A stretch of 64,000 nucleotides of DNA from Lachnospiraceae bacterium (lineage in GTDB: Bacteria; Bacillota; Clostridia; Lachnospirales; Lachnospiraceae). Made by a program: the position numbers and the translations under genes. The notes beneath the pieces were generated by a model. That model was given only the letters and a program-made list of their open reading frames with translations. It was not told the origin of the DNA and searched no databases. Position 1 is the first letter of the stretch. Each line of letters begins with the position of its first letter. The stretch covers positions 62,001 through 126,000 of the forward strand of contig JAGBNK010000018.1 of assembly GCA_017634455.1 (NCBI GenBank). Reading direction: 5' to 3'. Positions 1 to 64,000 of this stretch are shown here, piece by piece.

Positions 1-191
1 ATTATGTAAATTCAGGTGTTCCTGTATATGCCAGAACCGGAGATAACAGTGCTATTTTGATAATAGGATATGACGCTGCCAATATTATTTATTACAAGTC
101 TGATACAGATACATATGCCAAGATGTCTACAGATGAGGCTACTAAATTATTTGAGTCAGCAGGAAGCGTATATATCTCATATGTAAAGTGA
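1..191 (+). CDS. C-terminal end of a protein, possibly C39-like peptidase family (partial)
   Basis: The open frame enters from the left edge (first full codon at base 3) and stops with TGA at 189-191, leaving about 62 residues. The segment GDNSAILIIGYD followed by a short strand-rich tail ending VYISYVK resembles the end of C39/papain-like peptidase domains, where a catalytic His normally precedes a VLIxGYD stretch. Here the matching position seems to be Asn or Ser, so the active site may be degenerate, or the assignment may be wrong. The rest of the gene lies outside the window. The family call is a weak inference from one motif. Confidence 0.4.
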   Translation, partial: YVNSGVPVYARTGDNSAILIIGYDAANIIYYKSDTDTYAKMSTDEATKLFESAGSVYISYVK

Positions 192-195
192 AAAC

Positions 196-224
196 TTGAC
201 AAAAGAAAATAAAGAACATAAAAT
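196..224 (+). promoter_or_regulatory. Sigma-A promoter of the GntR-ABC operon
   Basis: Exact consensus -35 TTGACA at 196-201, a 17-base spacer and -10 TAAAAT at 219-224. The -10 runs into the operator palindrome at 220-256. It starts five bases after the stop of the preceding gene and lies about 95 bases upstream of the regulator start. Confidence 0.75.
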
Positions 225-256
225 GAGTGTACTAGGTGTGATAGTACACTCATTTT
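220..256. promoter_or_regulatory. YtrA-type GntR operator (perfect palindrome)
   Basis: Two 14-base arms form a perfect inverted repeat (220-233 and 243-256). Inside it is AGTGTA at 226-231, 13 bases, then TACACT at 245-250. This is the AGTGTA-N13-TACACT arrangement described for the Bacillus YtrA repressor. It overlaps the -10 and the expected transcription start of the operon whose first gene is a YtrA-type regulator, so autorepression is the natural reading. The hairpin could also slow read-through from the upstream gene, but no clean T tract follows. Confidence 0.7.
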
Positions 257-320
257 GTTTTGTATTATTATGTTTTTTAATGCAAAAGAGAAGTGCAACA
301 GAAAATAGTGGAGGAAAATT

Positions 321-674
321 ATGGTATGGATTGATGTAAATGACTCTACGCCTATTTATGAGCAGATAGTCAATCAATTTAAAAATCTAATAGCCAGTGG
401 TGTCTTGACTACAGATGAGAAGATACCTTCTGTTAGAAATCTGGCTATGGAACTATCCATTAATCCCAACACAATTCAAAAGGCCTATGCTGAACTAGAG
501 AGACAGGGATACATTTACACGGTAAAGGGAAGAGGCAATTTTGTATGTCAGTCTGAGAAGCTTACGAAGCTCAAGACTCAGGAAGTCCTAGATCATCTTG
601 AGGCGGTAGCTCAGGAAGCTGAGAAGTCGGGAATGGAAATTAAGCAATTGATTGATTATTTAGAATCGAGATAA
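321..674 (+). CDS. GntR family transcriptional regulator, YtrA subfamily
   Basis: 117 residues, the short form typical of YtrA-type GntR regulators: an N-terminal winged helix (about residues 8-75, with the family pattern PIYEQIVNQ, IPSVRNLA and NPNTIQKAYAELE) followed by a short helical dimerisation tail and no ligand-binding domain. A strong Shine-Dalgarno (GGAGGAAA) precedes the ATG. It is the first gene of an operon with an ABC ATPase (25 bases downstream) and a permease, and a YtrA-type operator overlaps the operon promoter. Known relatives repress ABC transporter operons induced by cell-wall-active compounds; the inducer here is unknown. Confidence 0.9.
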   Translation: MVWIDVNDSTPIYEQIVNQFKNLIASGVLTTDEKIPSVRNLAMELSINPNTIQKAYAELERQGYIYTVKGRGNFVCQSEKLTKLKTQEVLDHLEAVAQEAEKSGMEIKQLIDYLESR

Positions 675-698
675 GACGAGAGTCAAAAGGAGACGCGT

Positions 699-1604
699 AT
701 GATTGAGATTAAGGGAGTAAGCAAAAAGTTTGATAATTATCTGGCCGTAAATGATATTTCCATAAATATTGTGGAGGGTATTGTTTTTGGGTTACTTGGA
801 ACCAATGGTGCAGGTAAATCTACTATGCTTCGTATGATGTCAGGAGTATATAAACCAACCAAGGGAAGTATTATTATTGATGGCCAGGATGTGTATGATA
901 ATCCGGAGGCCAAGAAATTATTATTCTTTGTACCGGATGAGCCATATTATATTCAGGGTGGAACACCTCGGGATATGGCCAATTATTATAAGACAGTATA
1001 TGAGAATTTCGACATGGATTATTTCTACCAGATGTTGGATAAGTTTGGTCTGGATAGTAAGCGCCCTATGAAGACATTTTCCAAGGGAATGAAACGCCAG
1101 CTATCAATATTGCTTGGATTGGCAGCCAAGACTAAATACCTATTGTGTGATGAGACCTTTGATGGATTGGATCCTGTTATGAGACAGGCAGTTAAGACTC
1201 TATTTGCAGCAGAGTTAAGTGAGAGAGATTTCACTCCAATCATTGCTTCACATAACTTGAGAGAGCTAGAAGATATATGTGATAATGTGGGCCTGCTTCA
1301 TAAGGGGAGCATAGTCATGTCCCAGGAAATGGATATGTTGAAATGCAATCTCCACAAGTTACAGGTGGTTTTGAAAAATGAAGCTGACGAGGAGCGCCTG
1401 TACAAAACCTTTGATGTGGTTGCAGGAGAGAAGAGAGGTTCTCTTATTACATTGACAATAAATGGTAATAGAACTTGTATAGAGAGATTGATTGCGGACT
1501 ACGATACAGTCTATGCAGAAGTACTGCCAATTTCTTTGGAGGAGATATTTATCAGCGAAGCAAAGGGGGTAGGATACGATGTCAAAAAGCTCATTTTGGA
1601 TTAA
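699..1604 (+). CDS. ABC transporter ATP-binding protein (YtrB/BcrA-like)
   Basis: 301 residues. The Walker A motif GTNGAGKST lies at residues 34-42, the signature is FSKGMKRQ in place of LSGGQ, and Walker B is YLLCDETFDGLDP, followed by an H-loop (ASHNLREL). The degenerate signature and the C-terminal 80-residue extension are usual in BcrA/YtrB-type ATPases of peptide or bacitracin-type exporters. It overlaps the start of the permease gene by 26 bases, indicating translational coupling. It is predicted to power the adjacent permease at the inner face of the membrane; the substrate is unknown. Confidence 0.9.
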   Translation: MIEIKGVSKKFDNYLAVNDISINIVEGIVFGLLGTNGAGKSTMLRMMSGVYKPTKGSIIIDGQDVYDNPEAKKLLFFVPDEPYYIQGGTPRDMANYYKTVYENFDMDYFYQMLDKFGLDSKRPMKTFSKGMKRQLSILLGLAAKTKYLLCDETFDGLDPVMRQAVKTLFAAELSERDFTPIIASHNLRELEDICDNVGLLHKGSIVMSQEMDMLKCNLHKLQVVLKNEADEERLYKTFDVVAGEKRGSLITLTINGNRTCIERLIADYDTVYAEVLPISLEEIFISEAKGVGYDVKKLILD

Positions 1605-3705
1605 TGAAAGATGGAATTTTAAAACCAGACATGCGTCAATTATATTGAACTTTATGGCATGGTTTGTGGTTCTGACAGTTGTTACTTTGGTTTCCCAGAT
1701 TTTGTTTAGAGAAGGAACTGTACGCAACTTGTGGGAGCGTACTGCCCAGATAATATATGGACAGACTGCCTTGACCATAGGCATGAATGTTATTGTAGGT
1801 GTTGGCATGGCTATAGAGGCCTTTGGCTGGATGAATAACATGTCACAGGTGGATATGTATAAGTCTGTTCCTGTAAAGGAAAGTACACGCTTTGCATATA
1901 TTAATTTGAATTCCTTTATTATATATATAGGGGGATTCATGATAAATTTCCTGTTAGAGATTGTGCTTCTTGCAGTGAATGGTGCCATACATGAAAATGT
2001 GCATATGTATCTAATCTACATGGCACTTTTGAGTATAACTACATTCCTGGGTACTTATGCTTTGGCTTTGGTGGCAGTATTTCTCACAGGAAATAGTGTG
2101 CTGGCATTTATGGGTGGTGCATTTTTGAATCTGGTAGAGATGATTTTGGTGCTTATGTGGGGCCTCGGCAAATCCGTATTCTATGCTGGTTATGATTTCA
2201 ATGTATCAATTGATGAGTATTTCCTGGGAATATTTACCCCAATATGCATGGCCATAAATAGTATGGGAGCACTGCTGGATGAGAGATATGCTGGATATTT
2301 GAAAGCTACATTTACCACGAAGATGATATGGATAGCTATGGTGGTTATATTGGTGCAGGCTGTTGTATATATGATTCTGGCTTACGGATTATATAAGAAG
2401 AGATATGCCAATGTGGCGGGCCGTAGAATAGTATTTGAAATGGCTAAACCTCCTATTGAAATCGCAATACTTGTGGTTGCTGGTTTTGCTACAGGACTTA
2501 TGATGGAAATCTTAGGCGGTAGAAAAGTGGCTATTATAGTTGTGATTGTCATGGTAGTCATTTTACATGTTATCTTGAAAATGATACTGGATTCCAAGAT
2601 TAAGTTTAGCGTGAGAGGCGGAGTTTCCCTTGCTATTGGAGCTGGGTTGGCTATACTGCTATTTGCTTATCCGGCATATGATTTGGGCGGATACAAAACA
2701 TATGTGCCAGATTCCTCGGAAATAGAAGGATACAGCGTAATATTTAATTATTATGCAGACTATAACTATTATGAATTGCGTGAGGATAGCATAGATGATG
2801 TGAACTCAACTGCATATATATATGACAATGTAATTGTTACAGATGAGGCGGCTGTTGAAGAGTTCCTTGATGCTATGGAGGATGCTGTACATAATTCTGA
2901 TGATGATATCAATGAAGTAGGCACAGTTAGAGTTAGATATCATATGAAAAATGGTAGAAGCAAATACAGAGAGTATAATGTGAACCAGGATCAGTATATC
3001 AAAGCATATGTGGCGACCTATAGTGATATCAATTATAGAAAAGGAGTCAATCCTTTTGAGTACAACAGAAATATTGTGGAGTACTTTGTAAATGATGAGG
3101 GCGCGTCATGGAATACAAGCTTATCATGTTTCTCTTTTGGAAATGAAGGCACAGATCAGAACTTTGATAAAGATATCTATTTCAGGTTATATGATGCAAT
3201 GGAAGCAGATATGAATGAGAGAGATGTCAATGTTTTGGTTGGTGAGGCTCCTATAGGTGTTTTAGGAGTTGATTTAGCTATAAATGATGGTCCATACAGA
3301 GGTAATTATGTGAATATAGATGTGCCGGTTTATCAGTCAGATTTGCGTACAATGAAGATTGTTGATGAATTGGGTTGGATGCAGAAGACATCATCTGATT
3401 TTAATGATTCAATTTCGAAAATTGAAATTACTAAGACCCGTAGATATATGGATGATGGCGATGTATATACTGACGAAGATAGCATGGTAGAATTTGATGA
3501 TCCAAAGGATATTGAAGAGATAATGAAATATGCTTACAGCGATGAGATAAATATTACTGAGAATTGCATGCTGTTTTTGGATTATGGATATTATGGAAGT
3601 ATTGTAACTACGGAAAATGGCGGTGGTTATCATGGAATGTATTTTGCAAAAGACAAGGTGCCGCAGCTGGTATTAGATGCATTTGAGGATAAGGCAAATA
3701 AATAG
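1579..3705 (+). CDS. ABC transporter permease with large C-terminal extracytoplasmic domain
   Basis: 708 residues. The N-terminal half (to about residue 375) carries roughly nine hydrophobic segments, with a YKSVPV element close to the MxxSxPxxR-type motif seen in ABC-2 permeases of GntR-linked systems. The C-terminal 330 residues are hydrophilic, Asp/Tyr-rich and probably lie outside the membrane. AAGGGGG precedes the chosen ATG, which sits inside the end of the ATPase gene. Together with the two upstream genes it forms a three-gene transporter operon resembling ytrABC, probably for envelope stress or peptide export. The C-terminal domain was not recognised. Confidence 0.82.
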   Translation: MSKSSFWINERWNFKTRHASIILNFMAWFVVLTVVTLVSQILFREGTVRNLWERTAQIIYGQTALTIGMNVIVGVGMAIEAFGWMNNMSQVDMYKSVPVKESTRFAYINLNSFIIYIGGFMINFLLEIVLLAVNGAIHENVHMYLIYMALLSITTFLGTYALALVAVFLTGNSVLAFMGGAFLNLVEMILVLMWGLGKSVFYAGYDFNVSIDEYFLGIFTPICMAINSMGALLDERYAGYLKATFTTKMIWIAMVVILVQAVVYMILAYGLYKKRYANVAGRRIVFEMAKPPIEIAILVVAGFATGLMMEILGGRKVAIIVVIVMVVILHVILKMILDSKIKFSVRGGVSLAIGAGLAILLFAYPAYDLGGYKTYVPDSSEIEGYSVIFNYYADYNYYELREDSIDDVNSTAYIYDNVIVTDEAAVEEFLDAMEDAVHNSDDDINEVGTVRVRYHMKNGRSKYREYNVNQDQYIKAYVATYSDINYRKGVNPFEYNRNIVEYFVNDEGASWNTSLSCFSFGNEGTDQNFDKDIYFRLYDAMEADMNERDVNVLVGEAPIGVLGVDLAINDGPYRGNYVNIDVPVYQSDLRTMKIVDELGWMQKTSSDFNDSISKIEITKTRRYMDDGDVYTDEDSMVEFDDPKDIEEIMKYAYSDEINITENCMLFLDYGYYGSIVTTENGGGYHGMYFAKDKVPQLVLDAFEDKANK

Positions 3706-3743
3706 ATAAATGTATGAAGTTAATATGAGCTGATTATATAAAT

Positions 3744-3777
3744 AAAGGAGACTTATCATTTGAGATAAGTCTCCTTT
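3744..3777. terminator. Bidirectional hairpin between convergent genes
   Basis: A perfect 14-base stem (3744-3757 with 3764-3777) with a six-base loop lies between the ends of the convergent permease and prs genes. A-rich and T-rich flanks make it usable from both sides, although the T tracts are short. Confidence 0.7.
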
Positions 3778-3813
3778 GCAATATGGAAAAATGGCTTTTC
3801 ACACTAATTAATT

Positions 3814-4995
3814 CTAATATTCGCCGTTTTTGTACTTTGTAATAATCTTCTGAATTCTCTCGTATGGATTCAAAAGCTCGCTGATTGAAGCGTCATGATT
3901 CAAAGTATCAATGATGTAGGCGATATACTTGCTCATATCACAGCTGATGTAGTAGTCTCTAGAGAGAAGCTCTGGTGTCTGGTATACGAGGTTTGTTGTA
4001 ACAACCTTGTAGAGGATACCTTCCTCAACAGCCTTGTCGAAGCTTGCCAAACCATTTGTGAACAAACCAAATGTACATACAGCGAAGATTCTGTTAGCCT
4101 TGCGCTTCTTTAATTCTCTAGCAACATCAATCATGCTTTCACCTGAAGAAATCATATCATCAACAATGATTACGTCTTTGCCTTCAACAGAAGAACCGAG
4201 GAATTCATGTGCTACGATTGGATTTCTACCGTCTACGATTTTGCTGTAATCGCGTCTCTTGTAGAACATACCCATATCAACTCCAAGAACACCGGCCATG
4301 TATACTGCACGACCTGTACCACCTTCGTCTGGGCTGATTATCATTAAGTGATCATTGTCAATTTGTAAGTCTTTTACATTCTTTAAAATGTTCTTGATGA
4401 ACTGGTATGCAGGCTGAACTGTCTCAAATCCGTTTAATGGGATTGCGTTCTGTACACGAGGGTCGTGAGCATCAAAAGTAATGATGTTATCAACTCCCAT
4501 GTTAATTAATTCCTGCAATGCAATTGCGCAGTCAAGAGATTCTCTTGAAGAGCGCTTATGCTGACGGCTCTCATAGAGGAATGGCATAATAACAGTGATT
4601 CTCTTGGCCTTTCCTTCGATTGCTGCAATAATTCTCTTGAGATCTGAGTAATGATCATCAGGAGACATATGGTTAATCTGACCAGCCATTTTGTATGTGA
4701 GGCTGTAGTTTGTTACATCAACAATAAGGTATACATCAAGTCCACGTACAGACTGTAAGATTGTACCCTTGGCCTCTCCTGAACCAAATCTAGGAATTGC
4801 AGTGTCAACAATGTAAGAGTCACTTCTGTATGCAGCAAGAGTGATGCTGTCTAAATGAGCTGCCTCTCTGTCGTTTCTCCACTTAACAAGATAGCTGTTT
4901 ACCTTGCCGCCGAGTTCTTTACAACTTTCAAGAGGAATGACACCAAGTCTTCCTACAGGAACGCTGTTTGTTAGCATGATTTCTTCGTTTGCCAT
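3814..4995 (-). CDS. prs: Ribose-phosphate pyrophosphokinase (PRPP synthetase)
   Basis: 393 residues, longer than the usual 310-320. Makes 5-phosphoribosyl-1-pyrophosphate from ribose 5-phosphate and ATP for nucleotide, His and Trp synthesis. The PRPP-binding loop VIIVDDMISSGESMID is clear, and the ISPDEGGTGRA segment and the TFDAHDP region match family signatures. The long form with an extended N-terminus is common in clostridia, where a second normal-length copy often exists. It is the third gene of a minus-strand unit after the dnaD-like and dnaI-like genes (32-base gap), so precursor supply may be co-transcribed with primosome genes. Confidence 0.9.
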   Translation of the reverse strand: MANEEIMLTNSVPVGRLGVIPLESCKELGGKVNSYLVKWRNDREAAHLDSITLAAYRSDSYIVDTAIPRFGSGEAKGTILQSVRGLDVYLIVDVTNYSLTYKMAGQINHMSPDDHYSDLKRIIAAIEGKAKRITVIMPFLYESRQHKRSSRESLDCAIALQELINMGVDNIITFDAHDPRVQNAIPLNGFETVQPAYQFIKNILKNVKDLQIDNDHLMIISPDEGGTGRAVYMAGVLGVDMGMFYKRRDYSKIVDGRNPIVAHEFLGSSVEGKDVIIVDDMISSGESMIDVARELKKRKANRIFAVCTFGLFTNGLASFDKAVEEGILYKVVTTNLVYQTPELLSRDYYISCDMSKYIAYIIDTLNHDASISELLNPYERIQKIITKYKNGEY

Positions 4996-5027
4996 GATGA
5001 ATTGTTTTCTCCTTTTTGGTGTGTTTA

Positions 5028-6002
5028 TTATACTTTCTTTAAGCGAATATCATCGCCAAATAAGTCAATGAAATGATAGTTGCTTGCTATTCTGGATGCA
5101 ACTCGCTCAGTGTAATTATCTCTAAGATCTCGTAGGCTTAGATTAGTAGATATAACAGTTGATTTATTATATATCAATCGGTTATTTATACATTTGTATA
5201 ACTGAGCTATGGTATAAGAGTTGGCAAATTCTGTGCCCAAATCATCTATAATAAGTAAATCACATTCGAATATTTTGTTTCTGGTATCAGCAGAAGCCTT
5301 GTCTCGACCGAATTGAGATTTCTCAAAGACCTCAAACAATTGATCTGCTGTGAAATAAATTACAGAGAAACCTTGATCTAAAAGTTCCTTGGCTACGCAG
5401 TTGGATAGGAATGTCTTACCTACGCCCGTAGTCCCCTGCAATAATAGATTACCACCTTCCTGTGCAAAATTATGCACAAAATCCCTACATTTATCATAGG
5501 CTATCTTGGCAGATTCAAAAGGTGTTAGACCAGTTTTAGGATTTGTGGATTTATTATCATAGTATTCAAAGGAAAATGTATTGAAGTTTTCCTTCTCCAA
5601 AATGTCTCCCAAATGAGACTGAGAATATACCATGTTGATAATCTTCTGCTTGAAGCAATGACACTTCTCATTGTTGATAAAACCTGTGTCTTTGCAATCA
5701 GGGCAGTCGTATACTTCCTCTAGATAATTGGCTGGATACCCTGCCTCGCGAATGAGTCGCATACGCTTGGCTTTGATTTCCTCAAGCTGCTTGTGTAGAG
5801 TGTCGCCGTTGTTGGAATCTGATTCCAGTTGTGAAATAACAGATTGAACAGAAAGTGAAGCGGCCTGTTCATCCAGATTATGTAATTCTGGAATTCGTTC
5901 GTATAATTCACGCTGTCTGTCTAGGGCGCGCTGTCTGTTTTCAAATTGCTTTATCTCGTATTCGTGTATTAAAACATCATATTGAGAATTCGATAATGCC
6001 AT
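5028..6002 (-). CDS. dnaC: DnaC/DnaI-type helicase loader ATPase
   Basis: 324 residues. A helical N-terminus (1-95) is followed by a small Cys cluster (C100, C103, C114, C116) that probably binds zinc, then an AAA+ domain with Walker A GTTGVGKT at 190-197 and Walker B LLIIDDLG at about 249-256. This is the layout of Bacillus DnaI, which loads the replicative helicase. It starts 18 bases after the dnaD-like gene and is followed by prs. The partner pairing of a DnaD-domain protein with a DnaI-like ATPase supports a primosome role over an insertion-element IstB function. Confidence 0.88.
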   Translation of the reverse strand: MALSNSQYDVLIHEYEIKQFENRQRALDRQRELYERIPELHNLDEQAASLSVQSVISQLESDSNNGDTLHKQLEEIKAKRMRLIREAGYPANYLEEVYDCPDCKDTGFINNEKCHCFKQKIINMVYSQSHLGDILEKENFNTFSFEYYDNKSTNPKTGLTPFESAKIAYDKCRDFVHNFAQEGGNLLLQGTTGVGKTFLSNCVAKELLDQGFSVIYFTADQLFEVFEKSQFGRDKASADTRNKIFECDLLIIDDLGTEFANSYTIAQLYKCINNRLIYNKSTVISTNLSLRDLRDNYTERVASRIASNYHFIDLFGDDIRLKKV

Positions 6003-6020
6003 ATTTCTTCCCTTTTATTA

Positions 6021-7124
6021 TTAATTCTTTGCTCGCATTCTACGTTCTAAATCTTCATAAAATTCATCAGAGTATTCTCTTTGCTCGAAATTATGAAATC
6101 TGCTGTTGGTAACTTTGGCCTTGTTGTTGCTGGATGCATTGGCAGCCTTCTGGCTTGCAACTGTCTGTTCGTGTGCTTCATCTAGACGAGAGATATCTTC
6201 CAAATGATGTATGCCATTGTCGTGCCATTTTGACAGAATTGAATCTGCATATTTGAAGCTGGCCTTACCTGTGCTTTCGATAGTTCGTCCGCAGGCTTCG
6301 TTGATTATATCCAGGCTGAAGCCGTAGGTGCTGACCCATTTATCAATGTAAGCAACCTCTGATTTAACAAGGGAACGGCCCTGTATACCCATGGCTTTCA
6401 TAACTGAGTAGTGGCTCTGGCAGTGAATATTGGTTGTCTGCTTAGCCTTCTCAACAGTATTGATTCCTTCGTCGATCCAGTTAAGTGCAACCTTGTTCAT
6501 GTAGTATATGCTGCTGTGGCCTTTTTCTACACAGTATTCAACCAGATATTCAATCAAATCAGCTGAGAAATGTAACTCCTCGTACCACGAATAGATTGTG
6601 TTAATCTCGTTCAATCCAAGGGGATGTCCCATATATCTCTCTGAGATAAACAGGATCTCGGAACCTTCCTCAGTTTCTTTGAAGCGCGCCATGCCTTCTA
6701 AGTCCATACCCTGGGCCTTTGGTGGGGCTGGCTCTGAAACTACTGGCTCTAATGTGCTGACATTTTCTGTTGTCTCGAAATCTGATGATTTCAATTGTGT
6801 GCTGGTAGTCTTGCGCTCGTCCTCCGGCGAAATGACATTAATGCAGCTAATATTGCCAGAATTATCATACTCCAGATGGAGCAGATTCTTCTTTTCCCAG
6901 TAAAGCAGACTTCTACGAACATCATTTTCTGTGAGCTCAAGCTTATCTGCAATCTGTGAAATGCTAATATTGCCATTTCGCTGACTTAAAGCGCGCAATA
7001 AATAAAGATATATTTTAACAAATTCTCCGTTTGCATTATGCATATATCTATCTATGAAAATATTTGGTACACAGGTAATAGAACACTCCTGTGAAGTGCA
7101 AATTTTAATATCGTTCATTTCCAA
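6021..7124 (-). CDS. DnaD-domain primosomal protein (DnaB/DnaD-like)
   Basis: 367 residues. An N-terminal winged-helix region (about 20-85, ending in ENDVRRSLLYWEKKNLLHL) precedes two DnaD-type repeats: one around LGLNEINTIYSWYEELHFSADLIEYLVEYC and one around SEVAYIDKWVSTYGFSLDIINEAC. Two such repeats resemble Bacillus DnaB more than DnaD. The start is probably TTG at 7124 because AGGAGA lies six bases before it; an ATG two codons later (7118) is the alternative. It leads the dnaD-dnaI-prs unit and is predicted to remodel origin DNA and help load the helicase. Confidence 0.85.
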   Translation of the reverse strand: MEMNDIKICTSQECSITCVPNIFIDRYMHNANGEFVKIYLYLLRALSQRNGNISISQIADKLELTENDVRRSLLYWEKKNLLHLEYDNSGNISCINVISPEDERKTTSTQLKSSDFETTENVSTLEPVVSEPAPPKAQGMDLEGMARFKETEEGSEILFISERYMGHPLGLNEINTIYSWYEELHFSADLIEYLVEYCVEKGHSSIYYMNKVALNWIDEGINTVEKAKQTTNIHCQSHYSVMKAMGIQGRSLVKSEVAYIDKWVSTYGFSLDIINEACGRTIESTGKASFKYADSILSKWHDNGIHHLEDISRLDEAHEQTVASQKAANASSNNKAKVTNSRFHNFEQREYSDEFYEDLERRMRAKN

Positions 7125-7148
7125 AAAGCTCTCCTTTTAGCAAGATGG

Positions 7149-7177
7149 ATTATAGCATAACCAAACACCTTTGAGAA
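7149..7177 (-). promoter_or_regulatory. Promoter of the dnaD-dnaI-prs unit
   Basis: On the minus strand, -35 TTCTCA (7172-7177), a 17-base spacer and an exact -10 TATAAT (7149-7154) lie about 25 bases before the start codon. Confidence 0.6.
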
Positions 7178-7233
7178 GAGCAAAATAATCCACCAAAGCC
7201 AGTAAAATCAAGGGGTTTCGAGGGTTGACTGAA

Positions 7234-7321
7234 TGTGGATAAATCTCAAAAAGTCAGTAAAATAGGGCGTAAAAAATCCACAATCCAACGTGGATAATAC
7301 ACAGGTGTGGATTGTGGATAG
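7234..7321. promoter_or_regulatory. Group of DnaA-box-like sites upstream of primosome genes
   Basis: A perfect DnaA box (TTATCCACA on the minus strand) lies at 7234-7242. One-mismatch sites are at 7289-7297 (TTATCCACG) and 7313-7321 (CTATCCACA), and two-mismatch sites are at 7274-7282 and 7306-7314. All fall between murC and the dnaD-like promoter, 60-170 bases upstream of that promoter. Some overlap the murC terminator-like hairpin, which may explain part of the similarity. Confidence 0.5.
7271..7319 (-). terminator. Terminator-like hairpin after murC
   Basis: Read on the minus strand, a 12-base perfect stem (7308-7319 with 7276-7287), a 20-base loop and then a run of five or more T residues follow the murC stop within 12 bases. 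The stem is only about 40 percent GC. It shares its bases with DnaA-box-like sites. Confidence 0.55.
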
Positions 7322-7330
7322 AGTGGACAA

Positions 7331-8722
7331 CTACATGTTCAAGAGGTCAGAGCCGATGTTTACAACATCTCCGGCTCCCATAGTTATCAACAAGTCATGG
7401 TTCATACAATTTTTTGAAATAAATTCTTCGATTTCAGAAAAAGTAGGGAAGTAGTAGCTTTCTACATTTTCTTTCTGAAGTAAGTCCAAAATGTTTTTCG
7501 AGCTTACTCCGTAGATATCCTGCTCGCGAGCAGCGTAAATATCTGCCAATATCACAATGTCTGCTAAGGACAATGCCTTGGCGAAGTCTTCGAGAAAGGC
7601 CTTGGTTCTAGTATATGTATGTGGCTGGAAGATACATATAATTCTGTTGTGAGGATAATTCTTGGCTGCCTCAAGTGTAGCTGCGATTTCAGTTGGATGA
7701 TGAGCATAATCATCAACGATGGTTGCTCCCTTGTATTCACCCTTTATCTGGAAACGTCTATCTGCTCCGCTGAAGCTTTCTAAGCCTTTGATGATATTAT
7801 CAGTGTCGATACCCATTTGAGTTGTTACAGCAATGGCTGCCAAAGCATTGGCGATATTATGCTCTCCTGGAATCTGCAAAGTTATGGCAGGAAGATTCTT
7901 GCCATATACAACAGGTGTGAAGATTCCGCAACCACGGTTGTTATATGATATATCTGCAGCGTGTACATCATAATCTGTGCTTAAGCCAAAGGTGATAATC
8001 TTCTGAGAATAACCTTCGGTAATCTCATGGAGATTTGGAATGCTTCCGTTAATGATGATATATCCATCTTTGGCAGTATTGCCTGCGAATTTATGGAAGC
8101 TTTGACGAATTTCGTTAATATCCTTGAAGAAGTCCATGTGATCTTCTTCCACATTTAATATAACGCAGTATTTAGGGTAGAAAGAGTGGAAGCTGTTGGT
8201 ATATTCACATGCTTCTGTGATAAATGTATCTGATTGTCCTACTCTGATATTGCTGTTGATAGTCTTGAATATTCCTCCGATGGAAATTGTTGGATCAGTA
8301 TTGGCCTCCAACAGAATCTGGCTAATCATGGAAGTTGTTGAAGTCTTGCCATGTGTACCGGATACTGCAATTGACTGACTATAATTTTCCATAATCTGTC
8401 CCAGAAGTTCTGCACGGGTAAGCATAGGCTTGCCTGTTGCCTCTGCTGCTTTGTACTCTGGGTTGTCAGGGTGGATTGCAGCGGTGTAGACGAAGACATC
8501 AGTGTCTGCATCTATATTGGATGCTGACTGTGGATAAGAAACTTTGGCGCCATTGGCTATAAGTCTCTTGGTTAAGTCGCTTTCCTTGTTGTCCGATCCA
8601 GATATTTTAAAACCTTTGTCCAATAGGATTTCAGCCAGTCCGCTCATGCTCACTCCGCCAATTCCTATGAAATGGATATGTAATGGGTTGTCAAAATCGA
8701 TTTTATACATTTGAAATAACAC
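7331..8722 (-). CDS. murC: UDP-N-acetylmuramate--L-alanine ligase
   Basis: 463 residues, normal length. Adds L-Ala to UDP-MurNAc in the cytoplasm, the first peptide step of peptidoglycan synthesis. The N-terminal Rossmann motif GIGGVSMSGLAEI, the ATP loop SGTHGKTSTTSM, the central EACEYTNSF segment and the late DDYAHHPTEI motif are the Mur ligase landmarks and distinguish MurC from MurD/E/F. It has its own promoter at 8760-8787 and stands apart from a division/cell-wall cluster, lying upstream of the replication unit on the same strand. Confidence 0.96.
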   Translation of the reverse strand: MLFQMYKIDFDNPLHIHFIGIGGVSMSGLAEILLDKGFKISGSDNKESDLTKRLIANGAKVSYPQSASNIDADTDVFVYTAAIHPDNPEYKAAEATGKPMLTRAELLGQIMENYSQSIAVSGTHGKTSTTSMISQILLEANTDPTISIGGIFKTINSNIRVGQSDTFITEACEYTNSFHSFYPKYCVILNVEEDHMDFFKDINEIRQSFHKFAGNTAKDGYIIINGSIPNLHEITEGYSQKIITFGLSTDYDVHAADISYNNRGCGIFTPVVYGKNLPAITLQIPGEHNIANALAAIAVTTQMGIDTDNIIKGLESFSGADRRFQIKGEYKGATIVDDYAHHPTEIAATLEAAKNYPHNRIICIFQPHTYTRTKAFLEDFAKALSLADIVILADIYAAREQDIYGVSSKNILDLLQKENVESYYFPTFSEIEEFISKNCMNHDLLITMGAGDVVNIGSDLLNM

Positions 8723-8759
8723 CTCTTAATTTAAATACATTGTTAATAGCGTACCTTAT

Positions 8760-8787
8760 ATTATAGCCTTATTATGATTATTTTCAA
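8760..8787 (-). promoter_or_regulatory. Promoter of murC
   Basis: Minus-strand -35 TTGAAA (8782-8787), a 16-base spacer and exact -10 TATAAT (8760-8765), about 38 bases before the murC start. Confidence 0.7.
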
Positions 8788-8875
8788 GGAAGGAGCCTTT
8801 ATAATGTGGGGTAAAATAGATTTTTCAGACGCGAATAAAAATTATATGAAAAAATATATACAATTATGGAATTTG

Positions 8876-8905
8876 TTGCGCAAAAACTTTGGGATATGAT
8901 ATACT
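8876..8905 (+). promoter_or_regulatory. Promoter of glgC-glgD-spoVG
   Basis: -10 TATACT at 8900-8905 with a weak -35 TTGCGC at 8876-8881 and an 18-base spacer. It gives a leader of about 100 bases ahead of glgC. Confidence 0.5.
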
Positions 8906-8917
8906 TTTACTAAGACA

Positions 8918-8977
8918 ATCAGCTCGGATCGTGTGAGCTGATATTATGCATTTTGCATGATCTTCCGTGGGGAAGAT
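8918..8977 (+). promoter_or_regulatory. Structured leader of the glg operon (three hairpins)
   Basis: Three consecutive perfect stems fill the leader: 8918-8925 with 8935-8942 (8 bp), 8946-8950 with 8954-8958 (5 bp) and 8960-8966 with 8971-8977 (7 bp, four-base loop). No T tract follows, so simple termination is unlikely, and no known riboswitch consensus was recognised. Confidence 0.5.
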
Positions 8978-9014
8978 AGCTTGTATATTGTGCTAGAAAA
9001 GGGGTGACGAGATT

Positions 9015-10289
9015 ATGGTACATAAGGAGATGATTGCCATGCTACTGGCCGGCGGGCAGGGCAGTAGACTGGGCGTCTTGACATCTGATGTTGCTAAACC
9101 GGCAGTGTCGTTTGGTGGAAAGTACAGAATTATTGATTTTCCACTTAGCAACTGTATTAATTCGGGCATTGATACAGTTGGAGTACTTACACAATATCAA
9201 CCGTTGGTCTTGAATAGTCATATTGGTATTGGTATACCGTGGGACTTGGATAGAAACAGTGGAGGAGTTACAATTCTTCCACCTTACGAACGAAGCGACA
9301 ATAGTGAGTGGTACACAGGAACAGCTAATGCTATCTATCAGAACCTGAAATACATGGAAAGCTACGAGCCGGACTATGTATTGATTCTATCAGGTGATCA
9401 CATTTACAAAATGGATTATGAAGCGATGTTGGATTTCCATAAGTTAAATGGAGCCGATGTTACTATTGCGGCTATTCCTGTTCCTATGGAGGAGGCTAGT
9501 CGTTTTGGTATTGTTGTAACTGATGATAAACGACGAATTACGGAATTTGAAGAGAAGCCGGCAAAGCCAAGCAGTAATTTGGCATCCATGGGTATTTATA
9601 TATTCTCCTGGGAGGTTCTAAAGGATGCATTGATTGCATTGAAGAATCAGTCAAATTGTGATTTTGGAAAACATATTATTCCATATTGCTTCGACAAGAA
9701 GAAGAATCTATATGCCTATGAATTCAATGATTACTGGAAGGATGTTGGTACTTTGGGTTCTTATTGGGAAGCTAATATGGAGCTCATTGATTTGATACCA
9801 GAGTTTAATCTATATGAAGAATTCTGGAAGATTTATACCAAGCAGGCTACAATTGAGCCTCAGTATATTTCGGGAAGTGCTTATGTTGAAAAGGCTATTA
9901 TAAGCGCTGGAGCTGAAATATATGGTACCGTAAAGAATTGTGTAATCGGAGCAGGAGTTGTGATTGGAGAAGGTACCGAAGTCCATGACTCGATTATCAT
10001 GGCTGGTACCAAAATTGGGGAGCATTGTTATATAGAGAAGGCTATCATTGCAGAGGATTGTGTCTTGGGAGACAATATTACAATGGGAGCCGGAGAAGAG
10101 GCGCCTAGTGAGCTGAATGAATCAGTATACTCCTTTGGCTTGGTAACAGTAGGTGCGAAATCAGTAATTCCGTCCGGTGTGACTATTGGAAAGAATACAG
10201 CTATTAAAGGTGAGACATCAGAGGATGAATATCCAGATGGCAAATTGCCAGCGGGAGGATTCATCGTGAAGGGCGGTGATGAGAAATGA
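9015..10289 (+). CDS. glgC: Glucose-1-phosphate adenylyltransferase, catalytic subunit
   Basis: 424 residues. Makes ADP-glucose from glucose 1-phosphate and ATP, the committed step of glycogen synthesis. The nucleotidyltransferase signature [25 protein letters not shown] is intact at the N-terminus. The GDHIYKMDY metal-binding segment and the [10 protein letters not shown] sugar-phosphate segment follow, and a C-terminal left-handed beta-helix (about 290-400) carries the hexapeptide repeats. The stop overlaps the glgD start by four bases (ATGA), so the two are coupled. Confidence 0.95.
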
Positions 10290-11437
10290 AAGCTATAGGT
10301 ATTGTACTTGCTGGAGGAGACAGCAAGAGAATGCAGAATCTATCAGATAAGAGAGCGGTTTCCGCAATGGAGATTAGCTGCAGCTACAGAGCTATAGATT
10401 TTGTTTTGAGCAATATGACCAACTCTGGTATTCAGACTGTTGCAGTTTTGAGTCAGTTTAATGCCAGATCTCTGAATGCACATTTGAATTCATCTAAATG
10501 GTGGAACTTCGGTCGTAAACAAGGAGGGCTATTCCTGTTTACTCCGACTATAACTCCAGACAACAGCTGGTGGTATAGAGGTACGGCAGATGCCATGTGG
10601 CAGAATATTAATTTCCTCAAGGAGAGACATGAGCCATATGTGATTATAGCCAGTGGGGATTGTGTATATAAGTTGGATTACAATGACATGTTAGATTACC
10701 ATATTGCCAAGCAGGCGGATGTTACCATTGCCTGCGCCAAACTTCCGGAGTGGGAAGATGGTAAGAGATATGGAGTTGTACAGTTGGATGACAAGGGAGA
10801 GGTGATAAGCTTCGAGGAGAAGCCGTTAGCTCCGAAGTCAGATATAGTATCAGCAGGAATTTATATTATAAGAAGACGCACTCTTATTGAACTTCTGGAA
10901 CAGTGTAATGAGGAGGGCAGATATAACTTTGTTACAGATGTCTTCATGAGAATGACAGGTTCCAAGAAGATTGCGGGATATAAGATTCCTGGATACTGGA
11001 GTAATATCGCCAGTGTAGAGGGATATTACAGAACTAATATGGATTTTCTGAAGAAGGATGTACGAGATTTCTTCTTTCATGAGGATCCGCCTATTTATTC
11101 GAAGTCCTATGACTTGCCGCCAGCCAAATACAACAATGGTGCCAATGTGAAAAATAGTTTGGTGGCAAGTGGATGTATTATAAATGGTACTATAGAGAAT
11201 TCAGTAGTATTTAAGAAGGTATTTATTGGGACAAATTCAGTAATAAAGAATTCTCTGGTACTAAATGGTGCATATATAGGCGATGATGTATATCTTGAAA
11301 ATTGCATTGTAGAAAGTAATGAGACTATTCTAAATGGTTCTCGTTATGTAGGTGAAGAAGGTAATATCAAGATAGTTGCTGAAAAGCGTAACAGATACGA
11401 TTTGATGTCAGAAGACAAAGGAAGCGGGGAGGAATAA
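10286..11437 (+). CDS. glgD: Glucose-1-phosphate adenylyltransferase regulatory subunit
   Basis: 383 residues, a paralogue of the upstream glgC. The loop is altered to [10 protein letters not shown] and the metal segment reads [10 protein letters not shown], the usual GlgD pattern, so it probably modulates GlgC within a heterotetramer and contributes little catalysis. A nucleotidyltransferase fold (1-250) is followed by a short beta-helix. It overlaps glgC by four bases, and spoVG starts five bases after its stop. Confidence 0.93.
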
Positions 11438-11441
11438 TTTT

Positions 11442-11708
11442 ATGCAGATTACAGACATTCGCATCAGAAAGATTGAAAAAGAAGGAAAGATGAAAGCCGT
11501 TGTATCTATAACTATAGATGGTGAGTTTGTAGTTCACGATATCAAGGTTATAGAAGGTGAGAAGGGTATGTTTATTGCAATGCCTAGCAGAAAAACTGCT
11601 GAGGGTGAGTACAAGGACATTGCACATCCTATAAAGTCTGAAACTAGAGAGTCATTACAGAATATGATTCTTGATGCTTATGAGAAGCAGATGGCAGAGG
11701 GCGAATAA
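11442..11708 (+). CDS. spoVG: SpoVG family RNA/DNA-binding regulator
   Basis: 88 residues, the usual length. The opening [20 protein letters not shown] and the core [21 protein letters not shown] are diagnostic of SpoVG, a small nucleic-acid-binding protein affecting septation, virulence and metabolism in Firmicutes. Many bacteria carrying it do not sporulate, so it does not imply spores. It lies five bases after glgD and before a strong terminator, so it is expressed with the glycogen genes, whereas in Bacillus it lies near purR and glmU. Confidence 0.94.
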
Positions 11709-11730
11709 TAAATCTGAAAAATGGCACAAT

Positions 11731-11764
11731 AAAGCTCCTAACCTTTTGGTTAGGAGCTTTTTTT
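11731..11764 (+). terminator. Rho-independent terminator of the glg-spoVG operon
   Basis: A 13-base perfect stem (11731-11743 with 11748-11760) with a TTTT loop is followed by a T run to 11764. The A-rich left flank could also serve the convergent radical SAM gene. Confidence 0.92.
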
Positions 11765-11784
11765 GTCATTTATGTGGAAAATGA

Positions 11785-13320
11785 TTAGGCTTCTTTCTTA
11801 GCTTTCTTTCCGTATTTTAACTGTAAGTCTTCATCTCTCAAACCAACAGTTCCATCAGCATGTTCAAATGCTGCAAGCTCAGGATGCTCAACCTTTTCCT
11901 TGGTGTAGTTTTCGTATCCGGTTTTAGCATGTTTCTGCTCAGCCCAAATCTTATCAGCAACTGGTCCCCATTCCTCAGAATAGTTATCACATTTTGCACA
12001 GAGATGCTCAACTGTCTCGTCACTCTCTGCATTTGTTCCGTGTGCGCCAGTTTTCTCAACCATTTCTCTTAAGAGTTTAGGATTCTCAAGCATTGGGCAT
12101 GGACGTAAGTGATTTCTGTTAAATGGCTGTCCCTCATGGTATGCCTTGAAGAGAGGACTCTGTAACATCTCAAGGATTGAGTTGTCATGAATATTAGTAT
12201 TTGAGAAGTGGATAAATACGCAAGGCTCTGCGTCACCCTGTGCATTGATATGGAAGTAGTTACGTCCACCTGCAATACATCCACCTACAAATTCGCCGTC
12301 ATTCTGGAAGTCCATAGGGAAGAATCCGATATCGTTATCTCCTGTGCGGACCCAACGAATTGTCTCAACCATCTTAGCACGCTGCTCAACTGTAGGCATA
12401 AGCTCTGGTACTGCATTCTGTCCTACTGGCATATAGTGGAAGTAGAAACCGAATCTTGCACCCTTGTCAGCGATGAAACGAAGGAATTTCTCATCTGTTA
12501 CAGCTTCGATGTTCTGTCTTGTGTAGCAGATTGATGTTCCGTATACAATACCATATTTCTTGAAGAGGTCCATTGCCTTCATAACCGCATCATAGTGACC
12601 GTCTCCACGTCTTGCATCATTTGTCTCAGGAGAACCTTCAATTGAGAGAAGGAATGTAATATTTCCTAATTCAACGACCTTCTCACAGAACTCTTCATCA
12701 ATAAGTGTAGAGTTGTCAAAGATTGCAAACATTGCATCGTTGTGCTCTTCAGCAAGGCGAAGGATGTCTTTCTTGCGGACAAGTGGTTCTCCACCTGTCA
12801 TCATGTACAGGTATGTACCTAATTCCTTACCTTCTCTTACAATCTTGTCCATGTCCTCATATGACATGTTGTTCTTGTGACCATATGTACCTGACCAGCA
12901 ACCTACACAATGCATGTTACATGCGTCAGTTGGATCAAAAAGAATAAGCCATGGAATGTTGCAATCGTACTTCTTTCTGTTTTCGCGGATGAGCTTTGTT
13001 CCTCTGAAGAATGCCTCGTATCCCAAGTTCAACAAGAACTTTCTGGCGTACTGAGGATTTGTCTCATCTAATACTCTGTTAATGAATTTAACCCAGCGAT
13101 TGTTTGGGTTCTTAACATACTCTTTGACAAATTCAAATTTTTCCTTGTCCTCTTCTGATGAACCCCAGAATTTCTGAGCCTTATCAATAAGCTGTAAATA
13201 TACTTTTGTTCTTGCCTCGTCACTGTCAGCTCCCTGGAGTTTTCCAACTATGCTGTCAATGAGCTTTTCGAAGACTTTACGCTCAGCTGCGTGCTGAGTT
13301 CTTTCGATCATAGAAGCCAT
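11785..13320 (-). CDS. Radical SAM protein with SPASM-like C-terminus, function unknown
   Basis: 511 residues from the chosen ATG at 13320 (GGGAGGAAG lies seven bases before it); an in-frame ATG at 13365 has no comparable site. A helical N-terminal region of about 115 residues precedes the radical SAM cluster DACNMHCVGC (CxxxCxxC for the 4Fe-4S cluster), MMTGGEP (SAM binding) and LLSIEGS. The C-terminal third carries more Cys (GGCIAGG, AEPCVF, LRPCPM, CAKCDNYSEEW) that could hold auxiliary clusters. Monocistronic. It belongs to a family common in strict anaerobes; a role in lipid or peptide modification is conceivable, but nothing local decides it. Confidence 0.82.
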   Translation of the reverse strand: MASMIERTQHAAERKVFEKLIDSIVGKLQGADSDEARTKVYLQLIDKAQKFWGSSEEDKEKFEFVKEYVKNPNNRWVKFINRVLDETNPQYARKFLLNLGYEAFFRGTKLIRENRKKYDCNIPWLILFDPTDACNMHCVGCWSGTYGHKNNMSYEDMDKIVREGKELGTYLYMMTGGEPLVRKKDILRLAEEHNDAMFAIFDNSTLIDEEFCEKVVELGNITFLLSIEGSPETNDARRGDGHYDAVMKAMDLFKKYGIVYGTSICYTRQNIEAVTDEKFLRFIADKGARFGFYFHYMPVGQNAVPELMPTVEQRAKMVETIRWVRTGDNDIGFFPMDFQNDGEFVGGCIAGGRNYFHINAQGDAEPCVFIHFSNTNIHDNSILEMLQSPLFKAYHEGQPFNRNHLRPCPMLENPKLLREMVEKTGAHGTNAESDETVEHLCAKCDNYSEEWGPVADKIWAEQKHAKTGYENYTKEKVEHPELAAFEHADGTVGLRDEDLQLKYGKKAKKEA

Positions 13321-13566
13321 AATACTTCCTCCCATTCTTAACCTTTTTAATGTATTATTTCTCATTTAACACTTGTCAGTATATGAAAAAGTGAAAAAAT
13401 ATGACATATACAAAGAAAAAATTATGTTAGATACAATTATACATTTTCAAAGGTTTGTATAATTTAATATAGTTTGCCTGGTTGCCTATGGCTGATAGGG
13501 TATAGGAGCTGGGTAAATTTTAAGTAAACTTTGATAGGAATAGTGTGTTAAAAATTCTAGTACCTT

Positions 13567-13606
13567 GTATAAGTATGTGTTATACTAATTAAATAGGTAT
13601 AAGTAT
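13567..13606 (+). promoter_or_regulatory. Extended -10 promoter with overlapping operator-like repeats before the EAL gene
   Basis: -10 TATACT (13581-13586) is preceded by TGT, an extended -10; the -35 is poor. The inverted repeat GTATAA-N7-TTATAC (13567-13585) covers the -10, and a second copy of GTATAAGTAT lies at 13597-13606, exactly 30 bases after the first. The arrangement looks like a repressor target over a promoter. The remaining gap (13321-13697) shows nothing else clear. Confidence 0.45.
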
Positions 13607-13697
13607 ATGTGTATTTAGCCTATTTGAGTTTATGAGATTTTACAAGGCTGGTTTGGAAGTTTAAGCTATATAACCCTGACATAGGAGGCTTAACGAT

Positions 13698-15605
13698 ATG
13701 AGGATAGAGGACTTGATAAGTACGTATTCATACGCAGGTGATATCATTAGTGCTATCACCTGTTTTGTGTTGCTTGTACTTATAAGGCAAGCGTTGTTTT
13801 TTACAACGGAAAACGATTTTCGGCAAGTGAGTAAGGCTATTAGGATTGTAATGATTGGTGCTCTGGCAAATATTGCCTTTGCCCTGGTGATTACCTATAT
13901 GCCTGAGTCCACTGCTTTTGTCTTTCTGACAAGAGATGTATACCATTCATGCCTGCTTTGGGCATTATTCTTGTTTGCAATCTATATGACTAAACTTGTG
14001 GGATTCCCACCGAATAAGTTCAATACTTTGAGAGATGTTATGGGATTGATTGTAAATATTGGTATTTTCGCAGACATATTATCCCCTGTAACCAAGATTG
14101 GTTTTTATGAAAGTGATGGATTGTGGTACGACAGTACTTATGTGAAGCCTTTTACAGTGACATACATTATTTGTATGCTCTTTATTGCATTTATGTTGCT
14201 GGGATATAGAAGAAGGCTTATTAAGCAGCTTCGTATTACATTTATTATTGTGGAATTGATTGTGGCAGTGGTGATGATTGCGGAAAATGCAGTGGATTCA
14301 AATACATATACAACCTCGACTTTTCTGATTCCGATTATTGCAATATTGATTTTAGTTCATTCAAAGCCATTTGATTTGGTAACTGGTTCAATGGACAAGA
14401 GCGCACTGGCCAGCTTTATTCAGCATACAGGAAAACGCGGCCGTGAAGTGGATTATGTAATTCTGGAGATTAGATTGGATGATTTGCGAGAGATGCCTGA
14501 GGGCTTGGGACGCTTACTTTATTCTACATGGCAGACTTATTTCAAGGATGCTATGCTATTCAATTATGATAAGGGTATGTATGTCATGACTATAAGAAGA
14601 CGCGGTGCCAGTGATGCGGCCAAAGCCAGATTATATTCTCTTGTTCAGGAAGAACTTCCTATATATTATAGAGACTACATGTTGGATTATAAGATTCTGG
14701 CATTGCATGATGTTGATTTCGTGAAAAATCTGGACCAGCTGAAGGATATTATGACATATGCTTTGGGCAAGATGGATTATAACACCTCGCGTATTGCTAC
14801 TGAGGATGAGATTGAGAGATATTCCAAGATGGAATATATTGTGGAGCAGCTACAGGATATTGCGGAGAAGGGCAATCTGGATGATCCTAGAGTGCGAGTA
14901 TATTGCCAGCCGGTGAAGAATATGCACACAGGTGCCTTTGATACGGCCGAGGCTCTTATGAGAATTGAGATACCGAAATACGGTATGCTATATCCGGATG
15001 TATTTATCAGAATTGCTGAGCAGAAGAAGTTAATTCATTCTCTTAGCCAAATTATAGTTCACAAGACCTGCAAAGCTATGAAACGGATTTTGGCTGATGG
15101 ATATAAGATAGACAGAATGTCCATTAATTTCTCTCTGGATGAGTTGAGAGAACCTAATTTCTGCAATATTATTTTAGATATTATTCACAAGAATAATATA
15201 CCTGAGAGTAAGATTGCCATTGAGTTGACAGAAGGTCAAAGTGATAGTGATTATGAGATTGTTCATGATAGAATCAGTGTGTTGAAGAAGTATGGCATCA
15301 AATTCTATTTAGATGATTTTGGCACAGGATATTCTAATTTCGAGAGAGTTATGAAGTTGGGAATGGATGTGGTGAAAATAGATAGATCCATGCTTATATA
15401 TTCTCTGGGAGATCAACGAGCATGGTATATTATGAAGCATTTCGCAGGAGTCTTTAAGGAACTGGGATATGATATTTTATTTGAAGGGGTTGAATCTGAG
15501 GAGCTTGAGGATCTGTGTATAGATTGCGACGCGGATTATCTGCAGGGATACAAGTTCTCTAAACCGATGCCTGTTGAGGATTTGTGGAAATATTTGGAGA
15601 GATAA
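13698..15605 (+). CDS. Membrane EAL-domain c-di-GMP phosphodiesterase
   Basis: 635 residues. Seven hydrophobic segments fill residues 15-235, resembling the 7TM input modules of sensor proteins. A degenerate GGDEF-like region without the active motif follows (about 240-390), then an EAL domain. The catalytic set looks intact: EALMR at 418-422, SINFSL, IAIELTEG, LDDFGTGYSNF with the Asp pair at 539-540, VVKIDRS, EGVES and QGYKFSKPMP. It is predicted to hydrolyse c-di-GMP to pGpG at the membrane in response to an unknown signal. A strong Shine-Dalgarno (AGGAGG) precedes it, and it sits alone under its own promoter. Confidence 0.92.
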   Translation: MRIEDLISTYSYAGDIISAITCFVLLVLIRQALFFTTENDFRQVSKAIRIVMIGALANIAFALVITYMPESTAFVFLTRDVYHSCLLWALFLFAIYMTKLVGFPPNKFNTLRDVMGLIVNIGIFADILSPVTKIGFYESDGLWYDSTYVKPFTVTYIICMLFIAFMLLGYRRRLIKQLRITFIIVELIVAVVMIAENAVDSNTYTTSTFLIPIIAILILVHSKPFDLVTGSMDKSALASFIQHTGKRGREVDYVILEIRLDDLREMPEGLGRLLYSTWQTYFKDAMLFNYDKGMYVMTIRRRGASDAAKARLYSLVQEELPIYYRDYMLDYKILALHDVDFVKNLDQLKDIMTYALGKMDYNTSRIATEDEIERYSKMEYIVEQLQDIAEKGNLDDPRVRVYCQPVKNMHTGAFDTAEALMRIEIPKYGMLYPDVFIRIAEQKKLIHSLSQIIVHKTCKAMKRILADGYKIDRMSINFSLDELREPNFCNIILDIIHKNNIPESKIAIELTEGQSDSDYEIVHDRISVLKKYGIKFYLDDFGTGYSNFERVMKLGMDVVKIDRSMLIYSLGDQRAWYIMKHFAGVFKELGYDILFEGVESEELEDLCIDCDADYLQGYKFSKPMPVEDLWKYLER

Positions 15606-15609
15606 AATG

Positions 15610-15638
15610 TTGAAAACTACTGCTTCAACGAGTATAAT
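15610..15638 (+). promoter_or_regulatory. Promoter of pgi
   Basis: -35 TTGAAA (15610-15615), a 17-base spacer and exact -10 TATAAT (15633-15638), starting four bases after the EAL gene stop. Confidence 0.75.
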
Positions 15639-15680
15639 CCTAGATTGAGTGAATGGAATTAATATAAGGAGGAAATATAA

Positions 15681-17264
15681 ATGACAGAGTGGAAGAATCT
15701 TGATGCCCTTGATTCATTTAAGAAGTTGAAGGGGTTACAGAATGCAGTTGATTTAAAGTCTGAAATGTCTGGGGAAAATGGTGCTAACAGAGTTCGCCAG
15801 TATTCAGTGAAAATGGCTGCAGGAATGAATTACAATTATGCAGCTAAGCAGGTGAATGCTGATGTATTGCAGGCTCTTGAGGAGTTGGCTTCAGAGGCAC
15901 AGCTTGTGGAGAAATATAGAGAATTGTATGAAGGCGCTGTTATTAATACTGGAGAGAAGAGACTTGTTCTTCACCAGTTAACTCGTGGTCAGTTGGGTGC
16001 TGACGTAGTGGCAGACGGCGTAAACAAGAGAGAGTTTTATGTAGAGCAGCAGAATAGAATTGCTGATTTTGCCAACAAGGTTCACAATGGTGAGATTGTA
16101 AATGGTGCTGGTGAGAAATTTACTACTGTAGTTCAGATTGGTATTGGTGGAAGTGACTTGGGTCCTCGTGCTATGTATCTTGCATTGGAGAACTGGGCCA
16201 AGGCAAATGATACATTCAAGATGAATGCGGAATTTATCAGCAATGTAGATCCAGATGATGCGTCTGCAGTATTGAACAAAGTAGATGTAGCTCACAGTAT
16301 TTTCGTATTGGTTTCTAAGTCAGGTACAACACTTGAGACATTGACTAATGAGTCATTTGTCAAGGATGCTCTTGCCAAGGCTGGCCTTGATGCATCTAAG
16401 CATATGATTGCAGTTACAAGTGAGACATCTCCTCTTGCCAAGAGTGATGATTATCTGGCAGCATTTTACATGGATGACTACATCGGAGGTAGATATTCTT
16501 CAACTTCTGCAGTTGGTGGAGCTGTATTATCTCTTGCATTTGGCCCAGATGTATTTGCAAGATTCCTTGATGGTGCAGCAGAGGCTGACAAGCTTGCAAC
16601 CAATGCTAAGCTTACAGAGAATGCAGCAATGCTTGATGCTCTTATTGGAGTATATGAGAGGAATGTATTGGGATATGAAAGCACAGCGGTTCTTCCATAC
16701 TCTCAGGGACTTAGCAGATTCCCAGCTCATTTACAGCAGTTGGATATGGAATCAAATGGTAAGTCTGTAAATAGATTTGGTGATTTTGTTGATTACAAGA
16801 CTGGCCCGGTTATCTTCGGTGAGCCAGGAACAAATGGTCAGCACTCATTCTACCAGTTACTTCATCAGGGAACGGATATTATTCCTCTTCAGTTCGTTGG
16901 TTTCAAGAATAACCAGATTGGCAATGATGTTGTAATTCAGGACAGCACAAGCCAGCAGAAGCTTTGCGCAAATGTTGCTGCACAGATTGTTGCTTTTGCT
17001 TGTGGTAAAGATGATGAGAATAACAACAAGAAGTTTGAGGGTGGCAGACCTTCAAGTATTATTGTGGGAGACAAGCTCACACCAGAATCATTGGGTGCAC
17101 TTCTTGCTCATTTTGAGAACAAGGTTATGTTCCAGGGATTTGTATGGAATGTTAACAGCTTCGATCAGGAAGGTGTACAGCTTGGAAAGGTTCTTGCCAA
17201 GAGAGTTTTGGCTCATGAGACAGAGGGTGCTCTGAAGGAGTACAGTGATATTTTCAATATCTAA
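15681..17264 (+). CDS. pgi: Glucose-6-phosphate isomerase
   Basis: 527 residues. Interconverts glucose 6-phosphate and fructose 6-phosphate in the cytoplasm. The two PGI signatures are present, as IGIGGSDLGPRAM and the GGRYSSTSAVGG segment, plus SKSGTTLET for phosphate binding and GQHSFYQLLHQGT near the catalytic His. The length is nearer the 550-residue proteobacterial form than the 450-residue Bacillus form. AGGAGGAAA precedes the ATG. Transcribed alone between its own promoter and a terminator. Confidence 0.95.
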   Translation: MTEWKNLDALDSFKKLKGLQNAVDLKSEMSGENGANRVRQYSVKMAAGMNYNYAAKQVNADVLQALEELASEAQLVEKYRELYEGAVINTGEKRLVLHQLTRGQLGADVVADGVNKREFYVEQQNRIADFANKVHNGEIVNGAGEKFTTVVQIGIGGSDLGPRAMYLALENWAKANDTFKMNAEFISNVDPDDASAVLNKVDVAHSIFVLVSKSGTTLETLTNESFVKDALAKAGLDASKHMIAVTSETSPLAKSDDYLAAFYMDDYIGGRYSSTSAVGGAVLSLAFGPDVFARFLDGAAEADKLATNAKLTENAAMLDALIGVYERNVLGYESTAVLPYSQGLSRFPAHLQQLDMESNGKSVNRFGDFVDYKTGPVIFGEPGTNGQHSFYQLLHQGTDIIPLQFVGFKNNQIGNDVVIQDSTSQQKLCANVAAQIVAFACGKDDENNNKKFEGGRPSSIIVGDKLTPESLGALLAHFENKVMFQGFVWNVNSFDQEGVQLGKVLAKRVLAHETEGALKEYSDIFNI

Positions 17265-17283
17265 TATTTGAAAGCATAAATAT

Positions 17284-17316
17284 AGCTTCCGGGAAGATTT
17301 TCCTGGAAGCTTTTTT
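17284..17316 (+). terminator. Rho-independent terminator of pgi
   Basis: A 12-base stem with one G-T pair (17284-17295 with 17300-17311), a four-base loop and six T residues. Confidence 0.9.
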
Positions 17317-17319
17317 ACT

Positions 17320-17348
17320 CTATAGGAAATGCTTCGCATTTCCTATAG
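17320..17348. repeat. Perfect 13-base inverted repeat over the 3' end of a gene
   Basis: Arms 17320-17332 and 17336-17348 with a TTC loop; the minus-strand stop codon is inside. It lies directly after the pgi terminator. There is no T tract on the minus side, so it may protect the 3' end of the message or act as a second barrier for transcription leaving pgi. Confidence 0.6.
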
Positions 17349-17646
17349 ATTTGATTATCCTATGAATCATTCCTAAGGTTATGGTGAGAAGCATTCCTGC
17401 AAATCCAGTTGCAATAATGCCCATAATCATCTCTCCAATTAATAGGACTATGGGAGTGCTGGAGAAATATCCTGCCTTATAGGAATTGTGGCATAGAATT
17501 ATAAACCCCAGGAGAGCTGCTCCGTATGAGATAATATAGATGATGTCTGGTATGCTGGCGAGATAGATTGCAATCTTGTTGGAAGAGCTGCTGGAATCTG
17601 CCTGATAGTTTTGTACTTCTTCTGTGTTTTTATCCTGGAATGCCAT
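17320..17646 (-). CDS. Small membrane protein, unknown function
   Basis: 108 residues from ATG at 17646. A Ser/Gln-rich polar N-terminus of about 25 residues precedes two hydrophobic segments (about 28-52 and 65-95). The start is uncertain: only a weak purine stretch (AGAAAG) lies upstream, and the frame stays open to 17742. The last eight codons and the stop lie in a perfect 13-base palindrome. No homologue was recognised. It is divergent from plsC and convergent with pgi. Confidence 0.55.
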   Translation of the reverse strand: MAFQDKNTEEVQNYQADSSSSSNKIAIYLASIPDIIYIISYGAALLGFIILCHNSYKAGYFSSTPIVLLIGEMIMGIIATGFAGMLLTITLGMIHRIIKSIGNAKHFL

Positions 17647-17799
17647 AGGCTTTGCAATTCTTTCTATAATATATGCTTTATACTTTATGGGATGAAAATA
17701 GCATTTTTTTTGGAAAATGTAAATGATATAGTTTATAATCATTTTAAAGTAAAGAAGACCTGGGCAAATTTTAGAAGACTGGGCTTTGGAGGGATTATT

Positions 17800-18525
17800 A
17801 TGGTTAGATCGATTTTGGCAGTGTTATATCTGCTTCTATATCTGGTGTTAGGATTGCCAGTGCTTGGCTTGCTGCATCTATATAGCAAGGTCAGTGTCAA
17901 GAGAGCAGAGGACCTGACGGGTAAAATAGTTCGCTGGGGATTGAGCTGTATTACAGCTATTAGTGGCGCCGAAGTGGAAGTGCTTGGCCTGAAAAATATT
18001 CCAAAGGATACAGCAGTGCTTTATATAGGAAATCATAGATCAATTTTTGATGTGATTATTTCTTATCCATATACTGTGGAAAGAACTGGTTTTATTGCCA
18101 AGAATAATCTAGAGAAAGTGCCGATTCTCCCTATTTGGATGAATAGAATGCACTGCCTGTTTTTGGATAGAGACAATCCGAGAGATGGACTTAGAGTGGT
18201 TTTGCAGGCTATAGATTATATTAAGTCTGGCATCTCTGTATTTGTATTCCCGGAGGGTACCAGAACCAAAACAGGAGCTATGGCTCCTTTCAAAGAGGGC
18301 ACATTTAAAATGGCAACCAAAACAGGATGCCCTATTATTCCAGTGGCATTTACAAATACAGACCAATTGTTTGAGAGGCATTTTCCATTTATAAAGCCAA
18401 CCAAGGTGATTGTGCATTTTGGAAAACCTATAATGCCGGATGATATTGAGGACAAGAAGCGTGCCGGAGCACAGACACAGGCTGTGATTCAACAGATGCT
18501 CCTTGAGGACGAGAGATTGCTGTAA
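17800..18525 (+). CDS. plsC: 1-acyl-sn-glycerol-3-phosphate acyltransferase
   Basis: 241 residues from ATG at 17800, chosen because GGAGGG lies six bases upstream; the open frame extends to 17611 but overlaps the divergent gene. One N-terminal membrane segment (about 3-22) is followed by acyltransferase motif I NHRSIFD (HX4D, near residue 78), FLDRDNPRDG and motif III VFPEGTRTKTG. It transfers an acyl chain to lysophosphatidic acid to make phosphatidic acid at the inner membrane face. It is followed by veg under a separate promoter. Confidence 0.93.
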   Translation: MVRSILAVLYLLLYLVLGLPVLGLLHLYSKVSVKRAEDLTGKIVRWGLSCITAISGAEVEVLGLKNIPKDTAVLYIGNHRSIFDVIISYPYTVERTGFIAKNNLEKVPILPIWMNRMHCLFLDRDNPRDGLRVVLQAIDYIKSGISVFVFPEGTRTKTGAMAPFKEGTFKMATKTGCPIIPVAFTNTDQLFERHFPFIKPTKVIVHFGKPIMPDDIEDKKRAGAQTQAVIQQMLLEDERLL

Positions 18526-18559
18526 TACGCTGTGGTGCTTTACTACAATAAAGGAAAAC

Positions 18560-18588
18560 TTGAAAAGTTCTTCAAAGTATGGTAAACT
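18560..18588 (+). promoter_or_regulatory. Promoter of veg
   Basis: -35 TTGAAA (18560-18565), a 17-base spacer, -10 TAAACT (18583-18588) with an upstream TGG giving an extended -10. A small five-base-stem hairpin (18600-18614) sits in the leader just before AGGAGGT. Confidence 0.6.
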
Positions 18589-18636
18589 ACTTTCGATGCA
18601 TCGGCTTGACCGATAGCGCTAGGAGGTATATTGTTC

Positions 18637-18882
18637 ATGGAACATTCAGACGTAAATAAAGTACGTGCATCAGTACAGCAACAGTGTGGCAGCAGAGTAG
18701 TTATCCAGTTGGATAAGGGGCGTAATAAGATTGACATACAGGAAGGTGTCATTCAGGAAGCGTATCCAAGTGTTTTCACTATATTGACAGAAGATACTGA
18801 GGACAGACCTTCTCAGCTTCTTTCATTTAGTTATACTGATATTATTACCAAAGAGATTCGCATGAAACTTTGCGAAGCATAA
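18637..18882 (+). CDS. veg: Veg family protein
   Basis: 81 residues from ATG at 18637. AGGAGGT ends nine bases earlier, while the in-frame TTG at 18631 is only three bases from it. The sequence GSRVVIQLDKGRNKIDIQEGVIQEAYPSVF is the characteristic core of Veg, a small SH3-like protein conserved in Firmicutes that influences biofilm matrix expression in Bacillus and is highly expressed during growth. Monocistronic, with its own promoter and terminator. Confidence 0.92.
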   Translation: MEHSDVNKVRASVQQQCGSRVVIQLDKGRNKIDIQEGVIQEAYPSVFTILTEDTEDRPSQLLSFSYTDIITKEIRMKLCEA

Positions 18883-18907
18883 AATTGAATATGAATTAGA
18901 TGTGATT

Positions 18908-18933
18908 ATCGCCATCTTCGGATGGCGATTTTT
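18908..18933 (+). terminator. Rho-independent terminator of veg
   Basis: A nine-base perfect stem (18908-18916 with 18921-18929) with a TTCG tetraloop and T run. Confidence 0.93.
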
Positions 18934-19107
18934 CATTTGTAAAATGCTTTTACTCCCATGGGTAATAGGGGATAAAACACAACATATAGATATATTTGAA
19001 AAAATATATTAAAATTTTAACTAAAAAAGGTAAAGTATTAAACTGTATTGTCCGATAGAAAATCTATAAATATATTTATGCCCTTTTTTAGGGGCGGACT
19101 ATGGATA

Positions 19108-19146
19108 ATATTTAATAGAAAAACATACAATATATTTAATAGAAAA
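19108..19146. repeat. Pair of 15-base direct repeats in the leader of the giant surface gene
   Basis: ATATTTAATAGAAAA occurs at 19108-19122 and 19132-19146, 24 bases apart, and a shorter GATAGAAAA lies at 19054-19062. They sit 90-180 bases before the start codon. The rest of the gap (18934-19233) is AT-rich and shows no clear promoter pair. Confidence 0.5.
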
Positions 19147-19233
19147 TGCGCCAATATGGTGCGACGAAAAAAATATAAGGACTTGAAATCGTTTGATAAT
19201 CAGGGTACAGACGAAAGGAATAAAGGTGTTTCT

Positions 19234-22200
19234 ATGAGACAGAATACAAGATTGAAAAGTAGAATTGAGGCGTTGGTGTTAGCTGCCGTTATGGTGGTTA
19301 CAACAATATTTGCCGGACAGAGAATTCAAGCCAGTTACATGGGAGTGGGAGATGACGCATCTTCTTATGTATCAAGTGGCGGTTCTATTGCTCAGGTATG
19401 TACATCCAATGCTGCCAATTACGAGACGGTGACAGGTGGTAGCTTCAAGTTACTGCTGACAGAGGGTCAGACAGTCAACTATACTATTTCTTTATACCAG
19501 AATCTTACGGATACATCTAATCCAACCAGTGGCGAGAGAGTATGCGATATTAATAACACAGTGCCTGTTACAGGAACAGGAGAGACACGAATTGACTTTA
19601 GTGTTCCTACAACTATAACGGTTGCCAAGGGAGAGACCTTCTCAGTTGTTATTACCCTCACAAGTTCAACTGGTGTTATTTCATATTATAAGAGTACCGA
19701 TGCATCTGCCGGAGTAGGATTCGAGAAGGAAGCCTCAGGGGGATGGTACAACAGAGGAGTAAGTGTATTTGATGTAAATACAACTCCTACAGATTCCGTA
19801 TCAGATATTACAGCTGTAACCCTGAATCATTCAGCTGTATACTTTGATGCAGACGAAGATGCAACAGAGACATTGGTTGCTACCCTGACTCCAGCCTACA
19901 TGAGAACGGTAGAATTCGCAGTTACTTCTGGAAGCAGTGCCATTGTTGAACAGGCAAGCGGTGTTGTACAGAAGGCTCCATCCAATACAACTGGTAAGTC
20001 AGTTGTTACAGCTACAGCTGGTGGAAAGTCGGCTTCTGCTGATATCTATGTAATTAAGTCCGAATTAGCTCAGACAGCTTATACTTATGATGGAACAGAG
20101 AAGAAGCCTGCGGTTACAGTCACTTGTGATTCGGCTCTTACATTGGGAAATGATTATACAGTAGATTATTATGATTGCACCAACATGGGAACAGCTCGTG
20201 CGGTTGTTACAGGAAAGGGTGCTTACGCAGGATATACCAAGACTTTGGAATATACAATTGGTGCTGCGACTTTTGATCAGGCAACTGTGGATGCTGCAAC
20301 CTTTGGAATTGATATTAGTTCAGGAACAGTTACATCAGCAATTGTAGGAAGCCTTACAATGGATGTTGATTTTGTAGCTTCTGCTATTCAGACAGGAGTT
20401 AGCGCAGGTGGAAATCCTGTATATCAGATTACTGTAACGGGAATTGGCAACTACGCTGGAACAGAACTTACAAGAACTAATTATGAAGTGACTGCAAGCT
20501 CTACAAGTGCTATTGATATTTCTACAGTAGTGGATGTAGTTCTTCCATATACTAATATTGCTTTTGACGGAAGTCAGAAGAAGCCAACAGTTACTTATAT
20601 TTCAAAATATGATGGCGAGACAGAAATTGCTAATTTCAAGGACAATGTGAAATTATCTTACGGCGAAAATATCAAGGCTGGTAAGGGAACGGTAACAATA
20701 ACTGGTGATTCAACCAAGGGTTACACAGGAAGCATTACCAAGGAATTCACAATTGATAAGCGCAAGATTGCATCTGTAGATGTATCTGTAACAGATGCAG
20801 ATGGCAATATTATTCCAACAGATGGAAGTGGTAAGTTCGTACACACTTGTTCGGCTATTACACCAAATGTATCTCTTAGCATTGATAATGGAGATGGTAC
20901 ATCATACAATCTTGTGGCTGGAACAGATTACGAAGTTGATTATGTAAATAACAAGAATATTTCTCGTAGAATGATGGTTGTTCTCACAGGTAAGGGCAAC
21001 TTCAAAGGCGAGAACGAATTATATTTCTCAATCATTGGAGATTTCGAGAAGGATCCAATGGTAGCTGTAGGTGGAACTTCAGCAGTTGCGTTAAATGATA
21101 AGGTGGCTGCATCAAACTATTCTACAGTATACTCTGGCGCTAACCAGACCCCAGGCGTAGTAATTGAGATGGGCAATGTGGAGCTTGAAGAGGGAGAAGA
21201 TTATTCTCTCAGCTATTCTGCTAACAAGGATGCAGGTGTTGCTGAAATCGCAGTTACTGGACTTGGAATTTATGCAGGCAAGAGCTTTAAGACAACATTT
21301 AAAATCACACCAAAGAATATGACTGGTTCTCTCTCAATTTACAGAGAGACAAGAACATTTACCGGGGCAGAAATCACACTTCCAGCATCAGAGATCACAG
21401 TTGTCTCTGGCGGCAAGAAATTAACCAACGGTGTTGATTATGAGATTACATATGACAACAATGTAAATGTGGGTGATGCTACAGTTACAGCAACTGGTAT
21501 GGGAAATTATCAGGGTACATTGACATCTACATTCCCGATATCACCTCTAGATATTACAGGAAATGAAGATGTGACTGTAGAGCTTGATAAGACAGTATTT
21601 GAATATACTGGAAATCAGGTTAAGCCAACAGTTACTGTGAAATATCAGGGTAATGTGCTGAGAGAAAATGTAGATTATACATTGGGATTCACAGACAACA
21701 TTATGGTAGGTAGCGCTACTGCTACAGTTACTGGTAAGGGTAATTTAACAGGAACCAAGACTGCTAATTATGAGATTACTCCAAAGGGATTCGCTGGATT
21801 GACATTTACAATTGGCGGAGAGGCGGTAACATTTGATGGAGTAAATTATACTACTGCTTATGAAGCTACATACACTGGCTATGATATTAAGCCTGAGATT
21901 GTAGTATATGATGGCAATACCAAGATATATGCTATCCAAAGCTACCTGGTATCTTATGCCCACAATGTAAAGGCAGGAGAGGCTACCGTTACAATTGACG
22001 GTGTGGGCGTGTACAAGAATGCACAGGCTGTTATAAACTTTAAAATTAATCCAAAGGATATCAACGACGAGTCTATTGAAGTTCTGTCAAATGGAACAGA
22101 GAAGAAGACTGTTGATGGCAAGACATATACAGTACCTAAACTTGTAATTAATGATAATTCTCTTGCAATTAAGAAGCTGAAGGTTGATGAGTCTTACACA

Positions 22201-25200
22201 ATTAATGTGGGAGACGAGGCTATGACTTCCGGTGAGGGCAAGATTGCAACTGTTGCTGGTATGGGCAACTATACTGGTACAAGAGAGTGGGAATATACAA
22301 TTGGTAGCCCAATTACTAATGCTGCATATACAGTTGCTGATCCATATACTCATGAAGCATACGGATCAACTGCAGAGGGAACCTTCTACATTGATTACAT
22401 TGGAAATGAGAGACCTGAAATCAAGCTTACACTTTCTAATGGAACTGTAGAGCTGACTGAGGGCGTAGATTACGATATTACATATTACTCAGATACATTT
22501 AACAGCTCTGCTGATGCTGATACGTATAATACCAAGGGTACAATCAACAAGATCAGTGCGACAGTTACTGGTAAGGGCGATTACTATGGCTCATTTGTAA
22601 TTGATTACAGAATTCAGCCGGTATCATTTGAAAACACATCCAAGACATTTGATGTGACTGAAGCTAATAACTTCAAGAAAACATTTGACGGAAACCCACT
22701 GGTTCCAAATCCAACTATTGTATACGACACAATGACACTAACCAAAGGTGTAGATTACAAGGTTGAGCCGGAAAATGTTGGACCAAATGTTGGTACTTAT
22801 ACAGTTACAATTACTGGAATCGGCAACTATTTCGGCTCAATGTCCAAGACTTATACAATTGAGCAGGCTGATTTGACAGAATATACAATCAGCAATATAG
22901 AAGATCAGATTTATACAGGCAAGAAGATTGCTCCATCTATTACAGTATCAAAGGGCGGAGTTGCACTTGTTCTGGATAAGGATTATGAGGTTGCTTACAA
23001 CAACAACATAAATGTAGGCGAGGATACTGCGGAGGTAGTTGTTACTGGAAAGGGCAATTATTCCGGCACACTTACCAAGAACTTCAGCATCGTCACAAGA
23101 GATATTACTAATAACAGTAAGCTGACCTTCAGCCCAATTGATAATCAGACATATACAGGTTATGATATAACACCTGATATTACAGTATTCTATGATGGCA
23201 GACAGCTTGTGAAGGATACTGATTATGAGATTGTAAACTATGTAAATAATAAAACTGTAGGTGAGGCTACAGTAAATATTCAGGGTAAGGGAACCTTCAG
23301 TGGAACTGCAAGTACTAAGTTCAAGATTGTAGGTGATATTACCAACGGATCCCTCTTCACAGTGGAAGCATCAACCAATGTATACAATGCAACATTAGGT
23401 GCAGATGGCAAGATGAATGTAACTGGCCTGGACAAGAACAAGTTCAAGGTATATTACAATGATGTGACTACCGGAGATAAGACAACAGCTACAGTTCCAG
23501 CTGCTAATTACTCTATTGCTTACATTTGTGAGTATCCTGGAGTATGTGCTGTGTCTGTAATTGGAAATGATTATCTCACAGGTACAACAAGCTACAATGT
23601 AGATGTAAGAGGTAATTTGAATGATGCCAAGGTTATTGGCTTGAGAGATTACTATGATTACAATGGAACTGCAATTAAGCCAACAAACTTCGTTGTGACA
23701 TATAACGGCAATGTACTTACAAGAGGAACAGATTACGCAGTTGAATATGGTGAGAATGACAGTATTGGTTCAGCATCTGGATCTATCGTATTAAAGGATG
23801 CATCTAATACATATTTCACAGGTTCTAAGACTGTGACATTTCCAATCAAGTATGATTTGGCCAATGTAGTTATATCTGGTGTGGATCCAAGCTATCCATA
23901 CACAGGAAGTCAGTATAAGCCAAGTGTGACTGTAACAGGAAGTGACGGAAATCCGGTTCCTTCTGACAAATACAAGATTGAGTACGGCGAGAATATCAAT
24001 GCCGGCAAGGGCAGTGTTACAGTATCACCTGCCACAGGCCAGGAAGATGCGGTAACAGGAAGCAAGACTGTGGAATTTGATATTGTGGGATTGGATATCT
24101 CTGCTTCTACAATTGGTGGAATTGATCCAAGCTACGAATACACAGGAAGCTTGATTACACCTAGTCCAAGCGTAACCCAGGGAGGCAAATCTCTGGTAGA
24201 GGGCAAGGACTACACAGTAAGTTATGCTAACAATATGAATGCAGGAACAGCATCTGTTACTGTGATTGGTAGTGGTAACTACTATGGAACCAAGAGCGTA
24301 AACTTCAACATCTCTGCAGTTGATTTCGCAAATGTTGATTTCAGAGTTGATGATGTGGGATATGCTGGTGGACAGAATGTTGTTCCAAATATTAATGTAT
24401 CTTACAAGGGTCATACATTAACCAAGGATGTAGATTTTGCAGTAACATTTTCAAATAATACTGTAGTTACTGACCACGCTTTGGCAGTATTTACAGCAAT
24501 GGGTTCTAATTATACAGGAAGCAAGACTGTAGAATTCAAGGTTACACAGGTTAACCTTCTTGGAGGAACAGTAAGTCTGGAGAACTCATCACAGGTATAC
24601 ACTGGTGGAGTGATTGTTCCAAAGGTAACAGTTACATGCCCAATCGGTGGAAGCAACGAGACATATACTCTGACAGAACATAATGATTACGAGATTACAT
24701 ACAATGGCTCTGGTTCTATCAAGGATGCTGGAAGCTACAACATTATTGTTACTGGAAAAGGTGGATTCTACAATTCACTTAATACTACATTTGTTGTAGA
24801 TCCTAGACCGGTAGATGATGCAGAATACATCTCTATTGAGGTTCAGCAGGAAAATGATTATACAGGTCAGGCAGTTGAGCCACCTGTTGTTGTAAAGAAT
24901 ATTAAGTTGACAGGCTCTTCACAGACATTGACTGAGGGAGTTGATTATTCTATCGCTTACAAAAATAATGTGAACTCAGCAGGTAAGGATGAGACCCAGG
25001 CTCCAACAGTTACAATTACCGGATTAGGTAATTATGGTGGAACTATCGACAAGACATTTAACATAGGTAAATCAATTCAGAATGCAACTGTAAATATTGC
25101 TCCAAATAGATTTACTTATGATGGTAAGAAACATGTGCCAAGTTCATACAGCGTATACTTAGGCTCAGAACTTCTCAGAGAAGGCAGAGACTACGAATTG

Positions 25201-27060
25201 GTAGATGTGGATGATCCGATAAATGCAGGAACCAAGACATTTGCTGTAAAGGGTATTGGAAATTATTATGGAACCCCTTCCAAGACATATGAAATAGCTC
25301 AGAAATCTGCTAACTTAAGTAAGATTAGAGTTGTATTAGAAGGTCTTGAAAAGGATGAAAATGGTAAGTATTATGCTGTATACAATGGCAGCAGCTTCGA
25401 GCCAACTGTCAAGGTATATGATGATGAGATTTCAACAACAGAGCCATTGACAGAAGACAATTACGCATTTGAATATAACAACAATCACGATGTGAGCACA
25501 GCTGGAAGCAAGGCAAATGTTACTATACATTTGAAGGGCAATTATGCAGTTGGTGCGGATACCAAGGTATGTGAGTTTGAAATTAGACCAAGAGATATAA
25601 CTGGTCAGTTCGAGATTAACTTCGCTGAGGACAGAATTCCTTATACAGGCAATGAGATTGTTCCAGTATTTACAGTTGATTACAACGATGGAGTAAATCC
25701 TACAGTAACTCTTGAGTCAACAGATTATGAACTTACTCTTACCAACAATGTAAATGCAGGCTTTGCTACAGCCAAGGTTACAGGTGTTGGCAATTATGTA
25801 GGTGAAGTTGAGAAAGACTTCATCATATATGCAAACCTGGCAGATGCTGAGGTAAATATTCCAACTCAGTTCTATACTGGTGAGGCAATTAATCCTCCAG
25901 TGACAGTGATCTGCGGTGGTAATACTTTGGTTCAGGATGTAGACTTCGAGGCTACTTATAATGAGAGCGAAACTCAGGGCGTGGCTACAATCACTCCTGT
26001 TAGTCAGTTCTACACTGGTAGCACAGCAGCTACATATGATATAGGATTTGACCCAGCACTTTTGATTGTATCTGGCTATGCAAATGAGATTGTATATACT
26101 GGCAAGGCAATTACTCCAGACTTTGTTGTGACAATGCCAAATGGTCAGGAAGTAAATTACGATCCAAAGAATGTGGTTTACACAGATGCAAAGGGTGGAC
26201 ATGACAATGTAAATGTTGGCGCTATAACAGTTACTATTCCTTTGGATATCAAGGGTCAGGAAGAAATCCTCACAGTGAACTTTGCGATTGTTCCAAAGAA
26301 TATAAATGACTGCCAGGTTACACAGCTGATGAACAATACATATACAGGTTCGCCATTGAATCCACCTGTAACTATTGTGTATAATGATAAGGAATTGACA
26401 TCTGGAAAGGAATTTATTGCAAGCTATAGCAATACAACATTCCCGGGAACAGCAACAGTTGAAGTACAGGGAATTGGTAACTTTACAGGAACCAAGATGC
26501 TTCACTTCAATATTGTAAGTCCAGCGGTGGTATCACTGTCAGCCAAGGCATTGTCCACAAGTTCCATTAATCTGGCTTGGTCTAGATTTGGAGCTCCAAC
26601 TGGATACCAAATCTACTCACAGGATTGCAAGACATTATATGGTACTACAACAGGAAATAATTATGTGGTAGGTGGTTTGAATCCACAGACAGCATACACA
26701 TTCAAGGTTAGATCTTATGTGGTACACGGTGGTGCAACATTCTTTGGACCATGGAAGGAAGTTACTGCAACTACTCAGGTTGCCAAGGTTGCAATGGCAG
26801 GAACTTCAAATATTTCCAAGAAGGCTGTATTGACATGGGGAGCTAATCCTGATGTAGGTGGATATGAAATCTACAGAAGTGATTCTCCAAATGGAAATTA
26901 TAGCAAGGTTGCTGTTATGCCAAATACAGTTACATCTTATACAAATACTGGATTGAAGAGCGGCAAGACATATTACTATATCATCCGCGCTTACAAGAAG
27001 GTAAATGGAGTGTATGTATATGGTTCCTATTCAGATGCTATTGCGATAACAGTGAAATAG
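19234..27060 (+). CDS. Giant secreted repeat protein with two C-terminal fibronectin type III domains
   Basis: 2608 residues from ATG at 19234 (AAAGGTG five bases upstream); the frame is open to a TTG at 19048, but that lacks a ribosome site. A signal peptide (basic start, hydrophobic 12-28, cut near QAS-YMG) is followed by a beta-rich N-terminal region and an Ig-like segment (about 190-272). From about 275 to 2428 run some 26 diverged repeats averaging 83 residues, each of the form YTGxxxxPxVTV, DYxxxYxNNxNxG, VTGxGNYxG, FxI. Two fibronectin type III domains (about 2429-2608) finish the protein. There is no LPXTG-like motif, membrane anchor or choline/SLH domain. It is first in an operon with a sortase 14 bases downstream. 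A role in adhesion or surface-layer building is inferred. Confidence 0.85.
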   Translation: MRQNTRLKSRIEALVLAAVMVVTTIFAGQRIQASYMGVGDDASSYVSSGGSIAQVCTSNAANYETVTGGSFKLLLTEGQTVNYTISLYQNLTDTSNPTSGERVCDINNTVPVTGTGETRIDFSVPTTITVAKGETFSVVITLTSSTGVISYYKSTDASAGVGFEKEASGGWYNRGVSVFDVNTTPTDSVSDITAVTLNHSAVYFDADEDATETLVATLTPAYMRTVEFAVTSGSSAIVEQASGVVQKAPSNTTGKSVVTATAGGKSASADIYVIKSELAQTAYTYDGTEKKPAVTVTCDSALTLGNDYTVDYYDCTNMGTARAVVTGKGAYAGYTKTLEYTIGAATFDQATVDAATFGIDISSGTVTSAIVGSLTMDVDFVASAIQTGVSAGGNPVYQITVTGIGNYAGTELTRTNYEVTASSTSAIDISTVVDVVLPYTNIAFDGSQKKPTVTYISKYDGETEIANFKDNVKLSYGENIKAGKGTVTITGDSTKGYTGSITKEFTIDKRKIASVDVSVTDADGNIIPTDGSGKFVHTCSAITPNVSLSIDNGDGTSYNLVAGTDYEVDYVNNKNISRRMMVVLTGKGNFKGENELYFSIIGDFEKDPMVAVGGTSAVALNDKVAASNYSTVYSGANQTPGVVIEMGNVELEEGEDYSLSYSANKDAGVAEIAVTGLGIYAGKSFKTTFKITPKNMTGSLSIYRETRTFTGAEITLPASEITVVSGGKKLTNGVDYEITYDNNVNVGDATVTATGMGNYQGTLTSTFPISPLDITGNEDVTVELDKTVFEYTGNQVKPTVTVKYQGNVLRENVDYTLGFTDNIMVGSATATVTGKGNLTGTKTANYEITPKGFAGLTFTIGGEAVTFDGVNYTTAYEATYTGYDIKPEIVVYDGNTKIYAIQSYLVSYAHNVKAGEATVTIDGVGVYKNAQAVINFKINPKDINDESIEVLSNGTEKKTVDGKTYTVPKLVINDNSLAIKKLKVDESYTINVGDEAMTSGEGKIATVAGMGNYTGTREWEYTIGSPITNAAYTVADPYTHEAYGSTAEGTFYIDYIGNERPEIKLTLSNGTVELTEGVDYDITYYSDTFNSSADADTYNTKGTINKISATVTGKGDYYGSFVIDYRIQPVSFENTSKTFDVTEANNFKKTFDGNPLVPNPTIVYDTMTLTKGVDYKVEPENVGPNVGTYTVTITGIGNYFGSMSKTYTIEQADLTEYTISNIEDQIYTGKKIAPSITVSKGGVALVLDKDYEVAYNNNINVGEDTAEVVVTGKGNYSGTLTKNFSIVTRDITNNSKLTFSPIDNQTYTGYDITPDITVFYDGRQLVKDTDYEIVNYVNNKTVGEATVNIQGKGTFSGTASTKFKIVGDITNGSLFTVEASTNVYNATLGADGKMNVTGLDKNKFKVYYNDVTTGDKTTATVPAANYSIAYICEYPGVCAVSVIGNDYLTGTTSYNVDVRGNLNDAKVIGLRDYYDYNGTAIKPTNFVVTYNGNVLTRGTDYAVEYGENDSIGSASGSIVLKDASNTYFTGSKTVTFPIKYDLANVVISGVDPSYPYTGSQYKPSVTVTGSDGNPVPSDKYKIEYGENINAGKGSVTVSPATGQEDAVTGSKTVEFDIVGLDISASTIGGIDPSYEYTGSLITPSPSVTQGGKSLVEGKDYTVSYANNMNAGTASVTVIGSGNYYGTKSVNFNISAVDFANVDFRVDDVGYAGGQNVVPNINVSYKGHTLTKDVDFAVTFSNNTVVTDHALAVFTAMGSNYTGSKTVEFKVTQVNLLGGTVSLENSSQVYTGGVIVPKVTVTCPIGGSNETYTLTEHNDYEITYNGSGSIKDAGSYNIIVTGKGGFYNSLNTTFVVDPRPVDDAEYISIEVQQENDYTGQAVEPPVVVKNIKLTGSSQTLTEGVDYSIAYKNNVNSAGKDETQAPTVTITGLGNYGGTIDKTFNIGKSIQNATVNIAPNRFTYDGKKHVPSSYSVYLGSELLREGRDYELVDVDDPINAGTKTFAVKGIGNYYGTPSKTYEIAQKSANLSKIRVVLEGLEKDENGKYYAVYNGSSFEPTVKVYDDEISTTEPLTEDNYAFEYNNNHDVSTAGSKANVTIHLKGNYAVGADTKVCEFEIRPRDITGQFEINFAEDRIPYTGNEIVPVFTVDYNDGVNPTVTLESTDYELTLTNNVNAGFATAKVTGVGNYVGEVEKDFIIYANLADAEVNIPTQFYTGEAINPPVTVICGGNTLVQDVDFEATYNESETQGVATITPVSQFYTGSTAATYDIGFDPALLIVSGYANEIVYTGKAITPDFVVTMPNGQEVNYDPKNVVYTDAKGGHDNVNVGAITVTIPLDIKGQEEILTVNFAIVPKNINDCQVTQLMNNTYTGSPLNPPVTIVYNDKELTSGKEFIASYSNTTFPGTATVEVQGIGNFTGTKMLHFNIVSPAVVSLSAKALSTSSINLAWSRFGAPTGYQIYSQDCKTLYGTTTGNNYVVGGLNPQTAYTFKVRSYVVHGGATFFGPWKEVTATTQVAKVAMAGTSNISKKAVLTWGANPDVGGYEIYRSDSPNGNYSKVAVMPNTVTSYTNTGLKSGKTYYYIIRAYKKVNGVYVYGSYSDAIAITVK

Positions 27061-27074
27061 GAAGATAACATATA

Positions 27075-28202
27075 ATGGCTCAGGAAAAAGATACACAGAA
27101 ATCTAAATATTCAATCGGCGAATATTCTTTTGCATCATTTCATGAATACAGAGATGGTCTTGAGGATGTTCGCAAGATTGAGATTATAAATGAGAAATTA
27201 AATATTCAAGATCCAGAGGTGGCTGTACGTTTGTATAATGACATTCGCGAGGGGCGTATAGCCTTTAAGTCACCTATTGGTGATGAGTTTTATGCTCACT
27301 TGGCAGATATAGTAGCGGACAAATCCGTGGATTTGCTGGAGGATAAAGCCACAGTAGAAGAGGCAGAGGACAAGATGAAATACCAGAAGTATATAGGTCT
27401 GGCATTTATAATCGTGGCAGTTGTCTCTTTTGCTATATTTGGAATTGCAGAATTGCGAGACATAATAACCACCAGACAGGCTGCCAAGATGGCGGAACAG
27501 GTTCAGCAGGAACAGGCTGAGAAGGCTGCCCAGGCTGCCAAGGAACAGTCTGATAAGAACGGTGAAAACGGTGGAAATGGACAGAACACAGGTGATAATA
27601 CAGTTGTAACTACAATGGAAATTCTTCCAGAGTATGTGGACTTGCATAACCAGAATAATGACATGGTAGGCTGGCTCAAGATTGAGGGAACCAATATTGA
27701 TTATGTAGTTGTGCAAAAATCAGGAGATAATGAATACTATTTGAATCATGCTTTTGATGGAAGCAGTAATTCAAATGGTTCTATTTTCATGGATTACAGA
27801 AGCAATATTGTCACACCTACAACCAATACTATTATTTATGGTCACAATATGAAGAGTGGTATGATGTTTGGCGGATTGAAAAATTATCTGTCTGATGGAT
27901 ATTTAGATAGCCATAAATATATTAATTTCAATACATTATATGAGAACAGACAGTATGAAATTGTTGCAGTATGTCTGTCTCAGGTGCAATATCAGGATGA
28001 CGCTTTTGCATACAGATATTATGATTTCATATCTGCTGGAACGGATGAGGAATTTGAGATGTTCAGGCAAAACGTAGACTCTCTGGCAGTTGTTGGCAAC
28101 GCGGATGGACTTACAAGAGAGGATAAATTATTGACTCTGTCTACATGTAATAGTTATACTGAGGACGGAAGACTATTTGTAGTAGCCAAACAAGTACAAT
28201 AG
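27075..28202 (+). CDS. Class B-like sortase with N-terminal cytoplasmic extension
   Basis: 375 residues. Unusually, about 112 polar residues (with EYSFASFHEYRDGLEDVRKI) come before the only membrane segment (about 113-135), followed by an Ala/Gln/Gly linker and the sortase domain from about 178. Catalytic residues are visible: H257 in IIYGHNM, C358 in LSTCNSY and R366 in DGRLFVVAK. The YGHN and TLSTC context matches class B. It lies between two exported surface proteins, so it probably anchors at least the downstream leucine-rich-repeat protein to the wall by transpeptidation outside the membrane. Confidence 0.9.
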   Translation: MAQEKDTQKSKYSIGEYSFASFHEYRDGLEDVRKIEIINEKLNIQDPEVAVRLYNDIREGRIAFKSPIGDEFYAHLADIVADKSVDLLEDKATVEEAEDKMKYQKYIGLAFIIVAVVSFAIFGIAELRDIITTRQAAKMAEQVQQEQAEKAAQAAKEQSDKNGENGGNGQNTGDNTVVTTMEILPEYVDLHNQNNDMVGWLKIEGTNIDYVVVQKSGDNEYYLNHAFDGSSNSNGSIFMDYRSNIVTPTTNTIIYGHNMKSGMMFGGLKNYLSDGYLDSHKYINFNTLYENRQYEIVAVCLSQVQYQDDAFAYRYYDFISAGTDEEFEMFRQNVDSLAVVGNADGLTREDKLLTLSTCNSYTEDGRLFVVAKQVQ

Positions 28203-28249
28203 GTGTATAATGTACTATATATTGTAGAATTCTATACGGAGATATATCG

Positions 28250-29533
28250 ATGAGAAGAGGAACAAAGATTGGATGGCTTTTAGTTGCCGTATCATTAATA
28301 CTTTCTGTTTGGGTTATTTCAAGCCAGTCATCAAATGCTACAACACTTGATGGTGGATTTGAAGTAAGTGATGTGGACCCTACAGTATTACAAGGATATA
28401 CAGGACCAGGTGGAGCAATTACTATACCTAGTAGCATTACATCCATCAATGCTGCTGTATTTGCCAATAATACTTCTATCACATCAGTTACAATGCCGGA
28501 TACAGTTACATCTATGGGTTCTGGAGTGTTCCAGGGATGCTCAAATTTGTCCAGCGTGATTTTGAGTGGCGGTTTGACAGCTATTCCAGATAATACTTTC
28601 AGAGAGTGTACAAGTTTATCAAGTATATCTGTACCAGGAGGAGTTATATCAATTGGAAGCAAGGCTTTCTATGAGACTCCTATTTCAAGTATTTCAATAC
28701 CAGCTGCAACAACATCTATTGCATCAGATGCATTTCAGCAGGCCAAGAACTTAACATCTATAAATATTGCAGGTGGAAGTTCAGCTTATTCTTCTTCTGA
28801 TGGTTGTGTATATAATGCATCGGGTTCTAGACTTTTGATAGTACCTGAAGGCAAGACTGGAGTGACTATATCAGCAGGAACTACAACAATCGGTTCCGGA
28901 GCATTTAGAGATTGCACTAATAGTGCTTCCCTGTCATTGCCAAATTCTGTTACAACTATTGAGAACAACGCATTTAGCGGAAGTGGAATTGGTACAATTA
29001 CAATACCAGCTGCAACAACATCTATTGCAACACAGAGTGGTTGGACACCATCTTCTATATATGGATATGCTAATTCTCAGGCAGAGACATATGCTATGGA
29101 CAATGGTATTCCATTCTTTGTAATCGGTGGTAGCGAAGATGATGACAATGGTAACACTGATAATGGCAATGGTGATAATGGTAATACTGACAATGGCAAC
29201 ACAGACAACGGTAATACTGACAATGGCAATGGAAATAATGGCAATGGTGGAGCAGTAGATCCTGGCAATGGAACAGGAACTAATGGAGCTGGTGGAACAG
29301 CAGTAGATGCCAATGGTAATCCAATTCCTGGTGGCAATGGAGGCGTTGCAACAGGAACTGCAAATGGTACATCAAATGGAGCGGGCGGCCATACATTGGA
29401 TAATACACCAACAACAGCAGATGGAATCGACACTAGATATTTCTTGTGTATCGCAATTTTTGCAGGCGGTGTTGGCGTGATTATGTATAGTAGATTTGGC
29501 AAGATGAAATATTTAAGTGAGAAAAAGAAATAG
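28250..29533 (+). CDS. BspA-type leucine-rich-repeat surface protein with noncanonical sorting signal
   Basis: 427 residues. A signal peptide (1-31) precedes BspA-like leucine-rich repeats (about 50-280; pattern ITSIxxxAFxxCTSLSSIxxPxxVxxI). Seven pentapeptides of the DNGNT/DNGNG type (from residue 299) follow, then a Gly/Asn/Thr-rich linker. The C-terminus is a sortase-like signal: TPTTADG at 386-392, a hydrophobic stretch and a basic tail RFGKMKYLSEKKK. The Ala-Asp replaces the usual Thr-Gly. It lies 47 bases after the sortase gene, its likely enzyme. BspA-type repeats often mediate binding to host or particle surfaces. Confidence 0.88.
   Translation: MRRGTKIGWLLVAVSLILSVWVISSQSSNATTLDGGFEVSDVDPTVLQGYTGPGGAITIPSSITSINAAVFANNTSITSVTMPDTVTSMGSGVFQGCSNLSSVILSGGLTAIPDNTFRECTSLSSISVPGGVISIGSKAFYETPISSISIPAATTSIASDAFQQAKNLTSINIAGGSSAYSSSDGCVYNASGSRLLIVPEGKTGVTISAGTTTIGSGAFRDCTNSASLSLPNSVTTIENNAFSGSGIGTITIPAATTSIATQSGWTPSSIYGYANSQAETYAMDNGIPFFVIGGSEDDDNGNTDNGNGDNGNTDNGNTDNGNTDNGNGNNGNGGAVDPGNGTGTNGAGGTAVDANGNPIPGGNGGVATGTANGTSNGAGGHTLDNTPTTADGIDTRYFLCIAIFAGGVGVIMYSRFGKMKYLSEKKK
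29144..29248 (+). repeat. 15-base tandem repeat, seven units, coding for DNGN(T/G)
   Basis: Seven in-frame 15-base units encode Asp/Asn-Asn-Gly-Asn-Thr/Gly with silent differences between units. This in-frame array in the wall-spanning linker could expand or contract by slippage or recombination without breaking the frame. Confidence 0.85.
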
Positions 29534-29555
29534 TTTTGCTGGAAAATAATTTTAC

Positions 29556-29591
29556 ATACCCTTCAGGTGACACAGCCTGGAGGGTATTTTT
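29556..29591 (+). terminator. Rho-independent terminator of the surface-protein operon
   Basis: A 12-base stem with one G-T pair (29556-29567 with 29576-29587) around an eight-base loop, followed by a T run. Confidence 0.88.
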
Positions 29592-29644
29592 AAATATACG
29601 ATTAAATAATTATAAATGGAGAACGAGAAAGGAAATATAAAAAT

Positions 29645-30262
29645 ATGCTGGACAATAGTGTGAAAGAATTTACTGAAATGCTTGCTTCAAAGACATCCAT
29701 TCCTGGAGGTGGCGGCGCAAGTGCTATGGTAGGTGCTATTGGAATTGCCCTTGGAGATATGGTGGGAGAATTCACTGTTGGCAAGAAGAAATATGCTGAC
29801 GTGGAACAAAACATGTATAAATTAATGAAGCGCGCTCAGGAAATTAGAGTGGAATTGTTGAATTGCATAGAAAAGGATGCTCTGGCCTTCGAGCCACTGG
29901 CCAAGGCTTATGCAATTCCCAAGGATGATCCCAATAGGGATGAGATTATGGAAAACTGTCTGAAGAGTGCAGCAGGAGTTCCGGCAGAAATGATGAAATT
30001 AACTGCAGATGCTATAGAGCTTCTGGGCGAGTTTGCTGCAAAGGGAAGCAAGATTGTAATCAGTGATGCGGCAACTGGAGTTGTAATGTGCAAGGCGGCA
30101 ATGCAAGGCGCTGCGGTAAATGTGAAAATTAATACTAAATCCATGAAAGATGTGGAGTACGCAAATACATTGAATGATATGGTGGATGATTTGCTGGAAA
30201 AATATGTACCAATGGCTGATGAGATATATGAATCCATTATGAGCACATATAATAGAGAGTGA
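29645..30262 (+). CDS. fchA: Cyclodeaminase/cyclohydrolase family protein (FchA-like)
   Basis: 205 residues, all-helical. The N-terminal TSIPGGGGASAMVGAIGIALGDMVG is the conserved glycine-rich segment of formiminotetrahydrofolate cyclodeaminases and methenyltetrahydrofolate cyclohydrolases, which open or form methenyl-THF in the cytoplasm. folD starts 48 bases downstream with no terminator between, so both probably serve the same folate one-carbon pool. Whether it acts as cyclodeaminase (His degradation) or cyclohydrolase cannot be told; no hut genes are nearby. Confidence 0.88.
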   Translation: MLDNSVKEFTEMLASKTSIPGGGGASAMVGAIGIALGDMVGEFTVGKKKYADVEQNMYKLMKRAQEIRVELLNCIEKDALAFEPLAKAYAIPKDDPNRDEIMENCLKSAAGVPAEMMKLTADAIELLGEFAAKGSKIVISDAATGVVMCKAAMQGAAVNVKINTKSMKDVEYANTLNDMVDDLLEKYVPMADEIYESIMSTYNRE

Positions 30263-30310
30263 AATTGAGATATAAATGAGGAAAATAAAGTTATAAATCA
30301 GGAGGGTGAA

Positions 30311-31171
30311 ATGGCAGAATTATTGAAGGGTAAGCCGGTGGCAGATGCCATAAATGAGAGAACTAAATCTGATGTTTTAGATTTGAAAAATAGAGGGATA
30401 AATCCGACATTGGCAATATTGCGTGTGGGAGAACGGCTAGATGATTTGTCTTATGAGAGAGGGGCTATGAAAAGATGCGAGGCTGTAGGTGTTGCGGTAA
30501 AATCAGTGGCCCTTCCAGAGGATATATCAGAGGCAGATTTTATGGGTGAACTTGATATATTGAATACGGACAATTCTGTTCACGGCATACTTATGTTTAG
30601 ACCTCTTCCTTCTCAGATTGATTCTGAGAAAGCCAGATGCGCCATTGATCCTAAGAAGGATGTGGATGGCTGCACAGACGGTTCCCTCGCAGGAGTTTTC
30701 ATTGGAAGCGATACAGGTTTTGCTCCTTGTACAGCTCAGGCTGCTATGGAGATTCTGAAATATTATAATGTGGAATTAAAGGGTAAGAAGGTAGCAGTAA
30801 TTGGCAGATCTCTGGTGATAGGTAGACCTGTGGCTATGATGCTTATGCATGAGAATGCTACTGTTACTATTTGCCATACTAAAACCGAGGATGTTCCTGC
30901 TATAACAAGAGATGCGGATATAATTATTGCAGCATCAGGCCAGATGGAAAGCGTTGGCTCAGACTATGTAAGAGAGGATGAGAGTCAGATTCTAATTGAT
31001 GTGGGAATTGGTTGGAATGAGGCCAAGGGTAAATTGTGCGGAGATGCAGACTTTGACGCAGTGGAGCCAAGGGTATCGGCTATAACACCTGTGCCAGGTG
31101 GTGTGGGCTCTGTGACTACTTCAATACTTGTGAGCCATGTGGTAGAGGCTGCCAGAAAAACTTTTGTGTAA
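30311..31171 (+). CDS. folD: Methylenetetrahydrofolate dehydrogenase/cyclohydrolase
   Basis: 286 residues, normal length. Converts methylene-THF to methenyl-THF and then formyl-THF. The region LSYERGAMKRCEAVGV corresponds to the YxxxKxxxxxxxGI motif, with Arg in place of the usual Lys context. KDVDGC, the Rossmann segment VIGRSLVIGRPVAMML and the C-terminal TPVPGGVGSVTTSIL are diagnostic. AGGAGGG precedes the ATG. It forms a short operon with the upstream cyclodeaminase. The YERGAMK reading leaves the catalytic Lys placement slightly unusual. Confidence 0.93.
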   Translation: MAELLKGKPVADAINERTKSDVLDLKNRGINPTLAILRVGERLDDLSYERGAMKRCEAVGVAVKSVALPEDISEADFMGELDILNTDNSVHGILMFRPLPSQIDSEKARCAIDPKKDVDGCTDGSLAGVFIGSDTGFAPCTAQAAMEILKYYNVELKGKKVAVIGRSLVIGRPVAMMLMHENATVTICHTKTEDVPAITRDADIIIAASGQMESVGSDYVREDESQILIDVGIGWNEAKGKLCGDADFDAVEPRVSAITPVPGGVGSVTTSILVSHVVEAARKTFV

Positions 31172-31272
31172 AATGTCAAGAAACGACATAGAAATTTGTC
31201 ATAAATAAGATATACCCATTATTCTCTTGCAATTATAATAGGTGATAAGAAATATTTAACAGGAGGTTTGTG

Positions 31273-32319
31273 ATGAACAAGACACTTTGGGGAACAGATG
31301 GAAACGGTAATGATATATATACCTATGAAATCGCAGGCAAGGGCGGCATGAAGGTAAAGGTTATGGACTTCGGTGCTACTGTGTTAGAGATTCATGTGCC
31401 TGACAAGAATGGAAATGATGTAGACGTAGCATTGGGATATGAGAAGTTGGAGGATTATTTCACTAATGATCCATACTTTGGATGCTGTGTGGTTCCATCG
31501 GCAAATAGAATTGGTGGGGCTAAGTTTACATTAAATGGTAAGGAATATTCTCTTGATGTAAATGATGGTGAGAATAATCTTCACAGTGGCTTTGACTCTA
31601 TTTGTCATAAAATGTGGCAGGTGACAGATGAGAAGGACGACTCCATTACATTTGCTTATGATAAGAAGGATATGGAATTGAAATTCCCTGGGAATGTACA
31701 TATGGAGGTTACATATTCAGTATCAGATGACAATGAACTTAGAATTGATTATATGGCAAATAGTGATGAGGATACAGTATTCAATCCTACAAATCACAGC
31801 TACTTCAATTTAGGCGGACATGATAGTGGCAATGCGATGGATCAATTGGTATGGATCAATTCCAAGAAATTTACAGAGACAGATCCTCATTCAATTCCAA
31901 ATGGTAAGCTTGTGGAAGTGGCAGGCACACCTATGGATTTCACAACAGAGAAGACCTTGGCTCAGGATATTGAAGCTGATTTCAATCAGTTGAACTGGGC
32001 TGGTGGATATGATCATAATTATGCTTTGGAAGGTCAGGAAGGTGAAGTGAGACTTGCTGCTTATATGAGAGATGTTAATACTGGAATCAAGATGGAAGTT
32101 TTGACAGACTTGCCAGGTATGCAGCTTTATGCAGGAAATTATATTCCGGATGGAGAGTTGGTTGGTAAATCAGGCAAGGCATATGTGCGCAGAGGTGGCG
32201 TGGCATTTGAAAGCCAGTATTTCCCAAATGCTATTAATATTCCAGAATTCTCACAGCCGGTTCTTAAGGTGGGTGTAGAGAAGAAGACTACAACTATCTA
32301 TAGATTTAGTGCTAACTAA
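31273..32319 (+). CDS. galM: Aldose 1-epimerase (galactose mutarotase)
   Basis: 348 residues from ATG at 31273 (six bases after AGGAGG; the GTG at 31270 is too close). Interconverts alpha and beta anomers of glucose or galactose. The NPTNHSYFNLGGH segment holds a catalytic His and FESQYFPNAIN the catalytic Glu. No signal peptide, so cytoplasmic. It stands upstream of the GH43-like gene with a promoter between them; the two may both serve sugar use. Confidence 0.93.
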   Translation: MNKTLWGTDGNGNDIYTYEIAGKGGMKVKVMDFGATVLEIHVPDKNGNDVDVALGYEKLEDYFTNDPYFGCCVVPSANRIGGAKFTLNGKEYSLDVNDGENNLHSGFDSICHKMWQVTDEKDDSITFAYDKKDMELKFPGNVHMEVTYSVSDDNELRIDYMANSDEDTVFNPTNHSYFNLGGHDSGNAMDQLVWINSKKFTETDPHSIPNGKLVEVAGTPMDFTTEKTLAQDIEADFNQLNWAGGYDHNYALEGQEGEVRLAAYMRDVNTGIKMEVLTDLPGMQLYAGNYIPDGELVGKSGKAYVRRGGVAFESQYFPNAINIPEFSQPVLKVGVEKKTTTIYRFSAN

Positions 32320-32360
32320 TGTTGATTTTTTGCTTTATAAGTAGGCTTTTTATGACTAAA

Positions 32361-32388
32361 TTGAACGGAAAACGAATATTTATAAAAT
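32361..32388 (+). promoter_or_regulatory. Promoter of the GH43-like gene
   Basis: -35 TTGAAC (32361-32366), a 16-base spacer, -10 TAAAAT (32383-32388). A seven-base-pair hairpin (32459-32465 with 32474-32480) lies in the leader about 15 bases before the ribosome site. Confidence 0.45.
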
Positions 32389-32507
32389 AAAGCGAATTTT
32401 TTATAAGGTGATTTCGTGAGTATAAAGTAATATACGAATAAGATGTTACTAAAGTGTACCGTCAGAGTAATATCTGGCGGTGTATTTGCTTATTTGGAGG
32501 TGTTAGT

Positions 32508-34319
32508 ATGCAATATGTATGTAATCCATTAAATATTGATTATAGATATCAATTTAATGTGGATCAGAGAAAAGGTGGTATTTTACAAATTTGTCGTGAA
32601 GCGGCAGATCCTTCTATGATAATGTTCAAGGGCAAATATTATATTTTTGCCTCAATGAATCTCAAGGTTTGGGTATCGGAGGACATGGTTAATTGGGAGA
32701 GTTACTTCTTGCCAGATAATCTTCCTTTATATGATTATGCTCCGGATGTTCGCGTGATTGGAGATTATGTATATTTCTCAGCTTCCAAGAAGGGCGAGGT
32801 ATGCGATTTCTACAGAACTAGGGATGTGATAAATGGTCCATATGAGAAGATTCCTGGAACTTTTGAATTCTGGGATCCAAATATTTTCGCAGATGATGAT
32901 GGCAGAATTTATTTCTACTGGGGCTGCGACAGCATGAAGCCAATCTATGGAGTTGAGCTTGATCCTGAGACTTTACACCAGATTGGCGAACCGGTGGAAT
33001 TGATTTCAGGAGATCCATATGTCAAAGGATTTGAGAGAGTGGGAGAGAATAATTCTACTTTACCTGCCAGCGATGAGGAGATAGAAGCAGGGTTTAGACA
33101 TTTCATGTCTTCTCAGGGCATGGATCCGGACAATCCACCGGCTCAGATGAGAGGCTATGAAAGTGCCATCAAGGGAATGTTTGCAAATAGACCATTTATT
33201 GAGGGCGCATGGATGACAAAGCATAATGGTAAATATTATCTCCAGTATGCATGTCCTGGAACACAGTACAATACATATGGTGATGGATATTATGTATCTG
33301 ATTCTCCCTTGGGACCATTTACACTTGGCGCAAATGCACCATATTCATTCAGCCCAGGTGGTTTTATGCCGGGAGCCGGTCATGGATCTACAATGGAGGA
33401 CGCAAATGGCAACTGGTGGCATACCGCAACAATGAGAATCAGCAAGAATCATGATTTTGAAAGACGTGTTGGAATATGGCCGGCTGGTTTTGATGCTGAT
33501 GGTGAACTGGTATGTAATCAGAGATATGCTACATGGCCAATGGAAATCACAGGAAGCAAGCAGGACATATGGGCTAATCCTAAGTGGTATCTTTTGAACT
33601 ATGGCAAGGAGGCTACTGCTTCTTCTGTGGCAGGGGACAATGTGGCTACAAATGTATGCGACGAGAACTGTCAGACATGGTGGAAGGCTGATACCAAGGA
33701 AGCCGGACAGTGGGTAATGGTTGATTTGGGAGAGGCTATGGATGTAAGAGCTGTTCAGATTAACTTTGGTGATGACAAGATTGATTTGGCTGAGGCACCT
33801 GGAGAAATCAGACCGGGAACACAGGCCAGATTTATTGATGACACAGTTTACAAGACTAGATGGATTCTAGAGGCTTCAACTGATGGAGAAAACTTTATGG
33901 TGGTTGAGGACAAATCACAGGTAGATACAGACTTACCACATGATTTGGTTGTGAGGGAAAATGGTATTTCTGCCAGATATATAAAGCTGACAGTTCTTGA
34001 AGTGCCATACAACCAGCCGGCAACAATTTCCGGGCTCCGAGTTTTCGGTAAAGGCAATGGCGAGGCTCCAGCGGTTCCAGAATTCACAGCCACTAGACAG
34101 GATAACAAGATTGATATGGATGTTACAATGGCTTCACAGGGTGCCCTTGGATATAATGTTTTATGGGGAGAATCTCCAGAGAAGTTGTATCATAGTTGGA
34201 TGACATATGATACAAAACAGAAGGTGACAGCTCTTGTGGCGGACAGAGAATACTATGTAAGAGTTGATTCTTTCAATGAAAATGGAATTACTCAGGGTGA
34301 AGTGATTAAACTTCAGTAA
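32508..34319 (+). CDS. Cytoplasmic GH43-like glycosidase with F5/8 type C and Fn3-like domains
   Basis: 603 residues from ATG at 32508 (GGAGGTG just upstream). The five-bladed propeller of GH43-type enzymes spans about 25-350: EAADPSMI with the likely base D34, DPNIFADDDGRIYFYWG, and EGAWMTKHNGKYYLQYA with the likely acid Glu. A discoidin/F5-8 type C domain (about 362-515, QWVMVDLGEAMDVRAVQI) and a fibronectin-like tail (about 520-603) follow. There is no signal peptide, which is unexpected for an enzyme with accessory binding domains; it probably cuts oligosaccharides after uptake. Beta-xylosidase or arabinofuranosidase activity is likely but not resolved. Confidence 0.82.
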   Translation: MQYVCNPLNIDYRYQFNVDQRKGGILQICREAADPSMIMFKGKYYIFASMNLKVWVSEDMVNWESYFLPDNLPLYDYAPDVRVIGDYVYFSASKKGEVCDFYRTRDVINGPYEKIPGTFEFWDPNIFADDDGRIYFYWGCDSMKPIYGVELDPETLHQIGEPVELISGDPYVKGFERVGENNSTLPASDEEIEAGFRHFMSSQGMDPDNPPAQMRGYESAIKGMFANRPFIEGAWMTKHNGKYYLQYACPGTQYNTYGDGYYVSDSPLGPFTLGANAPYSFSPGGFMPGAGHGSTMEDANGNWWHTATMRISKNHDFERRVGIWPAGFDADGELVCNQRYATWPMEITGSKQDIWANPKWYLLNYGKEATASSVAGDNVATNVCDENCQTWWKADTKEAGQWVMVDLGEAMDVRAVQINFGDDKIDLAEAPGEIRPGTQARFIDDTVYKTRWILEASTDGENFMVVEDKSQVDTDLPHDLVVRENGISARYIKLTVLEVPYNQPATISGLRVFGKGNGEAPAVPEFTATRQDNKIDMDVTMASQGALGYNVLWGESPEKLYHSWMTYDTKQKVTALVADREYYVRVDSFNENGITQGEVIKLQ

Positions 34320-34339
34320 AAATATAAGTGGATTATTTT

Positions 34340-34402
34340 ATGCAAAAGGTGTATTATGACAATGCTTGTCAAATAGCAAGTCATCAATACATCTTTTTGC
34401 AT
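34340..34402 (+). terminator. Long imperfect hairpin after the GH43-like gene
   Basis: Arms 34340-34360 and 34380-34402 pair along about 20 bases with single-base bulges. The right arm contains a TTTTT tract, with matching A residues in the left arm, so the core stem plus T run can act as a terminator. Confidence 0.6.
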
Positions 34403-34460
34403 TGATGTGATATTAATAATTGAAAACCATAAGATTTATGGGGTTTCAGGAGGAATAGCA

Positions 34461-35819
34461 ATGAAAATAATTATAGCGGGAGCTGGTAAAGTTGGTTCCA
34501 TGCTAACTCGTTGGTTGGTTTCAGAAGGTCATGAAATTATTCTTGTGGATAGACGCAAGGAAATCCTGGAAAATTGTTCAGAGCAATTTGATATTCTGGC
34601 TGTACAGGGAAACTGTGCTGCAGTAAATACTTTGAAACAAACTGGTGTGGAGGATGCTGATGTAATTATTGCTGTTACAGGTGGCGATGAATACAACTTG
34701 TTATGTTGTCTGACTGCACATACTTTGAATCCAGATATACATACTATTGCCAGAATCAGAAACCCTGAGTATGCAGATCAAATCTACAACATGCAGGAGA
34801 CATTTGCTTCATCATTGGCCGTTAATCCGGAAAAGGATGCGGCTCGAGAGATTGATAAGCTTTTGAAATATCCTGGATTCCTTAGAAGAGATACATTTGC
34901 CAAGGATAGAGCTGAGATAGTGGAGCTGAAGGTTAAGCCTGGAAGCCCAATGGAGAATATCTCTCTTATGGATTTGAATAATATATTAAAGAGTAAGGTG
35001 CTTGTATGTGCCATTAACAGAGGTGGAGTAGTATTTGCTCCTTCTGGAGATTTCGTTCTTCAGACAGATGATCACCTCTTTGTTACAGGCTCTCGTGAGG
35101 AGCTTACCAAGATGCTCAAGAGCATTGGTATTATTACCAGAAAGGTCAAGAGCGTAATGCTCTGCGGCGGTGGTAAGGTTAGTTATTATCTGGCCAAGCT
35201 TCTGTCAGAGTCCGGTGTGCAGGTTGAACTTATTGAGAAGGACTACGAGAGATGTGTGCATCTGGCAGAGGTTCTTCCGGATGTATCTGTGGTAAATGGT
35301 GATGCCAGCAACCAGAACTTCCTTGAGTCAGAAGGAATTCAAAATGCGGATGCTGTTGTTGCCCTTACAAGTTTCGATGAGATGAATATGATTATCTCAC
35401 TCTATGCCAAGAACTATGGTGTGGAACAGGTTGTCACCAAGGTTGATCATGTGGAGAATCAGATTATCAAGGATGCAGTAGGACTTGAGAGTGTGGTTTG
35501 TCCAAAGGATTTGTGTTGCAACCATATTGTGAGATATATTAGAGCTATGGAAAATAAAAGTGGTGCTGCCTTATCTGTTCATACCTTTGCAGACGGTCAG
35601 ATGGAAGCCTTGGAGTTCAAGGTTGATGCAGACACAAGAAATATTGATGTGCCTCTCAAGGATATGAATCTTAAGAAGGGTGTACTTGTTGCCTGCATTA
35701 CAAGAGGCGGTAACTTGATTATCCCAGACGGTTCATCTTCTTACAGAGTCAATGACGGTATTGTTATTGTAAAGAGTGGAGATGTAAACATCGGCAAGAT
35801 AAATGATATCTTTGCATAA
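34461..35819 (+). CDS. trkA: Trk potassium uptake regulatory subunit
   Basis: 452 residues from ATG at 34461 (CAGGAGGAA eight bases upstream; the open frame to 34407 lacks a site). Two tandem RCK units, each an NAD-binding Rossmann fold plus C subdomain: GAGKVGSMLTRWL at the N-terminus and CGGGKVSYYLAKLL at about 235. It forms a cytoplasmic ring that gates TrkH in response to nucleotides. It is followed 44 bases later by trkH, its membrane partner. Confidence 0.95.
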   Translation: MKIIIAGAGKVGSMLTRWLVSEGHEIILVDRRKEILENCSEQFDILAVQGNCAAVNTLKQTGVEDADVIIAVTGGDEYNLLCCLTAHTLNPDIHTIARIRNPEYADQIYNMQETFASSLAVNPEKDAAREIDKLLKYPGFLRRDTFAKDRAEIVELKVKPGSPMENISLMDLNNILKSKVLVCAINRGGVVFAPSGDFVLQTDDHLFVTGSREELTKMLKSIGIITRKVKSVMLCGGGKVSYYLAKLLSESGVQVELIEKDYERCVHLAEVLPDVSVVNGDASNQNFLESEGIQNADAVVALTSFDEMNMIISLYAKNYGVEQVVTKVDHVENQIIKDAVGLESVVCPKDLCCNHIVRYIRAMENKSGAALSVHTFADGQMEALEFKVDADTRNIDVPLKDMNLKKGVLVACITRGGNLIIPDGSSSYRVNDGIVIVKSGDVNIGKINDIFA

Positions 35820-35863
35820 TATAATCATATGTTTATTCATGGAAATGGAGTAATGAATTAATT

Positions 35864-37321
35864 ATGAACTATAAAATGATTGGGCGTATATTGTCCATGG
35901 TTGCTCTTGCGGAATTACTATTTATGATTCCTGCACTGCTAATAAGTGTTGCATATGATAGAGATGGTGCTACTCATGCATTTGCTGTTACAATTGCTGC
36001 TGTTGGAATATTGTCTCTTATTACATATTTCGCCTGCATAAAAAGCGAGACTCGCTTCTATGCCAGAGAGGGATTGGTCAGTGTAGGTCTTGGTTGGATT
36101 GTACTGAGTTTGATTGGTTGCCTGCCATTTTATATATCTGGAGAGATTCCAAACTTCTTAGATGCTTTCTTTGAGTCAGTATCTGGCTTTACAACTACTG
36201 GTGCTTCTATCATGAGCAATGTAGAGGGTCTGACAGAGGGCATGCTTTACTGGCGTAGTTTTACTCACTGGTTAGGTGGAATGGGAGTGCTGGTATTTAT
36301 TTTGGCAGTTATTCCTGCTTCCGGTAAAAGCAGTGGATTTACCATGCATCTGCTGAGAGCAGAAAGCCCGGGACCAGATGTAGGTAAGCTTGTTCCTAGA
36401 ATGCGTCAGACTGCAGTTATTCTATACGGACTGTATATTGTCCTCACTATTTTGGATTTTGTATTTCTGTTGGCAGGACATATGGATGTGCTTGAGGCTA
36501 TATGTACAGCCTTTGGTACAGCTGGAACTGGTGGCTTCGGTGTGAAAAATGATTCCATTGCCAGCTACAGCCCATATATTCAGAATGTATGTACAGTATT
36601 TATGATTCTCTTTGGAATCAATTTTACATGTTACTACTTCCTGCTTTTGGGCAAGGTGAAGGATGTGTTCAAGGACGAGGAACTTCGCCTCTACCTTGGA
36701 GTTATTGCTGCAAGCATTGTGCTTATTGCTATAAATATAAGACCTATGTATGACTCTCTGGAAGAGACTGTAAGACACAGTGCTTTTCAGGTGGCAACTG
36801 TAATAACCACAACCGGATTTGCTACTACAGACTTTGATATGTGGCCTACATTCTCCAAGATGATTATGGTTATGTTGATGTTTATTGGAGCCAGTGCCGG
36901 AAGTACCGGTGGTGGATTCAAGTGTGGTAGATTGTTATTGCTATTTAAGACTCTGAGAAGAAATCTGGAGAAGACACTAAATCCTCAGAAAATCAAAGTT
37001 GTAAGAAATAATGGCAGACCTGTAAATGAGAAGGTTCTCCTTAGCCTATATACTTATCTGATTGCCTATGTATTTATTATGATAGTAAGTATATTGGTAG
37101 TTAGTTTAAATGGCGAGAGCATGACAACTACAGTAACTGCAGTAATTGCCTGCTTCAACAATATTGGACCAGGTTTGGATGGAGTTGGCCCTACATGTAA
37201 CTATGGCGGGTTAAATGTGCTTTCCAAGGTTACATTGATATTTGACATGTTGGCAGGTAGATTGGAAATCTTCCCAATATTGCTTTTGATTACAAGAAAG
37301 ACCTGGAAGAAGTTGGTATAA
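35864..37321 (+). CDS. trkH: Trk potassium uptake membrane subunit
   Basis: 485 residues with about ten membrane segments arranged as four channel-like units. The four selectivity-filter loops are visible as SGFTTTGAS, GTAGTGGFGV, ITTTGFATTD and NIGPGLDGVG. It moves K+ across the cytoplasmic membrane with TrkA control. The start is not well marked: the nearest GGAG is about 13 bases before the ATG, and no better start exists nearby. A small seven-base-stem hairpin (37323-37345) follows the gene. Confidence 0.94.
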   Translation: MNYKMIGRILSMVALAELLFMIPALLISVAYDRDGATHAFAVTIAAVGILSLITYFACIKSETRFYAREGLVSVGLGWIVLSLIGCLPFYISGEIPNFLDAFFESVSGFTTTGASIMSNVEGLTEGMLYWRSFTHWLGGMGVLVFILAVIPASGKSSGFTMHLLRAESPGPDVGKLVPRMRQTAVILYGLYIVLTILDFVFLLAGHMDVLEAICTAFGTAGTGGFGVKNDSIASYSPYIQNVCTVFMILFGINFTCYYFLLLGKVKDVFKDEELRLYLGVIAASIVLIAINIRPMYDSLEETVRHSAFQVATVITTTGFATTDFDMWPTFSKMIMVMLMFIGASAGSTGGGFKCGRLLLLFKTLRRNLEKTLNPQKIKVVRNNGRPVNEKVLLSLYTYLIAYVFIMIVSILVVSLNGESMTTTVTAVIACFNNIGPGLDGVGPTCNYGGLNVLSKVTLIFDMLAGRLEIFPILLLITRKTWKKLV

Positions 37322-37357
37322 TACATATGGAAATCATTCATATGTGAGAGATTATTT

Positions 37358-38173
37358 ATGGATAAACTTGTTGAACATTATAATAAATTTAATGAAGATA
37401 AGAGGCTTGATAGACGTCATGGACATGTGGAGTTTGTGACGTCTTTTAAGTATATAGAGAAATATTTAAACAAATATATACAGGAACATGAGCTGACGGC
37501 TTATGATCAGCTTCAAGTTTTGGATGTGGGGGCAGGTACTGGTAAATATTCTATTAAGCTGGCTCAGCTGGGGTGCCAGGTTACTGCTGTGGAATATGTG
37601 AAATATAATCTGGGCAGATTAAAGCAGAATGCCACAAAGGCCCAGGTTGATATCCAAGCATATCAGGGGGATGCCCGTAAGCTGAAGAAGTGCAGCGATA
37701 ATACCTATGATATGACTTTGATATTTGGCCCTATGTATCATCTCTATACTGATGAGGACAAAGTTCAGGTATTGCAGGAGGCCAAGCGTGTTACCAAGCC
37801 GGGAGGCTATATACTTGTAGCTTATCTTATGAATGAATATAGTGTAATTGTCTATGGTTTCAGAGAGGGCAATGTAAATGAGTGTCTGAAGGATGGACGA
37901 TTGGACAGTGATTATCATACCCATAGTTCCCAGGAGGAGCTGTATGAATATGTGAGATTGGAAGACATCAATCGCATTAATGACATGGCAGGAGTGACTC
38001 GCCAGCAGATTATATCGGCAGATGGACCTGCGGATTATATGAGACGAGAGTTAAATGCTATGGATGATGAGACTTATGAGAGATTTATAGAATATCATCT
38101 GAAGACCTGCGAGAGACCGGAACTTCTTGGGGCGGGAGCCCACACATTGGACATTTTGCAGAAGGCTTTATAA
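37358..38173 (+). CDS. Class I SAM-dependent methyltransferase
   Basis: 271 residues. The SAM-binding motif VLDVGAGTGKYSIKLAQ (about 52-68), the acidic strand end VTAVEYV and the TLIFGPMYHLYTDEDKVQVLQEAKRVTKPGGYILV segment are typical of the Rossmann-fold family. No membrane segment. The substrate cannot be told from motifs. It follows trkH by 36 bases across a short hairpin, so it may be the last gene of that operon, with no obvious functional tie. Confidence 0.85.
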   Translation: MDKLVEHYNKFNEDKRLDRRHGHVEFVTSFKYIEKYLNKYIQEHELTAYDQLQVLDVGAGTGKYSIKLAQLGCQVTAVEYVKYNLGRLKQNATKAQVDIQAYQGDARKLKKCSDNTYDMTLIFGPMYHLYTDEDKVQVLQEAKRVTKPGGYILVAYLMNEYSVIVYGFREGNVNECLKDGRLDSDYHTHSSQEELYEYVRLEDINRINDMAGVTRQQIISADGPADYMRRELNAMDDETYERFIEYHLKTCERPELLGAGAHTLDILQKAL

Positions 38174-38190
38174 TATTTATTACAAAAATA

Positions 38191-38243
38191 AAAACCATTA
38201 TGGCTGGGAGCAATTATAGCTTCCAATACCATAATGGTTTTTG
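38191..38243. terminator. Bidirectional terminator between convergent genes
   Basis: A 12-base perfect outer stem (38191-38202 with 38230-38241), flanked by A and T runs, encloses a second seven-base stem. It lies between the convergent methyltransferase and phosphohydrolase genes and can work on both strands. Confidence 0.9.
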
Positions 38244-38255
38244 TGTTAAATATTA

Positions 38256-39338
38256 TTATTTCAAACGAACCTTCATATATAGTGGATTGTGGTCTGAGTT
38301 AACAAACCCTAAATCCTTAACTCCTGCTTGCTGCACCATCATATTGTCGGATACGATGAAGCCGTCAATTATGTAGTACTGGAACTTGTCAGGAGATGTA
38401 TCATTTCCTGTGAGAGGCCTGTCCAGAGATCTGCAGGATGCAACCTGATTGTCCATTATAAACTGAAGCTTGTCTGAGAACTCGTTGATGTCTACAACAC
38501 CTGGCTGCCACATTTCCTCTGATACAAGTGGGTATGCGCTTGAGTCGATGTTGGAGAATATCTGATTGAAGTCTCCACCGGCAATTACATAATTACCCTT
38601 GTTGGCTTCCTCCTCCAATAATTCTTTCAACATATTGGTCTGGGCGATTTTGCCTTCGCCGGAATCATAAGCTTCTAAGTGCAGATTTACCAGAACCAAT
38701 TCCTTGTCAGAATCCTCAATAGGAACTCTGTCAACCATGAGACATCTCTTGAGATTTCCGAGTCTTGCTGGATAAGAGAATGGACATGGCAACTGAATTC
38801 TGGTGGAGTCTGTTACATTATATTTAGAAAATGTAGCAATGCCACAATCTACATGACCCATTGGTGGCCATGGATAAGGAATGTATAATACCTTGTAATT
38901 TGTGGCAAATGTATTGCAATAACCAGTCAGGCTATCACGAATTGCCTCAAACTGATTAGTTCCATAGGATCTCTTGGAATTAACATCCACTTCCTGCATA
39001 AATACAACATCAGGATCAGATGCCACAGTTTCTGATGCGATGGCTGCAATGTTGTTTTCTACGGTAGCCTTGTCTGAACTTCTTACGCTTGTTCCCCCGT
39101 CCATGAAGAAGTCAGCACCTTCACCTAATCCGCAGTATCCCACATTCCAGGTTACAATGTTGAGAGTGTCTCCTCTTGCGATGGTCTTGGAACCTTCGCC
39201 GTTGATTTCGAGAACCTCCGTGTCTGCTGGTTTGAATTCTGTGATTGTCAGGATTCCGAAAAATACTACAACTGCAGCAATGAGAATTCCAATGATAATC
39301 AGCAGAATCTGCCACCATTTTTTCTTGGCTTTTACCAT
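38256..39338 (-). CDS. Membrane-anchored endonuclease/exonuclease/phosphatase family protein
   Basis: 360 residues from ATG at 39338, eight bases after GGGGG; another ATG two codons earlier is only two bases from it. A basic N-terminus and one membrane segment (about 11-31) precede an EEP fold. NIVTWNVGYCGLG, VVFMQEVDVNSKRS (metal-binding Glu), NLHLEAYD, AGGDFNQIF and the final SDHNPLYMKV are the conserved catalytic blocks. The domain probably lies outside the membrane and could act on phospholipid, sphingolipid, nucleic acid or inositol phosphate; the family is broad. Monocistronic. Confidence 0.83.
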   Translation of the reverse strand: MVKAKKKWWQILLIIIGILIAAVVVFFGILTITEFKPADTEVLEINGEGSKTIARGDTLNIVTWNVGYCGLGEGADFFMDGGTSVRSSDKATVENNIAAIASETVASDPDVVFMQEVDVNSKRSYGTNQFEAIRDSLTGYCNTFATNYKVLYIPYPWPPMGHVDCGIATFSKYNVTDSTRIQLPCPFSYPARLGNLKRCLMVDRVPIEDSDKELVLVNLHLEAYDSGEGKIAQTNMLKELLEEEANKGNYVIAGGDFNQIFSNIDSSAYPLVSEEMWQPGVVDINEFSDKLQFIMDNQVASCRSLDRPLTGNDTSPDKFQYYIIDGFIVSDNMMVQQAGVKDLGFVNSDHNPLYMKVRLK

Positions 39339-39437
39339 TTGCATTTCCCCCTTTTAAATTAGGTTTATATAGTAAATTTATTTTATCATATTTACATAAT
39401 TAGGTGGTTAAAAAGTATGTAATAAAGCCATGAGAGA

Positions 39438-39446
39438 TGTTATAAT
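39438..39446 (+). promoter_or_regulatory. Extended -10 promoter of fprA
   Basis: An exact TATAAT at 39441-39446 is preceded by TGT (extended -10), about 46 bases before the start codon. The -35 is poor, as often with extended -10 promoters. Confidence 0.5.
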
Positions 39447-39492
39447 TAGCATAAATATAGTAAACACCAGGGGAGTGCGAAAGGAGTATATA

Positions 39493-40662
39493 ATGTTAGG
39501 AAATACAAATTTTTCGGAGAATATAAAGTACATAGGAGTAAATGACAAGACTATTGATTTGTTTGAGAGTCAGTATGTAGTTGAAAATGGTGTGTCATAC
39601 AACTCTTATGTAATTATGGATGACAAAATTGCAATTATGGATACAGTTGATCCAAGAGGAACTGCTGAGTGGGAAGGTAAGTTAAAGGCTGTTTTGGGAG
39701 ATAGAATGCCAGATTATCTTGTGATACAACATATGGAGCCGGATCATGCAGGAAGTATTGGAAGACTTCTTGATATTTATCCTGATATTACATTGGTGGG
39801 AAATGCTAAGACATTTACCATGTTAGATCAGTTTTTCGAGGTGCCACCAACAGCAGAGAGACAGGTGGTAAAAGAAGGAGACACTCTTGAGCTGGGTAAG
39901 CATGTATTAACCTTTGTTATGGCACCAATGGTTCATTGGCCAGAGGTTATGGTCTCTTATGAAAGCAGTGAGAAGGTCCTCTTCTCAGCAGATGGCTTTG
40001 GTAAATTCGGAGCCCTGGATGTGGATGAGGATTGGGCTTGCGAAGCTCGTAGATATTATTTCAATATTGTAGGAAAATACGGCGCTCCAGTTCAGGCTCT
40101 TCTGAAGAAGGCGGCAGGTTTGGATATAGCAACTATTGCACCACTTCATGGACCTGTGCTTACAGAAAATCTGGAATATTATCTGGGACTATATAATACC
40201 TGGTCATCATATGAGGCTGAAACCAAGGGCATATTTATTGCAGTTGCTTCAATTCATGGTAATACCATGGCAGTGGCGGAGAAGCTGGCTGATATTTTGC
40301 GAGACAAAGGCGAAGAGAGAGTGGTTGTTGCTGATTTGGCCAGAGAGGATATGGCAGAGTGTGTGGAGGATGCCTTCAGACACGACAGAATGATTTTGGC
40401 AGCAGCCAGCTATGATGGTGGAGTATTTGCTCCTATGAGCGACTTCTTACATCATTTGGCATCCAAAGCTTTCCAGAACAGAGTTGTTGGTTTGGTAGAA
40501 AATGGTACATGGGCCCCATGCGCAGCCAAGGCTATGCGTCAGGAACTTGAGACTATGAAGGATGTGAAGGTTCTGGATGAACAGGTTACAATCAAGTCCA
40601 CAATGAAGGAAGCTGATGTGAATCAGTTGAATAAATTGGCAGATGCCATACTATTAAAATAG
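39493..40662 (+). CDS. fprA: FprA-type flavodiiron protein (O2/NO reductase)
   Basis: 389 residues from ATG at 39493 (AAAGGAG upstream). The N-terminal metallo-beta-lactamase fold carries the diiron motif HMEPDHAGS; the later VHWPEVMV and APLHGPV supply further ligands. The C-terminal flavodoxin domain (about 250-389, FIAVASIHGNTMAVAEKL) binds FMN. It detoxifies oxygen or nitric oxide in the cytoplasm, consistent with a strict anaerobe. No rubredoxin domain or gene is adjacent, so the electron donor is encoded elsewhere. Monocistronic. Confidence 0.93.
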   Translation: MLGNTNFSENIKYIGVNDKTIDLFESQYVVENGVSYNSYVIMDDKIAIMDTVDPRGTAEWEGKLKAVLGDRMPDYLVIQHMEPDHAGSIGRLLDIYPDITLVGNAKTFTMLDQFFEVPPTAERQVVKEGDTLELGKHVLTFVMAPMVHWPEVMVSYESSEKVLFSADGFGKFGALDVDEDWACEARRYYFNIVGKYGAPVQALLKKAAGLDIATIAPLHGPVLTENLEYYLGLYNTWSSYEAETKGIFIAVASIHGNTMAVAEKLADILRDKGEERVVVADLAREDMAECVEDAFRHDRMILAAASYDGGVFAPMSDFLHHLASKAFQNRVVGLVENGTWAPCAAKAMRQELETMKDVKVLDEQVTIKSTMKEADVNQLNKLADAILLK

Positions 40663-40729
40663 GATTGAAAGTATGAAATTCTATATAATATGATGAGTAA
40701 TTTTGTGGGATTTTGTTGATTTTAATATG

Positions 40730-40758
40730 TTTACATGATTTTGTCTTTTCCTTATAAT
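40730..40758 (+). promoter_or_regulatory. Promoter of the Na/Pi symporter-GGDEF-secA unit
   Basis: -35 TTTACA (40730-40735), a 17-base spacer and exact -10 TATAAT (40753-40758), about 75 bases before the symporter start. Confidence 0.75.
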
Positions 40759-40833
40759 TGATTTTGGGCGAGTGAAAAGAGAAAAAAGTAAACAGGAAAG
40801 TAAGACCTGTAGTATGAAAGGAAAATACTAGAT

Positions 40834-42732
40834 ATGGAAGCAATAACAATAGCATTAAAGATATTCAGTGGAGTAGCTTTATTTTTGTTTGGTATGTCTC
40901 TGATGGGAGACGGACTTCAGCGCGTAGCTGGAAAGAGTCTTGAGAGGACATTGTATAAATTGACAAGCACACCATTGAAAGGTGTTTTGTTAGGAACAGT
41001 TGTGACTGCAGTCATTCAATCGTCGTCAGCTACGACAGTAATGGTTGTAGGTTTTGTTAACTCAGGTATGATGAAGGTGGCTCAGGCCATTGGAGTTATA
41101 ATGGGCGCCAATATCGGAACTTCTATTACAGGTTGGATTCTGTGTTTATCTTATATAGAGGGTTCAAGTGGAATCGCAACTCTGTTGTCTACTGCAACTA
41201 TCTCAGCAGTTGTAGCAATAATTGGTATCATTTTAAAGAAATTCACCAAGAGAAGTGTATATCATAATGTAGGTGATATTATGCTTGGTTTTGCAATCCT
41301 TATGGTAGGTATGCAGACCATGAGTGGAGCAGTGGCTCCATTAAAGGAAAATGCTGGATTCGTAAGCTTGCTTACAATGTTTACGAACCCTGTAGTTGGT
41401 ATTTTGGTAGGTGTTGCTATTACAGCAGTTCTTCAAAGTGCATCAGCTTCTGTTGGTATTTTGCAGGCCTTGTCTATGACAGGCGCAATTACATTTGCAT
41501 CTGCATTCCCTATTACATTAGGTATTGGTATAGGTGCTGCAGTTCCTGTTCTGTTATCTGCAATTGGTACTAACAACAATGGTAAGAGAACAGCCCTTGT
41601 ATATTTGTTAAATGATTTGCTTGGAATGATTATTTGGGGAACAATATTCTATACAGCCAATGCATTTGTCCATTTTGAATTCATGGATATGACAATGTCA
41701 CCTGTGAAGATTGCACTTTTGAATACTGTTTATCGTATGCTTACAGTATTTGCATTGTTCCCATTTGTATCGGCTATTGAATCAATGGTATTTAAACTTG
41801 TAAAGGATTCAGAGGAAGATATTGCAGAGCAGGCAGATTTCGATTTGCTGGATGAGAGATTCCTTGCTTATCCTGAACTTGCCATCAGCCAGGCTGGAAA
41901 AGCTATGGAGGGAATGGCCAACACAGCCAAGGACAACTTGACTACAGCCTTCTCAATGATGAACGAGTACAGTGATGATATATGGGCCAAGGTAGAGAAG
42001 AAAGAGAAGCTTCTTGATAAATACGAGGATAAGCTGGGTGAGTATATTATGCTGGCCAGCAAGAAGAGCTTAAATACAAGCGAGATAACCAAGACTTCTA
42101 AGTATCTGCATGTTATTACAGATTTTGAGAGATTAGGTGATCATGCGCTAAATATTGCATATATTGCAAGACAGATTCAGGAGGAGAAGTTAGATCTCTC
42201 TGAAACTGCCATGAATGAAATCCAGGTAATGTCTGAGGCAATCAAGGATATGGTTGCTATTACAGTGGAAGCATTTGAAACCAATGATATCGGAAAGGCT
42301 CATAAGGTTGAACCTGCTTGTGAATTTATTAGGGATTTGTGTGACAGAATGAAAACCAATCATGTTATGCGACTTCAAAAAGAAGTATGCGCAGTGGAAA
42401 ATGGTATGGTATTCAATGATCTGTTAAATAATTTCGACAGAATTGCAGCTCACTGTTCAAACATTGGTATCGCAGTTGTTGAGACAATGGACAATGCAGT
42501 TGAAGCTCATGATTACAAGCATGAATATAAGAAGAACAATTCAGAGGCTTATGCCAAGGACTATGATGTATTTGCTGACAGATACAAGATAAGCCAGTTT
42601 GAATATAAAAAAGATAAGAAACATAAGGATTCAGATTCCAAGAAGAAAGATAAGAAATCTGAGGATAAAAAGAAGGATAAGAAGTCCAAGGATAAGAAGG
42701 ATAAGAAAGACAAGAAGGACAAGGAGAAGTAG
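40834..42732 (+). CDS. Na/phosphate symporter with PhoU-like domain and Lys-rich tail
   Basis: 632 residues. The N-terminal membrane half (about 1-310) shows the two inverted NptA repeats with signatures VIQSSSATTVMVVGF and AVLQSASASVGILQ. A cytoplasmic PhoU-like four-helix region follows (about 340-560; YLHVITDFERLGDHALNIA). It brings in phosphate with sodium. The last 41 residues (592-632) are almost only Lys, Asp, Glu and Ser, an unusual tail not needed for transport. A GGDEF gene follows at 38 bases with no terminator. Confidence 0.92.
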   Translation: MEAITIALKIFSGVALFLFGMSLMGDGLQRVAGKSLERTLYKLTSTPLKGVLLGTVVTAVIQSSSATTVMVVGFVNSGMMKVAQAIGVIMGANIGTSITGWILCLSYIEGSSGIATLLSTATISAVVAIIGIILKKFTKRSVYHNVGDIMLGFAILMVGMQTMSGAVAPLKENAGFVSLLTMFTNPVVGILVGVAITAVLQSASASVGILQALSMTGAITFASAFPITLGIGIGAAVPVLLSAIGTNNNGKRTALVYLLNDLLGMIIWGTIFYTANAFVHFEFMDMTMSPVKIALLNTVYRMLTVFALFPFVSAIESMVFKLVKDSEEDIAEQADFDLLDERFLAYPELAISQAGKAMEGMANTAKDNLTTAFSMMNEYSDDIWAKVEKKEKLLDKYEDKLGEYIMLASKKSLNTSEITKTSKYLHVITDFERLGDHALNIAYIARQIQEEKLDLSETAMNEIQVMSEAIKDMVAITVEAFETNDIGKAHKVEPACEFIRDLCDRMKTNHVMRLQKEVCAVENGMVFNDLLNNFDRIAAHCSNIGIAVVETMDNAVEAHDYKHEYKKNNSEAYAKDYDVFADRYKISQFEYKKDKKHKDSDSKKKDKKSEDKKKDKKSKDKKDKKDKKDKEK

Positions 42733-42770
42733 GTAGTTTATATTATATTTTCGAATGTGGAGATTTGGGG

Positions 42771-45077
42771 ATGAGTAGTAAGAAAAGATATACAATAGCT
42801 GTTGTAATAGGACAGAATAAATCAGAATATATCAATGATTTGGTAAATGGCCTGCAGATGAATGCCAGCGAGGAAGATGTGAATCTGGTATTTTTAAGCG
42901 AGGCCAAGATTCCAAAGTATTGTGGGGATATTCTGTCAGAGGAATTCTGCGCAACAAATGAATATCATTTTCACAGCATACATGAGTATATAAAATACAT
43001 AAATCCGGATGTTATCATATTGGCTTATGGCTCTATGACAGGATTCAGATATGTTCGCAGTAAGAGCGAATACAAGGAGCTCTTTGGAGACAAGCCGATT
43101 TTAATGATTGAGGATGTGCCGGAAGATGATGAGATGCCTTATCTTATATCAGATAATTATGGCGGTATGCGTTCGGTTATGGAACATTTGGTGAAGAAGC
43201 ATGGATACAGAAAAATTGTATTTATGGCTGGACCTAGAATGAATTATGATTCCAACGAGAGACTGAGAGCATACAGGGATGTCATGGAAGAGGCAGGACT
43301 TGTTATTACAGATTCCATGATTGAGTATGGAGATTACTCTGCGGAAGTAAGTACTCAGATTAATTCTTTGCTGGACAACAATGAGGATATTGAAGCCATA
43401 GTATGTGCTAACGACAACATGGCTCAATGTGCATATGTAGAATGTGAGAAGCGAGGCTTGTATCCCGGAGAGAAAATAGCAATCACAGGCTATGATGATT
43501 CAGACAATTGCAGGAAACTAAGCCCACCGTTGACTTCTGTATCTCACTCAGGAGTTTTATATGCATATAATGCAATAAAGGAAGCAATTAATTTGTGTGA
43601 GGGCAGAGAGGTTAAGTCCAAAAAGATAGCAGCTTCCATTTGCCTTCGTGGCTCATGCGGATGCGAGACCATTAAGACCTTTAAGTCTGGTCATGGAGTT
43701 CAGGTTGAGAATGCGAGAAATTATACTATTTCACGTCTGCATGATATTACAAATGAGATATACAAGAATATTCCATATAAGAAGCATGAAACAGAATTAT
43801 ACTATCTGTTGCAGGAAATGGTAGATTATATAGTATTTACTATTTACGATCCGGATAATAAGCATATATCTACTGATGTCTTGTCAAAATATTTGAGAAA
43901 GATTTATAAATATCCTTATATATCAGGAAATTCTGTGTTGGAAAATGTGGGAGCTCTTCTGATAGAGCTTGCCAATGGAATGAATGACATCAATGGTGGA
44001 AATGAATTGCTGGGAGTAATTAGCTATTTTACAGAATATGTATCAGCATCCAATGTACAGTCTGCCAGAAGAAAGAGCGCTGAGGCAGAGAAGCAGGCCT
44101 GGTTCTTGTCATCATTTACCAGAGATTTAGTTACAGCTCGTATGCCATTTGAGAGAAATGTCAGATGCATATTCCAGCGTATGAGAGATATTGGAATTCC
44201 TAGTGCTTATTTATACTTCTATCAGGAAGAATTTAATTATAAGCAGGGTGAGGGATTGCCGGATGATATATATTTGGCAGGTTATTACAATGAGGATGCC
44301 ATGGAGACTGTGAAATATGCCAAGGGTATCAAGGTTGAAGAAGGCAAATATTTTACAGATGTTATGCCAAAGGATAGAGCCAGATGCTACTATGCATATG
44401 TGCTTTATGCAGGTGATAGGCATTTCGGCATGATTATGTGTGAAAATACTCAGGAACAGTTTGATTTTGTTCAGGCATGCTGTATGCAGATGGGAAGTAT
44501 GTTCCATCATATGGTATTGCAGGATGAGAGGGACTTGGCCCAGAAGGCTTTGAAGAAGTCCATGAAGCAGTTGAAGGCTCAAAACAAGGTTTTGGACTTT
44601 GTATCAAAGCAGGATGAGTTGACCGGTCTTCTGAATCGCCGTGGAATGATGGAAGAGATTATGGCTGCCATGTCTGTTCATCAGGGTGAGCGAGGAGTTC
44701 TATTCTTTGCTGATTTGGATCATTTGAAAGAGATAAATGATTGTTATGGACATTCAGCAGGAGACTCGGCTATTGATATGGCAGCAGAGTTCTTGAGATT
44801 GAATATGCCTAGAGGTTCTGTAATTGGCAGAATCGGCGGTGATGAGTTTGTAGCCTTTACTACAAACCAGGAGCCGGATGCAGTCAGAGAGAAAGTAAAG
44901 GAAAATGTGAAATATTATAATGAGCATTCAGATGAGCCTTATTATGTAGAATTATCTATAGGATATAGCGAGTTTGTGTGTTATGATAATGTGGATATTG
45001 AAAAGGAAATTTCCAAATCTGATGAGCTTCTATATGTTGAGAAAAAGAAGAGAAGACGTAGCATAAAGAAGAAATAA
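42771..45077 (+). CDS. Cytosolic diguanylate cyclase with LacI-like sugar-sensor domain
   Basis: 768 residues from ATG at 42771 (GTGGAG eight bases upstream; the TTG at 42765 is closer than is usual). Residues about 6-300 match the periplasmic-binding-like effector domain of LacI regulators (DNMAQCAYVECEKRGLYPGEKIAITGYDDS, ending in RGSCGCE), but there is no helix-turn-helix, signal peptide or membrane segment. A middle region of about 300 residues, possibly GAF-like, leads to a GGDEF domain (from about 630; DELTGLLNRRGM, FADLDHLKEINDCYGHSAGD, GGDEF at 689-693). It is predicted to make c-di-GMP in response to an intracellular ligand. secA starts 20 bases downstream. Confidence 0.9.
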   Translation: MSSKKRYTIAVVIGQNKSEYINDLVNGLQMNASEEDVNLVFLSEAKIPKYCGDILSEEFCATNEYHFHSIHEYIKYINPDVIILAYGSMTGFRYVRSKSEYKELFGDKPILMIEDVPEDDEMPYLISDNYGGMRSVMEHLVKKHGYRKIVFMAGPRMNYDSNERLRAYRDVMEEAGLVITDSMIEYGDYSAEVSTQINSLLDNNEDIEAIVCANDNMAQCAYVECEKRGLYPGEKIAITGYDDSDNCRKLSPPLTSVSHSGVLYAYNAIKEAINLCEGREVKSKKIAASICLRGSCGCETIKTFKSGHGVQVENARNYTISRLHDITNEIYKNIPYKKHETELYYLLQEMVDYIVFTIYDPDNKHISTDVLSKYLRKIYKYPYISGNSVLENVGALLIELANGMNDINGGNELLGVISYFTEYVSASNVQSARRKSAEAEKQAWFLSSFTRDLVTARMPFERNVRCIFQRMRDIGIPSAYLYFYQEEFNYKQGEGLPDDIYLAGYYNEDAMETVKYAKGIKVEEGKYFTDVMPKDRARCYYAYVLYAGDRHFGMIMCENTQEQFDFVQACCMQMGSMFHHMVLQDERDLAQKALKKSMKQLKAQNKVLDFVSKQDELTGLLNRRGMMEEIMAAMSVHQGERGVLFFADLDHLKEINDCYGHSAGDSAIDMAAEFLRLNMPRGSVIGRIGGDEFVAFTTNQEPDAVREKVKENVKYYNEHSDEPYYVELSIGYSEFVCYDNVDIEKEISKSDELLYVEKKKRRRSIKKK

Positions 45078-45097
45078 TACTTAAGGAGACATAAATA

Positions 45098-47668
45098 ATG
45101 AGCTTAATAGAGAAAATATTCGGTACACATAGTGAGCACGAGTTAAAGAGAATCTATCCTATTGTGGACCAGGTTGAAGCATTAAGCGAGGAGATGGGGA
45201 AACTCAGTGATGATGAGCTGAGAGCTCAGACAGATAAATTTAAGGAGAGATTGGCACAGGGAGAGACTTTGGATGATTTGCTTCCAGAAGCATATGCAAC
45301 TGTTAGGGAAGCAGCTAAGCGTGTTCTTGGAATGGAACACTTCAGAGTACAGATTATTGGTGGTATCATCCTGCACCAGGGTAGAATCGCAGAGATGAAA
45401 ACCGGTGAAGGAAAGACACTTGTATCTACACTTCCAGCATACTTAAATGCGTTGGAAGGTAAGGGTGTACATATTGTAACTGTAAATGATTACTTGGCAA
45501 AGCGTGATGCAGAATGGATGGGTCAGGTTCATGAATTTCTTGGATTAAAGGTTGGCTGTGTATTAAACAGCATGACTCGCGAGGAGCGCCAGGAAGCATA
45601 CAATTGCGATATTACATATATTACCAACAACGAGTTAGGATTCGATTATCTGAGAGACAACATGGTTGTTCGCAAGGAAGATTTGGTTCAGCGCGGACTT
45701 CATTATTGTATTATTGATGAGGTGGATTCTGTTCTTATTGATGAAGCCAGAACTCCTCTGATTATTTCAGGACAGAGTGGTAAGTCTACTAAGTTGTATG
45801 AGTTATGCGACAATCTGGCTCGCCAGATGAGACGTGGTGAGGATTTGCCGGAGTTTTCTAAGATGGATGCCATGATGGGTATTGAGAGAGAAGAGACTGG
45901 TGACTTCATTGTAAATGAGAAGGACAAGGTTGTTACTCTGACTCAGCAGGGAACCAAGAGAGTGGAGGACTTCTTCCATATTGATAACCTGTCTGATCCT
46001 GAGAACTTAGAGATTCAGCACAATATTATCCTGGCTTTGCGTGCACATAATCTGATGTTTAGAGATCAGGACTATGTAGTCAAAGATGATCAGGTATTGA
46101 TTGTAGATAGCTTTACTGGTCGTATTATGCCAGGTCGTAGATATTCAGATGGATTGCATCAGGCTATTGAGGCCAAGGAGCATGTAAAGGTTAAGAGAGA
46201 GAGCATGACTCTGGCCAATATTACTTTCCAGAACTTCTTTAATAAATATGACAAGAAGGCTGGTATGACAGGTACAGCTCTCACAGAGGAACAGGAGTTT
46301 AGAGATATCTATGGAATGGATGTTATTGAGATTCCTACCAACAGACCTATTGCCAGAATCGATTTAAATGATGCTGTATATAAGACTAAGAAAGAGAAGT
46401 ATCATGCTGTAGTAGAGGCTGTCAAGGAGGCTCATGCCAAGGGACAACCTGTATTGGTTGGTACTATTACTATTGATATATCTGAGGAGATTTCCAGACT
46501 TTTATCTAAAGAGGGAATCAAGCACAATGTATTGAATGCCAAGTTCCATGAGAAGGAAGCTCAGATTGTAGCAGATGCTGGTATACATGGTGCAGTTACA
46601 ATTGCTACTAACATGGCTGGTCGTGGTACTGATATTAAGCTTGATGATGAGGCCAAGGCAGCAGGCGGATTGAAGATTATTGGTACAGAGAGACACGAGT
46701 CTCGCCGAATTGATAATCAGCTGCGTGGTCGTTCTGGTCGTCAGGGAGACCCTGGTGAGTCTCAGTTTTATATTTCTCTGGAAGATGATCTTATGAGATT
46801 ATTTGGTTCAGAGAAGTTGATTAATATGTTTAACAGCCTTGGTGTTCCGGAAAATGAGCAGATTCAGCACAAGATGTTGTCAGATGCCATTGAGAAGGCA
46901 CAGACCAAGATTGAGAGCAATAACTTCGGTATCAGAAAGAACCTGTTAGAATATGATCAGGTTATGAATGAGCAGAGAGAGCTTATTTATGAACAGCGTC
47001 GTCGTGTTCTTGAGGGCGAGAACATGAGAGAGCAGATTATGGGTATGGTAGAAGACAGAGTTCGGGAGTCAGTTGAGCTTTGCTGCTCTAATGAACTTGC
47101 ACCAGATGAATGGGATTTGAACGAATTGAATCGTACACTTATTCCAATTATTCCAGTGAGACCTGTAACTCCTCAGGATTTGGATGGAGTGAAGAAGGTT
47201 GAGGATCTGGAGGAGAAACTCATTCAGGTTGCAAAGGATTTATACAAGGCCAAGGAAGCAGAATTCCCAGATGAGGAAACCTTCCGCGAGGTAGAGCGAG
47301 TTGTATTGCTTCGTGTTATCGATAGAAAATGGATGGAAGAGATTGATGACATGGAACAGCTGCGCCAGGGTATCGGTATGCAGGCTTTCGCTCAGAGAAA
47401 TCCTGTTGATGAATACAAGGCAGCCAGCTACGATATGCTAGATGCTATGAATGATGCTATCAGAACAGAAACGGTTCAGATGCTCTATAGAATTAGAATT
47501 GAGAAGAAACCAGAGCGCGAGGAAGTGGCTCAGGTTACAGGAACAAACAAAGACGATTCGGCTTCAAACGCCCCAAAGAAGAGAGCGGTGAAGAAAGTAT
47601 ATCCAAATGATCCATGTCCTTGCGGTAGTGGAAAGAAATACAAGAATTGTCACGGAAGAAACGCATAA
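45098..47668 (+). CDS. secA: Preprotein translocase ATPase
   Basis: 856 residues, normal length. Drives export through SecYEG. The nucleotide-binding site [10 protein letters not shown], helicase-like box [23 protein letters not shown] and [10 protein letters not shown] mark the two motor domains. The preprotein cross-linking and scaffold regions lie between and after, and the C-terminal zinc SEC-C motif [14 protein letters not shown] ends the protein. It is 20 bases after the GGDEF gene with AAGGAG between and is followed by a terminator. The prfB gene often found next to secA is not here. Confidence 0.97.
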
Positions 47669-47673
47669 ATTGT

Positions 47674-47702
47674 GGGGGCCATAAATTGTGGCTCCCTTTT
47701 TG
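47674..47702 (+). terminator. Rho-independent terminator of secA
   Basis: A seven-pair GC-rich stem with one G-T pair (47674-47680 with 47690-47696), a nine-base loop and six T residues. It lies inside the open frame upstream of uvrB, which supports the downstream uvrB start. Confidence 0.85.
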
Positions 47703-47734
47703 CTACTTGTCATGTAGCTTTGGGAGACTTATAT

Positions 47735-49714
47735 ATGGATAGATTTGTATTACATTCTGAATTTAGTCCTATGGGGGATCAACCCCAGGCCATAGCGGAA
47801 TTGGTGGATGGATTTAAAGATGGAAACCAGATGCAGACTCTTCTTGGAGTCACTGGATCGGGCAAGACATTTACCATGGCAAATGTTATTGAAAAACTGA
47901 ATAAGCCTACTATTATTCTGGCTCATAACAAGACCTTGGCTACACAGCTTTATGGTGAGATGAAAGAATTCTTTCCGGAAAATGCAGTGGAATATTTTGT
48001 ATCATATTATGATTACTATCAGCCGGAGGCATATGTGCCTCAGAGCGATACATACATAGCCAAGGACTCTTCTATAAATGATGAGATAGATAAACTAAGG
48101 CTGTCAGCTACAGCTGCACTTACGGAACGTAAAGATGTAATTATTATTTCATCTGTGTCCTGTATATATGGCATCGGTAGTCCTGAAGACTATCAGAATA
48201 TGATGGTGTCTCTAAGACCGGGAGACGAGAAGGACAGAGATCAGGTGATCAAAGAACTGGTTGATATGCAATATGTGAGAAATGATATGGACTTCGATCG
48301 AGGTACATTTCGAGTGAGAGGAGATGTGCTGGAGGTGGTTCCGGCGGATGCATCTGATATTGTAATCAGAGTTGAGTTCTTTGGAGATGAGATTGACAGA
48401 ATAACTGAGCTTGATTTCATAACTATGAAAACCAAGAGGGAGCTGAATCATATAGCTATTTTCCCTGCTTCTCATTATGTAGTACCCCAGGAGAAAATTG
48501 ACAAGGCCTGCAATGAGATTGAAGTGGAGTTGGAAGAGCGTGTGAAATATTTCAAAGGTGAAGACAAGCTTATTGAAGCTCAGCGAATTGCTGAGAGAAC
48601 CAACTTCGATGTGGAGATGCTTCGTGAGACAGGTTTCTGTAGCGGGATAGAAAATTATACCAGACATTTAACCAATCAGAAGCCGGGAGAACCACCGGCA
48701 TGTCTCCTTGACTATATGCCTGATGAGTATCTTATGATTATTGATGAGTCTCATATTACAGTTCCACAGGTTCGAGGAATGTATGCGGGAGACAGATCCA
48801 GAAAGACTACTCTAGTGGATTATGGATTTAGATTACCATCTGCCCTGGATAACCGTCCACTGAACTTTGATGAATTTGAGACCAAGTTAGATCAGGTATT
48901 ATTTGTCTCTGCAACTCCTGCAGAATACGAGGAAGAGCATGAGATGCTTCGAGCTGAGCAGGTTATTCGACCAACAGGTCTTCTTGATCCACAGGTGGAA
49001 GTGAGACCTATAGAAGGGCAGATTGACGACTTGTTGGGAGAGATTCGCAAGGAGATCAAGAATGGTAACAAGGTTATGATTACAACCCTCACCAAGCGCA
49101 TGGCGGAGGATTTGACAGATTATCTGGCTGAGCTAGGTATCCGTGTGAAATATATGCATTCAGATATAGATACCATGGAAAGGGCGGAGATTATTCGTGA
49201 TTTGCGTCTGGATGAATTTGATGTTCTGGTTGGTATTAATCTGTTGCGAGAGGGATTGGATATTCCGGAGATTACTCTGGTGGCAATATTGGATGCGGAC
49301 AAGGAAGGATTCCTTCGTTCTGAGAGATCTCTTATACAGACTATAGGAAGAGCAGCGAGAAATGCGGAAGGCCATGTTATAATGTACGCAGACAAAATAA
49401 CAGATTCCATGGAAGCGGCCATCAGTGAGACTAAAAGACGTAGAGCTATTCAGCAGGCTTACAATGAGGTAAATGGTATAACTCCTACAACTATCAAGAA
49501 GGCGGTTCGAGATCTCATTAGTATAGGCGTGGAAGAGAAGACAGACAATACTATGGACAGACAGCCTGAGGATATGGATAGGGAAGAGCTTGAGGAACAT
49601 ATTGCCAAGGTGAAGACCAAGATGGAAAAGGCAGCTGCGGAATTGAACTTCGAATTGGCTGCGGAATATAGAGACCAGTTGATTGAAATGAAGAAGATGT
49701 TACAGGATATGTGA
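47735..49714 (+). CDS. uvrB: UvrABC excision nuclease subunit B
   Basis: 659 residues from ATG at 47735 (GGGAG about nine bases upstream). A DNA repair helicase-like damage verifier. Walker [11 protein letters not shown] (about 41-50), the beta-hairpin [12 protein letters not shown], Walker [23 protein letters not shown] and QTIGRAARN helicase motifs, and a UVR domain at the C-terminus for UvrC contact (about 620-655). The stop overlaps the region just before uvrA, so the pair is coupled. Confidence 0.97.
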
Positions 49715-49716
49715 TT

Positions 49717-52545
49717 ATGAGTGAGAGAAAATATATTAAGATAAAAGGTGCCAATGTGCACAATTTGAAAAATGTAAGTTTGGAAATTCCACGAGATGAG
49801 CTCGTTGTTTTGACAGGGCTCAGCGGTTCTGGAAAATCATCCCTAGCATTTGATACTATCTTTGCCGAGGGACAGAGGAGATATATGGAGTCTCTGTCTT
49901 CGTATTCCAGACAGTTTTTGGGCCAGATGGAGAAACCTGATGTGGAGAAGATAGAAGGACTTCCACCGGCAATTTCCATTGATCAGAAATCTACTAATCA
50001 TAATCCTCGTTCTACAGTTGGAACTGTTACGGAGATATATGATTATTTCAGATTGTTATATGCCAGAATTGGAATTCCCCATTGCCCTAACTGTGGCAAG
50101 GAGATCAAGAAGCAAACCGTTGATCAGATGGTGGATCGAGTTATGTCTCTGCCTGAGAGAACCAAGATTCAGCTTCTGGCTCCTGTGGTTAGAGGTAGAA
50201 AGGGAACTCATGACAAGCTTTTAGAGAAGGCCAAGAAAAATGGTTATGTTAGAGCTATGATTGATGGCAATCAATACGAGCTTTCAGAGGATATTAAACT
50301 TGAGAAGAATATCAAGCACAATATTGAGATTGTTGTGGATCGTCTGGTAGTGAAGGAAGGTATAGAGAAGCGATTGGCAGATTCTATTGAGACGGTGTTG
50401 AAACTATCCAATGGTCTGATTTATGTGGATGTGATTGAGGTCGATAGAATTACTATGTCCGAAGGCTTTGCCTGCCCGGATTGTGGAATCAGTATTGATG
50501 AAGTTGAGCCTAGAAGCTTCTCCTTCAACAATCCTTTTGGTGCCTGTCCTGAGTGTTTTGGCCTGGGATACAAGATGGAGTTTGATGAGAATCTAATGAT
50601 TCCGGACAAGAAACTTAGTTTCAATGAAGGTTGTGTACAGGTAATGGGATGGCAATCCTCTTCTGATCCCAAGAGCTTCACCCATGCTCTTCTTGTGGCT
50701 TTGGCAGATGAGTATGGATTCTCCCTGGATACACCATACAAGAAATTACCGGAAGAAATCCGTTATATGTTTATAAATGGTTTTGACAGAAGTGTGCCTG
50801 TGCATTACAAGGGCCAGCGAGGTGTAGGAGTATATGATATTCAGTTTGATGGATTGGTAGCTGATATTAACAGGCGCTACAGAGAGACTCACTCTGAGAT
50901 CATGAAGAAGGAATATGAGGAATATATGTACTTCAGCGACTGTCCACTGTGTAAAGGGCAGAGACTTAAGAGGGAATCTCTGGCTGTAACTGTAGCTGAC
51001 AAGAATATATATGAAATGACACAGATGCCTATTTGTGATTTGTCCAAATTCCTGGAAGATATGACTCTGTCTTCTCAACAGCTGAAGATTGGACATCAGA
51101 TCCTAAAGGAGATAAAGGGACGAGTAGGATTTCTGGTGGATGTAGGATTGGATTATTTATCACTGTCCAGAGCTACAGCTACACTATCTGGAGGAGAGGC
51201 TCAGCGTATCAGACTGGCAACACAGATTGGTTCCGGTCTGGTAGGAGTGGCATATATTTTGGATGAGCCAAGTATTGGATTGCACCAGAGAGACAATGAC
51301 AAGCTGCTTGCATCCTTAAAAGGCTTGAGAGATTTGGGCAATACTCTAATCGTGGTGGAACATGATGAGGATACTATGTTAGCCGCAGATTATCTGGTGG
51401 ATGTGGGACCTGGAGCAGGAAAGCATGGCGGTGAAATTGTGGCAACAGGAACACCTCAGGATATTATGAATAATCCTGATTCTATTACAGGTGCATACTT
51501 AAGTGGTCGCAGATGTATCCCTGTACCAAAGGAGCGCAGACAGCCTACTGGATACTTACATATCAAGGGCGCCAGAGAAAATAATCTGAAAAATATTGAT
51601 GTGGATGTACCACTTGGAATAATGACCTGTGTGACAGGTGTGTCTGGTTCGGGAAAGAGCTCTCTCACCAATGAGATATTGTACAAGACTCTTGCCAAGG
51701 AGCTTAACAGAGCTCACAAGGTTCCTGGCCAGCATGATGAGATAGAAGGAATCGAGCAGCTGGACAAGGTTATTGATATTGATCAATCTCCAATTGGAAG
51801 AACGCCTCGTTCTAACCCGGCTACCTATACTGGTGTATTTGACATGATTAGAGATCTCTTTGCATCCACTGCAGATGCCAAGGCCAGAGGTTACAAAAAG
51901 GGACGATTCAGCTTCAATGTAAAGGGCGGTAGATGTGAGGCTTGCGCAGGCGACGGTATTATCAAAATTGAGATGCATTTCCTGCCGGATGTATATGTGC
52001 CTTGTGAGGTGTGCGGAGGCAAAAGATATAATAGAGAAACCTTGGAAGTGAAATACAAGGGCAAGTCTATATATGATGTTCTCAACATGACTGTGGAGGA
52101 GGCTTTGCATTTCTTTGAAAATGTGCCAAGCATTCAGAGAAAGATTCAGACTCTCTATGATGTAGGATTAGGCTATGTGAAACTGGGACAACCTTCCACA
52201 GAATTGTCAGGAGGAGAGGCTCAGAGAATTAAGCTTGCTACTGAGCTTAGCAGACGATCTACAGGCAAGACAATCTATGTGTTGGATGAGCCAACTACTG
52301 GTTTACATTTTGAAGATGTGAACAAACTGGTAGACATATTGCGCAAGCTGTCAGATGGAGGCAATACTGTTGTTGTTATTGAACATAATCTGGATGTTAT
52401 CAAATGTGCCGACTACATAATTGATATGGGACCTGAAGGTGGAGACCGAGGTGGAACTGTGGTTGCAACAGGAACACCTGAGGAGGTTGCCAAGAATAAG
52501 AAATCATATACGGGAGCCTATGTGAAAAAAAATTTGACCAAGTAA
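49717..52545 (+). CDS. uvrA: UvrABC excision nuclease subunit A
   Basis: 942 residues from ATG at 49717; a GTG at 49711 would overlap uvrB by four bases and is the alternative. Two ABC ATPase modules: Walker [10 protein letters not shown] and GVSGSGKSS, signatures LSGGEAQRI twice, and zinc-binding Cys sets ([13 protein letters not shown], and CEACAGDG with VPCEVCGG). It scans DNA for bulky damage and loads UvrB. It forms the uvrBA operon with the upstream gene, normal in Firmicutes. Confidence 0.97.
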
Positions 52546-52563
52546 AATCTATGGTATTTCGGT

Positions 52564-52593
52564 TTGATATTCATGTCGAAGCTGTATTATAAT
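52564..52593 (+). promoter_or_regulatory. Promoter of the chemoreceptor gene
   Basis: -35 TTGATA (52564-52569), an 18-base spacer, exact -10 TATAAT (52588-52593). This is a housekeeping-type promoter, with no motility sigma (TAAA-N15-GCCGATAT) match. Confidence 0.6.
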
Positions 52594-52641
52594 TAGAGGG
52601 AAGACATAGTGATAAGATAGAGTGAATGAGAGGGATTGAAG

Positions 52642-54120
52642 ATGGATTTAAAAGAGAAACATATGATGCAGAATAATAAGATGTGTATGATTTTGGGACT
52701 TGTAATACATTTCTTTATTATTTTAGCTACAATTCTATATAATAAGGGGCGTGTAGGTTTTATAAATACGCCTATAATGCTTGTCATAGAAGTAGTTTGT
52801 GTGATAGTGAGCATACTGGGATTTGTTAAACTTGGCAAAGATGAAAAGGGGCATTATCCACAATTGCTGAGTCTGGCAGTGGCATATATGGTGATGCTTC
52901 TGGGATCAGCTCATGTACCATATTTGTGGGCAATGGGTGTTCTCATTGGAGTGGCAGTTATTATTTACAACAGTGCACGTATTTGCTTGCTTGCCTCTGG
53001 AACCGCCGTTTTGGAAAATATTATTTTTGTAATTATATATTATCAATCTTCTGTTAGTCATACAGAGCCATATGGAAGTATTAAATATATGGTGCCAACT
53101 AATATGGCAATTCTTGTATTGTTTGCAATCATGAGCTATATAGTTGTTAATGTAAATGATATGCAGATTAAAGAGACAATGAATGCCATTCAGGAAAAGG
53201 CAGCAGAGCAGGAGAAGAGCTCAGAGAGAATCCGACATACTTCTGAGCAGATTTCTAGCAAGTTGGAGGATGCTCATGAGGCTATGGATAATTTGTCAAA
53301 CAAGGTAAATTCTTCTGCTGAGGCAATTGAACAAATTTCTGGTTCGGTTAATCAGACAGCTCAGGCTATTCAGACACAAACAGAGATGAATGGCAATATT
53401 ATGAGTTCTCTTGAAAATATCAAGAGTGAGTCAGAGGATATGAGTAAGCTTTCTGATGTGGCAAGAAATAATGTGGAAGATGGAAGCGTCATTATTAGAG
53501 ATTTGGAATCTCAGGCGGTACAGACTGCAGAGATTAATGCACAGACTGCAGAGATGACAGCTGCACTTGCTAATTCTGCTGAAACTGTAAAAGAGATTGT
53601 GGAGACAATTTTGGGAATATCATCACAGACAAACCTTCTTGCATTAAATGCTTCTATTGAGGCGGCAAGAGCTGGCGAGGCTGGTAAGGGATTCGCTGTA
53701 GTAGCAGATGAGATTAGAAATCTGTCAGAGAATACCAAGGAATCCGCAGAGCAGATAGCAGCTACAATTGATGTGCTTATTCAGAATGTTCACAGTGCTT
53801 CTGAGAATATGAAGAGATCTGTTGAATCTTCTAATCGTCAGGGGGAGATGATTTCTGAAACAGGAAATAAGTTTGCTGAGATTAGAGAATCAGTTGATTT
53901 ATTATCCAAGAGTGTGGATGAGATTCATGAGAGTGTAAATGAATGTGCACAAGCTACAGATTTGGTTATGCAGGCTATTACTGATTTGTCTGCAACATCT
54001 GAGGAGGTGGCAGCATCTTCTGAGTCATCACTTGAGCTTTCTCGTGAATGTACAACAGATATGAATACAACAAATGATATCTTGAATGTTATTTTGGATA
54101 TAGCCAGAAATGATGACTAA
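52642..54120 (+). CDS. Methyl-accepting chemotaxis protein with six-helix membrane input
   Basis: 492 residues from ATG at 52642 (AGAGGGA upstream). Six closely spaced hydrophobic segments (about 14-185) replace the usual two helices and external sensor domain, and no HAMP domain is evident. The cytoplasmic signalling hairpin (about 200-490) holds the highly conserved tip [38 protein letters not shown], which contacts CheA and CheW. It probably senses a membrane-dissolved or energy-related signal. Stands alone, with no che genes adjacent. Confidence 0.92.
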
Positions 54121-54173
54121 GAGCATTATGGCTTAGAAATATAATAGCTTAGTAAATATTGTAATGAGATAAT

Positions 54174-54210
54174 CAAAGCCTTCTTAATATTACTAGGAGG
54201 GCTTTGTTTT
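54174..54210 (+). terminator. Rho-independent terminator of the chemoreceptor gene
   Basis: A ten-pair stem with one G-T pair (54174-54183 with 54197-54206) and TTTT. Confidence 0.82.
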
Positions 54211-54507
54211 ATTGTATGATGGTTTATAGCACAATAATTTCTGGCGTGAGATTTTCTGATGTAATAATTATATATGTAGAGATGATAGCAATAAAAAAGA
54301 GATTATCTAATGAAAGATAATCTCGTTATTTTTGGGGAGTGCTCCGAAACAAAGTCTCGGAGCTTGAGTTATGAAAAATATATTAGCTAAAACCTAGCTA
54401 GTACGATAAAGTATATTAAAGGTTAATTGTGATAATTCTGTGTCTAAAATATGAAAAAATGTGTAAAAAGATTGAAAACATTTCATAAATATTTCAGAAA
54501 AAATCAA
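54211..54507. other. Gene-free gap with several inverted repeats
   Basis: No coding frame. A perfect ten-base palindromic stem (54299-54308 with 54315-54324, flanked by A6 and a T-rich tail) and a seven-base stem (54341-54347 with 54357-54363) follow one another. The first looks like a terminator, but no gene ends there because the chemoreceptor already has one at 54174. A short untranslated RNA ending at about 54333 is possible but unproven. Confidence 0.4.
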
Positions 54508-54535
54508 TTGAAAAAAATCCCTAGTTATATATAAT
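54508..54535 (+). promoter_or_regulatory. Promoter of mbl
   Basis: -35 TTGAAA (54508-54513), a 16-base spacer and exact -10 TATAAT (54530-54535). It implies a leader of nearly 100 bases before the start at 54637. Confidence 0.7.
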
Positions 54536-54636
54536 TGTAATAGATAACATAACTATGATTAGGTGGAGTGCGCCCATTTATAAAACATTAATAGGTCGCT
54601 CTAAATATACAACTATAGAAAAAGGAGTTTTGCATA

Positions 54637-55632
54637 ATGGTAGCAAGTGATATTGGAATCGATTTAGGAACAGCCAGCATACTGGTTTATGTAAAGGGCA
54701 AAGGTGTAGTATTGAAGGAGCCTTCAGTAGTGGCCTTTGATAGAGATACAAATAGAATTAAGGCAATTGGAGAGGAAGCTAGACTTATGCTTGGTAGAAC
54801 ACCAGGTAATATTGTAGCTGTTCGTCCTCTTCGTCAGGGTGTTATTTCTGATTATACAGTTACAGAGAAGATGATTAAGTACTTCATTCAGAAGGCTATG
54901 GGCAAGAAGAATTTCCGTAAGCCTAGAATAAGTGTATGTATTCCTAGTGGTGCAACAGAGGTTGAGAAGCGTGCTGTAGAAGATGCTACATACGCAGCTG
55001 GTGCCAGAGATGTATTCATTATTGAAGAGCCAATCGCTGCTGCTATCGGTGCAGGAATTGATATCTCAAGGCCATGTGGAAATATGATCGTTGATATCGG
55101 TGGTGGTACTGCTGATATTGCTGTTATTTCTCTTGGTGGTTCTGTTGTTAGTACTTCAATTAAGGTGGCTGGTGATAACTTTGATGATGCTATTGTGCGT
55201 TATATGAGAAAGAAGCATAACCTGCTTATTGGTGAGCGTACAGCAGAGGATATCAAGATCAAGATTGGTACTTGTTTCCCACTTCCAACACCAGAGACAA
55301 TGGATGTTAGAGGACGTAATCTTGTTACAGGTTTGCCAAAGACAATTGAGGTTTCTTCTGAGGAGACAGAGGAAGCTTTGAGAGAGCCAACATTGCAGAT
55401 TGTTGAAGCAATTCATTCTGTATTGGAGAAGACTCCACCAGAGTTGGCTGCTGATGTTGCTGACAGAGGTATCGTTCTTACAGGTGGTGGAGCTTTGCTT
55501 CGCGGACTTGAAGAGCTTATTGAAGATAGAACAGGTATCAATACAATGACAGCAGATGATGCTACAACTTGTGTAGCCATTGGTACAGGTAAGTTCGTGG
55601 AATTCCAGTCTGGAGATATTTCAGAGGGTTAA
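54637..55632 (+). CDS. mbl: MreB/Mbl-type actin-like cell-shape protein
   Basis: 331 residues. Actin-fold phosphate loops IGIDLGTASILVYV and VDIGGGTADIAVISLGG, plus the EEPIAAAIGAG segment and LTGGGALLRGL, identify the MreB family. It forms membrane-bound filaments directing side-wall synthesis. The symbol mbl rests on synteny: in Bacillus the same order mbl-flhO-flhP occurs, and no mreC or mreD follows here. AAAGGAG precedes the ATG. flgF starts 71 bases downstream with no terminator seen. Confidence 0.9.
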   Translation: MVASDIGIDLGTASILVYVKGKGVVLKEPSVVAFDRDTNRIKAIGEEARLMLGRTPGNIVAVRPLRQGVISDYTVTEKMIKYFIQKAMGKKNFRKPRISVCIPSGATEVEKRAVEDATYAAGARDVFIIEEPIAAAIGAGIDISRPCGNMIVDIGGGTADIAVISLGGSVVSTSIKVAGDNFDDAIVRYMRKKHNLLIGERTAEDIKIKIGTCFPLPTPETMDVRGRNLVTGLPKTIEVSSEETEEALREPTLQIVEAIHSVLEKTPPELAADVADRGIVLTGGGALLRGLEELIEDRTGINTMTADDATTCVAIGTGKFVEFQSGDISEG

Positions 55633-55703
55633 GAAATCCGGGCTTAATGTCGAAATAATAGATGTTAAAGTATACATTTACATAAACAAATACAGGAGGA
55701 AGT

Positions 55704-56504
55704 ATGGTAAAAGGTTTATATACAGCCTACACCGGTATGGTGGAAGAGCAGAGACGATTAGATGTGACAGCAAACAATATGGCCAATTCTGCCACCACTG
55801 GATACAAGGATGAAGGCGTGGTAAATCAATCCTTTGACCATCAACTTGCTATCAAAATCAAGGATACTTCTGCTGCAAGCATGCCTCGCAGAATTGGAGC
55901 GGTTACCCTGGGAGTTAAAGTTGGAGAGACATATACTAATTGGGATCAGGGAAGCTTCCAGATTACAGATAATGATAGCGATTTGGCATTGTCAGGTCAG
56001 GGATTTTTCGCAATTGCATTTACTTCCAAGGATGGAACTACATCTATTAAATATACCAGGGATGGAGCTTTTACAATCGATACAGAAGGTTATATGAGAA
56101 CATCCGATGGAGACTATGTTCTTAATATGAATGGCGCACTGAATTCTGATTTGAATCAGAATAATTATGTGCGCGTCAATCCTAATTTCGATTATACCGT
56201 GGATAAGCAGGGATATATTTTCCAGGAGGGCAATAATATCGGCCAGGTAGGTATAGTTGATATTGGAGATTACAATTACATTTCTAAATATGGAGAGAAT
56301 ATGTATGACCTGGTAAATGGTGGTACTATTATTCCTTCCAATGCTTCCATTGAGCAAGGATGCTTAGAAGCTTCAAATGTCAATATAGTGGACGAGATGG
56401 TTCGAATCATTACATTGTCTCGTGCTTATGAGGCGGGACAGAAGATGATTCAGACAGAGGACTCGACTCTTGAAAAGGCAGCTAACGAGGTTGGCAGAGT
56501 ATAG
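55704..56504 (+). CDS. flgF: Flagellar basal-body rod protein, FlgF/FlhO-like
   Basis: 266 residues. The N-terminus MVKGLYTAYTGMVEEQRRLDVTANNMANSATTGYKD and the C-terminus EASNVNIVDEMVRIITLSRAYEAGQKMIQTED are the paired helical motifs shared by axial rod and hook proteins; the core SGQGFFAIAF with YTRDGAF is typical of FlgF/FlgG. Built outside the membrane after type III export. First of a pair with flgG (45-base gap). FlgF versus FlhO naming is by order. Confidence 0.92.
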   Translation: MVKGLYTAYTGMVEEQRRLDVTANNMANSATTGYKDEGVVNQSFDHQLAIKIKDTSAASMPRRIGAVTLGVKVGETYTNWDQGSFQITDNDSDLALSGQGFFAIAFTSKDGTTSIKYTRDGAFTIDTEGYMRTSDGDYVLNMNGALNSDLNQNNYVRVNPNFDYTVDKQGYIFQEGNNIGQVGIVDIGDYNYISKYGENMYDLVNGGTIIPSNASIEQGCLEASNVNIVDEMVRIITLSRAYEAGQKMIQTEDSTLEKAANEVGRV

Positions 56505-56549
56505 TCAAGGGAGACTGACATCTGCTTATAGGAAAGGGGTGCATCCATT

Positions 56550-57368
56550 ATGATGAGAGCATTATGGACTGGTGCTTCAGGAATGAAAGCCCAGCAGACC
56601 AATGTTGATACAATCGCAAATAATATTTCAAGTGTAAATACAGTAGGTTATAAATCTCAGAGCGCACAGTTTAAGTCTCTGCTGTACCAAACTCTTCGTA
56701 CAGAGACTACAACTGCCAATGCTGAGCCAAAGCCAACCACTGCACAGGTGGGACTGGGAACACGAATTGCTTCCTTGAATACAAGCTTTAAGCAGGGGGC
56801 TATGACTGCTACAGATTCAGCTACAGCACTTTGTATTGAAGGAGAGGGATTCTTCTCTGTGAGAGATGTGGATGGTTCTGTAAAATATACCAGAAATGGT
56901 GACTTTATGTGGTCACTTGCTATCGATGGTTCTCGAGTTTTGACAACATCTGAGGGCTATAATGTGCTGGATAATGATGGAAATAGAATTACACTTCCTG
57001 ATGGAGTAGGCGGTGATAATGTTTCTTTTGGTACAGAAGGACAGCTGGCTTACAGAGGGGCTGATGGTAATTATATTCAGACAGGACAGAGCGTTGCTTT
57101 ATACCAGTTTAATAATCCTAAGGGATTGGAAAAGGTTGGAGAGAGCATGTGGCAGGCTACAGAATCTTCTGGCGCTGCCAGAAATGAGGCTACTGCTGCT
57201 GGAATTACAAGAAGCAAGATTAATCAGGGATACCTAGAAGCATCTAATGTAAATGTTGCAGATGAGATGGTTAATCTGATTGTGGCACAGCGTGCATATG
57301 AATTGAATTCAAGAGCTATTACAACATCAGATACTATGCTTGAGCAGGCTAATAATCTGAGAAGATAA
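56550..57368 (+). CDS. flgG: Flagellar distal rod protein, FlgG/FlhP-like
   Basis: 272 residues, closer to FlgG: the start MMRALWTGASGMKAQQTNVDTIANNISSVNTVGYKSQ and the end QGYLEASNVNVADEMVNLIVAQRAYELNSRAITTSD match that family almost exactly. Two ATG codons lie in tandem; the first, eight bases after AAAGGGGTG, is chosen. It forms the distal rod linking the basal body to the hook. Followed by a rod-binding protein gene at 50 bases. Confidence 0.95.
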   Translation: MMRALWTGASGMKAQQTNVDTIANNISSVNTVGYKSQSAQFKSLLYQTLRTETTTANAEPKPTTAQVGLGTRIASLNTSFKQGAMTATDSATALCIEGEGFFSVRDVDGSVKYTRNGDFMWSLAIDGSRVLTTSEGYNVLDNDGNRITLPDGVGGDNVSFGTEGQLAYRGADGNYIQTGQSVALYQFNNPKGLEKVGESMWQATESSGAARNEATAAGITRSKINQGYLEASNVNVADEMVNLIVAQRAYELNSRAITTSDTMLEQANNLRR

Positions 57369-57418
57369 ATGGTTTAAATGACATCATAGGCTAGATATGT
57401 TTTGAAGGAGGATGCATT

Positions 57419-57775
57419 ATGGAATTATCCGGTATTACATCTTATTTAGATCAAAGCAAATTGAATAGTACAACAGGAGCTAAGTCTTCGGGAGTGTCTA
57501 AGTCTCTGTCGGGACTTTCTTCCCAATCCAGTGAGGAGGAAGTTACGGAGGCTGTAAAATCATTTGAGGCATTTCTGCTAGAGCAGGTTATCAAAGAGGT
57601 GAAGGATAGCTTGTCTGTAGATGATGAAGATGAGAATACTACAATGAGCCAATACAAGGATATGTACTTAGATGCTACTATATCTGAATTGGCCAACCAG
57701 ATGGTTGATGATTATGGCGGAACATTGACAGAAGATCTGGTGAATCAGGTGAAGAGAAATTACGGTATTGAATAG
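57419..57775 (+). CDS. Rod-binding protein (FlgJ N-terminal domain only)
   Basis: 118 residues. After a Ser-rich N-terminus of about 35 residues, KSFEAFLLEQVIKEVKDSL, YKDMYLDATISELANQM and GGTLTEDLVNQVKRNYG match the rod-binding domain at the start of FlgJ. The muramidase half of proteobacterial FlgJ is absent, as in many Firmicutes. It probably caps or scaffolds rod assembly. The gene sits between flgG and recD2 (16 bases to recD2). Confidence 0.88.
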   Translation: MELSGITSYLDQSKLNSTTGAKSSGVSKSLSGLSSQSSEEEVTEAVKSFEAFLLEQVIKEVKDSLSVDDEDENTTMSQYKDMYLDATISELANQMVDDYGGTLTEDLVNQVKRNYGIE

Positions 57776-57791
57776 GATTTTGCGCTGAAAG

Positions 57792-60035
57792 ATGGAAGAA
57801 CAAAATAAGATTGAAGAATTAGAAGGTTATGTAGATCATATTATATTTCGTAACCAGGATAATGGATATACAGTATTGAATTTCATAAGTGATGAAGAAG
57901 AAATCACATGCGTAGGAATCTTCCCCGTAGTAAATGAGGGGGAGATTCTTTTGCTTAGAGGGGAATATACCAGCCATCCTTCTTATGGTGAACAGTTCAA
58001 GGTCGCATCTATGGAAGCCAAGGCTCCTACGGATGTGGTATCTATGGAGAGATATTTGGCTTCGGGTGCCATAAAAGGAATTGGTGTTGCACTGGCGGCG
58101 AGAATTGTTCGCTGGTTTGGTGAGGACACATTTCGCATAATAGAGGAACAACCGGAACGTCTGGCTGAAGTGAAAGGTATCAGCAAGAAGAAGGCTATGG
58201 AAATATCTGATGCAATGATGGAGAAGAAGGACTTGCGTGATGCAATGATTTTCCTGTCTGGCTATGGTGTTTCAACAACTCTTGCAGTGAGAATATATAA
58301 TACTTACGGATATGACCTGTATAAAATAGTCAAAGAGAATCCATACAAGCTGGCGGAGGATATAACTGGAGTGGGATTCAAAATTGCGGATGAAATTGCA
58401 TCCAGAGTTGGTATAAGCGCAGATTCTGATTTTAGAATTAAATCAGGTATATTATATGCTCTGGGCCTTGGAGCTATGTCTGGGCATACCTGTCTGCCGA
58501 GAGAGGAGCTTGTGAGATATACTTCGGGCTTGCTGGGAGTTGATCCAAGTGGCGTGGATGCTTTGATCTCTAACCTGGCTATGGACAAGAAGGTTGTAGT
58601 AAAAGGAGATTTCATATATGCCCGCTGGTATGACTATGTGGAGAGCTCTATTGCCAGTTTGCTGTGCTCCCTAAATCAGAGATATCCTGAATCTGAGGAC
58701 AAGATGGATGCATATATTGAGAGGGTGCAGCGTGAAGAAAATGTTGAGTTGGATGAGTGGCAGAAGGAAGCTGTTAAACAAGCGGTTACTAATGGTCTCT
58801 TTGTAATTACAGGTGGACCGGGAACTGGTAAGACTACAACCATCAGAGCGATTATTAATTACTATGATAGTGAAGGCTATGACATTATGCTTGCGGCTCC
58901 TACAGGAAGAGCGGCTAAGAGAATGAGTGAGGCCACAGGTTACGAGGCCAAGACTATACACAGACTTCTTGAGGTAAATGGTGCTATGCCTGAGGAGGAT
59001 GATGGCAGCGCTGCTTCTGCCAGAGGTATGTTTGAGCGAAATGAGAACAATCCTCTGGAGGCTGATGTGGTTATTATAGATGAGGTGTCCATGGTGGATG
59101 TGAATCTGATGCATGCTCTTCTGAAAGCTATTCCGGTTGGAGGCAGATTGATTCTGGTTGGAGATGTGAATCAGCTTCCTAGTGTAGGTCCGGGAAATGT
59201 ACTTAGAGATATAATTCAATCAGGCACCTTTGAGACAGTTACATTGCAGAAGGTTTTCAGACAGGCTGCTACAAGTGATATTGTCATGAATGCCCATAGA
59301 ATAAATGAGGGTGAACATGTTGTGGCAGATAACAAGTCCGAGGATTTCTTCCTGCTTCGCAGGAGAGATGCCAATGGAATCATTACTACTATGATAGAGC
59401 TGGTTTCCAAGAAGTTGCCTAAATATGTACAGGCAACACCTTTAGATATACAGGTTTTGACACCTACGAGAAAAGGTCTGGTGGGAGTGGAGAATTTAAA
59501 TATTCAGCTTCAGAAATATTTGAATCCGGCAAATATTAACAAGAAAGAGCGAGAGTTTGGTGGCAAAATATTTCGCGAAGGTGACAAGGTTATGCAGACC
59601 AAGAATAATTATCAATTGGAGTGGGAGATAAGAAGTAAATACGGTATTGCAATTGATAAGGGACTAGGTGTGTTTAATGGTGATGTGGGAATTCTCACAG
59701 AGATTAATGAGTATACTAGCTCACTGTGGGTGAAATATGATGATGGCAGAATGGTGGAGTATCCTTTCAAGAACGTGGATGAATTGGAACTGGCCTATGC
59801 TATTACCATTCATAAATCTCAGGGTAGTGAATATCCTGCTGTTGTGATGCCGCTTCTTCCGGGTCCTCGTATGCTTATGAATAGAAATTTGTTGTATACA
59901 GGAATTACAAGAGCCAAGAAGTGCCTCACCATTGTGGGAGATGAAGCTACATTTTATGAAATGATAGATAATGAATCTCAACAGAAGCGCTATTCAGGAT
60001 TGAGAGAACGAATTGAGACAATTGTATCTATGTAG
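57792..60035 (+). CDS. recD2: RecD2-type 5'-3' DNA helicase
   Basis: 747 residues, normal for RecD2. The N-terminal extension with helix-hairpin-helix elements (AEVKGISKKKAMEI and TGVGFKIADEIASRVGI) distinguishes it from RecBCD RecD. The superfamily 1B motor follows with Walker A GGPGTGKTT (near 341), VVIIDEVSMVD, GDVNQLPSVGPG, and C-terminal YAITIHKSQGSEYPAV and LLYTGITRAKK. Involved in DNA repair and replication-fork processing independently of RecBC. It is the last gene of the mbl-flagellar group; the terminator at 60088 follows. Confidence 0.95.
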   Translation: MEEQNKIEELEGYVDHIIFRNQDNGYTVLNFISDEEEITCVGIFPVVNEGEILLLRGEYTSHPSYGEQFKVASMEAKAPTDVVSMERYLASGAIKGIGVALAARIVRWFGEDTFRIIEEQPERLAEVKGISKKKAMEISDAMMEKKDLRDAMIFLSGYGVSTTLAVRIYNTYGYDLYKIVKENPYKLAEDITGVGFKIADEIASRVGISADSDFRIKSGILYALGLGAMSGHTCLPREELVRYTSGLLGVDPSGVDALISNLAMDKKVVVKGDFIYARWYDYVESSIASLLCSLNQRYPESEDKMDAYIERVQREENVELDEWQKEAVKQAVTNGLFVITGGPGTGKTTTIRAIINYYDSEGYDIMLAAPTGRAAKRMSEATGYEAKTIHRLLEVNGAMPEEDDGSAASARGMFERNENNPLEADVVIIDEVSMVDVNLMHALLKAIPVGGRLILVGDVNQLPSVGPGNVLRDIIQSGTFETVTLQKVFRQAATSDIVMNAHRINEGEHVVADNKSEDFFLLRRRDANGIITTMIELVSKKLPKYVQATPLDIQVLTPTRKGLVGVENLNIQLQKYLNPANINKKEREFGGKIFREGDKVMQTKNNYQLEWEIRSKYGIAIDKGLGVFNGDVGILTEINEYTSSLWVKYDDGRMVEYPFKNVDELELAYAITIHKSQGSEYPAVVMPLLPGPRMLMNRNLLYTGITRAKKCLTIVGDEATFYEMIDNESQQKRYSGLRERIETIVSM

Positions 60036-60087
60036 ACTAAGTAGAACAAAATATTATTTACTATAAATGTAATATCATGTTAATATG

Positions 60088-60124
60088 AAACAGGAGGTAG
60101 CCTATTGGCTAGCCTCCTGTTTTT
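60088..60124. terminator. Shared terminator between recD2 and the convergent lipoprotein gene
   Basis: A 15-pair stem with one bulged G (60088-60102 with 60107-60122), a TATT loop and a T run on the plus strand. The stop codon of the minus-strand gene (60102-60104) lies in the loop, so its last six or seven codons form one arm. Confidence 0.85.
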
Positions 60125-61409
60125 CAACACGCTTGGTTGTGGAACCTATCTCATATTCCTCCAGAAATTCTTTTCTTTCATGGAAGGATTTGGGGAAGGT
60201 TATTTCCAGAGCGTTTGCTATTTTCTTATTATATAATTTTTCATTTTCATAATTAGCATTTTCTATTTGTGTAGTAGATGGATCTTCTCCATTTACCAGG
60301 ATTCTGTATGTTAATTTTCCAGCAGCATAACCAATTATATAAGGATCTTCATGGAGTGAAGCCAAGGCATATTCTGAAGCCTCCGAATCATTGGTGATTG
60401 TTGGTATATGTGCCTCGGTTGCCTGATTGCATATATCCTTGGCGAACTGGTCGATTCCAGTACATGATGGTATATACAAGCAACTGTTTTGGCTGCAGGC
60501 CTCAGCAATGATTTCGCTGTTTGAACCATTTAATTGATACTCGTTATATTTTAGTCCTGCCTGCAAAATCATTTTCTCCATAATCTGTGCCTGATATATT
60601 GCATCGGTATCACCTTCTGGATAAATGATTCCTATAGAATAAAGAACAGGTGTACATTCAATAATAAGTGACAGCTCTGATTCTAAATCAGACAGTGAGG
60701 AAACGCCGCACAGGTTGATTTTGGTGGTGCCATCCCATGTTGACTCGACTTCAGCATTGGAATCTGATGCGTTATCAGTTTCAACATTGGAGTCAGCTGA
60801 ATTAGTATCACCGTCCTGAGCGGGTTGGTTATCGGTTGAGTCCTTGGTGCTTGCATCTGCTGGATTGTCTTCAGAGGTTTGGACATTATCTGTATTACTA
60901 GAGTCGCTAACCTCATTGTTGGAATTGTTATCTGCATCTTCCAAGGTGATGTTGGTGGCAACTGAATTCAAGAGGTTGTCTCTTTTGGCTTGAATGCGAC
61001 TTAACTCGTCCTGAAAGTTTATGACTCCTGCGCCTACAATAGGTGTGGTTTGCTCAGCGGCAGCAATTGCAGTAACAGATTGGGGACCGTTGGCGAAAAC
61101 CAACTGAGGTTCGCTGACTGCGTATGCTTCAGCTATTTGATCTACGGAGATAAACTCGTTGGAAACAGAATGTTTGATTTCAACATGCTTATCGCCAAAG
61201 AGATCATTTAACGCATCCTTGTAACCCTGTAGCACGTCATTGTAGTAATCAGAATCATTATCCTGCATTACATAGATAGTATATACTGTATCATCTTCCT
61301 CTTTTATGGGATTATATTTTACTTCCTTCTCGGGTTTCTTGCAGCCAGCCAGTGACAGGGCCAGGGCACATGCCATACCGACAGCGGCAATTCTATATAT
61401 TTTTCTCAT
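60102..61409 (-). CDS. ABC-type substrate-binding lipoprotein with Asn/Ser/Asp-rich insert
   Basis: 435 residues. A lipoprotein signal with LAGC (lipid-bearing C23) precedes a TrpX-like periplasmic-binding fold: YTIYVMQDNDSDYYNDVLQGYKDAL, PQLVFANGPQSVTAIAAAEQTTPIVGAGV, then AGLKYNEYQLNGSNSEIIAEA and EASEYALASLHEDPYIIGYAAGKL. Between the lobes, residues about 157-226 are a low-complexity stretch of Asn, Ser, Asp, Thr and Gln, not normal for the family. No permease or ATPase gene is nearby, so it is an orphan binding protein or a surface sensor. Confidence 0.83.
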   Translation of the reverse strand: MRKIYRIAAVGMACALALSLAGCKKPEKEVKYNPIKEEDDTVYTIYVMQDNDSDYYNDVLQGYKDALNDLFGDKHVEIKHSVSNEFISVDQIAEAYAVSEPQLVFANGPQSVTAIAAAEQTTPIVGAGVINFQDELSRIQAKRDNLLNSVATNITLEDADNNSNNEVSDSSNTDNVQTSEDNPADASTKDSTDNQPAQDGDTNSADSNVETDNASDSNAEVESTWDGTTKINLCGVSSLSDLESELSLIIECTPVLYSIGIIYPEGDTDAIYQAQIMEKMILQAGLKYNEYQLNGSNSEIIAEACSQNSCLYIPSCTGIDQFAKDICNQATEAHIPTITNDSEASEYALASLHEDPYIIGYAAGKLTYRILVNGEDPSTTQIENANYENEKLYNKKIANALEITFPKSFHERKEFLEEYEIGSTTKRVEKQEASQ

Positions 61410-61477
61410 AGGAGAATGCCCTCCGTTTTCTTATTATTTACATCACTAAATTTTATAGACAAGGAGAATAAAAGTCA

Positions 61478-62197
61478 ATGAAAGAAAAAACTATATTTAA
61501 AGTTATAGAAAGCATCTATCCTCACAGGTGCCCAGGCTGTGATGCTGTTATAGCCAGAAATAAAGCATTTTGTGATAGGTGTGGAAGCGACATATTATAT
61601 GTAGGCGGAAACTTCTGTATGAAATGTGGAAAGAGGATGCCGGTAAATAGTACTAATGAGTTTTGTGGAGATTGTAGAAGGAGAAAGAGATTATTTGATG
61701 AGGGCCGGGCAATATATGTATACAGAGGTCCTCTGAAAATGGCTATGTACAGATTGAAGTATTCTAATAGGAGATGTTACGCCAGAACATTTGCCGGGGA
61801 AGTGATGAGATGCTGCGGAAAATGGAGAGGGTTAAAGGAGTTAGATGGAATTATTCCTGTGCCAATGTATAGAGATAAGGAGAGGGCTAGGGGTTATAAT
61901 CAGGCGGAGGTGCTTGCGGATGCCATTGGTAGGATTCTTGGAATACCGGTGTACAAGGATTATGTGGCAAGAGGTAGAGAAACTGCTCCTCAGAAAAATT
62001 TGGATGATGAGGAGAGAAGGTATAATTTGAAAAATGCTTTTATTATCAAGCAAAATGGTGTAAAATTAAATAGAATTCTGATAATTGACGATATTTTTAC
62101 TACCGGTAGCACCATGGAGGAAATATCGAGGGTGTGTAGAAAAGCCGGAGTGTCAGAGATATATTGCTTGTGCATATGCACAGGACAGGAGGTTTGA
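61478..62197 (+). CDS. comF: ComF family phosphoribosyltransferase-like protein
   Basis: 239 residues. Zinc-finger Cys pairs at the N-terminus (HRCPGC, FCDRCG, FCMKCG, FCGDC) are followed by a phosphoribosyltransferase-like domain with the loop ILIIDDIFTTGSTMEEI. In naturally competent species it helps bring in single-stranded DNA; the helicase partner ComFA is not next to it. Four bases separate it from a YvyF-like flagellar gene, the same neighbour as in Bacillus (comFC-yvyF). Confidence 0.9.
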   Translation: MKEKTIFKVIESIYPHRCPGCDAVIARNKAFCDRCGSDILYVGGNFCMKCGKRMPVNSTNEFCGDCRRRKRLFDEGRAIYVYRGPLKMAMYRLKYSNRRCYARTFAGEVMRCCGKWRGLKELDGIIPVPMYRDKERARGYNQAEVLADAIGRILGIPVYKDYVARGRETAPQKNLDDEERRYNLKNAFIIKQNGVKLNRILIIDDIFTTGSTMEEISRVCRKAGVSEIYCLCICTGQEV

Positions 62198-62201
62198 CAT
62201 T

Positions 62202-62612
62202 ATGGATGTTAGAAATTGTAAAAACTGCGGGAGACTTTTTAATTATTTAAATGGGCCTAATATATGCCCGGCTTGTAGAGATGATTTGGAGAAGAAGTTT
62301 GTTGAAGTAAAGGAGTATGTACGAAATAATTCTGGAGCATCAATACAGCAGGTTGCTGATGAAAATGAAGTGAGTGTTCAGCAAATCAGACAGTGGATTA
62401 GAGAAGAGAGATTGGAATTCTCTAAAGATTCTCCTGTAGGTATTGAATGTGAATCCTGCGGAGCTACAATTAGAACGGGTAGATATTGTGAGGCGTGCAA
62501 GAGCAAGCTTCAGAAGGATTTTGACTCATTGGTTCCAAAGAAGGATCCTCGAGATGATATTCGTGCCAAGAGAAAAGAACGTGAGAATAAGATGAGATTC
62601 TTGCAGAGTTAA
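62202..62612 (+). CDS. yvyF: YvyF-like flagellar operon protein
   Basis: 136 residues. An N-terminal zinc finger (NCKNCGRLF with NICPACRDDL) is followed by a helix-turn-helix-like segment (ASIQQVADENEVSVQQIRQWIREERL), a second Cys cluster (IECESCGATI, YCEACKSKL) and a basic tail. This is the layout of YvyF, encoded before flgM in Bacillus. AGGAGG lies in the end of comF. flgM does not follow here; a terminator does. The exact function is unknown, but it is linked to flagellar gene control. Confidence 0.85.
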   Translation: MDVRNCKNCGRLFNYLNGPNICPACRDDLEKKFVEVKEYVRNNSGASIQQVADENEVSVQQIRQWIREERLEFSKDSPVGIECESCGATIRTGRYCEACKSKLQKDFDSLVPKKDPRDDIRAKRKERENKMRFLQS

Positions 62613-62639
62613 TTAGGTATATATTGTTTTATGAGATTT

Positions 62640-62676
62640 ACAGACCGTGCCAGTTTTGGTGCGGTCTGTTTGATTT
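62640..62676 (+). terminator. Terminator after the yvyF-like gene
   Basis: An eight-base perfect stem (62640-62647 with 62662-62669) with an internal CCA/TGG pairing and a T-rich tail. Confidence 0.75.
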
Positions 62677-62697
62677 AGTCTATCAATATGATATAAT
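62670..62697 (+). promoter_or_regulatory. Promoter of the membrane-protein pair
   Basis: -35 TTGATT (62670-62675), a 16-base spacer, exact -10 TATAAT (62692-62697) with TGA before it (extended -10). The -35 overlaps the tail of the preceding terminator. Confidence 0.55.
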
Positions 62698-62724
62698 GTC
62701 AATAACTATGCAAGGTGGTGAATT

Positions 62725-63144
62725 ATGCTTAACGAAGAGAGAGTTGTACTCATGACTGAGCTGGCTATTTTCGAGGAAAAAGCCAATCATAAATTACAGC
62801 CTGCTACTCGATATACAAAGCGGGATTATATTACACTATGTACAATAGGCGGCATTGTATTTGGCAGCCTGTTATTTGTGTGCCTATATGGTGTGGCTAT
62901 AGCAGCTGTTATGTCTACAGCAATTACCAACATATCTCTGTTGCTGGCAATTGTATTTGTCATCTTGGGCGTGATTTTATATGCCCTGTTTATGTATTTC
63001 TATTTGAACAACTTAAGACGCGGGGCTATTAAGAGATATGAGAGAAGCAAGAAACTAGTGAAGAAGCAGAGACAGGCTTACGCGAAACTTATGAAGCTAT
63101 ATGAGAAAGAGGAAGCACAGGATGTTCCTGAAAACTGGGGGTAA
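62725..63144 (+). CDS. Small membrane protein with basic coiled-coil tail, unknown function
   Basis: 139 residues. A polar N-terminus of about 38 residues, two hydrophobic segments (about 40-62 and 68-92), then a strongly basic helical tail (LRRGAIKRYERSKKLVKKQRQAYAKLMKLYEKEE). AAGGTGG precedes the ATG. The next gene begins three bases after the stop, so the two are co-transcribed and may form one complex. No family recognised. Confidence 0.7.
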   Translation: MLNEERVVLMTELAIFEEKANHKLQPATRYTKRDYITLCTIGGIVFGSLLFVCLYGVAIAAVMSTAITNISLLLAIVFVILGVILYALFMYFYLNNLRRGAIKRYERSKKLVKKQRQAYAKLMKLYEKEEAQDVPENWG

Positions 63145-63147
63145 TAT

Positions 63148-64000
63148 ATGACTTTTTGGATTGGGTTGAGAACGAAAATCAGAAAACTTGTTATGAATAA
63201 CGAGACCAATTTCATAAGAGGAACCAGATTCGTAATGGCGCTAATTGCCCTTGCTATGATAAATTTTAATTTCGGTTATCAGAAGGCACTGTCCCATTGG
63301 TGGACTGCATTGATTGTGGCAGCAATCTGTGCATTTATACCATCCCAAGCTGGCAGTGTGGTTGTAGCCTTTGTATGTATAGTTCAGCTGATGGCTTTGT
63401 CTACAGATGTAGGTATTGCCGCTCTTGTAATTGCAGTTGTTGCATATGCTGTTACAGCATATTTCAAAGCGCAGAATCAGTACAACAATGTAGCAATTGC
63501 GGTGAGTCACCAGATGAAGATTCCATTTATCATTCCTGTTGTATCAGGACTGCTGGGTAACTTCACTGACATGTCAGGTGTTGTATGTGGTAGTGTGGTT
63601 GCTTATTATCTCAAGATTGTGAAGGAGAATGCTTCTGCCTTTTTGGATGAGACCAATGAAATTTCTGCCACAGAGCTTATTCAGACTAAGATGATTTCAA
63701 ATACAATGTTTTATGTATATATAGCTGCCATGGTAATTGGCTTTATGCTTATTTATTATCTTAGAACCAAGGAGATTAAGCACGCCTGGATATATGGCGT
63801 AGGTCTTGGATGCCTGACACAGTTTGTGATTATGTTGGCAGGTTGTCTCTTCGTGGGAAATAAGTCTGCTGTACCTACAGTGTTTTTGGGAAGTATAGTT
63901 ACCTTCCTGCTAGGACTACTGATTATATTCTTCTTTCAGGGACTTGATTATAGCCGTATTGAGAAGGTGCAATACGAGGATGATGATTACTATTACTATG
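63148..64000 (+). CDS. Polytopic membrane protein, unknown function (partial)
   Basis: 284 codons are visible from ATG at 63148; the frame runs off the right edge. At least seven hydrophobic segments are present, arranged as tight pairs (for example VMALIALAMINFNFG, WTALIVAAICAFIP, VVVAFVCIVQLMAL, IAALVIAVVAYAVTAYF and FVIMLAGCLFVG). A Tyr/Asp-rich stretch (QYEDDDYYYY) starts at the cut end. GGGGG at the end of the preceding gene serves as ribosome site. The pattern resembles clostridial membrane proteins of unknown role paired with a small partner. Confidence 0.75.
   Translation, partial: MTFWIGLRTKIRKLVMNNETNFIRGTRFVMALIALAMINFNFGYQKALSHWWTALIVAAICAFIPSQAGSVVVAFVCIVQLMALSTDVGIAALVIAVVAYAVTAYFKAQNQYNNVAIAVSHQMKIPFIIPVVSGLLGNFTDMSGVVCGSVVAYYLKIVKENASAFLDETNEISATELIQTKMISNTMFYVYIAAMVIGFMLIYYLRTKEIKHAWIYGVGLGCLTQFVIMLAGCLFVGNKSAVPTVFLGSIVTFLLGLLIIFFFQGLDYSRIEKVQYEDDDYYYY

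Follow-up and report, generated by a model that had tools for sequence, protein, structure and literature searches.

A leucine-rich repeat (LRR) protein encoded in the stretch of Lachnospiraceae DNA analysed here (64,000 nucleotides; the window) is the probable substrate of a class B sortase encoded directly upstream, which would cleave it between Thr and Ala of a TPTTADG motif and transfer it to the cell wall. On the sequence evidence we give this explanation as a whole a probability of about 0.85. The tail appears to be a genuine and conserved class B sorting signal with a residue other than Gly at P1′ and a sortase of its own, a view that is well supported by comparison of related loci.

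Gene layout and register of the sorting signal

The features of the locus, all on the forward strand, are as follows.

19048-27060, +, giant repeat/FN3 protein gene (ORF; Pfam fn3; the listed start is TTG and the true start may be later)
27075-28202, +, class B sortase gene, 375 aa (PF04203; TIGR03064; AF2 model)
27105-27347, +, folded uncharacterised cytoplasmic domain, sortase residues ~11-91 (AF2 pLDDT)
28250-29533, +, BspA-type (LRR_5) LRR protein gene, 427 aa (ORF; Pfam LRR_5 6.2e-43)
29390-29530, +, C-terminal sorting signal HTLDNTPTTADGIDTRYFLCIAIFAGGVGVIMYSRFGKMKYLSEKKK (profile match G000:C15:91390-91530; tail alignment; column conservation)
29405-29425, +, motif TPTTADG (P4 T, P3 P, P2 T, P1 T, P1′ A, P2′ D, P3′ G)
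29437-29530, +, part of the sorting signal: hydrophobic stretch, then basic cytoplasmic end (translation)
29556-29591, +, intrinsic terminator-like site 3′ of the LRR gene (13-bp stem plus T run)

The FN3 and sortase genes are separated by ~14 bp, and the sortase and LRR genes by ~47 bp. Because the terminator-like site, the probable end of the operon, follows the LRR gene, the layout suggests a single three-gene operon with the LRR gene last. The giant repeat/FN3 gene is the usual first member of this cassette, a comparable large gene being present 5′ in most orthologous loci. Its product has no sorting signal of its own; the C-terminus of this protein (RAY...YG.YS...V) is alike in most loci.

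The LRR reading frame is intact and encodes a hydrophobic N-terminus, the LRR domain, an Asn/Gly-rich linker and the C-terminal signal. LRR_5 repeats (PF13306, 6.2e-43) combined with an N-terminal signal peptide, the latter judged by eye from the hydrophobic N-terminus, place it among BspA-type LRR surface proteins, and LRR_5 is also present in 28 of 29 homologous neighbour proteins. The tail has an xPxT core followed by a hydrophobic stretch and a basic end. At P1′, where Gly (or Asn or Ser in SrtB signals) is expected, Ala is found in the window and in 21 other loci.

The earlier note on this DNA had correctly described the coordinates, the LRR protein, the TPTTADG string with its hydrophobic stretch and basic tail, and the adjoining sortase, all of which are seen in the sequence and in ORF and Pfam searches. 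Its reading of Ala-Asp in place of Thr-Gly was one residue off. In an alignment of 20 homologous tails, P1 Thr is retained, Ala occupies the Gly position (P1′) and Asp is P2′; the register is fixed because eight of the 20 read TPKTG. By this alignment TPTT|A is a sorting motif of the usual xPxT|G kind in which Ala replaces Gly at P1′, and the window motif deviates from xPxTG by that one residue, plus Thr at P4. Cleavage is predicted between P1 Thr and P1′ Ala. The window tail gave no match to the NCBIfam sorting-signal models at E ≤ 10, and a homologous TPKTG tail was borderline in TIGR01167 (14.1 bits vs 15.9). TPxTAD tails thus escape the curated models used here, and counts of anchored proteins in gut Lachnospiraceae are probably too low.

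The upstream gene encodes a class B sortase

The 375-aa product of the gene at 27075-28202 consists of an N-terminal cytoplasmic domain, one transmembrane helix and a region matching PF04203. Against the class B model TIGR03064 it scored 153.0 bits (E 8.1e-45), 0.75 bit below the curated cut-off of 153.75. His257, Cys358 (in TLSTC) and Arg366 are invariant across 33 orthologs. An AF2 model built from the 33-sequence alignment (mean pLDDT 80) was compared with known structures using Foldseek, where Bacillus anthracis SrtB was the best match (E 2.3e-19), the top 19 matches were all class B sortases, and class A, C, D and E structures matched far more weakly. B. anthracis SrtB was also the best match when the sequence profile was searched against solved structures. 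The gene 5′ of the LRR gene encodes a class B sortase, and its modelled fold resembles that of B. anthracis SrtB. A 95%-identical relative of the sortase was found in a Lachnospiraceae bacterium.

Conservation of the sortase-tail pair

Orthologous loci were collected by searching genome contigs and family genomes with the sortase, and family genomes also with the tail profile. About 50 were obtained, in which the gene pair is kept, usually with a third gene upstream; the Ala tag lies beside the orthologous sortase in ~20 related species. The protein encoded after the sortase carries T-P-x-T-[A/G] in 49 of 49 usable loci, 22 with Ala and 27 with Gly. Two of these tails (L140 and L187) were read by hand, and in L187, from the relative genome G169, the sortase and tail genes are on different contigs. 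Across the 49 loci, P4 Thr, P3 Pro and P1 Thr show zero changes on the tree, P1′ changed twice and between Ala and Gly only, P2 nine times and P5 20 times. Within the 22 Ala loci, Ala is invariant with sortases down to ~40% identity, while P2 changed nine times and P5 12 times; P6 Asp is present in 22/22 and P2′ Asp in 21/22. The tail motif is not due to chance, since T-P-x-T-[A/G] is kept in all 49 loci and the tail profile matches strongly only here in the genome.

As a single transmembrane segment is plausible and no curated sorting-signal model matches, the tail might be an ordinary, uncleaved membrane anchor. We consider this very improbable: such an anchor would not retain six residues that lie outside the membrane (P6 D, P4 T, P3 P, P1 T, P1′ A, P2′ D) in 21-22 of the 22 loci, and the conserved tails always lie beside a catalytically intact sortase.

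On a wider sortase tree the P1′ state requires five changes, at least three of them forced by well-supported branches. Shuffled P1′ labels required ~19, and none of 500 shuffles was as low as five, a clustering to which near-copies contribute. By these comparisons the Ala/Gly state follows the sortase tree and the Gly/Ala switch happened several times. Ala was also observed beside a second, related group of class B sortases serving proteins of 1,600-2,000 aa that end in [T/S]PKTAD[G/P]IHPKWF (L183, L188 and L189); sister loci of this group have Gly, a parallel Gly/Ala switch.

Other substrates and sortases

The window's genome (2.3 Mb) was searched by patterns and profiles. A profile of the 20 tails gave a strong match only at the LRR protein tail. 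Two weak matches were also inspected: one (G000:C19) is a real Gly-type APKTGDS tail, and the other (G000:C20) was rejected as a tail, sitting within a large membrane protein away from its C-terminus. A second PxTADG string (G000:C5) lies inside no ORF of at least 60 aa and was dismissed as chance. The genome has four sortases, including that of the window, and Gly-type APKTGDS signals (L047:3417-5186; L225), one of which is beside another sortase.

In the relative G169 (93% complete), the single PF04203 match is the ortholog, 50% identical to the window sortase, although the missing part of the assembly may hold a second one. This genome encodes three proteins ending in TPRTADLSVD, TPKTADLSIG and TPKTADFGVE, on two contigs other than that of the sortase. 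The earlier note had held that its proposal would fall if no further protein carried the motif; this is the situation in the window's genome as searched, but not in the wider group, where G169 has three.

The dedicated enzyme-signal pair proposed by that note has stood up well. It is well supported at the sequence level because the motif is kept in 49 loci, Ala is invariant in 22, and G169 combines one sortase with three TPxTAD tails; the conserved gene pair and the agreement of the P1′ state with the sortase tree point the same way. Against the pairing we count that the window's genome has one motif protein, and that its three other sortases could in principle act on the tail.

Other loci of the genus were also encountered. 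The gene L049:10102-12792, a neighbour of a different class B sortase of this genus, and its orthologs (L053 and L055) encode proteins in which PPKTG or PPNTG precedes an acidic C-terminal tail, kept in three species; these tails have no clear transmembrane stretch or basic end. Three small-substrate loci (L047, L051 and L056) were considered as orthologs with a swapped P1′ (Gly, Ser and Ala), a proposal weakened by sortases just 32-42% identical.

Proposed mechanism and specificity at P1′

In the mechanism we propose, the LRR protein would be the cognate substrate of the sortase encoded directly 5′, its hydrophobic and basic C-terminal tail keeping it in the membrane after export. The sortase would bind D-x-T-P-x-T-A-D, and Cys358 would attack the Thr-Ala bond to give an acyl-enzyme, from which the LRR domain would be passed via Thr to an amine. 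The likeliest acceptor is meso-diaminopimelate, either in peptidoglycan or in its precursor. The signal corresponds to TPKTG on the orthologous substrate in sister lineages, with Ala in place of Gly at P1′. We infer cleavage at T|A, a covalent bond to the wall and the identity of the amine; what is observed is the conserved gene pair and motif, a class B fold with its catalytic site intact, and co-inheritance.

The suggestion in the earlier note that cleavage specificity is altered fared less well. Such a sortase would prefer Ala and reject Gly at P1′, and with its substrate would work apart from the Gly-type sortases of the cell as an orthogonal channel. The invariance of Ala in the 22 loci despite the changes at P2 and P5, its repeated gain or loss along with the sortase lineage, and the APKTGDS signals of the same genome, one adjoining another sortase, are in its favor. 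However, the motif deviates by one residue, Gly and Ala have switched several times, and no sortase residue tracks the switch: among columns separating Ala from Gly lineages, none was convincingly seen again in L141/L182 (vs L185), an independent pair with Ala, no active-site residue is shared by the independent Ala lineages, and the best discriminating columns are clade markers. In addition, P4 differs too (Thr vs Ala/Ser), so that orthogonality could rest on P4 instead of P1′, and the P1′ position of class B motifs is known to tolerate G, N or S (PMC11987632). We therefore regard altered specificity as possible but doubtful.

A permissive pocket that accepts either small residue, with Ala a tolerated substitution fixed by descent in this clade, is the simpler reading, because known class B motifs vary among G, N and S at this position and LPXTA signals have class D sortases as partners, and we somewhat favor it. 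Gly to Ala is a single nucleotide change, related sortases of the genus adjoin signals with P1′ Gly, Ser or Ala (APKTG, SPKTS and SPKTA), and the tolerance is documented for the LPKTS motif of AbpA and for SrtB motifs (PMC4974636, PMC11987632). The full conservation of Ala across 22 divergent loci nevertheless argues for at least some constraint. Separate anchoring channels in the same genome, perhaps through P4, are possible, given the Gly-type tails noted above. Natural Gly/Ala pairs such as L185 vs L141 and L182 offer a direct way to examine how class B sortases select the P1′ residue, and a SrtB that accepts Ala could find use as an orthogonal ligase.

Comparison with known sorting systems

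The closest solved structures are those of B. anthracis SrtB, which likewise has a dedicated substrate, IsdC (NPKTG). This enzyme requires P2′ Asp and benefits from P5 Asp (PMC11987632), a need that the conserved P2′ Asp of DxTPxTAD fits; the upstream Asp is at P6 here, and IsdC differs in P4 Asn, P1′ Gly and its role in haem uptake. Clostridioides difficile SrtB and its (S/P)PXTG substrates share the clostridial class B enzyme, xPxTGD together with hydrophobic and basic segments, a cleavage site after Thr and diaminopimelate as likely acceptor (PMC4155245, PMC5118464), but have Ser/Pro at P4 instead of Thr, Gly at P1′, several substrates and an N-terminal membrane segment of just 26 residues. 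In Mediterraneibacter gnavus, of the same family, most of SrtB1-6 group in a clade of their own and have candidate substrates encoded nearby, and SPXTG proteins, which carry a Gly signal unlike that described here, depend on SrtB3 to reach the wall (PMC13121745).

Residues other than Gly at P1′ are known elsewhere. Streptococcal SrtB is encoded beside its dedicated substrate AbpA (LPKTS-AVK; PMC4974636), but this tail is very short, has no transmembrane segment and belongs to a polymerising system. Class D sortases recognise LPXTA/LPNTA and sometimes lie beside the substrate (PMC3617157); they differ in class, in P4 Leu and in the many substrates per genome in B. cellulosilyticus. A literature search, largely of papers outside subscription journals, found no report of Ala-type class B signals or of a Lachnospiraceae TPxTA motif. 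Within that literature no earlier class B signal has Ala at P1′, and LPXTA is a class D precedent.

N-terminal domain of the sortase

The transmembrane helix of the sortase is preceded by a conserved domain of ~80 residues, for which the AF2 model has pLDDT mostly of 86-92 across residues 11-80. If the catalytic domain is extracellular, this N-terminal region has to lie in the cytoplasm. No significant match to it was found in Pfam, NCBIfam or the PDB. A broader proposal for the cassette of giant repeat protein, sortase and LRR protein is that the Ala-P1′ switch created an orthogonal channel and that this new domain couples anchoring to a cytoplasmic partner, which we consider unlikely. If the domain does regulate the enzyme, this would be unusual for a sortase. 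Searches of the family showed that the domain, with the pattern YxIGxYxF...EYRDAQEDxKKI...DPEVAxRLYNxIRxGxIxFKSxIG, recurs in membrane proteins of ~200-300 aa across Lachnospiraceae (L220:1983-2843; L207), one of which, in the window's genome, adjoins a response-regulator gene.
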